Assembly: GCA_914767715.1 (NCBI GenBank)
Contig: OU612070.1
Span: 6,651,501-6,715,500, forward strand
Length of the DNA stretch: 64,000 bases
Source: Membranipora membranacea
Lineage: Eukaryota > Bryozoa > Gymnolaemata > Cheilostomatida > Membraniporidae
Reading direction: 5' to 3'
Positions 1 to 64,000 of the stretch are shown here, in pieces. The notes below the pieces were generated by a model. It was given only the letters and a program-made list of their open reading frames with translations, was not told the DNA's origin and made no database searches. The stretch's first letter is position 1. Each line of letters starts with the position of its first letter. Made by a program: the position numbers and the translations under genes.

Positions 1-617
1 TGTATTGAGTATAATAACAGCTGAAATGACTATGTGGAGAAATTCTAATTGAATAGTGAAAGTTGTCTGCTAGGCTCATATATTGTATTGCTGTATTTAA
101 TGTTTGAAGGACAATCACCTCTTCCCTACGAAGCTATATTCACTGCCCAAAGAATTATGAAGAGCAGCGTAAGTCACAGACATAGAACAGAACATTGAGG
201 TTTGTATGATGTTGACAATTGCTCCATCAAATTCCTAGACCAGTGCTATTTAAAACTGTGGCTAGCCTACATATTTAATAATGTTGTTGACCTATATGCA
301 TCCATTGTGATCATAATTTCAACTGACACTGATCACTTTAAATCTTAGCTGATAATAAGCATACATGTTTTTTTGTGAAACAATGGTTACACGTGACCAA
401 ATACTTTTTCATGGTTCCAGTATGGATAATTGGGTAATGAATACAAAAGCTTTGTGAATTTTTATCAAAGATATCATGATTTGAAACCTCTCTAAGCCAT
501 CATAAAAAACCCTCTCACAAGGATATTTTTTTCTTTTTGTAAATTCTTTTTGATTATTTTTGATTTTAGGAAATACAAAAACATGGCATTACACTGTAAA
601 GTTGCTGTGAACCAGTG

Positions 618-848
618 AGGACCTTCAATTACAATGAGCATTGCTCTTTAAGGCAAGTTGCCACGATGACTTCGCTCAAAATCATCACTCATCCGGCCAT
701 TCAATTAAACAAATTTGTTCCTGAATCATTCACTCAGAATATAAATAGTTCCATCAATGAGGGACCATCTTTGGGCAAGCCCCTAGCAGGTTTTGCTCAC
801 TCAGCTTTGAGCGATCAGATAGTGAATTTTGCAGTTTTCAATACATAG
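618..848. repeat. Diverged copy of the GTCTTTCAATT-type MITE
   Basis: This stretch matches, in reverse complement and with many changes, the better preserved MITE at 44,583-44,828. Shared landmarks are the CTTTCAATT-like ends, a GAGCGAT/GCTCA-rich body and the phrase around ATAGTTCCATCAA. It lies in the intron or 5' flank before the first recognised transposase exon. Any reading frame through it is incidental. Confidence 0.6.
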
Positions 849-943
849 ATCTCCCATTATTTCTAGTATCACTGTTAAAAATAAATTGGATGATATGGTT
901 ATATGATAAATATGACTGCTATATAATTCAACTTGATGTTTAG

Positions 944-3336
944 GAGGAAGTCTGTCTGGATAACAATCTTACTGTTCATGGCTATGCCACAAACAGTGAC
1001 CTACAAAATCAGGCTTCAATGATGTTCGGATATGATCACCAGCAACCACTAGCGAAGAGAGTTTACCAGATTGTTTTTGCGGGTTTTGACGGGTCAACAT
1101 TTCCAGTGGGATTCTGGCCTGTGAAGACCTGGAATTCGGTAGACGTGCTGACAACTACAATGGAGGCCATTGAAATGCTTCGACGAAAAGATTCATGGTA
1201 AACCATAATTGCATTCAATTTGTAACACTCAATTTATAAATATACATCCCAAGTTTTCAGTGGTCAATTCTCAACCTGATTTGGGTCAGTTTTATGAAGA
1301 ATGAGCGGCAATACCTATCAATTAACTTTGCCAAGAAAATAATTTCGCCGATCCATCATTGGGCTTAAATATTTGTCTTTGTTTCGGGTGAAATACGTCT
1401 CGCTTGACGGAGCCGCCCCAAACAGGTCAGCCATCAAGAGAGCCCTGTCGTGGGAGCACGCTTGACCTGCAGGCACGAGCTACTCCCTATTTCAGCCAGA
1501 CTGGAAAGAAACATATACTTTCATTATGGATATTAAGGTACATGTTCTATTATTGCAGAGGACAAGCTAGACCTTGGCACATAATCTGTGTAAATAAGCT
1601 AGGGACAGTAAACGATGAACAGAAATATTCCTTATGTTTTGTTCCATTAATCTGTTTACTTATCAGCAAGAAATACTTTATTAGTCAGAAACCACACAAT
1701 TAAGGTGGAAAGGAGTGCGTCGTATGTACCCTAACTTGCAAGCACCCACTGCGCTGCCCCTTTCAATGTTTCATGCAAATAATTCTCTATTTCAGCACTG
1801 TCTCAAAAAACTTCGAAACAGTTTGCTGAGCTCTAAGATCCACACAGCTACAAGGAAGCCAGGAAAGGTCTATAGAAGGCTTCAAAACCAAGCAGGTGAG
1901 TTTAAATGTCAACTGAGTTTTCAATTACCAGTATTTTTGCAAATTTCATTTTTGATTATTCATCACATTTACTCCTCTAGGAATAGATTTGGTTTCCACA
2001 AATTTATATTAACATTTTTGGCATCGAAGTAAAATGCGACAGCAGTACAAAAGTAACAACCATATGCACTGAATCGCAAATATATATATATATATGTTAC
2101 ACGGAGGTAGGCTACATGTTATTCTATTTTGTTATCATATTCAATAGGAGAAATATTGTGGCAGTACTGGGTTGATGCCTACGAGTGGTTCGTGAAAGGA
2201 AGGCATTTCCGGACACATCCACAACTGACGAAACAGCACGTGTATGTACAGGAAATGGACAAAATGAAAAACAGGCTAGCGGAGCAGGTTCTGAACCATC
2301 ACATGCTCTATCTAATGAAAGTAAGTGTGAAAATATCATCCTGCAATCATATTTTGCACTTTCACGTATCACTTGCTTGTATGTATTCCAGAATACAATA
2401 GGATTTATATTTTGTATTGCCCTTCAACAGGAGTATCAAAGGGAGACAGACACAGATTTGACGGCTACGATAGAATTGCTGGAACATACCAGTCTGCTGA
2501 CTACAATATTCGAACATGGTAAGTTTGAACAAGATGCTGGAGATAATCACTTTATTCCTGACACCTACCTTCCTACCAACCTACAATATATTTAAGCTAA
2601 CATTTTAATTTTTGACTCAAACTAGACAGAGTTCCAGTTGCAGTTCTTGCTTCTTGTCCTATTGGCTAAGATCAAAGTTTCACTGCCAATGGCTGATTAG
2701 TGCCATTTTCAGTTTTGGCAGCTTGCTGCACCATTAGTTCAGGAGGTCCTCTATGGCCTCACATCTAGGACACGTTCTCAGTATGAGGATTTAGGGTACC
2801 TCCTTAATAACAAGGAGTGCAAGTGCTATTAAGTATTAACTGTTATTGACTCGCCTCTGCAGGTGTAAAATACATATAATAGAAAAAATAAGTTATTTGT
2901 GATAAAATGTCGACAATAGTATCATGAAAATGTATCTACATCTTTAGATGGACCTCGAGAAGTTTTCACACATGACACGAAGGACAAGTTAGAAAAAGTT
3001 ATAGACTACTTAAATACATGGACAAACTACACAGAAAACAAAGATCAGTTACCAACGGAGGAATGCATGTACGACATAAGGTGTAGTATTGTAGGTCTGA
3101 TAGAGCTCACAAGCCTCTCTCAAGTACATATCAGACCTGCATACATAAACAGCGATTTGGTTGAATTGCATTTCAGTCAGGTTAGGCATCTTTTTAATAA
3201 TCAAACCCCTAATATGCTACAATATCAGTCTGTGCAAAATAGTATCATTTTGGGTCAGCCTTATGCATTTGCTTCATCTAAGTCAAATACGGGTATAGAC
3301 TGCTATCCCAAACCACTAAGCATGTATAACAAATAA
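944..3336 (+). CDS. P-element/THAP9-like transposase gene, 3' exons (5' end outside window or not found)
   Basis: The exons read 944-1197, 1796-1895, 2148-2320, 2431-2518 and 2948-3336 (stop). The joins 1796-1895 to 2148-2320 (phase 1), 2148-2320 to 2431-2518 (phase 0) and 2431-2518 to 2948-3336 (phase 1) keep frame and use GT-AG borders. The first exon encodes an RNase H-like strip (PLAKRVYQIVFAGF, then FPVGFWP). The second has HCLKKLRNSLL, like the 'H.LK.LRN.LL' segment of THAP9-type transposases. The third ends KMKNRLAEQVLNHHML, matching the family's 'KM.V.LA.Q.L...V' pattern. The last carries the C-terminal 'NSDLVELHFSQVR', like the family's 'QD.LE.FF..IR'. A small exon near 1498-1539 may join the first two, but its frame is unresolved. 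No THAP domain is visible. It could be a decaying P-type transposon or a domesticated gene; the frames that can be joined are open. Confidence 0.65.
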
Positions 3337-3353
3337 TTTTTTTATATTCAACA

Positions 3354-4666
3354 TTATAGTCGGGGATCCCGGTGTCAACATCTATGTTGGAAGTCTAAAA
3401 ACTGAGTTTCATATATTATTGAGAAGAAGTGTTATACTCTTATATTCCACCCTCAGAACAGGAAACACAAGGGTTTCTTTTATAGAATTTCACACATGTT
3501 AAACAGTTTGGGGGTGGGGGCAACATTTCTTATAATCAACCTTACAGTACATTTTATATTCAACTAGTGATAAATATTTTCATTATTTAGAGCTAATACT
3601 CTGGATATAGTTTCCTGATACTGTTAGCTTTTCATAGAGATCAAAAATCACATACCCAGATTTTTGGTGTGCTGCTAACAGCATGACATCATGACATTAC
3701 ATCAAATTTTTGTGTTTGTCATCTTAAAGATATTTTCACAATTATTTATTGGCTTATCAGATAAACTGAATCAGAGAAATTCTTCTAAATGTCTAGAGAA
3801 TGATCAATGAAAAAATCATCTAGATATCGCTGATCATTTGGAAATTATAATCAATTCAATCCTAGTGTGTCATTTTATGCCCCTGCTCCTGCAATTTGAT
3901 ATCCACCACAAACATTACTCCATTCATAAAATGACATACTCGGGATTTAATTGATTATAGATTCCAAATGAATAGAGATATCTGGATAATTTTTTGGGTT
4001 TTGAAGGGATTGAAGGTTATGGGGTTGTCTAGATAATGATGGTTGAAAAGATTATCCAGATAGCTCTCATCAGATGGAAGTTATAATCAATTCAATCCAA
4101 GTGTGTCATTTTATGCCCCTGCTCCTGCAATTTGATACCCACCACAAGCATTACTCCATTCATAAAATGACATACTCGGATTTAATTGATTATAGATTCC
4201 AAATGGATGATTTTTTAATTGATGATTCTCGAGAAAATTAGAAAAAATTCTGCTGAATCAATTTATCTGACAAGCCCCTAGATAACTGCGAAAAAACTTT
4301 CAAGATAAACACAAAATTTCAATGTAATGTCATGAAGTTGCGCTGTTAGCAGCACATCAACAATCTGGATATGTGTTTCTAGATTTCTTTGAAAAGCTAA
4401 TGGTATCAAGAAACTATATCCTGAGTATAAGCTCTGAATATTGAAAACTTTTATCACAAGTTAATGATATGTACTGAAAGGTTGGTTATGGAAAAGTTGC
4501 CCCCCCCCCTCCCCCCTGTTTAACATGAGTGAAATTCTATAAAACCCCCTTGTGATTCCTGTTCTGAGGGTGGAATACATAAACATAACACTTCTACTCA
4601 ATAATGTATGAATCTCAGCTTTCAGACTTTCAACATGGATGTTGACCCTTGGATCCCCAACTATAA
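3354..4666. repeat. 1.3 kb foldback (long inverted-repeat) element
   Basis: The arms at 3354-3826 and about 4198-4666 are reverse complements with scattered mismatches (I estimate 80-85% identity by eye). The outer ends read TTATAGT...GGGGATCC and GGATCC...ACTATAA. The spacer holds two direct copies (about 3836-3978 and 4070-4207) of a block that is itself palindromic (TAATCAATT ... AATTGATTA, with CATTTTATG/CATAAAATG inside). I see no coding capacity and no clear target duplication. It separates the stop of the + strand transposase gene (3336) from the stop of the - strand PHD gene (4786). Confidence 0.8.
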
Positions 4667-4785
4667 GGGTTTTGATGCTATCAACCTATTACAGGATGGA
4701 TACTAGAAATTAGGCAATACACAATTTCAAACTTAAAATATTTTTACTAATACTTGTGTATGTATCTCACCACTGTTTACCACCG

Positions 4786-7258
4786 CTATTTTTTGCATTT
4801 ATTTTTGCAAGTCCAGTCTGTGTCATTTTCTGCGGCATCAAACTGCTCATCTGTAAGTTTCAAGCACTTTTGATGGAACCAGTTGGTACACCTAGGACAC
4901 AGAATCCACATGTCACCATCGTTATCACTTGAATCATCTTTCTGACATATTCCGCAGTTCTCATTATTTGAATTGGTTTTTTTCTGCCGTTTCGTAGCAG
5001 CCCATACCTAAAGATAAATATTGATATATTTGAGAAATATATATATTATATATGAAAATATTATTATACATAATATGAAAAAGGTGCTTGAGTACTCAGG
5101 CTCAAACTCGTAAGAGCAAATTTTTGTAACGATTGATTTTTTATTTACGCAGAGTTATTTACCTCCACTCTCAGTGATTTTTTCTTCTCCACATTTTTGT
5201 TGGTTGCCTTTCTAAATTCTCTTCCTGATGTATTTACGAAGGCATCGATCACCATACTATAGATTTCTGAAATGAATAGAACAGAACATGAAAATCAGAC
5301 TTATGTAGCTGATCTCCTTCTAAAGGCATTACTCATGCAAAAATATATTATATTTACGAAGGCATCGATCACCATACTATAGATCTCTGAAATGAATAGA
5401 ACAGAACATGAAAATCAGACTTATGTAGCTGATCTCCTTCTAAAGGCGTTGCTCATGCAAAATTTGTGTTTCGAAGATAATTTTCAATAATACTAACCTC
5501 TTTTCTCGTGATTTGGTAGTTCACCATTCAGGGCATTGAAATTGGCTTCTAATTCTTTTGAAACGAGAAGTAGGTCTATACAGAAATTTAAGCATGGTTA
5601 TAAGAATAAACTATTGCAATTCGGCTATCTGAGTCCACAAATACTTGGTCGGCACATTTTTTGGCCCAAGCTTGCAGATACTATATAAGTAACCATTAGC
5701 ATGTCATTTGTCAAAAAATGTTCAGCTTAGAGTACTCAACGGACTGCTGTCAGGTCTAGTTGTACAGGTTGCCATTTAACAAGAATTCTCGGAGGAGAGA
5801 AACCTAGAGAATTCTCCATTTTTTAATTACCTTTTATAGCTTTTATTGAGTCAGCTCCAGTTGGTGAGAAGTTTGCCCACCAGTATCGATCAACATCACA
5901 CATGAATTCGTAGAACTCTGTAGTGGTGTGGGTAAGCCCAAATCTTTTGTTTTGGTGGTGTTCAACCTCTCTGATGCTTGGCTCTCCAAGTACTTCTTCC
6001 CTCCTCGCCATCAAATGTTGCTCCACCCATTCCCTCATCGCAACCAGTGTTGTTGACATGTCTTCCGCTCTTGATTTCTGCCTGATCTTTGATCTTAGCG
6101 TATCCACTACTCTGTGGAGCACATAACCTCCTATGGTCCTGCAAATGAACACATGTGGTGAATAAAAAGTTTTTTTTTGTTTATCTTAAGTTATCACTGT
6201 TGCGCTAGTGACATCAAACGAATGATACCTCAGACTGGAACGAACGGACTTCACATTATCTGATAGTTTAGATTGAAGATAGATCGGGAAGTGTTGGTGA
6301 GCTTTACACTTACATACATTGAATAATTAACAATAAAATAACAAATAAATGTTTGCTAGTTATGAATTACACTTTTTCAAGCCTGTGTGAAATGGTGAAC
6401 TTTCCCCTCCTATGAGTAGTTTACTTCTCTAGGAATTAAATATGATTGAAATTATAACATTGCAGTAATCAGGCATGACTAAAATACCTGATTTTGCTGT
6501 CATTGGATTCGGAGTCTTTGTACGCTGAGGTTGCAGAACTGCCAGGTGATGGTATGACCTTATGTACTGCTGCAAATTCCCTTCTAACCTTTAGAAAAGC
6601 ATCATCTGCATCCACTCTTCCCACTTGTGCCACTATATCGCTGAAGGTTTTAGTGTAGATGAATGACTCCACACTAGAATGATGATAATTAATGATGATC
6701 AAAGGATGAACAAAACTGGGTGTCAGTAAGTTTAGTGGCATTGATCTGATAATGACATGAAGAATGGTTTCTATTACTTGGTCATTTTTCTTCTGAATAA
6801 TTTTTTATGTGTCATAAGTTAATTGTCACAGAATTAATACCACTCCAATTAAAAACATTATTTCAAAGCTGTATATGACGGTTAAAATAAATCTTATTGG
6901 TCAAACATCGTGTCAGAATAATGGAGAGTCTACTTTGGCATCATGACCCACCAATATACCAAACCTGAAATGCAAACTTTCACAGTTTTTTGTATTTATG
7001 TCCAAATTGAGATCAGATTACAGATTACAGCCTTACTTACCTGTTAGTATAGGATTTACTCCTGTCCTTTAGACTCATCGCGTGTTCTCTGAAATTAGCC
7101 AAGCTGTTCCAAATGGTTCTCTCATGGCTGTCTATTCCTGGATATGGTGACCCAAGAACTGGCGTAGTAGAGCATTCTGGTTGGTTAGCCCGAGGCGTAC
7201 TGACAGCTGGTGACATACAGCTTACTGTTACTGTTCTAGGTTCCAGCTGGACATATGG
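4786..7258 (-). CDS. PHD-finger protein, six 3' exons (perhaps the C-terminus of the PIF1-like gene)
   Basis: The exons in transcript order are 7258-7041, 6673-6488, 6138-5831, 5575-5498, 5266-5163 and 5007-4786 (stop TAG). All have GT-AG borders and all five junctions keep phase, so this part looks functional. The last exon encodes a zinc finger with the spacing CGIC, WILCPRC, WFHQKC and WTC, i.e. the Cys4-His-Cys3 pattern of a PHD finger, which in known cases binds histone H3 tails. A basic KRQKK stretch just before it may be a nuclear signal. The preceding ~300 residues are unfamiliar, mostly charged and helical. The upstream neighbour is a PIF1-helicase exon ending at 7759. An in-phase join exists only if the acceptor at about 7240 (CCTAG) is used, so I infer rather than see that both belong to one gene. 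Confidence 0.7.
5231..5461. repeat. 120 bp tandem duplication overlapping a PHD-gene exon
   Basis: The block starting at 5231 (TATTTACGAAGGCATCG) is repeated with period 120 from 5351, with only about three substitutions in the readable part. The first copy includes the 5' half of the exon 5266-5163 and its acceptor. The second copy therefore carries a spare acceptor plus a partial exon in the upstream intron. Confidence 0.9.
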
Positions 7259-7461
7259 CTGTAAAGTTAATAACATTGTCTACGCAAGGGGGCTAGATAA
7301 AATGAGAACAGCTAATTATTTTGAGGGATTACTATTACAGGAAAAAGTTTTAGGCAGCATTATAATTATTATTATTGTTATACAAATATGAACGGCATCA
7401 GATTGTATAATACATGATTATATCAGCAGTTTTTTTTTCATCCCTATCACAAGATGCCATA

Positions 7462-7680
7462 TACCGTAATTCCTCACCTATAATTCGCATATCAAAGCTC
7501 AACTTTTCAAGTGAGGCTGAATAGCCCAGTGTGTAGAGCGTCTGCCGGGTAATCACTGTCTATTAAGAAAGTTGTGGTTTAAATCCCATCGAGGTCAGTT
7601 GTTTTTCAAATGGGTGCTTTATAACTGGAGCATTTTTACTTTTCCCAAGGGGGGTGTCTCATAAGTGAGGAATTACGGTA
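7462..7680. mobile_element. 219 bp TA-flanked inverted-repeat element enclosing a tRNA-like sequence
   Basis: The ends are TACCGTAATTCCTCAC and GTGAGGAATTACGGTA, a perfect 16 bp inverted repeat that extends further with one mismatch. A TA at each edge would fit a Tc1/mariner-type duplication. Inside, 7512-7597 resembles a tRNA gene: an A-box-like TAGCCCAGTGTGTAGAGCG and a B-box-like GGTTTAAATCCC about 40 bp further on. The stems are not clean, so it is not a functional tRNA gene. It sits in the intron between the PIF1-like and PHD exons. Confidence 0.65.
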
Positions 7681-9299
7681 GAGCTTTGGAGGTTCGATAA
7701 TTCGGTTCCACATTATACAGATTGAAGAATTCTTGAGTTTGTATTACCAGCACCTTACCTCGGTAAGTGACCTGTAGAAAAGCTTAATATCCCTTCTTTC
7801 AGGAGGGGGTGTACAGACCCACTCAGCGACAGAAGCTCTGAATCTGACGTCCTGCTCAGTGCGACTGAGAGTTGACCAGGTTGGGAAATCTTTGCACAAC
7901 AAACATGAACAGGGCCAGTAATAGTCTGGCTCTGAGTCCTATGCACTGTCCGTGCCCACGGCATTTCTAGGGGGTACTGTTCTCTGACACCCCATTTAGA
8001 GTAAAACTTAAATTGATTGATGTTTACTGGCTCATCAAGCCCAAATCTGACAGAGATATACCTGTTTTATATGTCAATTTTGCAGATTTTCCCTTCCCTG
8101 CCATTGACAAGGCCGCTTCTCACATGTATATGAGTAGTCAACATGACAGGTGCCCCAGTTTTCAGTCTTAGTATTTTTGGTGCAAACCTGTCCAGATTCC
8201 CCTTTTTGTGTCCTTGTCGTCTGCCTCGAGTGTGATTTGAGTGCCTGGCAAATTGTCTAGACAGTACTGATTTATGAAGTCCACCTCTTCATTCTTGCCG
8301 CAAATTGTCTGCCACGCAGAGTGGAGAGAAGCCCTTTAGTCTGCGAGGACAGAATTTCTTTTGGAGACTTCCTCAACTACCCTGGTATTTGAAATAGGAT
8401 GGTAACATAACAAAATTGTTACTGTATTTTCCAGTGAATCAAACATGGTAAAATAGTTTACAATAGGAAAAATAGGACCAGGTTACCATTTCATACCATA
8501 TCACAAAATTTGCATTTGATCCTATATCCATCGTAATAAGTGAGACGAGAGTGAAAGTGAGATTGGACTGCCTTAGCAGTGAGCCAACAGTATACAATTA
8601 TGAAGTGTTTCAATGACTGATAACAGATACAGCAGTGTGAGGTAGGTATGAGGCTGAGATATGAGCTGATCTCCGCAAAAAAAAAAGAGTCTCGGAATTC
8701 CAGAGCCATCCTGCTCTAGTGGCTACTCTTGCCGATGCAGAGTTATTTTCTAGTGTCACTATAAGCCAATGTTGATTATCAATTACCAATGCAAGAAAAT
8801 TTGTTCTCTCTCTGACCAATATTATCATTATATTTGCACAAGCGCAAGTTGCGCATGATGCATAATTAGCCTTACGGCATCCACTTTGTGACAGTTCACA
8901 AGTGATCTACCTTCCCAGTCAAGATCAAGAGAATCAGTGTTTAGGAACAGCGCAATCACTAAACACCAGTCAATTACTATGTTATATTTTCCCTAATTAT
9001 GTAACAAAATACAGTTGGTTTAGGATTGAATATATTTTATATGCTGAAACTAGAAAAATATACAGTTCAGAGTTGATGGTAATGGTAATGAAAACATGAA
9101 GTTGTCTTATAAAATAAAAGGAAATGAACACTCTTACAGTTTTGGTGAACAATTCAACACCACACTAAGATTTAGATATAGTTCGTCGATATTTTACTAA
9201 TCCAAATTTGGACTGCAGCCCACAGCCCACTTCTTCTAGGGTAGCCAACCCTTACAGCCTTACCAGGTCACCGACCTTGATCAGCGCGGTGAAACTTGT

Positions 9300-9720
9300 G
9301 TACTCAGACGATAGCAGAGACAAGCAGAGAAACGCAGAGCATAGCAGAGCATTGCAAAGCAGAGCATACTTATGCATAGCGTAGCATAACAGAACATAAC
9401 AGAGCATAAATGGCACCTAAACAGCCAACGGAAATAGTCGGGTCACATACCTGAGCAGCGCATACCAGAGAATGCCAGACCATCAAGGTCACCTGACTTA
9501 CACGGTCACATGGAAGAGTAGGGTCCTTATAATCAAGCAGAGCATACCAGTGCATGCCAGACCTTAAAGGTCACCTGACTTACACGGTCACATGGAAGAG
9601 TAGGGTCCTTATAATCAAGCAGAGCATACCAGTGCATGCCAGACCTTAAAGGTCACCTGACCTACACAGTTGCACGAAATAGTTGGGTCCTCATACCCGT
9701 ACAGAGCATGCCAGAGCATA
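9300..9720. repeat. 82 bp tandem repeat preceded by AGCAGAG-rich degenerate repeats
   Basis: From about 9455 there are three copies of an ~82 bp unit (landmarks CAGAGCATACCAG, AGGTCACCTGAC, CACGGTCACATGG, GGGTCCTTATAATCAAG) with starts near 9455, 9537 and 9619. The third copy is more diverged. The 9300-9420 part is a short irregular array of AGCAGAGCATA-like words that look like expansions of the unit's start. Confidence 0.8.
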
Positions 9721-10417
9721 AAGCCCGCCCATAGACTTAATAATAGACCTAGACAGGACAATAAATACAGCTAAAGTGAGGCTCTTAATAACCAATCTAC
9801 CTGAAGGATAGCCTTGTGACATAGCCTATCTCTGCAGCACAGCAGTGGTGGCGCTGCCTTCCATCAAGGTTATTAGATGGCAAAGCCAGTGTTCCATTAA
9901 GGCCAAAATATTTCCAAATTACGGGTTTCCATTTGTTTCCCAATTTAGGTACTCAGTTTATGTTCATTAATTCAAGCCCTATGCTGCAGAGACGAACGTA
10001 TGCCTCAACAGTTCGCACATGCGCCGAGTGCTTAATAATGTGTGATATTACGACAATGTGCCATCATTTATTTGCAGTACAAAATCCAGGGTTTTTTTAA
10101 AAACTCGATCAATTTTAATCGGGTTTTGAGTTTTAAAATCATTTTACACTTAGCAGCTGATTATCAATTCGATCAGATTTTCTGAATAAACTAATGACAA
10201 CAAACTACATCTTTTGCAATTTCTAACTCAAGATTAGATCGAAATTGACTAGTTATAATTAAAAAGCCTGGTATCGGGACCGCAAATCGATGATAACAAC
10301 ATTGCTACTACATAATTCGATGTCGTAACTACACCACAATTAAATGCCTCAGTGCCAATGCTCCATATCTCCATTATCTTCGGCCAAGCTGATGTATCAT
10401 TAACCAGGAGTCTGTAG

Positions 10418-10572
<155 letters not shown>

Positions 10573-11551
10573 GAAAGATAAGTGCAATAGCTAGCTGCAT
10601 GCAACTGGCTTGAACAAAAAAAAGACAACATACTAATAATTATCCCTTGAATTCCATTTAGCTTGTAATTATGGTTTTACAGCTAAAAAGGAACACTGTA
10701 AGACTGTAATATGGGACTTTCTACAAAAGAAAAAAAGCGAACAACAAACGAAATGGTGCTGAAACTCTTGCGCATGCTCATGCTCATGCTCGTGTAAATA
10801 AAAATTCGGTTACAGTGAAAACCATTTTGGAGGATAGTAATTTTTGATTTCACGTTGAAGTTAATATTCAGAGCAGCACCATAAGACAGAAAGGGAAGTG
10901 TAGAAAGTTAATAATGCTGGATACTCGCACTGACAGCTGTTTGTCTGTATATCCCAACACTTGATGTAGTACTTCAGAATGGAGTCTGAGCTTAGGCCAT
11001 ACTTCTGAGAGGAACACATACTGCCCAGGATCCAGCCTATCAGCATCAGCGATAGGTGGTAGCTGATAAAAGTCCCCATACAGTACCAGCTGAATGCCCC
11101 CAAACGGCTTTTCATTTTGCTGTTAATGGAGCAACCAAGTAGATTTTATGGCAGTGTAAAATTATATTATCTAAACTGATATGAAATATCTTGTTTCATA
11201 CGCCAATGAAATAACAGCTTGCATATTCTTGTCTATAGAAAAACATGTACTAACCAGGAAAGGTGTTTCTCTGTACATAAAATCATTTTACACAACACTA
11301 CATTAGGGTAATAATAATGCATAGCTCACCTTTGCAATTTGACATATAATGCCAACATCATTGAACAGCTTGGCACTGAGCATTCCAACCTCGTCAATTA
11401 GTAAGGTTTTTGTCTCTCCAAAATGTTTAATATAGACGTCAAACAAGTGTCTTATGAATGAGTGAACGGTTCTAATCATCACTCCTTCCAACTACATCCG
11501 GTCAAGACTTCTCAGCTCAAGAAAATACCGGCATCTTATAAACTGTCAAAT

Positions 11552-11703
11552 CTCAGAAAAGAGGTCAATGCCTTGTATGGCTTCAAAAAAAAAAAAAAAA
11601 AAATGATCTCGAAAAGAGGCCAATGCCTTGTATGGCTTCAAAAGAAGATCTCGTAAAGAGGTCAAGGCCTGGTAGGGCTTCAAAAAAATAAAAAGATCTC
11701 GAA
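11552..11703. repeat. Minisatellite (GTCAAGGCCTTGTATGGCTTC unit), left block
   Basis: About three copies of a ~48-60 bp unit with the words AAAGAGGTCAA, GCCTTGTATGGCTTCAAAA and GATCTCG. The first copy contains a run of 19 A. It ends ...GATCTCGAA, immediately followed by the terminal repeat of the first R-S-R element. The same array recurs at 20,258, 24,771 and 27,151, each time touching the end of an element. Confidence 0.9.
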
Positions 11704-12778
11704 GGTCCAACACCTCTATTTATTTCCCCATTGCTTTACATGCAAACTATGTTGACTTGTCACCTCAATAGGCCTGCTTCAGGTTCTTTCAATTCTTTAA
11801 CCAGACCACTCAAAATGATGGTATGCTCCTGGTCTTCCATATTGGTGACTATGGGTTGAAAAACGGTTGTCAGAATTTTTTAGTGGCCTCATATATAAGA
11901 CCATTGCAGTTTGCACACATTTCCGGTCTAATTTACATTAGCCAATCCGTATGCATTGATCTTTCAAAAATAATTTTGCAAAAAGAATTTCAAACTTTAA
12001 TTCAATAAATTTCCATTGCAAATACACCTGAAAATATTAACAGGGTTCAATATCACTGATAGTAGTGCTTTTGAATTGGCTGCAGCCTCATTTGTCATCA
12101 GCATACTAATCATTTTATTTTGGAGGATGGGTGCAACAAGTTGACCTTCACCCAATTACAGGTGTATTACCTAATAGTGACCGGACTGACGGTAACGGGT
12201 CTTCAAAGTTGGTCACATAAGACCTCTGTTGGTACGCTAGCATGTCGCGAAGTTCGGAGGCGATCCATCCATAGCGTGACTGGCCACGGCCATTTGACCA
12301 TAAGACCGTTGCCCTCAAAACTCACCTTGTCAGGCTTTGCTCCCTTATTGGTCTCTAAAGTGGTATCTTGCTTTGGTCGCAGCTTACAGATATACAATGT
12401 TCATGACCATCATCAGCAAAGTCTGCAGCCACGGCTCAGGTTGTCTACAGACATAAGACAGAAGAGATGTTAAGCTAAAGTATGACGTATACATGTCATT
12501 TGGAAGTAACTTTTCCTTGTCAAGCGGGGAGATAACTTCAAATAATGACCCATTGACTGAAGATATAGTTGTTTATTGAGTAATGGGGTGGGGTTTTGAC
12601 CTTCAGAAATCATTCAATGAGACACTCATTAATTCAACACACTTAAATCTAGTTAGAGTCTTATAAAGAAGAAGAGAGAACAAGTCCGGACTTGCCCGAC
12701 AGGTGCAAATTCATGTGCTGTAAGCACCAGGCGAAGTGTTTTATGAGGTTAAGATATAGTATAGTCATATTGATTGAG

Positions 12779-13205
12779 GATTGGGGTGTAATATTGGGGT
12801 TTGGGGTTGGCAGCCTGAGGTATGCGAGCCAAATTTGGGGTTTTGGGGTCAGCTTTTGGGGTTTAGGGGTCAGGTTCGGGTCAATATTTGGGGTTTGCAG
12901 TTCGCAGTTTGGGGTTTGCAGCCTACACTCTGGGGTTCACGGCCTACTTTCTGGGGTTTGGGGGTCATAAACGAGGGTTTGGTGTTTAGAAGTCAGTTTT
13001 TGGGGTTTGGGGGTCACTTTTTGGGGTTTGAGGGTCAATATTTGGGGTTTGCAGTTCGCACTTTGGGGTTTGCAGCTCACAGTTTGGGGATTGCAGCATG
13101 AATGAAGTTTTGGGTTTGCAGCTCACATTTTGGGGTTTGTAGCTCAAAGTTTTGGGTTAACAGCTGGCAGTTTGGGGTTTTTGGGGTCAAGAGCGGATTC
13201 AGGGG
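12779..13205 (+). repeat. G-rich minisatellite (TTTGGGG...), core of unit 1
   Basis: Irregular tandem units of about 20-30 bp built on TTTGGGG, interleaved with TTTGCAGCTCACA or GGGTCA. Runs of four or five G at short spacing make it a G-quadruplex candidate on this strand. The same array is at 18,737-19,190 (inverted) and 25,940-26,400. Frames through it give repetitive Gly/Phe/Leu peptides and are not genes. Confidence 0.9.
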
Positions 13206-13849
13206 TCAACAGTTGACGGCATAATGCTCAACTAACCCAGCACTCTTTTCCAACACATATCTTCTTAGTACCAATATTATTATGTTAACCTAGTTCATAC
13301 AGGACAAGCCACCAGCCCACCCCCCCCCCCTCCTGCCCAAACCTACCGGTGCCCACCAATGTCACCAACCCTTAAATGTTCCATAACCTACCCAGCCAGG
13401 TCACTGAATAATGTTTTTCCTTTTAAAGCTGCGTTTACATGTGAGACAAATCGGCTAATAATAACAACTCCGACACGGGTCACCGATTTGATTGACCGTG
13501 TAAACAGTTAATCTGTGTTTAAATCTGTGTTTAAATCTGTATTGTTCAAAATCGTTCACTTGTGACAATGTCACAAGTGAACGACAGATCTTAACGATTA
13601 TGAATGGCTCAGCCAATAAATGAGTATAAGTAATGATGATCATTATATTTCTCTCACCCTTTCCTTGTCCTTAGCAGCAACTTGTACAGCTGTTATAACA
13701 GTTATTGCTGCTGCTGCTATTATAACATCTTCATCAGATGATGAATCATACTATACTACCCAGTGGGCACACACCAAAATAACACTAGTGGTGATATGGT
13801 AAAAACTCTACGTAGCAGTTTTACGTGTGGTACACGTGACAGCCGGGTG

Positions 13850-14940
13850 TAATTAACACCAGACCAGTCAAACACGTGTTGACCACGTGTGGCTATGGTG
13901 TTGTTTACCCCTGAATCTTCAAAATAATCAATCACTTAATATACCGGTGGTTGTTACTTGAAATTACAGTAAAATCTAAGGCTTCTAATCTGTCAGATTT
14001 CAATTATTTCAAAAATGTTTAAATGGCCAGCTCAACCACCCACAAACGTGGTGATCACGTGTTGAAATGGTAAAGACTTTCACCTGACCAGACTAACCCG
14101 TGTTGACCACGTGTGGCTATGGTGTTGTTTACCCCTGAATCTTCAAAATAATCAATCACTTAATATACCGGTGGTTGTTACTTGAAATTACAGTAAAATC
14201 TAAGGCTTCTAATCTGTCAGATTTCAGTTATTTCAAAAATGTTTAAATGGCCAGCTCAACCACCCACAAACGTGGTGATCACGTGTTGAAATGGTAAAGA
14301 CTTTCACCTGACCAGACTAGCCCGTGTGGACCACATGTGGCTATGGTGTTTTATGCCAATTAACTATCCGAGAAAATAACACCAAATACAATGGGGATAG
14401 CGACATGAAATTATAGTTATAAATATGACTTCTTATCAGTTAGATTTAAATGTTATTTCCAATGTTAAAATGCCCAGATCAACCACCCACAAACGTGGTG
14501 ATCACGTGTTGAAATGGTAAAGACGTTCACCTGACCAGACTAACCCGTGTGGACCACATGTGGCTATGGTGTTTTATGCCAATTAACTATCCGAGAAAAT
14601 AACACCAAATACAATGGGGATAGCGACATGAAATTATAGTTATAAATATGACTTCTTATCAGTTAGATTTAAATGTTATTTCCAATGTTAAAATGCCCAG
14701 ATCAACCACCCACAAACGTGGTGATCACGTGTTGAAATGGTAAAGATTTTCACCTGACCAGACTAACCCGTGTGGACCACGTGTGGCTATGGTGTTTTAT
14801 GCCAATAAACTACCCAAGAAAACAACACCAAATATAATGGGGGTAGTGATGTGAATTTATAATAATAAACAAGGCTTCTAATCAGTAAGATCGAAGTTTT
14901 TTCAAATTGTTTAAATGGCAAGAGCAACCACCCACAAACT
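13850..14940. repeat. Left subterminal array: five ~224 bp units
   Basis: The landmark GGCTATGGTGTT occurs at about 13891, 14115, 14339, 14562 and 14785, i.e. period 223-224. Units fall into an A-A-B-B-C order by internal sequence. Each contains CACGTG-type palindromes (GACCACGTGTGG, GTGATCACGTGTTG). This resembles the subterminal transposase-binding arrays known from large DNA transposons; the function here is inferred. Confidence 0.9.
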
Positions 14941-17239
14941 GGTTGAGCAAATAGTATTTGGAATAAAGCCCACTGCCAATTGTTAGACTAATATGCTCTA
15001 TATTGGAACAAAAGGAGTTATTCAATTCCTGTGTCAGGCTGCTGTTGTTGAGAGGCACCACCATGCTACAGCCATTGCCACGTCTCCAAGGCTGAGAGGA
15101 TTACCATAAAGCACAACACTTTATTTGTGAATAGGGAGCCTAGCTTAGCGTAGGAATGCCACGTAGCTGTGGTATACTACAATCCTATCAAAGGCCTAGT
15201 TTACTATGCTTTGCTATTGTAGGAAAATATTGAAGTAAATTTTGCGCAAGATGGAACATACCATACTTAAGCTACCGATGACTGGGGTGTGATAGATTAT
15301 GGTGCCAGGACGTCAATTATATTTGCCATAGCTCTAGGTGGCTTTGGAGGTCAAAGTGTACATAATCGCATTGCAAACTGAATGCATGATGTCTCCTACC
15401 AGAAAATTAATCAGGTTTCGTGCATGTCTAAACTTCGCAACTCAGCTGTGCACCTTAGATAGATACTTTGCCTGCTCAGCAAAGTTTTCAATGTAGATTG
15501 GTACAACTATCAATAACTTTGGATTTGTGCCACCTAGTGATGTCTTCTTTACCAAATTGCAAAGTCATGTTGAGTCAACATCAGCAAATATTTGGTTACA
15601 GGTTTGGGGTAGGACACATTGTGCATTTTTATTGTAGCCCATGGCAAGCGATCATTTAGGCATCTAAAACACAAAGCATATCTGTCTAATTTCTGTTATA
15701 TATTATAGTAATTTTAACGAGTTTGAGACTAACTAACACCCTCTCTGGCATGCCAGGTCGGTGGCGTAAGGTATTTAAGCTTGATCCGCAACAAATCATT
15801 TATATTTCACATATTCCAGAGCCTGAAAGAGGAATTTGGTTGCCATTTGAAAAAGGGTTATGTGACACAGATATAACTTAAAAATTTTGTCAACCTTACA
15901 ACTTGACTTTACAATTTTGCAGTGCAAAATTGCCCAGAGTTGGTGTGACAAACGGCATTTTAGTCCTACTATCTAAATATCATTACATTGCCAATGTCTA
16001 CACCCACTATGATCATCATTGCTATTATACAATTCCTATACAGTACCTTTACACAGATACTAAATATACAATGCTACTACACAATTATAATTGTTTTGCT
16101 TTACACACTTGGTCAATTAATCCCCTGCACTGTGACTTTGCTCTATGCTCATTTCATTGGTCGACTAGCAAAGTGCACTGAATTGTGGGAACGGTTATTA
16201 GCTAGCGCTTAGTTTGAATTGTAGAACTGGTGTAACTACTACCACTACTAGTGCAGCCCTTCATAAATCTATTGGTGCTGGTATAAATGCTGTGGAATCA
16301 TCATGCATCATCTTCATTTGATGTTGTTACTCAAACTTATCACAACTAAACTATCTACTAGTAGAGAGACAATTACTATCAGCACAACTCTCATTGGAAT
16401 ATCGACCCTGCATCTCCTCTGGATCATATCTAACTACTTACAACTACCACCGTGATTGAAGTTGAAAGTCTTCTTGGAACAGTACAACTACCAACCACCG
16501 TGATTGCTAACAGACTCGTTTGAAGGGTGAGTGACTGGCCTCAGACGAGTCAGTATTTGTACTACTATTTCATCTTGTAGGCCTACTACTCACTCTTGCT
16601 TGCATGACTTATTCTACGACAATCAATGGTAGGTAGAGAGAATTTATAATTGTTAGTAGTCTGTAGTTAGTCTGCCATCAAATTGTTCCCATTAGCATCT
16701 CACAAGGTTACTTGCAGGGTATTGAGTGTCTCTACGCAAGTTGGGTCAATCTAATGTGAGGCGATAAATATGGCAACATAAATGTATTGGTACAGCAGTC
16801 AATGTTATTTTCTTTCTTGTATTCTAGGCTGGGCGAAGCAGTGGCACTGGAAGCTAGTCAGACAGACGTAACTACCAGCAACGCCTGATATTCATATTTC
16901 CTCTCATTCTCTTTTTTATCTGATATTTATATATTAATTACCCATGTTCAATTTAATTCAATCTGCCGCCTTAATTCATTTTAATGCCTATTCTCGAAAC
17001 AGATATTTTAACCAGGTTAACATTTTGTTCTTACTACCCAATTAATTGTCACTTGCATATAATGTTTTTTATTTGATGTATATATTGTGATATACCCAAA
17101 CAAGGCTGTAAAATGACTATTACGCCACTATTCTGCTGCATATAACCAGAAACAGAATTCAAAAAGAACAATACATCATCTGATGTTAAATAAACAAGTA
17201 TGCAAAGTAGATGTGCTGATTAGGTGAAATTAAAGCAGA

Positions 17240-17610
17240 ATAATACAAACAACACCGCAATGCCACGTGATATAGCCGGACATGCAACGTGGAGGTGTTG
17301 ATATGGTTAAGTTCAATCAGACCAATTCGGACAACACCACATCACCACGTTATATAGCCGAGTATGCAACGTGGAGGTGTTCATATGGTTCAGTTTAATC
17401 AAACCAATTCGGACAACACCACGTTATATAACCGAGTATGCAACGTGGAGGTGTTCATACGGTTAAGTTTAACCAGACTTATTCAGACAACACCACATCA
17501 CCACGTAATATAACCGTGTGTGCAACGTAGAGGTGTTGATCTGGTATAACTCAATTTTTGCCCCACGAGATATTGTCGTGTTATTCACGTGTTCACAACG
17601 TGGTGGTGTT
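17240..17610. repeat. Right subterminal array: ~82 bp units
   Basis: GCAACGTGGAGGTGTT recurs at about 17284, 17366, 17440 and 17522 (one unit 8 bp shorter), alternating with CAACACCAC...CACGT. It shares the ACGTG word with the left array but not the rest of the unit. Confidence 0.85.
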
Positions 17611-18632
17611 GGTTTGGTACATTTCTACGTGGAAATCCGTTACATATACCACCGGATTTTCACCAAACCAGCACGTGTTGAGTCCGTAAAATACACGGGT
17701 TCCCAACGTGTTTGTGCCCACTGGGTACTACTAATAATCTTACTATACATGACTTCTGTCAGTCTCAGTCTGCAGGGGCACAACAGTAGCCTTTCAGTTA
17801 GTTAGTTAAATCTTTTAGTAGCCTTTCAACTAGGGAGACTAGTGAAGGAGTCTCCAGTCTCCACTCTCCAGCTATGAATTACTAACTAGTTACTAGCTAA
17901 TACTACTACTGAATAAACCAACTAGTTGTACTAGCCAATCAGAGACAAGTTGAGTTGCAAGTTTGTGTTGAAATCGGTTAGGCATGAACAGTGTGTAAAT
18001 AGCGTATCGTTGACATGTTGACAGACAACGATTATAGAGCAGATTCATAATCTGTGTCGGAGTTGTTATTATTAGCCGATTTGTCGCACATGTAAACGCA
18101 GCTTAAGTTGCTATATTTACTGCAATCAGCTGATTGTGCAAATTGTCTGCTAGTGCTACTATTAGGTCCAACACCTCTATTTATTTCCCCATTGCTTTAC
18201 ATGCAAACTATGTTGACTTGTCACCTCAATAGGCCTGCTTCAGGTTCTTTCAATTCTTTAACCAGACCACTCAAAATGATGGTATGCTCCTGGTCTTCCA
18301 TATTGGTGACTATGGGTTGAAAAACGGTTGTCAAAATTTTTTAGTGGCCTCATATATAAGACCATTGCATCTTGCACACATTTCCGGTCTAATTTACAAT
18401 AGCCAATCCGTATGCATTGATCTTCCAAAAATGATTTTGCAAAAAGATTTTCAAACTTTAATTCAATAGATTTCCATTGCAAATACACCTGAAAATATTA
18501 ACAGAGTTCAATATCACTGATAGCAGTGCTTTTGAATTGGCTACAGCCTCATTTGTCATCATCATACTAATCATTTTATTTTGGAGGATGGGTGCAACAA
18601 GTTGACCTTCACCCAATTACAGGTGTATTACC

Positions 18633-20257
18633 ATAGGTTAACATAATCATATTGGTACTAAGAAGATATGTGATGGAAAAGAGTGCTGGGTTAGCTGAGC
18701 AACATGTCGTCGTGTTGAACCCCAACTGTTGACCCCTGAATCCGCTTTTGAGCCCAAAAATTCAAAACTGCCAGCTTTTAACCCAAAACTTCAAGCTTCA
18801 AACCCCAAAATGCGAGCTGCAAACCCCAAACTTCATTCATGCTGCAAACCCCAAACTGTGAGCTGCAAACCCCAAAGTGTGAACTGCAAACCCCAAATAT
18901 TGACCCTCAAACCCCAAAAAAGGACCCCCAAACCCCAAAAACTGACCCCCAAACCCCAAAAACTGACATCTAAACACCAAACCCTCGTTTATGACCCCCA
19001 AACCCCAGAAAGTAGGCCGTGAACCCCAGAGTGTAGGCTGCAAACCCCAAACTGCGAACTGCAAACCCCAAATATTGACCCCGAACCTGACCCCTAAACC
19101 CCAAAAGCTGACCCCAAAACCCCAAATTTGGCTCACATACCTCAGGCTGCCAACCCCGAACCCCAATATTACACCCCAATCCTCAATCAATATGACTATA
19201 CTATATCTTAACCTCATAAAACACTTCGTCTGGTGCTTACAGCACATGAATTTGCAACTGTCGGGCAAGTCCGGACTTGTTCTCTCTTCTTCTTCTTTAT
19301 AAGACTATAACTAGAAGTGTGTTGACTTAATGAGTGTCTCCTTGAATGCATTTCTGAAGGTCAAAACCCCACCCCATTACTCAATAAACAACTATATCTT
19401 CAGTCATTGGGTCATTATTTGAAGTTATCTCCCCGCTTGACAAGGAAAAGTTACTTCCAAATGACATGTATACGTCACACTTTAGCTTAACATCTCTTCT
19501 GTCTTATGTCTGTAGACAACCTGAGCCGTCGCTGCAGACTTTGCCGATGATGGTCATGAACATTGTATATCTGTAAGCTGCAACCTAAGCAAGATACCAT
19601 TTTAGAGACCAATAAGGGAGCAAAGCCTGACAAGGTGAGTTTTGAGGGCAACGGTCTTATGGTCAAATGGCCGTGGCCAGTCACGCTATGGATGGATCGC
19701 CTCCGAACTTCGCACCATGCAAGCGTACCAACAGAGGTCGTATGTGACCAACTTTGAAGACCCGTTGCCGTCAGTCCGGTCACTATTAGGTAATACACCT
19801 GTAATTGGGTGAAGGTCAACTTGTTGCACCCATCCTCCAAAATAAAATGATTAGTATGATGATGACAAATGAGGCTGTAGCCAATTCAAAAGCACTGCTA
19901 TCAGTGATATTGAACTCTGTTAATATTTTCAGGTGTATTTGCAATGGAAATTTATTGAATTAAAGTTTGAAAATCTTTTTTGCAATTTCATTTTTTGAAG
20001 ATCAATGCATACGGATTGGCTCATAGAAATTAGACCGGAAATGTGTGATAAATGCAATGGTCTTACATATGGGGCCACTGAAAAATTCTGACAACGAATT
20101 TTCAACCCATAGTCACCAATATGGAAGAGCAGAAGTATACCATCATTTTGAGTGCTATGGTTAAAGAATTGAAAGAACCTGAAGCAGGCCTATTGAGGTG
20201 ACAAGTCAACATAGTTTGCATGTAAAGCAATGGGGAAATAAATAGAGGTGTTGGACC
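18633..20257 (-). mobile_element. Unit 2: truncated, inverted S-R copy
   Basis: The terminal repeat R (reverse orientation) is 19789-20257. The core S (reverse) runs 19788 to about 18634, where it is cut within ...TAGGTTAAC at the junction with unit 1. Its second terminal repeat is missing. 18634-20257 is an almost exact reverse complement of 24860-26487 in unit 3, including identical incidental reading frames of 117 and 97 codons. The outer flank of R is minisatellite (TATATGGCTTC). Confidence 0.85.
18737..19190 (-). repeat. G-rich minisatellite, inverted copy in unit 2
   Basis: C-rich on this strand (CAAACCCCAAA words with TGACCCC spacers), the reverse complement of the array at 25,940-26,400. 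The G-rich strand is the minus strand. Confidence 0.9.
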
Positions 20258-20434
20258 TATATGGCTTCAAAAAAATAAAAAGATCTCGAAAAGAGGTCAA
20301 GGCCTTGTATGGCTTCAAAAAAATAAAAGGATCTCGAAAAGAGGTCGATGCCTTGCATGGCTTCAAAAAAATAAAAAGATCTCGTAAAGAGGTCAAGGCC
20401 TTGTATGGCTTCAAAAAAATAAAAAGATCTCGAA
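20258..20434. repeat. Minisatellite block between unit 2 and the transposase element
   Basis: About three and a half units (GGCTTCAAAAAAATAAAAAGATCTCG and AAAGAGGTCAAGGCCTTGTAT words, period near 58 bp). It ends GATCTCGAA directly before the left terminal repeat. The last GAA is the left copy of a putative 3 bp target duplication. Confidence 0.9.
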
Positions 20435-20903
20435 GGTAATACACCTGTAATTAGGTGAAGGTCAACTTGTTGCACCCATCCTCCAAAATAAAATGACTAG
20501 TATGCTGATGACAAATCAGGACCCAGGCAAGTTGATAGTACTGCAGTCAGTAATATTGAGGCATGAAAATGTTTCCTGTTGTATTTGCAATTGAAATTTT
20601 GGTGATTTGAGGTTTTAAATAATTTTAGCAAAATCAATTTGGGGCGCTTTATGCAGACAAGTCAGTTGAGGCAAAATTAGCTGGAAAACCTGTAAAAATG
20701 CACTTGCTCCGTTTGATTGAGCACCGAAAAAATCTGACAACGAATTTCCTTTCAATATTCTCAAGTATGTCAGAGCAGAAGCAGACCATCGTTTTGAGTG
20801 GTCTGGTTAAAGAATTGAAAGAAGCTGAAGCAGGCTTTTGGAGGTGAGAAGTCAACATAATTTGCATGTAAAGCAATGGGGAAATTAATAGAGGTGTTGG
20901 ACC
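20435..20903 (-). repeat. Left LTR-like direct repeat R' (469 bp)
   Basis: Runs GGTAATACACC...GGTGTTGGACC and is alignable over its full length to R of the non-autonomous units, but as a distinct subfamily. It lies downstream of the transposase gene and immediately upstream of the nuclease frame. Confidence 0.9.
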
Positions 20904-20941
20904 TAATAGTGGCATTAGCAGACAATCAGCTGACGTTACAA

Positions 20942-21343
20942 ATGAATGATAAACAAAACAAACAAAACAAACAAATGTCTTCTTGGCCACCTTATACTTT
21001 GTGGCACAGCAAGTTGATGGCACGGGTGCAGGCTTCTGCCTCTGGGGGTTGTTTGGTGTGGACTGGTGGCACATCATCCAGGGGTTATGGTATGATGAGG
21101 GTTGAATGGAGTGATGGGGAGAGTAGGGTGCTGGGTGTGCATAGGGTAAGGATGATGTGTTCCCTCCGCACCACACAGCTTCCAGTTGGCTACGAGGCCT
21201 CGCACTTGTGTCACAACAAGCTGTGCCTTTCGGTCCACCACCTGAGCCTAGAGCCAAACTGGGTAAATATGCAGCGCAGGAGGTGCTCTCATGACAGCAA
21301 GTGCAGTGGCCATGCTGCTGGCTACCCGAACTGCTTGATTTAA
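20942..21343 (+). CDS. I-PpoI-like His-Me finger (His-Cys box) endonuclease
   Basis: A single-exon frame of 133 codons from ATG 20942 (an ATG at 20975 gives 122 residues; a still earlier ATG lies in the terminal repeat and is less likely). The N-terminal part has GGCLVWTGGTSSRGYG and GVHRVRMM, like the beta-sheet DNA-contact region of this family. The core is EASHLCHNKLC...HHLSLE, where the His of SHLCHN is the expected general base and the Cys/His residues form zinc site 1. Then VNMQRR supplies the Asn that ligates the metal, and C...C.GH....C forms zinc site 2. All catalytic and zinc residues appear present. The family (zf-His_Me_endon) is known from the group I intron homing enzyme I-PpoI. 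Here it sits inside a DDE transposon, tail to tail with the transposase; it might aid targeting or copying. That role is inference. Confidence 0.85.
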   Translation: MNDKQNKQNKQMSSWPPYTLWHSKLMARVQASASGGCLVWTGGTSSRGYGMMRVEWSDGESRVLGVHRVRMMCSLRTTQLPVGYEASHLCHNKLCLSVHHLSLEPNWVNMQRRRCSHDSKCSGHAAGYPNCLI

Positions 21344-21649
21344 TAATTATCACTACTATCAGGTACTGTACTGTATTCACTCATCTGCTGCCCCCCCCCA
21401 TCTGATTTGGTGTTTGCTTTCTCATATAATAAATTATCTGGCTATAATCCCTCATTGCACACACACTCTCACATATGGGTTTTGTAATGAAGACCCCGCT
21501 TGCATGTATTATCATTACTCATTCCTGCCCAGACATGTCCAGACATGTTTACTGCTTATTTCATATATTCATATGTTACTGTGTGACGTTGTGTAGCATT
21601 GTATTGTATGATAGAACATTGTGTGTATGTAAAGAAAAAAACAAGATGT

Positions 21650-23549
21650 TCATTGAGGCTGAAAAGGGTCGTTTTGGCCCTTGCAATAATCACGCTCAAC
21701 TGAGCGCGAAAGGCGAGCGGCGACTCTGCTTGTCGTTTTGCTGCAGATATAGTCATGGTCACGATTTTCAACGGCTATCTTTCTTTTGATCCAATCTTGG
21801 GCCGCTCTCATGCGGCTCATTGCCCTCATCTTCTTATACTGTCCGCTTATTTGTAGTGCTCTTGCACGTTTGATACTTTTTTGCTGCGACTGAAGCCGCT
21901 TGATTGCATTTCGGCTTAACGGGCAGCCGACATCGGCAAGCTTCTTTGCCACAGAGCCATGTCCATTGTTGTGGCGGTAAACTGCACTGCTGGCTCTGCC
22001 GCGGTAGTTTTTACTGAATAGGACATTCTTTGGCATATTTTTACTCAATGCCCTGTTAAATGCCTCGTTGCGCTGTGTACTAAAGCCAAGCTTTGTCGCT
22101 TGAAGGGCGTTGGCATGAAGGCGAATATTGAAAACATCTAACAGTTTTTTTTTCTCTTCTTCGTTGCAGTTTATATGCCCGAGACCGGCAGCACGGAACA
22201 GTGAGCTACTGAGCATCCAGTTGTCCTCTTCTGTCCCGCAGCAGCTGCTGCCAACCAGTCTAGAACACATCTGATGATTGCCGCCGAAGCACTCCACGGC
22301 CGTACTGACCAGATGATTTACTTGGATTATCGATAAACCCAGCTTGGACGACTGCTGCGCAATGATACTCGAACGGTACTTGACGTCTTTTGCCAGCAAC
22401 TTCTTAAGTGAGTCAATTGTCTTTACCCTGGCGCAACTGAATGTCTCTTTCCTGAAGTTCACCTTCTCTACAGCTCTAACCTGTGAGTTGCCCAGGTGAG
22501 ATGGGTCGGACTGGGCCGTAACAGTCCACTTCTCTGGCCTCGCACTCAACAAAGCCTGATAGGGCTTTGCACCCTGCCCATCGTTGTCCGATGTCACCGT
22601 CACCGGGATGAGCCCACGTGTCAGCAAGCTCACGCCCAATTTGGTATTCATCGGCCCCTCCAGAATGTTCTCCTCTTTGGGCAGGGTGGCACTGCAGTCA
22701 TGCTGCGTGCGTTCATGGGCACAGACTGCTGCGTTGTTGTGCTGGCCCAGCCTGCACCCCTTTGAGCAGACCTTATTCTCGATGACGTAGTCTAATACGC
22801 TCCCCGTACAACTGTCGATGGCAGTCGTGATGGCTTGTGTGGCACAGAGGCCCATCTTCTTTCTATTGCCAAACCTTGACGAATTGTAGCGGCTGTCCAC
22901 TGATATGGCAACCTCCCCCTCCCTCCCCCCGCTCAGGCCCAATAGTTTGTTATCATTTAATTTTTCCCCTGCCAGTCTGCTCAGATCTCTGTTATTTATG
23001 TCTGTCATCTCATTGTCCACAAGCTTGGCCAGCTTCTGGCAGTTGGATTGAGCCAGCGGGGACATGTCAAGTGATGCAAACAGCTGACATGCCCCGTGCA
23101 TGCCAAGGCAGCTATCCTGCACGGCATGCCCAAATTGTTTGTTGATAGCTGCCCTCTTCGGCCCCCTCCTACTCTCCTGCGCTGCTTTGTAGAGCGGATA
23201 AACTTTAGTAAAGCTGCACCCTTTTGACTCGCATGTTAATGATATGCTGCATGTTAGGCCTTTCTTTCTTGTGACGCCCATACCGATGACCCACTCCTGG
23301 CAAGTTTCCAATGTCTTGTGGCACTTCTGGAAGTCCTGCAGCGCATGCAGCATCATGTCCATGTTGACCACAAAGTTTCCCACACCCTTAGCCTCATTGC
23401 CGTTATCTGACTGCTCTAATTTTTTGTCTTTGCAGGTTGAGCGAGGCCGAAGAACTCTCATACCAGCATTCTCTCCTCGAGCTGTTCTCACCACCAGACG
23501 TCTGCAAGCAGAAAACCAGCAGATGTCAGTCTACACTCACATATATTTG

Positions 23550-23591
<42 letters not shown>

Positions 23592-23838
23592 CCTCGTGTA
23601 TGTGACTACACCCGTTAAGAATGAATAAAATCTGGTCAAAGCCAATAAAACAGCAGTTTCATGCGTCAAGTCAAGCTCACCCATTTTTCTCCTCAATGAT
23701 GCGCCTATATTGGCTGCTCTCGAGCCTCACCGTCCTGCGGCTGCATTGTGGGCTAATCACTCGTGTCGCTACTCTATCATCGCCTGGCTGAAATCCATTA
23801 AGTTTATTAGCGATTCGCTTTTTATTTAAACGTGGCAT
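21650..23838 (-). CDS. Mutator-like DDE transposase (two exons, about 669 residues)
   Basis: Exon 1 is 23838-23681 (ATG, MPRLNKKR basic start) and exon 2 is 23501-21650 (stop TGA). The 179 bp intron has a GTGAGC donor and a TTGCTTGCAG acceptor, contains a TA microsatellite, and the phase is kept (GG|A). Residue numbers are for the spliced protein. The core shows a first catalytic Asp in ISVDSRYNSSRFG (about 256), a Cys/His cluster (CSKGC...H...C...HDC), a second Asp in TVTSDNDGQG (359/361) and QSDPSHLG (386), then VECFGGNHQMC. This is the layout of the 'Mutator-like transposase' domain common in invertebrates. The C-terminus is basic (RAARLSR-type), fitting DNA binding. The frame is undamaged. 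The right-hand direct repeat lies about 460 bp upstream and may hold the promoter. Assignment is by motif pattern only. Confidence 0.8.
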
Positions 23839-24301
23839 GATTATAGACGAGCTACCTTGCAGTCGACACGCATTCTTACTTACTTTGCGGTATTCTTGGT
23901 ATTCTAATGGCTCATGCAACCCACGGTTACCCGTAATCGGGAGTTGCTTGCTCGGGTATCAAGAGCAGGCGACTCCTTATGCGGTAAAGGCAAAATATAT
24001 ATTGAAACATACATGGTAGAGTCTGCTGTTGACCCCGGTATTACTTTTTTCCATCTAGGTTTCCGGATGAAGGCACGTTGTTACCGAGAGAGCAATTATC
24101 AGATGGTCATATTCACGAAACTACTGAAAATAGATGGCCGAAAAAGTAAGCGAATACTCATCGAGTGCCTGTGTCTAAAACATGTCTGGACATGTCTGTA
24201 GTGCCCTGATCGTCATAAAATCCCGGTTTCTTGTAGGATACATGCTCTAGCTCACTAGGACAGCATATTTATGTCATTGGCAATCGCCACGCTCACTATT
24301 A

Positions 24302-24770
24302 GGTAATACACCTGTAATTAGGTGAAGGTCAACTTGTAGCACCCATCCTCCAAAATAAAATGACTAGTATGCTGATGACAAATCAGGACCCAGGCAAGTT
24401 GATAGTACTGCAGTCAGTAATATTGAGGCATGAAAATGTTGCCTGTTGTATTTGCAATTGAAATTTTGGTGATTTGAGGTTTTAAATAATTTTAGCAAAA
24501 TCAATTTGGGGCGCTTTATGCAGACAAGTCAGTTGAGGCAAAATTAGCTGGAAAACCTGTAAAAATGCACTTGCTCCGTTTGATTGAGCACCGAAAAAAT
24601 CTGACAACGAATTTCCTTTCAATATTCTCAAGTATGTCAGAGCAGAAGCAGACCATCGTTTTGAGTGGTCTGGTTAAAGAATTGAAAGAAGCTGAAGCAG
24701 GCTTTTGGAGGTGAGAAGTCAACATAATTTGCATGTAAAGCAATTGGGAAATAAATAGAGGTGTTGGACC
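24302..24770 (-). repeat. Right LTR-like direct repeat R' (469 bp)
   Basis: About 99% identical to 20435-20903 and in the same orientation. It is 5' of the transposase start, so it occupies the position a promoter-bearing LTR would have. Its outer edge GGTGTTGGACC is followed by GAA of the minisatellite. Confidence 0.9.
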
Positions 24771-24859
24771 GAAAAGAGGTCAATGCCTTGTATGGCTTCA
24801 AAAGAAGATCTCGTAAAGAGGTCAAGGCCTTGTATGGCTTCAAAAGAAGATCTCGCAAA
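24771..24859. repeat. Minisatellite block between the transposase element and unit 3
   Basis: About one and a half units (AAAAGAGGTCAATGCCTTG, then TATGGCTTCAAAAGAAGATCTCG). It starts with GAA (right duplication of the transposase element) and ends CTCGCAAA, whose AAA is the left duplication of unit 3. Confidence 0.9.
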
Positions 24860-27150
24860 GGTCCAACACCTCTATTTATTTCCCCATTGCTTTACATGCA
24901 AACTATGTTGACTTGTCACCTCAATAGGCCTGCTTCAGGTTCTTTCAATTCTTTAACCATAGCACTCAAAATGATGGTATACTTCTGCTCTTCCATATTG
25001 GTGACTATGGGTTGAAAATTCGTTGTCAGAATTTTTCAGTGGCCCCATATGTAAGACCATTGCATTTATCACACATTTCCGGTCTAATTTCTATGAGCCA
25101 ATCCGTATGCATTGATCTTCAAAAAATGAAATTGCAAAAAAGATTTTCAAACTTTAATTCAATAAATTTCCATTGCAAATACACCTGAAAATATTAACAG
25201 AGTTCAATATCACTGATAGCAGTGCTTTTGAATTGGCTACAGCCTCATTTGTCATCATCATACTAATCATTTTATTTTGGAGGATGGGTGCAACAAGTTG
25301 ACCTTCACCCAATTACAGGTGTATTACCTAATAGTGACCGGACTGACGGCAACGGGTCTTCAAAGTTGGTCACATACGACCTCTGTTGGTACGCTTGCAT
25401 GGTGCGAAGTTCGGAGGCGATCCATCCATAGCGTGACTGGCCACGGCCATTTGACCATAAGACCGTTGCCCTCAAAACTCACCTTGTCAGGCTTTGCTCC
25501 CTTATTGGTCTCTAAAATGGTATCTTGCTTAGGTTGCAGCTTACAGATATACAATGTTCATGACCATCATCGGCAAAGTCTGCAGCGACGGCTCAGGTTG
25601 TCTACAGACATAAGACAGAAGAGATGTTAAGCTAAAGTGTGACGTATACATGTCATTTGGAAGTAACTTTTCCTTGTCAAGCGGGGAGATAACTTCAAAT
25701 AATGACCCAATGACTGAAGATATAGTTGTTTATTGAGTAATGGGGTGGGGTTTTGACCTTCAGAAATGCATTCAAGGAGACACTCATTAATTCAACACAC
25801 TTAAATCTAGTTAGAGTCTTATAAAGAAGAAGAAGAGAGAACAAGTCCGGACTTGCCCGACAGTTGCAAATTCATGTGCTGTAAGCACCAGACGAAGTGT
25901 TTTATGAGGTTAAGATATAGTATAGTCATATTGATTGAGGATTGGGGTGTAATATTGGGGTTCGGGGTTGGCAGCCTGAGGTATGTGAGCCAAATTTGGG
26001 GTTTTGGGGTCAGCTTTTGGGGTTTAGGGGTCAGGTTCGGGGTCAATATTTGGGGTTTGCAGTTCGCAGTTTGGGGTTTGCAGCCTACACTCTGGGGTTC
26101 ACGGCCTACTTTCTGGGGTTTGGGGGTCATAAACGAGGGTTTGGTGTTTAGATGTCAGTTTTTGGGGTTTGGGGGTCAGTTTTTGGGGTTTGGGGGTCCT
26201 TTTTTGGGGTTTGAGGGTCAATATTTGGGGTTTGCAGTTCACACTTTGGGGTTTGCAGCTCACAGTTTGGGGTTTGCAGCATGAATGAAGTTTGGGGTTT
26301 GCAGCTCGCATTTTGGGGTTTGAAGCTTGAAGTTTTGGGTTAAAAGCTGGCAGTTTTGAATTTTTGGGCTCAAAAGCGGATTCAGGGGTCAACAGTTGGG
26401 GTTCAACACGACGACATGTTGCTCAACTAACCCAGCACTCTTTTCCATCACATATCTTCTTAGTACCAATATGATTATGTTAACCTAGTTCATACAGGAC
26501 AAGCCACCAGCCCACCCCCCCCCCCCTCATGCCCAACCCTACCGGTGCCGACCAATGTCACCAACCCTTAAATGTTCCATAACCTACCCAGCCAGGTCAC
26601 TGAATAATGTTTTTCCTTTGAAGTTGCTATATTTACTGCAGTCAGCTGATGGTGCAAGTTTGTCTGCTAGTTCTACTATTAGGTCCAACACCTCTATTTA
26701 TTTCCCCATTGCTTTACATGCAAACTATGTTGACTTGTCACCTCAATAGGCCTGCTTCAGGTTCTTTCAATTCTTTAACCATAGCACTCAAAATGATGGT
26801 ATACTTCTGCTCTTCCATATTGGTGACTATGGGTTGAAAATTCGTTGTCAGAATTTTTCAGTGGCCCCATATGTAAGACCATTGCATTTATCACACATTT
26901 CCGGTCTAATTTCTATGAGCCAATCCGTATGCATTGATCTTCAAAAAATGAAATTGCAAAAAAGATTTTCAAACTTTAATTCAATAAATTTCCATTGCAA
27001 ATACACCTGAAAATATTAACAGAGTTCAATATCACTGATAGCAGTGCTTTTGAATTGGCTACAGCCTCATTTGTCATCATCATACTAATCATTTTATTTT
27101 GGAGGATGGGTGCAACAAGTTGACCTTCACCCAATTACAGGTGTATTACC
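24860..27150 (+). mobile_element. R-S-R unit 3: complete 2,291 bp non-autonomous element
   Basis: Direct repeats R are 24860-25328 and 26682-27150 (469 bp each); the core S is 25329-26681 (TAATAGTGACC ... TTCTACTATTA). AAA is on both sides (24857-24859, 27151-27153), and the joined flanks recreate a minisatellite unit (CTCGCAAAGAGATC). The core contains a G-rich minisatellite and no gene. This is the cleanest example of the repeat-core-repeat plan and supplies the empty site for the insertion nested in unit 1. Confidence 0.88.
25940..26400 (+). repeat. G-rich minisatellite in unit 3
   Basis: TTTGGGG-based irregular tandem array, nearly identical to the inverted copy in unit 2. Many GGGG/GGGGG runs occur within 10-20 bp of each other. 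Confidence 0.9.
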
Positions 27151-27270
27151 AAAGAGATCAATGCCTTGTATGGCTTCAAAAGAAGATCTCGTAAAGGGGT
27201 CAAGGCCTTGTATGGCTTCAAAAGAAGATCTCGCAAAGAGATCAATGCCTTGTGTGGCTTCAATGCCTTG
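27151..27270. repeat. Minisatellite, right block
   Basis: Two and a half units (AAAGAGATCAATGCCTTG, GGCTTCAAAAGAAGATCTCG) continuing directly from the unit 3 terminal repeat and fading at ...TTCAATGCCTTG. It marks the right edge of the transposon cluster. Confidence 0.9.
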
Positions 27271-28082
27271 ATGGTGAAAATGGTTAAACCATCATTGTAG
27301 GGAATTGTTTATACCTTATCCTGATTATGAAATGGTAATATAATTCTAATTGTGGAGAATTGTTAATACCTAATCAAAATGTACATTGATAAATTGGTAA
27401 ATTGTGTAATCTCAAAATAGAGATTGTAAATATTGCTGTTATTTGCAAAAAGGTTATTGATACCTATTTACTGTTCATACCTGTACTATCTCAAAAAGAG
27501 ATTTTGTATACCTATGTTATTTTGGTTGAGGCGTAATCTAGCATGGAATGATAACGCCTCATTGTGAAACCAAATGTTTTCTCAAGAAAGCTATTTTATA
27601 GCAAAACGGAATGTAATGACTTTGAGTCAGTCATTGGTGTGCTTTGGTGATACTTCCAATATACAAATGTTAAATATAAACCTCACAAACAGGATTGATT
27701 GATGAATTAAAAAATTGGTATGGTCTAAGAAGAAAATATCCAACTTACTGTTCAGCAAGAAACCCAAATGTCACAATTTTTCAAAAGGGTTCATAAAAAC
27801 TGGTGAAAGGAGATTGGAGATTGTACCATCTGAGCATCGTTTTCTACCATGATAGTGCAAATAACATGATACGATACCTGGGGATATGGGGAAGTATTGT
27901 CGCTGTCCAACCACCTTATGCAATGATATCAATATCATGCTTATAATATTGAATTCTGCAGACTGAATTAACTCGATTTTTTCAATTTTTTCAATGGTTG
28001 TGCGTGACATCGTGCTGACAAGCTGCTTGTGAAAAATTCTCTCTCTTATGATTAAAAATTGTAAATAATTACTGGATATCAT

Positions 28083-29558
28083 ATGGAAGACAGTGCTTTA
28101 AGTTCTAAAAAGCGGAAGCGAGATGACCAAGATGACGATCAGCAAGAAAACAAAAAAGAAATGCCGTATTATTTAAACAGACTCAGAGCACTTCAAAAAA
28201 AGCCGGATTCAACAACTCAAGACAACAGCATCGAAATCAAAGGTACTCTTGACGACATTCAAATCGTACTGGTGTGCAATTCTGCAACATACGAGGTTGT
28301 CAAAGCTAACTTCCAGTCCTCGTTAAAAGATCAAGGACTTTACACCTCTTTACAGACCAACCGGGATCAAACAAAAACAACTGTAGTCGCTGTAGTGGTC
28401 ACAGTTAAAACCAAGAAGAAAGGAAAAAAATCTTTATACACTGCGAACTTTTATAATACAACATCTACCATACTTGTCAATGGTATTAAGGACAAAGGTA
28501 TTTTTTTTTACCACTACACTAAACTTATCAACGACATTCCTGAACATACTATAAATGCATTGAATGCCACCATTCAACAGAAATGTAAAGAATTCATTAC
28601 ACCCGAGCTAAGCATGAATGCGGCAGACGTTCAACTACCAAGTCTGGAAAACGGCTACACGTCCAATCAAAGCTCCAGCACATCAGTTGCCATAGAAAGC
28701 ACCAGCTCTCACAATCATCAAAGAACATCAGGCAACACATGTGAATCATGCAGCAATATCCAAAGCCTCATCAGCGTCATGATGAGCAAAATCTCGGAGC
28801 TAGAAAATAAAGTTAAACAACAAAGCACTTTAATACAGAAACTTGTTGACCAACAACCAATAACCGATCAAATACAACATCAATTCGACCAACTTGAAAT
28901 CAGCATCAATAAACATCTGACAAGTAAATTGGAATGCAATTCAAATTCCTCACCACATGAAAAAGTTTCTCCCAACAATCAAACAGCATCAGCACAACAC
29001 TGGGCTAACTATAATCATCAGCAACTTAATCTGCCATCAACTTCCTCAATGAACAGCAACAATAGAACCAGCATGAGAACACAACCCCCAAAAGAACAAA
29101 AAATAGACAACTTTAACCAAGATACCATCAGATGCACCCTCAACAAAACCTTTGGGCCAATCATAATAGAAAAGATTACCAGATATAACTTCAATACAAA
29201 CAAACCCAAAATTATGATACAGTTCAACCACCAAGAAACGAGAAACAACATCCTACGCAAATGGAACACTGATCTATTTGGTGGATCAAGTATATGCCAA
29301 ACAATCGACCCGAGGTCCCTGACAGAAAATATGGGTATGTTGAAAGGTGTCCCACTAGATGCTGAGGACAGCACTGTAATAAATGATTTAAAAGCGCTCT
29401 ACCCTCATGCTACATCCGAAAGAATGATTAAGGAGGGCAAACCAATGAGAATGTTCAAAATTAAGTTTCATTCTCATGATGATTTTCGTTTTTCTATTAA
29501 AAATGGCATTTGTCTCCAATCACAAAGTGTTAAATGTCAATTTGAGCAAATGATATAA
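28083..29558 (+). CDS. LINE ORF1 protein (491 residues)
   Basis: The N-terminus is very basic (KKRKRD). A Ser/Asn/Gln-rich middle includes a CESC motif and a predicted coiled coil around MSKISELENKVKQQSTLIQK (about residues 235-260). The C-terminal ~150 residues have the feel of an RRM-like and C-terminal RNA-binding region (KPKIMIQFNHQETRNNIL, SHDDFRFSIKNG). Coiled coil plus RNA-binding folds is the usual layout of LINE ORF1 nucleic-acid chaperones. The frame is intact, in contrast to ORF2. Confidence 0.75.
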   Translation: MEDSALSSKKRKRDDQDDDQQENKKEMPYYLNRLRALQKKPDSTTQDNSIEIKGTLDDIQIVLVCNSATYEVVKANFQSSLKDQGLYTSLQTNRDQTKTTVVAVVVTVKTKKKGKKSLYTANFYNTTSTILVNGIKDKGIFFYHYTKLINDIPEHTINALNATIQQKCKEFITPELSMNAADVQLPSLENGYTSNQSSSTSVAIESTSSHNHQRTSGNTCESCSNIQSLISVMMSKISELENKVKQQSTLIQKLVDQQPITDQIQHQFDQLEISINKHLTSKLECNSNSSPHEKVSPNNQTASAQHWANYNHQQLNLPSTSSMNSNNRTSMRTQPPKEQKIDNFNQDTIRCTLNKTFGPIIIEKITRYNFNTNKPKIMIQFNHQETRNNILRKWNTDLFGGSSICQTIDPRSLTENMGMLKGVPLDAEDSTVINDLKALYPHATSERMIKEGKPMRMFKIKFHSHDDFRFSIKNGICLQSQSVKCQFEQMI

Positions 29559-32337
29559 TGAATTCTGAATTTGCATTTTTGAATGTCCGTGGAATTACCG
29601 GCAAAATAGAGGAGATAAAATCAATTTTGCATCAACGTAAATTCGTAATTCTAGGATTAGCAGAAACATTTTTGAATGAGCATGATCGTGTTGGTATTTA
29701 TGCGGTGCCAGGTTATCAGGTGATTAGGAGAGATCGGTGATATGGTTACGGTGGTAGTCTTATTGCCTATATACATGAATCCGTGCAATTCGAACATCTT
29801 GCAGATTTTGACAATAGCATGCCTGAGTCTATAACTATCAAAGTAAAGCCAAGTACAAATAAAAGTTGTTTAGTCTCGTTTATATACAGGCCTCCCAACT
29901 CCATGTCCGCATGGTATGATCTTGCTTACGAATACTTTGAAAAAGCTTTTTCACTGTATAATGAAATGATTATACTTGGAGATTTTAACATCAACATCCT
30001 TGAACAAAGAAGCAACAGAAAGTGGTTGAATATTGTTAAATCTTTTTCCTTCCGTCAATTGATCTCGGAGCCAACAAGAGTTACAGAAACATCCAGCACC
30101 CTGATCGATCACATATACACAAATCTGCCCTCAGACATGTCAGAGAGTGGAATTATAAAATATTGAATGAGTGATCATTACTTAGTTTTCATTAAAAATT
30201 TATTTTCCACATTAAAGGTAAAAGCAAAAAGAACACCATTTGAATTCAATGACTATTCCAAATTTACAAACCAGAATATACATGACCTTTTTTCAGGTCG
30301 TCACTTTAATGATGTATTGTGTGAGAATACTGTAGACCGTATGTATGCAAGATTTAATGACACCTATAGTTCATTAATCAAAACACTTGTCATCACCAAG
30401 AAAAGATTTGTAAAAACTGCTCAACTGCCCAAATGGTTAGATGATGAGGTAAAATCACACATGCATTTGCGTGATAGATTGAAGAGAGAGAGGGCAAATG
30501 GGAAGAATACAAAATTCAACGCAATTATGTTACAAATTTGATGAAGAAGAAGAAAAAAAATCGGTTATTTCAGATATAATTAAAAATAACAAAAATAACA
30601 CCAAACCCGTTTGGGAAGCTTTAGGAATCAATCAAACTAAAATTTCACCGATGATCAATATCGGTGGTTTATCCCCTGATGAATTGAACAGACACTTTAC
30701 ATCGATTGCAAAATCCATAACCAAAGACATCCCTGATTCCCATGAATATAACATGATTAGACCAGTGACAACCCAAACGTTTTCTCAATTGACTCGCTTT
30801 ACTCCAGAAATTTGTTTCAAATATCTAAAAAACATTTCTGACAATAAAGCAACTGGTCATGATGGAATATCTGTTAAGGTTTTGAAGAAAACATGGCCTT
30901 ACATATGCGACATTGTAACTGACATGTTCAATAGAGCATTAATAGAGGGTGTATTTTTTTCACAGCGGAAAACTGCAAGAGTAATTCCTATTCATAAGGG
31001 TGGAGATATCAAAGATCCATCTAATTATCGCCCTAAATCAATACTTCCTGTGCTATCTAAGATTTTTGAGAAACATGTGAATTCCCAAATTCAAAAATAT
31101 CTCACCACAAATGAACTTCTTCACAAATTACAATGCGGATTTAGAGAAGGTTATTCCTGTGTTGATTCCCTACACAAACTCATTTCTGACTGTCTGTCAG
31201 CAAGATCAGATGGTCACTTTGTTGCTATGATGTATTTGGATTTCAAAAAAGCTTTTGACTGCGTCGACCATAAAATTCTTCTGAAAAAATTGACAATGTA
31301 CGGTATAATGGGCAAACTGCACTCTCTCATAAAATCTTTCCTAACAGATAGGACACAATTTGTAGCTATACAACAAGGTGCAAAAAGTTCAATAATTCTT
31401 CCAATAGACATTGGTGACCCCCAAGGCTCAATTCTGGCACCAAGTTTATTCCTCATATACGTCAATGATCTTTTATCCTACAAATTACATTCCAAGGCAT
31501 TTGCCTACGCTGATGATACAGTTTTCGTATCAAAATCTGACAACTTTGATACACTTAATGATTTATGTGATACTGATCTAAACTTGATAGAAAGTTGGTG
31601 TAGGAATAATAGGATGTCGTTAAACATAAAAAAATCTCACTATATGCTTGTACAACCCTCTCATAGAGCCACATCTCTAGATTTAGATCTAAAAATTAAC
31701 CATAAAAGACTAAACTGAAATGCCAATACCAAACTCCTTGGTTTTACTTTGAATGACTCATTGAGATGGGACGATCATGTAGACCAGATTTGCACCAAAA
31801 TAAACAAAGGTTTGGCATTATTTCAGAAATGCAGGGCATTCCTAGATAGTAAATCATCTCGTAACTTTTATTTCCAGTATGTCTTTTGTCATATGATATA
31901 TGGCATCCGCAACCTATCACCACAATATATTCTTGAAAGAATATACTTGCTCCAAAAGAGGGCTTTCCGCCTAATAGCAAATGTCAACCACATACCATAT
32001 CATCTAATACATACAAGAGATTTACATACATCTCTTGGTCTGATTCCTTTTCCTCTCCTTGCTGGTCATTTCACCTGTATTTTTGGTTTTCAAATTTTGC
32101 ATTTGATTGCACCTGACTTTCTTTTGGAAGGCTTTATTCCAACTAGCTCTAAAACCTTTTTTTAGAGACAAATACCTATTACATTATCACACTGATCAAT
32201 TAATTATTATTAAAAAAATCACTACAACTTTTAACTCTTTACCAATTCAGATACGCTCAGCAACCAAACTTACTCATTTTAAACAACAACTATCAAAGCA
32301 CTTTATATATATCCTATTAATTCTTGTTACTTGAGTA
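29558..32337 (+). pseudogene. LINE ORF2: APE-type endonuclease and reverse transcriptase, broken
   Basis: The endonuclease part has LAETFLN, FIYRPPNS, ILGDFNINIL and SDHYLV. The reverse transcriptase has YLDFKKAFDCVDH, GDPQGSILAPSLFLIYVND and FAYADDTVF. A C-terminal region follows (LLGFTLNDSLRWDDH, LQKRAFRLI). Lesions: in-frame TGA codons at 29738, 30164 and 31716; two compensating frameshifts between about 30,490 and 30,560 (the second in an A run); and a frameshift near 32,110-32,165. Read through these, the order and spacing of domains is complete, so the copy decayed after a full-length or near full-length insertion. Confidence 0.9.
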
Positions 32338-32440
32338 TTTTTTCTTTTTCTCTCCGCTTAAGTTTTTTCTTTTTTGTTCTGTTACTGCATGAAAAACATT
32401 CCTAAAGATGATGTAGAATGACAATAAAAGTATATATTAC

Positions 32441-33309
32441 AAGCAATAGTGTGAATATTTAGAGATATGCAGTAATACTGCTGCTTATCTTTACAACTGT
32501 GTACACCCTCATTTTTGTAATCAGCTAGTTTTTTATATTCTAGAGAGACCTGTTTTTTCCACCATCAAATTTGTCTCCACTATCGTTTTTTGAGCAGTCT
32601 TATTACTTTACTGCTTCCTTATTAAATGATAATGTATTATGATATGGGGGATATACGGTTGATATCAAAACAATTTGTATTCAAAGCATGCATATATAGT
32701 CATGTGCTCTGCTGACTGTATTAAACTTTTCAGATTTGAGTTATCATTTTCATTTTTGTAAGGTTTGATGCGGTCGTGCTGCCGCTGACAATGACCGCTA
32801 CAACTGTGTACACTCTCATTTTTGTTTCAGTGCTTTTGTTTTTTTCCTGCCATCTAAGTTTTCCGTGTCATCATGTTTTAGAGCACTTATTGCTAGGCTG
32901 CTTCTGGCCTATTACTCATCAACATAAAACTTGTTTCCATCATAGTTTCTTCTTCAACAATGTTTGTGGAAAGGAGCCAATGAGGAAATTTTGTCTGATT
33001 TTATTTCTGTAACCACATTGACAAATTTATTAAATGTGATTGTTTTCCATTAAATGATGTGACTGTACTGTAAGAGACAAAAAAACACTAACCCTCATAG
33101 CTCCCATCCTGCACACTTCTTGCATTCGTAAGTTTATACACCAAATATTATTACTAGAATTATCGCTTTGGTTATTTTAACACATTGTAAACTTTAGTTC
33201 TATATTGTGTAATGGTGAAACTGTGTAATTGTTTGTGGCAGTGGTCTAACCGATTTTTTTTCTTTGTGGGTATAAAGTTCTCAATGAACTTTAGATTAGT
33301 GTCTTGGTC
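32441..33309. other. No gene seen; possible LINE 3' remnants
   Basis: AT-rich. Two similar phrases (ACAACTGTGTACACCCTCATTTTTGT at about 32,493 and again near 32,799) suggest an old local duplication or repeat tail. No frame resembles a known protein. Confidence 0.5.
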
Positions 33310-33879
33310 GTAAAGAGCATATTAGGCACAACGGGGAAGCGAATTGGAGAGAAATAATATCTGTTATTTGTCACGTTTATTTCTCTGTCTATGATCCCGT
33401 GAAACCTGTGAATGTTAAAAAATTACCATTCACAAGTACATAAAGAAAATAGATATACAACTTTAAAATTAAAAGATTTAACTGCCAGTACAGTATTCTA
33501 AAATTAGTATGAATCATTATTCAACTGAGTAGTCATGTAAATCTCTCTCATGTGTAATTCTGTTTGATAATAATTAATAATAGGAAAATGAGGAAAAAAT
33601 TACATTAGAATAATCAGTAAAAACATACCTTGACAGTCTCTTGACCAAGCTCTTATTTATCTTTACTTATTCTTTACTTGTTTCTAAGTATATCGCTGTA
33701 TAACTTAGTCTTTGCGAGTGGTTTGCATTGAGTAATAAAGTTTAGCAACAACATTGCCCGCTTTTTCAACACAAGCTGAAGCTTTCAAAATCTGCCCACG
33801 ACAAAAGTCACCCCGATGAAATCACAACAAGACCCAAGCTGGCGCACCCATGTCTGATTCGGAATAAAACATCCCTTTG
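33310..33879. repeat. Segment B, first copy (570 bp)
   Basis: Nearly identical (a handful of differences, such as CCCC/CCC near 33,812) to 35667-36236. It begins GTAAAGAGC and ends CATCCCTTTG. The flanks differ between the two copies. Confidence 0.95.
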
Positions 33880-35107
33880 TAACGCAATATTGCGGGTTGC
33901 CACCAAGGCAGTGCTGAGGAAGACATCAAGAGGCTTTTGGCTAAGCTGTATAAACAGAAATTGATTGCACACACTTGAATCATCTTCGCTAATACAAACA
34001 AAACATTCTGGATACAATGTTATCAACTTGCTGTCAACCAATTTTAATTTGTATATCTAAACACATTAATTTGCTTTGAAGGAAACCAAGCACAATAACA
34101 GATTTTTCTTACAAAATGTTCACATCGCTATAAATCTAGGAATAACACTACTGCTAGGTGATGCTTACCTAATCAAATTTAGCTTGCAGAAAACAAATTA
34201 TTACAGTGGGTACGAAAAGCGTTTTGATAATCTTTTGCAATTTCTAGACCAAATTATGCAGAAATATGGATCTTTTATAGTATGATTGATGTCTCATCAA
34301 AAGAGACTTGACACTGTTTTTAAACAGAATCCAGTGGGAACTGTGCTCTAAAGATTCCCCTCTATATTCTTTTGTAGGAACTGAGAACACTCACTCAGAA
34401 CACCATGTAATGGTTAGCACTCTTGAATTTAAAGTCCTTCGAATCTGCCAAGCATTCATCAACCTTAAATTTAGTTGAGTCCGGCCAAGTGGTTGCCGGT
34501 ACGCTGAAAGTAAAACAGCAGTCTAAAATGTTATATAAAACATAATTATGGGTAATAACGGTAAATATGAAAATTGGATTACATTCAAAAGTAGTGCAAC
34601 TAATAATAAAAACTAAACACTTGCCAGGACTATTCAATATGTGGGGATAACATCAGGTTATACAAATGGCAGTCTCACCAATACCCGTCAATATAACCAA
34701 GGACTTTTTTGGGCGGTATGGAATGCTTATAAGCCTGTCTAGGAAGTCGGGCGGGGGGGGGGGCAAAAGTCTGGGGGGGGGGCTCAGACTAATTAACTCT
34801 ATGCTTGTAGATGAGCGCTTTCAGATTCTTTGGGACTTTCTCGTCCCATAATACTCCTGTTAAGAGACTCTCTCTCCTTATCCAAGGTTCTGCCAATGTG
34901 CACTTCTACCTCTGCCATTCATCTTCCTTCAAGGTGAATTGTAGTTCTCAGGTTTTTGAATGTGGTTTTTTGAGTCAAAATGACATGAGCAGAGCCATCA
35001 TACTTCTTTAATCTGATGTTGTGCCTGCTTTCTTTTGGGGGTAGATACTCAGTTTTAGACCTCCTGACCTTTACGCCCACATCCTCTTTGTTTTCTTCTC
35101 CAGTCCT
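33880..35107. other. No gene seen
   Basis: Short frames only. The stretch 34,740-34,790 has long G runs (GGGCGGGGGGGGGGG and CTGGGGGGGGGGCTC). Nothing is recognisable as an exon or RNA gene. Confidence 0.5.
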
Positions 35108-35447
35108 CTAATCTCTCTTCCATATCATCAAATCACATGCAACCAGATCATCTGCAAACATCACACTCCACAGAACGTCTTCCCCATTGTCATCCGAGAT
35201 AACATCCATTATAACTATAAAAATTAATGGGGTTAGGGCTGAGCCTCGGTATATTGCAACTTTCTCTCTCATTTGTTCTGTCTTCCAGCATTTGTCGCAC
35301 ATGGCGCCTCATTAGACAATGGCATATCAACTCTTTTGGAATGGTATCATACGCCTTTTCTAGGTTAACGAAAACCATATGAAGCTCGTTGTTGAATTCG
35401 CTATACTTTCCTGTAGCATGCGTAGACATGGGCTTTGTGGTTGGCAT
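35108..35447 (-). pseudogene. Reverse-transcriptase relic of a second non-LTR element
   Basis: Two overlapping minus-strand frames together give VFVNLEKAYDTIPKELI, then GSALTPLIFIVIMDV and MFADDLVA. These are RT motifs equivalent to 'LEKAYD.VP', 'QGS.LSP.LF' and 'FADD'. A frameshift separates the first from the rest and no endonuclease is nearby. It differs from the LINE at 27-32 kb and looks much older. Confidence 0.8.
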
Positions 35448-35517
35448 ACCTCTCTAAAACCCATACTGATTGTCTTTTAATTTGAGTAACTCTATTCACC
35501 TAGATTCTCTCGTAGAG

Positions 35518-36386
35518 TTTGAGGGAGAGGCTGAGGAGCATTGTTGAAAGGTTGCGGTTGAGATCTAAAGTCACGTTGCAGAAACTGTATTTGTTTGCTT
35601 ACGCCAAATCAATTTTATACTGTTAATATATCATTTCACACTATTTCAAAATAATTTTCAGCATAAGTAAAGAGCATATTAGGCACAACGGGGAAGCGAA
35701 TTGGAGAGAAATAATATCTGTTATTTGTCACGTTTATTTCTCTGTCTATGATCCCGTGAAACCTGTGAATGTTAAAAAATTACCATTCACAAGTACATAA
35801 AGAAAATAGATATACAACTTTAAAATTAAAAGATTTAACTGCCAGTACAGTATTCTAAAATTAGTATGAATCATTATTCAACTGAGTAGTCATGTAAATC
35901 TCTCTCATGTGTAATTCTGTTTGATAATAATTAATAATAGGATAATGAGGAAAAAATTACATTAGAATAATCAGCAAAAAACATACCTTGACAGTCTCTT
36001 GACCAAGCTCTTATTTATCTTTACTTATTCTTTACTTGTTTCTAAGTATATCGCTGTATAACTTAGTCTTTGCGAGTGGTTTGCATTGAGTAATAAAGTT
36101 TAGCAACAACATTGCCCGCTTTTTCAACACAAGCTGAAGCTTTCAAAATCTGCCCACGACAAAAGTCACCCGATGAAATCACAACAAGACCCAAGCTGGC
36201 GCACCCATGTCTGATTCGGAATAAAACATCCCTTTGAGGGAGAGGCTGAGGAGCATTGTTGAAAGGTTGCGGTTGAGATCTAAAGTCACGTTGCAGAAAC
36301 TGTATTTGTTTGCTTACGCCAAATCAATTTTATACTGTTAATATATCATTTCACACTATTTCAAAATAATTTTCAGCATAAGTAAA
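35518..36386. repeat. A-B-A patch: 570 bp copy flanked by a 154 bp direct duplication
   Basis: A1 is 35518-35671, B2 is 35667-36236 and A2 is 36233-36386. A1 and A2 are both 154 bp and nearly identical; B2 is a copy of 33310-33879. The B/A junctions share short homologies: GTAAA where A1 passes into B2 and TTTG where B2 passes into A2, each present in both parent sequences. There are no terminal inverted repeats, so this is not a typical transposon insertion. Confidence 0.92.
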
Positions 36387-36715
36387 AATCAATTTGTTCT
36401 TGTCAATGTATTGAAAGTATCCATAAACGTCTAGGTTTCTTTCTCAAGGGCAACGAAGATGCTGTTGGATAGTTCAATAGCTGTGTGCACATCTCTAGGG
36501 GTAAGCCACCTGAAAATAGCTGAAGATGTGCAAATAATCAACATCACTGTAAATGGAAAGCATAATTAAAGAACAATATATATGTACTCTAGCTAGCGAA
36601 AGGAATGAAAGCTAGGGGGAAAATAACATAATGATGTGAATGAAACACTGCTACTGCTGTCAATCTCATGGAATCCAGGGTATAATTTAAAGTTTTTTGA
36701 TCTCTTTCTCTACAG

Positions 36716-37146
36716 TTTTTATATGCATTGGTGACATGTCAGATGGTATCCACTGTGTCAGAATCGTCAGATCTATCGTCACAGCTCTGTATGACACAGG
36801 AAGGCGTTACTGAGATGACACATAATGCAACCCTGATGCAATGTGCTCTGATATGCAGTATGAGCACCTCATCAAAGTTTAACGAATTGTTAAGCAGAAT
36901 TACATAAGCCCGTTTACTTGATTGATGATTTTTTGATTACAGTTGAAGCCCAGATATCAGTGTGTGACTCTGAGGATGATTGGTTCTACAACTCGGTGAG
37001 GAACACTTGCATTAAGTTTTTTGAAATATCTGTAATCAGGAATGATGCCCAAACAAGCTGTCAGAATGAAGAGGGCTCTTTGGTTATGTGGAACAGCGAA
37101 GAGATGATCAATGTATTCAGAAATCTTGTTGAAAACCACATTGGAG
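36716..37146 (+). CDS. C-type lectin-like gene fragment with a PAN-like upstream exon
   Basis: The exon at 36943-37146 (acceptor TTGATTACAG, donor GGAG|GTAAAG) encodes the start of a C-type lectin-like domain: CDSEDDWFYNSVRNTC, then AQTSC and GSLVMWNSEEM, the usual C-x-W...C...A...C..EG..L pattern. The candidate exon at 36716 to about 36888 ends in a Cys-containing strip (MTHNATLMQCALICSM) like a PAN/apple segment; its donor (GTTAAG) is weak. The rest of the lectin fold, including any sugar-binding loop, is not found downstream. Probably secreted or a cell-surface ectodomain, but incomplete here, so possibly a pseudogene. Confidence 0.55.
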
Positions 37147-39558
37147 GTAAAGCTATAGAGTTATCTATTTGACCATCTGTAAAGAAAGACCTCAGTCATT
37201 GTGTGGCGCTGGTAATTCACGGCTACAATTTTCTGGATCCTTTAAGGAGCAATCCCTGTCTATAATATTTAAAAAAATTCCCTTGAAGTTGTTTATGTTT
37301 ATCTTATCTATTGATTTATTCCCTGACACAAACTCATAAACATCAGGTAGTTTATTATATATGTGTCAAGTGACTTGCTCAGCTCAGCTCATGATCTTCC
37401 TCATTGTATTGTTAATAGATGCATAGTCCCTGAGGCCAAATGCTTGTTAATTTTCTTTCCAAGATGGGCTGAAATGCGTTATAAGTGCCTCTTTTCTTGA
37501 AAGTTTTTGGGGGACGCCCCCAATACACCTACTGCGTGAAAGCGCTACAGCGCCCATCTCGCAACCTCAACCTACCACCTCAAAACCCATGGATACAGCC
37601 CTGTACAGAATGCACAAGATAAATGCAAACGTGGCAGCAGCAACCAACAAACGACCTTGATGTGACATATATCTTATCACCAACCCTATAAAATGATTGT
37701 TTCTGCCAACTACTCTTGCACCCTTCTAGGTTAATAAGAATGGCGAAAATTTTGACATATCAACAACATCATGACTTTCAGGGCGGAAAGTAGACTCATT
37801 GCTAATGCAGAATGGCATCGTTTAAACGAATATTTATCAGCAGATGCCTCGGAACAAACTTGGAGAAATCGGTTTTTAGTTTTAATTTTTAATGTACTGT
37901 TTGGGACTTTTTTGTGTTTTTCAAGAAATCCGACAACTTCTATTTTTTATGTTATTTTGGTCACTCAAATCAACGCACATCTAACACAATAAATAAAAAC
38001 AAATAAATACTAATAATTTGATTGTATATATATATGTTGTTTACCTATCACCAAATGATAATACCAGTAATGGTCAAAAAACACTTGGTGGTTGCACAAA
38101 GTCACAATTGTTCACATATATGCTGACAGCAGCCTTAGCTGATCCTCAGAGGTTTGATCAGCATTTGCTGCAACTCCAGAGTGCACAGCGGTTTGCATGA
38201 TGCCGCATTGCTTACATGTAAGCCTCAGCTGACCCTCAGACTCTGTCAGTGTGGATATACATAACCAACATGTTTACGCAGAGATTCCAACAACAGATAA
38301 GTTACTAGGTACGCTTATGGATCAGGAAGGAGCTAGCTGAGTTCTCATCGTTCTCATCACTCTCTTTTTATGAGAGGGAGAAGAGTTTGCGGTACTAGCA
38401 TTGCTTCTAAATAAACTATTTACTATCCCTTCAGTAGACCCCCTCTGTAGATCCCCGCAGTTAAATCTTTGGTAAGCTGCTTTTCTGACATCACACAAAC
38501 TGTCTTGGACTACTCTTGCAGATTTTTCTCTGTTAAAAATCATCGGTCTCAGCACTTTCGTATTTTGGACAATGTTATAGAGTCCTGTCATAATAGCTTA
38601 CCTTCAACATTGCCACTACGGCCGTTATTTTATTCAAAAGTCATTCTTCCGCAAACATTATTTTTCGCGAATAACATGATAATACTCTTTTCTGTCTATT
38701 TAGTTTTTATCTAGTTTTTCTTTTGAAGACTAATATTGTAAAACATTCTTTTAGAATGAAAATTATGCCTATAAAGTATTAAAATAAAAGGCTCAACCTC
38801 CTTTGCTATAATGTTTCAAGGTACTTGAGGCGACGCGGAACTCACCGATGACATTATATTAAACTTCTCATCTAGAGCGAAGCATTATACTAGACAATTT
38901 ATAAGCTTTTATTGGGTTTTTACCACAAATAAATCACACTTTCTATAACCACAAGTTTAAACAATGCAACAAATATATCTCCGTTTTAACAACACAATTC
39001 AGAATATTCTTGACTTCTAAATAAATCCATTTTATGAACTATGAATTTAATCTTGATAATTTGTCGATATATTTATGCAAATTGAAAACAGATTCTACTT
39101 TGATTTAAATATCAATTTACAAAAAATTTGAGGAATGATGTAAAACAAACCCAACTTCATTTATTTGGTGAGACAGTTTGTAAACAAACTGCACCTTACA
39201 GTAATAGTTACAAGGCTTGTAGGTGCGAAACACAAGATTGGTTAGAGCTTGTCCGTAAGTTAAACAGACAGTTATCACCAGTCAAATAACTTTAGAACAA
39301 TTTACAAGCCAAGAGAAGATCCGGGATTGTTGTCCACGCAAATGTCAAAGAGCACACTTAAATATACATAAAATTTTAATCTATATTTAAATGTTTACTG
39401 CTGTATCATTCTTTACACTAGTTTCTGCTGCCGTATTGATGTTTGGTGCATTAATTAGCTAGATTTTCCAGTTGTTAGTCCAGGTTATTGAGCCTTGATG
39501 AGCAGTAAGAGAGAATTGATGGTTATAAACCATTGAGACATCAGGCTCCCTGCTCCGT
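37147..39558. other. No convincing gene; one possible minus-strand exon at 38,322-38,560
   Basis: A minus-strand frame at 38,560-38,322 has a mixed, protein-like composition (REKSARVVQDSLCDVRKAAY, HKKRVMRTMRTQ) and an AG acceptor-like site, but no recognisable family and no partner exons. The remainder is AT-rich DNA with short frames. Confidence 0.4.
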
Positions 39559-48151
<8,593 letters not shown>

Positions 48152-51100
48152 GTTATGAAACAGCAATATTGCTCACGTCAAGGAGTAATTACTCCGCTAT
48201 TACTCCTTGCTCACGTCTAGCAGTGGCAGGCAAAGAAGGTCAAATGAACTGTCTTTGACAATCCTCGATGGAGTTATATAGTATTACACTGAACCACACC
48301 CTTCTGTCTGTGTAAACAGTTCCCATGTACTAGTTCTGAATAGATGAATAAGAATATCATTGAATATGCCCATTATTTGTCAAGTCTATTTATTCTGCCA
48401 TAGTTCATTTCATTGATTACTTCGCTTAGCTTGTTGTCCCACTTATTAGCCTAGCTTCTTGTCCTATACCGATGAGAGGGAGGGGAGTTCATTGCCTTTA
48501 TATCAGCCCAAAAGCTTAGGTATTGAAAAGCAGTCTATTCATTAGCCTTGTCACAACACTTGTCTATTCATCATTGATTTTAATTCACCTTTATTTTCCA
48601 TAGGCCATAGGGATTAACGCAGTAATTTATTATAAACAAACTTAAAAAAACAGGTTGAACCATGAATCATGAATATTTCAAATCGCTCGATAAACTGAAA
48701 TGATGCACACATTAATCTAGCATTATCACCACCTCCTAGTCGCGTGCATAAAAAATGTCCTTTACTGGATACAGTTACCCGTGTAGTGAAGCAATGAAGG
48801 GAGTTCATTGAGTGAAGAGACCAAAAATATTGTGTAAGGGTGGTGCCACCCTTATTTTGTAAGGGAGGGACTGTGTATGTTCTGTAGGGATGATTCTGTT
48901 TGTGTTCTGGTAGGAGTAGTAAAGCAAACTGGGAGCAACTTGGTGACGAATATGGCGGCCGCGCCCTTATTTCTCAGTGTTCGGACAGAGACAGACTTGG
49001 ACTTTTAACCAACATGAAGTGTTGAAGGCGGTACCATCAGTGTTCCATTTTTCACATGTTTAGGCTCTCAATCCAATACAACACCCATATTTATCCCAAG
49101 GTGCCTCAAAACTCATAAATCAGTGTTGGGTGATAGTGGTAGGATGCAACATGCCTTCAGGCCTGCAAAAATTTCCAGGTATCACAACCTTTTGTGTCCA
49201 TCGGATTGCTGTAATATCATTCTCCATCTCACAGCATTCACCTTTGTTTCAAATTGTAATTCCCATTCAATGTAGAGTTAACTGAATCCGGGGTTTTAAA
49301 AAATAAGACAAAACCGTAGGGCATATGATGAGTATGTGTTTCAATTCATGTCATAACAAACCTAAAGGATACACTCTTTTTTTTATCATTCTATGAGTTG
49401 CCTGTTCTAAGCCTAGAAATGAATGACTCTCCCACGTTCCAAAAATGGTGACGGAAGAGATATTGAATGGTTTCAAATTCATCATTATGAATTTTTTGAC
49501 ATGGTTTATTGTTACAAGCTTTCAATTGAAACCGAAATTAATAAACCTGCTCAAGTGAAAAGATTAGTGGTGCTGTTGAGCTCATTGCAACCTAATTGCC
49601 TACTGCACACTGTACCGTGTACACTATAATATATCACATAGGGACTTGTTCTATTGCAAACTGTATTCAAGGATGAAAGTAGCGTATAGAATGAAGATCC
49701 TGCAACTGCCTCATATCACAGGCTGAGATCAGGCCAAGTCAGGGGGAAGATTTTGGTGTAACACAAAAACTTACTAAGCAAGGTTATCTGGCCCTGAATT
49801 TAATAATAAAGTCTTGTGTTACATGATAATCTTTTCCAAGTCAGGGATGCTATAGTCGTCTACAAGGTCATCAACGCTTTCCAGCTGCCTGCAAGTTTAT
49901 TCGTAGGATAACTGGATGATCAAGTACACCAAGTATACCACCTTATGACTCAAACTTCCTTGTTAAAGCTTACATGCCCCCTCTCCCTCCCCAATTCAAT
50001 TGTCTACGAGTGATTTACCGTCATCCAAACTTGTCAGAATATATTTTAAAGAGTAAAGAGATTCTTTGTGTTTTCACATTCCCTAAAAACCAGAATGGCT
50101 GGAAGGTATACCATGGAGGTAAGTCCTGTTATGAAAATCCTTCGACGATGTATTTAGGAAAAGTAAGAGTTCTAATTTTTGAAATGGTCTCCGTAGATTT
50201 AGAGATGTTATCATGACGAGCAATTTGGAGAAAAAAGTACTATAAATGTGATAAATCATTTTACTTCAGGCAGAGAAGTCTATTTCATGACTTAACATGT
50301 TTTCCTCAACACTATTTTGGGCCACTAAGACTGTTTTTACAAACTCACCCACAATGGCAAGTTGAAAAAATTGAAATAACAAAATTTGCACTTCAATTGA
50401 AAAATTAGATTATCACAGATTATCACAGATTATCACAGACTCCGGCCATAGTAGTCACATACAATGTTGAGATACAACTGACAACCCCACATTATTTAAT
50501 GAGCAAATAACAGTAACAGTACAAATTCATCAATGATTTGTTGAGTAAATGTCCATCTGGCAGATAGCGTACAGTAAAACATAGAAGCTCACTGGGGAGA
50601 GACTGTTTTCTGCGTCATATCACTCTTATTTTAAGCGAAATACTTTTTTAGACAGAGATTTGATTTTTTATTCCAAGTGTCTTCGCTTTTTCTTGCTGAT
50701 TCAAAGTGCCAGCAATTACACTGTATTTCGCGACTCATTTTTTTCTTTTAATAATGCTGTCAGTGATAGTAATAAAATCCATCCATCCAAATTGCAATAA
50801 ATGTTGACTTTACAGGTCCTTGCAATTATAATCCCATCTTTGACACTTGTGTAATAGAACTGTGAAAGCATAACTCCAAGTTAGAACCATGTTTCAAAAC
50901 TACACACATGCAACTAAGTTTTTGATGCGAGTTGCTACACTAGCGGTTCAGGGTAAATATGTGATGTAGTGCATGCTTCAGTAGCTTAATCAAAAGGTAT
51001 TGCTTCAGAGCCTATATGTATATGTGGGTCAGTGGAAGAGTCCATGGTTAATACACTGGATATCACTGGGTCAAATCCAGTTCTGGGCATGTTTTGTACC

Positions 51101-54100
51101 AACTTTATGCTTGGGACACGATAGGGTTGTTAGTGTTTGAGAAATAAAATATGTGGGCCAAAGGCTGAGGAGAAAAGAATTATTAGTTATTACCTGTCAA
51201 AAATGCTCACTAGTGATTTGAAACGTGATGCTATTTATTTTGAGAAATCTGATCCATCTCTTCTGCCAGTCATAACAACATCGAGGTGGCAGTTTTAAAA
51301 GTGAATGGATATTTGGCCTTGAAAATACTGTCTGATTTTTCTACTTCTAAACTTATACGAGCATAACTTATACACACTAGGGAATATAGTGATATATTAG
51401 ATTATTCTGTCAGACAGCCAATGATCATGCTGCTGCTGTCCAAAAGAGAATGCATTACAGTTTTTTTTTTACGAGAACGGTTTTTTGACATTGGAAAATA
51501 CTGATATAATCCAACAGCTTCAAAAAATACATGCTACAGGCAAAATTAAATCAAACATTATATAAATTGAAGCTGTCAGACAATTTTATGTCTTGATGCT
51601 GTTCGAAAGAAAATATGGTAATACATCATCATATTGGCTGCTGCAAAAATGTTCGAGTTTTTTATTTGCAGCTCATGCATTGATCCTTCTACAATATAGC
51701 ATGGACCATGAATAATTGACTGTTATGCATGCATACATCGGAAGGGGATTTTAGTTTAGGATATCAAATCATTACACCGTATCGGGTGGGTGGGTAACTG
51801 GGAGGTTGAGTCCTTCTGCCCCACCGCTTCAAACCTTATACCAGCCACAACAAATTTTGTCCGCGACGAACAAAGAATTGCTTGTAAGAATTATCTTCCC
51901 AAAATACATTGACTTTGAGGATAAATGGAGCTGTACCAACAAAAAATAACTGAAGCAAATGCTGACAATCAACACACTCTGTTAACATGTGATTTGGTTG
52001 ATTAAAACATAATCACATGTTACCAACGAGATTGTAGATATGCTATTGTACAATATCATATCCCTTTCACCCAACTTGACAAAGTGACAATGACCATGAA
52101 TTGGGACTACTCCACTGCATTTCATACCCAAGGATTGTTGGACAATTCTGTACAATTCTAGAATTGTTCGAAACTGACCCATATATCATTACCCAACCAG
52201 CAACCATTATTGTGTAATTAACCCTGCCTGCTAAATAAATTACATTCATTATTGCTATTGCATAGTTATAGTATAAGCCTTTACAGCTCTAGTCAATATT
52301 ATATAATTGGATTGACATTGTATTCAATGAGTTTGTATTTAGATGACCAGGCAACATCTCCTGTAATGAATAGATATTGCTGTGCAAGGTAGCATCAAAG
52401 TCTATAATGCGTGAGGCCTAGGTTCAAATATGACTGTTTTATATGTACAATTCAGTCACCTCGGTGATAGTACAACTGATACCGGTCTGTTGGTGAGCTG
52501 TGAGAAGAGGGTAAGAGCCACGAGAGCATCTGAGCATTTTATCTCTCACCTCATTTTTGTAACATTACCAATATAAAGTCTATGATTGACTATGGGTTTA
52601 GCCAGTCATTTAGAGATCATTTCAATCATTTGGATATGTTGTACAAGAAACGAAACCTTTTGCTCTCAATTTTGCTGTCATAGTATCCCACAATGCAACA
52701 GTACCAAATGACAGTAAAAACAGAATATCGACCCCACGATCATCTGGCAGTGCTCTATGTGAGGTGATAAGATTGGAAGTCAATCAAGTCATGTCAATTC
52801 ACTTATGAGGGGAGCGGGGGCGGGGGGGGGGGGGTTTGTGAGCTGATATGAGTATTCCCAGAAACAGCCCTTGCCTTTTATCTTAAGGAGATGTCTAATG
52901 ATAGCAGTGTAATAGATTTTAATTTCAAATCAAGGCCAGCATAAACAGTCTCAATCTGTTTCAAATACATTGATATCACGGCCAGTTTGACTTCTATGTC
53001 ACCCTGACATCTGGGTATGTATACTAGGGGGAGACAGCCGATTTTGTTTGAAGCGAGGGGGGTGGTTCTCTTTGGTTTGGCCAAAATAACGATAAATATA
53101 GATAATTACGCATGCTCAGAGCTTATTTGAGTCATTGAAATATGTTATAAAACAATGAAAAAAGTTTTGTCTTAAATTTTGCCGACAAAATTTCTATACC
53201 TTTTCTCAGGCCATTGAGATAAGTTTCAACAGACTGAAATCTCTGAGACAAGTTTGTTCATATAATACAACTGAACCAAAGAGCTCCATAATAAAATAAT
53301 ACATCTCTAATTGTGTTACACGTTACCTTTTGTTTTCTACTCTGATTTCGGATAATGGTAAAGGCTGAACCCGTAGTGATCATTTAAAGTTTCTTGATTC
53401 TTTGAGTGCTGCAATAAACAACGAGAAGCATTCCATTGGCACAAAAATGCAGTCTAAGTAAATTGGTCAAAATGAGGGACCCCAAAATTTTGCATCTCTA
53501 CATGGTGGTTGGTTTAACCATTATGTCTTCTATATAAGATAGATTGAGTGCTTCTGCAGATGAAGATTAAATTTGCCGGCATTTAGAATTGTCTAGGTGG
53601 CTGTAAAAGGGGAGACAACTCAAAAGACAGGCGAGCTTGAACAAAATCTAATGCAGCCATCGGCAAAGCAAGATCAGGTTAAAGAGGCCTCATTATTCTA
53701 GTGATAGGTACAGGATCATAGACTGACAGGTGTGGACAGTCCAGTCACCCTGTTAACAGGTGCCCCTGTATGCAGTTATACAAACTTACCTGCTTATAAT
53801 GAGATCTGTCTAATGTAGAGTCTTATAGAGTAAAAACTTCTTTGCACTGGACTCCATGTCAATTTGTTGTGATTGGTGTAATACTTGTACAGCTAAAAGA
53901 AACGGAAACTCTGATGGAGAAGTACTGAATACGATTTGGCTGCACTCGGAGCCTACAATGATGCATTGCTATTATATGATATGAAATTATATTGCAGCAG
54001 TCCAATTCTTGGTTCAAACTAGAGATGCTCAGTCAGGTTAGCAACAATGTATCCCACAATGCAACAGTACCACATATTAGCTAAGCGAAAACATGATATC

Positions 54101-54160
54101 AGCGGCTTACACTAAACTCTAGCTTCTGGTTTTGTTCAACTTTACCTCCTGTGAATACTT
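48152..54160. other. About 6 kb without a recognisable gene
   Basis: No frame resembles a known family. 50,030-50,118 (+) ends in a strong donor-like site (GGAG|GTAAGTCC) after a protein-like frame, but has no partner. 51,027-51,094 is weakly tRNA-like (GGGTCAGTGGAAGAGTCC ... GGGTCAAATCC) and probably a SINE remnant. 50,409-50,444 holds three copies of a 12-13 bp word (GATTATCACA). Poly-C/G runs occur near 52,810. Confidence 0.5.
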
Positions 54161-55830
54161 CACTCTTTCAGCGTAAGCTAATGGTATTGATGCAAACAAG
54201 CCATTATTTCAGAGATGGATATTCCAAACTGGTTAGACAGACTCACTGAGTCCAGTAATACATACATACAGGTACCTCAGTCTTCAGACGTACCTGATAA
54301 CAGTGAGCTCTTACTTGTGTGACGTCTAGTGTAGTAACTAGCACACCACACTTAGGGGTGTGGGATATTTCACCAATAAGGATAAGATTATACAGCGGAC
54401 CGTTTACGCACATCTCTACAAAAAGAATAATTAAATCAGCAGTGTTAACCTGCTAGAAATGATATATGAGGCAAGTTAAATTAGAAGGAACAAGTTTCAC
54501 CAATGTTTCAGCTTGATTGTCAACGATTATGTGAGACAAAAGACTTCTGATTATTATTGTAACACAGATATTTAGCAAGGTGGTTAGCCAATAATTCGCT
54601 CAAAGTTTCACCTCCAAGGTCTGGTAATAATATAACCTAGATACCGGTTGATTATCGAACAAGGAGAGTTAGACTCACGGAAGTATTTGAGGAGTTCTTC
54701 AGTTTTGTTGTCTGTAACACTACCGATGTGGCGACGAATCATAGAGACAGTTCCATCACTCTTACAATTGGCGCAGCCTAGAATGAAAAATTAAATAAGA
54801 TGGTAAAATTTTGGCTGAGCGCGAAGCCTAATACGTTGATCCATTCATCTCTCTCACAACAGAATTGCATTGTGGGTAACAAATTCAAATCTCAGGTATG
54901 AATGATATTAATGATCCAATCATTGTTATCTAATTAAGTTTTGTTCTGGGTTCAGAGTTAAGATGGAAATCACTTCACAAGACCTTTTCAACAAACAATG
55001 CATCACACAATGCAACAGCAACAAATATCAGCAAATTACAACAAACACAATATTATCCCTTGACCATCTGACAGCGGAATATTTGTGGCGATGAAAATGG
55101 AACTCAATTCAGTGTCAGAGACCTCATCAACATAGGATTGCGGAGGAGGGGTAAGGGGCTTAATTACATAACTAACAGGGACTGTTGTTTATATCTACGC
55201 AGCTCTCAAGATCAATCTAATCAATAAACTTTAACTTCATCCAACTATTGACCTGTCAGTGCCCTCAAAGAATCATAAAATCCAACTTCTTATACCCGAA
55301 TAGAGTATGAGTGTGAACTATACCCTAGGGCCTAGAGTGGAAATGTTAGCTACCATAGTTAAGTTTAGCTAGGGATTAATTTATGTTACCTAGCACCAAA
55401 TTCTGGCTAGTTGAGAAAGTCTAAAAAACGCCCAGAGGGTGAGTAAATGTTAGCTAGTATTAAATTTAGCTGTCCAAACATGTGCAAAATGCCAAAGTTT
55501 CCCACCTACATATTTTACACCTCTCTGGTAAGAGTATGATACCAACAAGCCATTATTTCAGAGACACAAAATTATGCTAGTTAGACTACTCAGTCAAGGC
55601 AAGTCGACTTACATACAAGTACCTCAGTCTACCGACATACCTGATAACAGTGAGCTCTGAGTTGTATGATATCTTATGGGGTAACCAGTTCACCACACTG
55701 GACTTGTGGGATATGACATCAACCAGAATAACAGTATAAGTGCTCCAGTCTACAAATAGAATAATTACATCAACACTGCTGACCTGTCGGAGATTATCTA
55801 ATAATGATAGTATTAGCGAGCTAACAGTCT
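54160..55830. repeat. Diverged local duplication (~300 bp blocks 1.35 kb apart)
   Basis: The segment 54,160-54,480 is matched in the same orientation by about 55,525-55,830. Shared words are CAAGCCATTATTTCAGAGA, GGTACCTCAGTCTTC/AAGTACCTCAGTCTAC, CATACCTGATAACAGTGAGCTC and ACAAATAGAATAATTA. A phrase CCCACAATGCAACAGTACCA also recurs near 52,690, 54,053 and (diverged) 55,000, so a larger unit may have been duplicated more than once. Confidence 0.7.
54315..54777 (-). CDS. Two candidate exons of an unrecognised gene
   Basis: Exon 54777-54679 (acceptor TTCTAG, donor GTGAGTC) reads GCANCKSDGTVSMIRRHIGS and continues to ELLKYF. Exon 54415-54315 (acceptor TTTTTGTAG, donor GTAAGAG) reads MCVNGPLYNLILIGEISH onward. 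They join in phase 1. The second is duplicated, in decayed form, at about 55,630-55,750. A third candidate, 57708-57606, begins ATG (MSLFVELRSWAVIYSS) and ends in a good donor, and could be the first exon. I do not recognise a domain; the two-Cys CANC strip might be part of a small zinc site. Splice signals and composition are the only support. Confidence 0.35.
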
Positions 55831-58235
55831 TCTGTCTTCAACTGCTTACAATGACATTCTAGATTTTAACCTGGTTGGCTTGGCAGCAAATTTGTTAAGA
55901 TCAATAAATAATTCAGTCAAGGAGTGAATCAGTGATATAAACTGGTGCAGTGAAATGACATTCTCAGCGTTAAGATAATTAAAAACAAAATTGAAAACAA
56001 TCAGTTAATTTTATAAAGAATTGTACAAACTTGTCATGTGCGGCCACAAAATTAATGGGTGACAAGGCTATAGGTTTAATTGCTTAGCGCTAAGCAACTG
56101 TGCAAAACAACACAGGGTTATTCAGGGTTAATAAACTGCTTGATAGGGTAGAAACTGGCCTGGGGTTAAGACCAAGTGTTGGGGGCGTTGATTGTAGACT
56201 TCAAACGTTGACCTGAAAACCAGGCTAGGTAGAAACTCAAATCAGTATCAATGCAGATTAGAGCCAACGTGATGAAAACACATGTCGAATAAAACTCAGC
56301 AGCTTAGAACAAATAGCCGACCATATGAGTTGAGATATTTTCAACTTCATGTATATATAATACAATGATAATAGAATATATATTATATATATACATCATC
56401 ATGAACTAAATGTAAAACTCTCCTATGACATAACCTCAATAAATCTTAATTCATATTTTGTAGCTAGTTCGCCCGTCAGCAGTTTGGTCTGGTTTATCCG
56501 ACTTCCTGGTTACGAGATCAGCGCATACAGGTCTGTATAAGAGCAGAGTTATGTTATGTCGTATACTATCTCTGTCCCGATCTATAAAAGAAATCATCAG
56601 GGATAGAGTGACACATAAACGTCCTTATATCACTGGCTATTGTGACTTCGATCCAGTTTGCTTGGAGACTGTATTTCTCCACCTTCTACTGGAGAGGGGA
56701 GCAACTCCTATTGTCGGAACACTGGAATCAAACTTGATGTGATGGTTCAAAGATATTTCTGATAGTAAAGTTTCTCAATACATTTGACCTGTCCCAGCAT
56801 GCAGCATTCTCAACTAATAAGTGTTGCTAGGATATTGCATCTTACCAAACAATACTTTTAGCTTTAGTAAACCTTGGTATTATTATTTATTTTATATTCA
56901 TTGAGAATATATACAATACAATCTCACGAGATTTAATGATAAAGAGAGTTGTCCCGTAACGTGTGCCTGGTGGCTCAAGACGGTCTTGGCGTCGCCTCAA
57001 GACGAAGAAGCTATTACATGTTGATGCATATAGATCGAATTAGGTGTGTAGTGCAAAGTTGAAACTTTCATGTTTAACTCCAACGACAATACACTACCCA
57101 TTCTCTAATATGGACATAAAATGAAGATGGCCTTGACACCCGGTGTTTACTTCATTGTCAACATTGAATCACATTGGCCATTTTTATTTTAGAATAACCC
57201 CTTCTTCCATCACCTGAATATCAGCAGTAATTTAACTGCAAATCTGCTATGACAAATAGTCAACTATATATACTGCCCAGTGAGAGCCTTGTTCTCTGTG
57301 AGGTGAGCTAACTTAACGAACAAACAATTTGAGCACAAACGCTTCGCTCTTTCAAACCAGTAAAAATTTTGTCTGATTGACTTTACAATCGATCTGTGAG
57401 TAGATTGAATTGTCAGTAAAAAAAAAACTGATTGTTTATTCAGAGACGTCTCAGCGGTCTGCGTAGTCTTTTTTAGAGACTGAGGGAAGAATCGCTGATT
57501 ACAAGAATAAGTAAACCACCTCTCAGAATATGTACATGTAGTAAAAGGGCACCTGATAGGAATGGTCAATATTCAGATCAAAGGGCACCTGTTTTATGCA
57601 CTCACCCTGTACATTTTTTTGACACTGCAGGCCGATCCACTCATTATCATCCTCTAGATTAGATGAGTAGATTACAGCCCAGCTACGCAACTCAACAAAA
57701 AGGCTCATGGGTTTATATTCATAAAAGTTTTTAAAACAATATACAGGGAAAGATATGCATACCTAGCTCTGCAACAAAATCTACCAGATGCAATATAGAT
57801 AATAATGCTCCTGACTGCGTTCACAAAAGCTTGCAGAACTCTTGCTCAATTCTGTTGCATCTAAATATTTTGCCATTCTTATCATTGACAATAACCTCTG
57901 TAGCGGTTGACATAAATATTTTGACTCATGAAATCCAATTACTTGGTGACAAAAGGATTAACGCTAGAGCATACTATACCCACGCTGCATGCTGTATTCT
58001 GGAATTATTGTTAAGGCTAGTGTGCTTACTGCAGCTTTGAACAAAGAGCAAACATGATAATCAGCGAATCGATTGGCTTGTTGTATTAGTGCTTAGGAAC
58101 AGGTAAACAAAAGAGCAGTCAACAGCTCAGTGACAAAAAATATCACGTTGCCTCTGAAGCATTAGATGCACTGTACGGTGGCACAATTCTTTAGCGCGTA
58201 GTTGGACTTCAATATCCCAGAGATAATCTTCCAAT
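55831..58235. other. Mostly no gene; one candidate minus-strand first exon
   Basis: Besides the candidate exon at 57,606-57,708, frames here are short and unfamiliar. There is a TA-rich tract near 56,356-56,395. The last few hundred bases upstream of 58,236 are the presumed promoter of the TIR/TPR gene; I see no clear TATA box. Confidence 0.5.
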
Positions 58236-60839
58236 ATGGGTTGCGGATCAAGTATAAGTGCAGGCTCTATTCAAGTAGCCCTAGCTCCTGCAGCAGGTAA
58301 AAATAAACAGATAGAAAACTGTTCAATTTACTTGAACTGTGTTAACTCTAGATTCTGCTAACATTGTCATTGACAAATATAAAAGAATAACATTCATGTT
58401 AAACAATTTAATTAGTACCATATAACTCTCCACAAGGCAAAATGTTATCCTTTGATTGTTGCTGTCAATTATATAGACTGTATAATAGGACTCTTGTTAT
58501 GAATTACAGACGGAAGGCAGCACATGATCGGATTTCATATATCAGCTATTCGAAAATTCATACGGGACCACCCAAAAGTCACCAGTGACCATCTCACAAC
58601 GTCACAGATCAACAAAGCGTTTATCAAACCTGAAACAGATGGGACGAATGGACCATTCATTAACAAGTATATAGGTTTCAAAGACCCTGAAACGGGTGTG
58701 CCACTCGTATCTCAGGCCACAGTGTTTGTGTCACATGCGTGGAAGTATAAATTCTATGACGTCGTAGTAAGCGTTATGGAACAATATGCCAGCAAACATC
58801 CAGATGCCTATTTCTGGTTTGATCTATTCACGAACAATCAGAATGAAACAGTGAATAAGGATTTTGACTGGTTCAGCAATACTTTTCGTAACAGTATAAG
58901 AGAAATAGGTCAGGTACTTCTTGTTCTCTCACCATGGAACGATCCGATTCCTATTCGTAGAGCGTGGTGCCTGTTTGAGATTCACAATGCCGTTGAAGAG
59001 TCTGAGGTACAGCTAACAATGGATATCCCTTTTAACGAGGTTAACGACCTGAAGGAAGGTGTCACCGAGGATCCTAAATGTGTGGTTCAGGCTTTAGCTG
59101 ACATACAGGCTAAGAAAGCTGAAGCTACTTCGCCGTTCGATCGAGAGCTAATATTCAAGGCTATTAGCGAGATGGATGGCGGCTTTTCACGGGTAAACCA
59201 GCGAGTGAAGGATCAACTGAGAAGCTGGTATGTTGACCAATTAAAGCTCCTCATAAACAGAACAGGAGATGATACCACACTTATGCGTAGGAGTGCTCAT
59301 GTAATGAGGCAGTTTGCATTTTATGATGAGTCGCTTTTCCATTATCACAATGCTCTTCGTATAGACATCAAACTATATGGTAAAAATCATATTAATGTGG
59401 GTGATTCTTACCATGGCATGGCTGTTGTGTATGACATTAGAGGAAACTATGAACAAGCTCTGGATAACTACAAAAAATCATTAGAAATCAGACAAGAGTC
59501 ATTAGGTGAGAATCATCCTGATGTAGCTGCCTCCTATAATAACATGGGCATGGTGTACGGCAGTAAAGGTGACTATGATAACGCTCTGAGTCACCACAAC
59601 AAATCTCTCAAAATCAAACTGGACACATTAGGTGAGAATCATCCTTCTGTGGCTGCCTCCTTTAATAACATGGGTGCTGTGTACAAGGAGAAAGGTGACT
59701 ATGATAACGCTCTGAGTCACTACAACAAATCTCTCAAAATCAAACTGGACACATTAGGTGAGAATCATCCTGATGTAGCTAACCCCTATAATAACATGGC
59801 CACAGTGTACCACATTAAAGGTGACTATGATAACGCTCTGAGTCACTACAGCAAATCTCTCAAAATCAAACTGGACATATTAGGTGAGAATCATCCTTCT
59901 GTGGCTAACTCCTATAATAACATGGGTACTGTGTACAACAGTAAAGGTGACTATGATAACGCTCTGAGTCACTACAACAAATCTCTCAAAATCAAACTGG
60001 ACACATTAGGTGAGAATCATCCTGATATAGCTGGCCCCTATAATAACATGGGCATTGTGTACAAGGAGAAAGGTGACTATGATAACGCTCTGAGTCACTA
60101 CAACAAATCTCTCAAAATCGAACTGGACACATTAGGTGAGAATCATCCTTTTGTGGCTAACTCCTATAAAAACATGGCTAATGTGTACGACAGTAAAGGT
60201 GACTATGATAACGCTCTGAGTCATTACAACAAATCTCTCAAAATCGAACTTGACACATTAGGTGAGAATCATCCTGATGTAGCTGCCTCCTATAATAACA
60301 TGGCTAATGTGTACGACAGTAAAGGTGACTATGATAACGCTCTGAGTCACCACAACAAATCTCTCAAAATCAAACTGAACACATTAGGTGAGAATCATCC
60401 TTCTGTGGCTGCCTCCTATAATAACATGGGTGCTGTGTACGAGGAGAAAGGTGACTATGATAACGCTCTGAGTCACTACAACAAATCTCTCAAAATCGAA
60501 CTGGACACATTAGGTGAGAATCATATTGATGTAGCTGCCTCCTATAATAACATGGCTAATGTGTACGACAGTATAGGAGACTATGATAAAGCTCTGGATT
60601 ACTACAGCAAAGTAGTAAAAATCAGACTGGACACATTAGGCGAGAATCATCCTGATGTGGCTACCTCCTACTACAACATAGCTATCGTGTACAACAGTAA
60701 AGGTGACTACGATAACGCTTTGGATTACTTCAATAAAGCACTTAGCATCTATAAAAGCGCGCTTGGTGATAGCCATCCGGATGTTGCCGATACCCGCCAT
60801 ATTGTCAAGCTGCTCCAAGAGCAAATGGAGAATTTGTAA
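58236..60839 (+). CDS. Myristoylated TIR-like/TPR protein, two exons, about 796 residues
   Basis: Exon 1 is 58236-58296 (MGCGSSISAGS...) and exon 2 is 58510-60839; the junction is in phase 1 with GT-AG borders. MGCGSS at the N-terminus is a classic N-myristoylation plus palmitoylation signal, implying membrane attachment. Residues about 90-200 form a TIR-like domain: TVFVSHAW (93-98), a FWFDLF strip, VLLVLSPW and RRAWCLFEI, whose Glu (about 177) lies where the catalytic Glu of WCL.E-type TIR domains lies. From about residue 295 to the end there are some twelve TPR units of 42 residues (kinesin-light-chain/TPR_12 type) with GDYDNALSHYNKSL and LGENHPDVA as the repeated core. At DNA level these are 126 bp units that are almost identical. 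A poly(A) signal AATAAA is at 60932. The family resembles sensor/effector proteins of innate immunity; the ligand and NADase activity are inferred, not shown. Confidence 0.9.
59500..60770 (+). repeat. In-frame 126 bp tandem repeats encoding TPRs
   Basis: Ten consecutive 126 bp units are highly similar (AAAGGTGACTATGATAACGC and TTAGGTGAGAATCATCCT recur almost unchanged). Differences cluster at two spots: the codons after GTGTA(C) (VYGS, VYKE, VYHI, VYNS, VYDS, VYEE) and those after AATCAT (HPS, HPD, HPF, HID) with the next few residues. Such homogeneity indicates recent expansion or gene conversion. Confidence 0.95.
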
Positions 60840-62995
60840 TAGACATCCTTCAGTGAGTTATCGAATTGTTTGATTACTGCCACATTTTTCAGTTGTTTTT
60901 GTGATTATTTGAATTATTAGGACATGATCAAAATAAACAAAGCATCTTTGTTGGAGTTTTGCCGTCCCGCCCCCTCCCAAGTAATCATATTACCCTTTTA
61001 TGATCTTATTATTATATCACCTGCGCGTTTTCGTAAAATCTCTTATAAATTACTTAAACTAGATGTTTTTTTTTTCTGCCATATTCATATTTTTTGTTTA
61101 TCATACTGCACTCTAAATACGAAACATTATAAATCATAATAAATTTGGATTTTCTGGTAAGATTCTCATCATATTTTACTGCGCCTCAATTTTTGAGCAT
61201 TATCAGTTGACACGGTTTCTTGACACACACGAGCCATAGTTAGAGTTATAAAATCAGGTTACAACAAAATAATATGTATCAAACTAGCATTGGCTAGTGG
61301 GAACCCTTATCACATGTAAATACACTGCATCTACTGTAGCTGACATTGAGGCCTTGTAAAGAGCGATGATAGGTATGTAGGCAGGTTACAGACATAACAA
61401 CACCGATCTTAGAGATACATTTGATGGGTGAAGGGGGCAAAGTCGTCTGTCGTAGTCAATAAGAGAAGGTGGACATGATGATAATGCTGATAATGATGAC
61501 AATGACTTTATTTTCCACCGTAAGAGATGTTGAAAAACCTTTATATAATACAGTTATATATTTTGAGTCTTTGTGGTCCTTTCTCTGGTAATGAATGAAT
61601 CCTTGCAGCGAGCGGAATGCCTGTGATTCAATGACTGCCTCTCAAAGAGTGTAAAAACACTGAGATATATATTAGTGCTGGATTCAAGGCAGGTGCAGTC
61701 AAATATGGCTGCCGTTGTGCTGAAGCTAAAGACCAGTTGCATTCTTAACAATAGACATGTGATTTGAATTCAGATATTGTGAGAACCGTGTAATTTTGAG
61801 ATGAACTACTTGTAGAGGGATCAGAGCATTGTTGAGATGATAATTAATGTCAATGAAAGTGACTAAAAATGAGAAAAAAGGCCAAGGCGTCCTTATAACC
61901 ATTTATACGTCATGTTGTGACTTATGAGCACAACACCTTTGTTATAATAGACAGGTTGGTTGTGTCATTGTGACCGGCGGCATGGAATGATAAAAGATGC
62001 AACAGCTTCCCAGTTTGAATAACGTATAACATTTTCCATGAACTATTGCTGTGAGGGTGCAACTCCGAATCGTGTCGATTCTAAAACTGGCTGAAACCGT
62101 AAATATTATATTTGACATAATTTAAGAGCACGGATGGCAGCAAGTGTGAGTTTGCCGCATTTCATCATCACACATTCCGTTTCCTGTTTGATGATGTAAT
62201 GCCACAAACTTGCTCATGCTGTTTGAGCACTTAGACTAATTTAAAGTCATGGAGTACTACATAACCTGCATGGGTTAGATGGTGAGATTTTAAATTTTGA
62301 GGCTGTTAAGCTGGCATATTTAAAAGTGGGTAGAACCACAGGACAACACAATGCAATTTTATTGAAGGCATTCTCCAGATGAGGCAAAAACCGAATACAA
62401 AACAATCTGGTGGGTGTTATGTACATGTACTGTTTTGAAATAAGTGATTTTATACAAATTCTCTTTTTTTTCCAAGTTTGACGATGTTCGAAGTATCCTC
62501 ATCGATGGCCCAATCAATCGCATAGTTTGACCAAAGCTATGTGGCATAACTCATTGTCAAACATCCCTTTCTTAGATGAAGGAAAAAAAGTCCAACGGGC
62601 AAGGTAAGCTTATTAGATGATTTAGTCACAATATAGCTGACGTACAATATTGTTATGTATATTTGAACGCAATATGGATATACAAGTATATTTAGATACA
62701 ATATGGATATGTATATTTATTGCTGTAAAGTTATATGATCGACAACAAAACTAGATCAAAATGTAACGTAAATGCAATTCAGAACAAAATGTTTAAAAGG
62801 AAACCCTTACAACGCCGAAAAATCTACACCAAAGTTGTGACATCCTCCGGTAAATTGAGTATATTACACAAACAGGATCAGACAACCATCGCCTAACTGA
62901 TGTTACCAGCCTGAGATCTTCCATCCCACGGCGATTTAGCTCGATAACTTTGAGAGTAATATATATATATAATAATTTATTTTAATAATCTGCAC
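60840..62995. other. 3' flank; no gene seen
   Basis: Only short frames. A purine-rich repeat-like stretch at 61,480-61,515 (GATGATAATGCTGATAATGATGACAATGAC) and TA-rich patches near 62,960 are the only structure I notice. Confidence 0.55.
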
Positions 62996-62996
62996 A

Positions 62997-63198
62997 TGAC
63001 CATGTTTAGCTGGCCAATGTTTAGCTGGCCGATGTTTAGCTGGCCGATGTTTAGCTGGCCGATGTTTGGCTGGCCGATGTTTAGCTGGCCGATGTTTAGC
63101 TGGCCGATGTTTAGCTGGCCGATGCTTAGCTGGCCGATGTTAAGCTGGACGATGTTGAGCTGGCCGATGTTTAGCTGGCCGATGTTGAGCTGGCCTTG
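62997..63198. repeat. 15 bp minisatellite (GATGTTTAGCTGGCC)
   Basis: About thirteen tandem copies of a 15-mer with few substitutions (TTTGGC, GCTTAGC, GTTGAGC variants). Because the period is a multiple of three, it keeps an incidental open frame (WPMFS repeats) that I do not consider a gene. Confidence 0.97.
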
Positions 63199-64000
63199 TT
63201 TCTATGAGTAATAGACATAGTTTAACTTTATCAGGCGATGTAGTGGCTGCAGGAGATTTACGTTTGAGAGCCAGAGCTACTCTCTTACTAGGGCTGATTA
63301 TATCCTCCTCCCTGTTAATATATAATATTTAATTTATATTACAATAAATTTTATAATACAATATATATATATAAATAATATGATATAGTATATATGATAC
63401 AACATAATATACAATGTATAAAAATTTACAATACATAAACATTATTTATATAGAAATAGAATAAGATGGCACTCGCTGATTGGTGCTTTGAAGGGGCCAC
63501 CATCCATCTAAGACAACAGCGATTTGATTGAGAAATAAAAGGTAGATTGTGCGACAAAACAATATGAAGAGGAGTTAAAAACTCTTCGACATTTGGAGTC
63601 AGAGATTAAGTCTACAAGTCTAAGTCATCGAATGCATTCACGGCCAGCTGTGTCAGGGCCATTTTGCATAAGAGAACATTGAGGACAGTTTTCACAGTTA
63701 AAGATAATTTACACATCTCAACGATATAATTTTATCTTAACACAAAATTCTGAAGCTAAAAGCTATTTCGCAGTCTCATGAGGGAAGGACGTTGAATAAG
63801 TGGATTGTACACTGTAGGACTCCCAACATTTAAAGTACGGCGTCACAAAAAATGAATTATAAACTTTTGCCTTGCATTGTGTCAGTAACTTCCAACTCTT
63901 TGATTAGTTTATATTTGTTTGTTCAATTTTAAAGCCCTCTCTCCAGAGATGTTTACATAAAATAAAAACTTTTACTGGGTGCATAAAATTGCTGTAAAGG
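63199..64000. other. Window end; no gene seen
   Basis: Very AT-rich from 63,310 to 63,450 (irregular TATA/ATAT runs). The remaining bases show no recognisable exon. Confidence 0.5.

Follow-up and report, generated by a model that had tools for sequence, protein, structure and literature searches.

A very probable KolobokP transposon with 469-bp terminal direct repeats and its 3-bp duplications in the genome of Membranipora membranacea

KolobokP elements were described by Kojima & Bao in 2022 (PMC9587614) as DNA transposons in which two long terminal direct repeats (LTDRs) flank an internal region (INT). The LTDRs are approximately 450 or 660 bp long and possess short inverted ends of their own with RR..YY termini. 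Their insertion is accompanied by duplications of 3-4 or 4-5 bp without strong target preference, in solo as well as complete copies. The elements encode a DDD/E transposase and, on the opposite strand, a His-Me nuclease; non-autonomous forms are known, and 1-5 bp are lost beside excised LTDRs. The authors place KolobokP in the Kolobok superfamily and not among the MULEs, and the bryozoan Membranipora membranacea is among the hosts in their Table 1. In the literature collection searched, KolobokP was mentioned in this paper only.

We analysed 64,000 nucleotides of the M. membranacea genome (contig OU612070.1, positions 6,651,501 to 6,715,500; in the following, the window). Element C, with a total length of 4336 bp, consists of a left LTDR (R4, 20435..20903, + strand), an INT (20904..24301, + strand) that starts with TAATAGTG and finishes with CACTATTA, and a right LTDR (R5, 24302..24770, + strand). 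R4 and R5 are both 469 bp long, lie in the same orientation and differ at 4 positions; the long direct repeats and the limits 20435-24770 given in the initial annotation were exact to the base. Each of the two repeats carries GGTAATACACCTGT at one end and GGTCCAACACCTCT, inverted, at the opposite end. Flank reading and an empty-site join identified the 3-bp duplication GAA to the left (20432..20434) and to the right (24771..24773) of the element. When the flanks were joined minus exactly 3 bp, 41 of 42 bases matched the adjoining minisatellite unit, as had been proposed for the flanking GAA, while joins minus 0-2 or 4-6 bp gave 30-33 matching bases only.

Seven R units were found in the window, all of them with exact ends. 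The motif GGTnnnACACCTnT was present at 14 of 14 R ends, inverted within each R, and the termini read GG..CC. Perfect matches to GGTNNNACACCTNT occurred 14 times in the window, precisely at both ends of the seven units; with up to one mismatch there were 15 matches against 3.68 expected, a number reached in none of 100 shuffles. Apart from R4 and R5 the units belong to three further elements. Element D (11704..18632, - strand) has the repeats R1 (11704-12171) and R2 (18165-18632) and an INT interrupted by a 4.7-kb insertion at approximately 13426-18104. Element A (18633..20257, + strand) is left-truncated, with an INT at 18633-19788 and R3 at 19789-20257. Element B (24860..27150, - strand; 2291 bp) is composed of R6 (24860-25328), an INT without transposase (25329-26681) and R7 (26682-27150), and is flanked by the duplication AAA (+ strand). 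R3, R6 and R7 showed 0 differences, R1 and R2 differed at 12 positions, and the two repeat types that we distinguish as R and R' are approximately 75-78% identical. Elements A, B and D contained no DNA resembling element C in its transposase or nuclease part; they are relatives of element C without its genes. These three relatives, shorter than C, had been absent from the initial annotation.

The window elements lie within or next to a 42/48-bp minisatellite that forms four arrays. For element B the empty-site join likewise matched at 41 of 42 bases at exactly 3 bp, compared with 27-30 at other overlaps. Since all arrays keep a single orientation while the elements lie both ways, the minisatellite is the target and not a part of the element; the latter option was rejected on this ground and on that of the 41/42 empty sites of B and C.

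Element C encodes two genes on opposite strands. The transposase gene (- strand) comprises exon 1 (23681..23838; N-terminus MPRLNKKR, read by eye), an intron (23502-23680) with GT..AG borders whose splice sites were likewise placed by eye, and exon 2 (21650..23501, including the stop codon), which was recognized by its Pfam match. Exon 1 and the long minus-strand frame together would yield a spliced protein of approximately 669 aa, as predicted from the sequence and not from a transcript. The long frame matched the Pfam model PF20700 'Mutator' with an E value of 2.2e-31, in agreement with the intact spliced Mutator-like transposase that had been noticed before. The model bears this name although KolobokP is placed in Kolobok by its authors (PMC9587614). 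By eye we located the motifs D212, C255/C270/H277/C279, D315 or D317, D342xxH345, a finger starting at C414, and E489. At this motif level the features of KolobokP transposases are present, namely DDD/E, C/DxxH, a CCHC finger following the first D and a zinc finger preceding the last E. The AlphaFold model of the protein was weak (mean pLDDT 56.7).

The second gene (20975..21343, + strand), missed in the initial annotation, is located 3' of the transposase gene and encodes a predicted His-Me finger nuclease of 122 aa, for which the start codon is our choice. It matched PF05551, the zinc-loop family of I-PpoI-like homing endonucleases, with an E value of 3.8e-11. The residues S97, H98, H110, E114 and N119 were matched by eye, without alignment, to residues named in PMC9587614. 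The other two frames of at least 120 aa in element C and two frames in element B had no Pfam match at an E value of 0.1, and neither the nuclease nor the transposase profile had a sequence match in the PDB.

LTR retrotransposons also have direct repeats that are alike within an element, as well as single repeats with the same duplication, and on the strength of this resemblance it could be argued that element C is an LTR-like element copied through RNA that has captured a DDE enzyme. We consider this explanation extremely improbable. Five frames of element C, including all of at least 120 aa, were scanned against Pfam and contained no reverse transcriptase, the two genes lie on opposite strands, and the element ends are GG..CC instead of TG..CA. 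Furthermore, the exon-intron-exon stretch aligned end to end, with 85.5-92.8% identity, in all five further copies with a transposase that were compared (L042-L046). None of these five copies was intron-less, which argues that copying does not proceed via spliced RNA.

Mutator-like elements (MULE/MuDR) have terminal inverted repeats and duplications of 8-11 bp. Element C has in common with them that the model PF20700 carries the name Mutator-like transposase, but its long repeats are direct and not inverted and its duplications are 3 bp, so that it does not conform to a MULE. The canonical 4-bp TTAA duplication of Kolobok was not seen either, the duplications here being varied 3-bp sequences. 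Based on the architecture, the lengths, the GG..CC ends and the two genes with their orientations, which are all as published, we assign element C with high confidence to KolobokP, as a DNA transposon moving at the DNA level via its R ends. This placement follows the published description, with which element C shares the arrangement LTDR-INT-LTDR, the class of ~450-bp LTDRs (469 bp here), the inverted ends and the RR..YY termini (GG..CC here). Also shared are 3-bp duplications within the published range, a transposase and opposite-strand nuclease, solo LTDRs, INT-INT joints with a micro-deletion, and shorter non-autonomous forms (PMC9587614). The initial annotation had held that no nameable group fits this element; KolobokP does, and as this kind of element was already published in 2022 its discovery cannot be claimed here.

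We searched the genome with R' and obtained at least 45 matches (40 scored of 466 candidates), so that all counts given are lower bounds. Insertions were used if both outer flanks were readable at intact outer R ends. This left 22 insertions, 11 of them complete R-INT-R elements (two in the window) and 11 single R. Counted as complete was C5:23847484, in which an internal deletion runs through the left R and INT. C4:31303103 and C4:27248715 have common flanks and represent one event, not two independent ones. Among the 11 single R, those at C3:32539945 and C1:1558236 adjoin other R sequence. Truncated, nested, inverted or one-sided loci were left out, as were elements A and D of the window; among the loci left out were C2:17492608, C2:2386779, C3:26918918, C3:32539471, C3:32572860, C7:25242599, C7:8695668, C8:449060, C8:612177, C11:22241313, C1:1559058, C2:38498443 and C2:38497967.

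Exactly 3 bp were duplicated in 21 of the 22 insertions, i.e. in 11/11 complete elements and 10/11 single R, the sole exception being the single R at C5:18899018. As a control, flanks from different insertions were paired, and 45 of these 462 pairings agreed at 3 bp. The 3-bp duplication first read at element C is therefore a consistent feature, and solo repeats bearing it, for which a search had been suggested, do exist. The duplicated sequences vary, with a weak C-ATA-G target preference. The mobile ends are thus the ends of R, insertion duplicates 3 bp, and lone copies of R show this duplication too. The frequency of such single R, and the occurrence of the same INT lineage with R or with R', might also indicate that R is an independent short MITE-like transposon which inserted by chance to the left and to the right of an unrelated transposase gene. 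In this case an R with its own duplication on both of its sides would be expected, as had been pointed out in the initial annotation, but this was seen in 0 of 11 complete elements. The outer flanks of R-INT-R matched in 11/11, and on the inner sides there are INT ends and no duplications.

The joints between R and INT likewise speak against a chance association. Those INTs with ends present start with TAATAGT and end with CACTATTA, and 57 left R|INT joints (at most one mismatch) were found at one base position, with 0 occurrences of the reversed pattern. Taken together, we regard an independent R as highly improbable. The 52 perfect INT left ends adjoined R in 47 cases, the right end of another INT in 4 cases and other DNA in one case (C9:7983718). 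All four INT-INT joints read GGTCAC|TAATAGT, which corresponds to the right and left INT ends minus the same 5 bp. They are located at three places, two of them 1.3 kb apart on C3, and involve three INT variants as judged by eye. This suggests that R departed precisely at these joints. The missing 5 bp differ from the 3 or 4 bp that PMC9587614 reports as almost constant for such joints. At the outer ends of the INT-INT array on C1 there is R on one side and a rearranged fragment on the other, and the array on C5 has R at its left end and none in the right-hand stretch examined. Both kinds of derivative known for KolobokP, solo LTDRs and forms of the INT-INT or multimeric type, were thus found, with no full (LTDR-INT)n-LTDR traced end to end. 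A likeness of the INT|R joint to the I-PpoI site was too weak and was dropped.

In nine R' elements with both repeats, the left and right repeats differed at 41 alignment columns, gaps included. Of these differences 39 were private, with the odd base in no other of 28 R' copies, and the remaining two concerned a single column shared by two elements. For six of the nine, which stem from a recent burst with 0-4 differences, the comparison is uninformative, since any model would leave them alike. Element C showed 10 columns in which both repeats agree but depart from the consensus, 0 of them confined to C, and C6:22281087 showed 9 such columns, one confined to it. In element D both repeats differ from B at 22 columns. 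These shared departures between lineages indicate that the left and right repeats change together, as they do in LTR elements.

A comparison of INTs pointed in the same direction. We used 1083 columns common to six INTs, which were chosen because the short INT was available for them in full or nearly so, or for the greater part. The INT of B (two R) was 99.2% identical to that of C9:14479983 (two R'), and the INT of D (two R) was 99.0% identical to that of C8:2332066 (two R'), while the INTs of B and D were 96.7% identical to each other. The likeness between the R of B and those of D amounts to 94%, and that between these R and the R' of the C9 and C8 elements to approximately 75%. Two INT lineages are thus each seen with an R pair or an R' pair, and both repeats have changed together there; a common passage of R and INT types was rejected, as either R type occurs with each of the two lineages. 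Mixed R/R' pairs were seen in 0 of 12 direct pairs (11 complete elements and D), a sample that was found via R' and is hence biased. At one rearranged locus (L006, C2:17492608) an R and an R' lie on opposite sides, arranged as an inverted pair. Judging from these comparisons and from the retained intron, R pairs are renewed together in an LTR-like manner, without copying at the RNA level.

We propose that the INT-encoded transposase would pair either the inverted ends of one R, from which a single R would result, or the outermost ends of an R pair, upon which the whole unit would move, and that it would join the paired ends to the target with a 3-bp stagger. The action of the transposase protein on R is in this respect a prediction from sequence. 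The earlier reading that every R acts as a unit and has inverted ends of its own, as in a bacterial composite transposon, gains support. IS26/IS6-type composite or pseudo-compound transposons, also cited in PMC9587614, likewise are repeat-bounded units whose repeats have their own inverted ends, and single repeats occur; in element C, unlike in these, the repeats are without the transposase gene, which sits between them.

Two routes might keep the two R alike, namely recombination of the left with the right R, which the His-Me nuclease may stimulate, and replicative insertion of a circle with one R. Both nuclease-aided unequal crossover and an IS26-like translocatable-unit circle are discussed in PMC9587614. 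To recombination or conversion we give an even chance, and we consider it unlikely that neither this nor the circle is responsible. In an IS26-like cycle, recombination between the two R would release a circle of one R and INT and leave a single R behind, and the transposase would then insert the circle replicatively via the two ends of its R, resulting in R-INT-R with a 3-bp duplication. Such a cycle accounts for the direct repeats, for left and right repeats being equal at insertion, for single R with duplications, and for the joint replacement of both R in two INT lineages. In addition, the inverted INT ends beside R (TAATAGT/ACTATTA) extend the symmetric flank of R only in a circle or tandem, which fits the circle route but proves nothing. 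However, conversion between the two R yields the same pattern of identity, and the INT-INT joints point to a departure of R by itself. We therefore hold the cycle for possible but not for the favoured explanation. Less probable still is its strict form, in which both terminal repeats would be renewed at every move by replicative insertion of the one-R circle. This would be the eukaryotic equivalent of an IS26 cointegrate, and the inverted INT ends would belong to the site recognised in the circle. If true, such renewal would represent an LTR-like life cycle based on a DDE transposase without reverse transcription.

The transposase search of the own genome gave at least 94 matching stretches, and the full 626-codon frame was open in at least three copies, in the window, at C1:10668637 and at C11:22238678 (70 scored of 239 candidates for both counts). 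The open-frame copy on C11 is missing the left R and part of INT. Seven of the 11 loci searched contained the nuclease, which was 100% identical in three copies (the window and two others). The family is a young one, with three open transposase frames, three identical nuclease copies, precise 3-bp duplications and INT lineages in which both repeats have changed together. The chromosome-level genome of Membranipora makes the question of 2022 testable in one species, with regard to both repeat likeness and the nuclease target. A plasmid search with R gave no match, and no transposase relatives were confirmed in the viral and genome contig sets scanned. In public protein sets we found eight transposase relatives with 43-91% identity (among 8000 candidates scored).

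At window position 18632/18633, the second long terminal repeat of element D directly abuts the interior of the internal region of the left-truncated element A. Neither minisatellite sequence nor a matching 3 bp was found at this joint, which suggests a deletion between the two neighbouring elements. The internal region of element D is itself interrupted by a 4.7-kb insertion (window about 13426-18104), which is bounded by inverted ends of ~51 bp (AGCTGCGTTTACATGTG...), contains 223-bp and ~80-bp tandem arrays, and possibly carries a TTAA duplication. A 21-bp minisatellite (TTTGGGGTTTGCAG...) is located within the short internal region, at window 18763-19126 and 25995-26356.

Rearranged copies were also found elsewhere in the genome, at C1:1558136-1559626 and C2:17491108-17494577, and across these two loci either the 469-bp repeat was inverted or right ends of the internal region pointed both ways. 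On chromosome 7, numerous decayed transposase fragments were grouped within about 0.8 Mb (C7:11668639-12466975). Some of these fragments adjoin a copy of the 469-bp repeat with 86-88% identity, and the cluster resembles an old amplified array.

Frames resembling reverse transcriptase are located at window 29741-32162 and appeared LINE-like by eye. Window 58503-60836 encodes one 778-aa frame with, as judged by eye, about ten tetratricopeptide-like repeats of 42 aa, the repeat unit at the DNA level being 126 bp.
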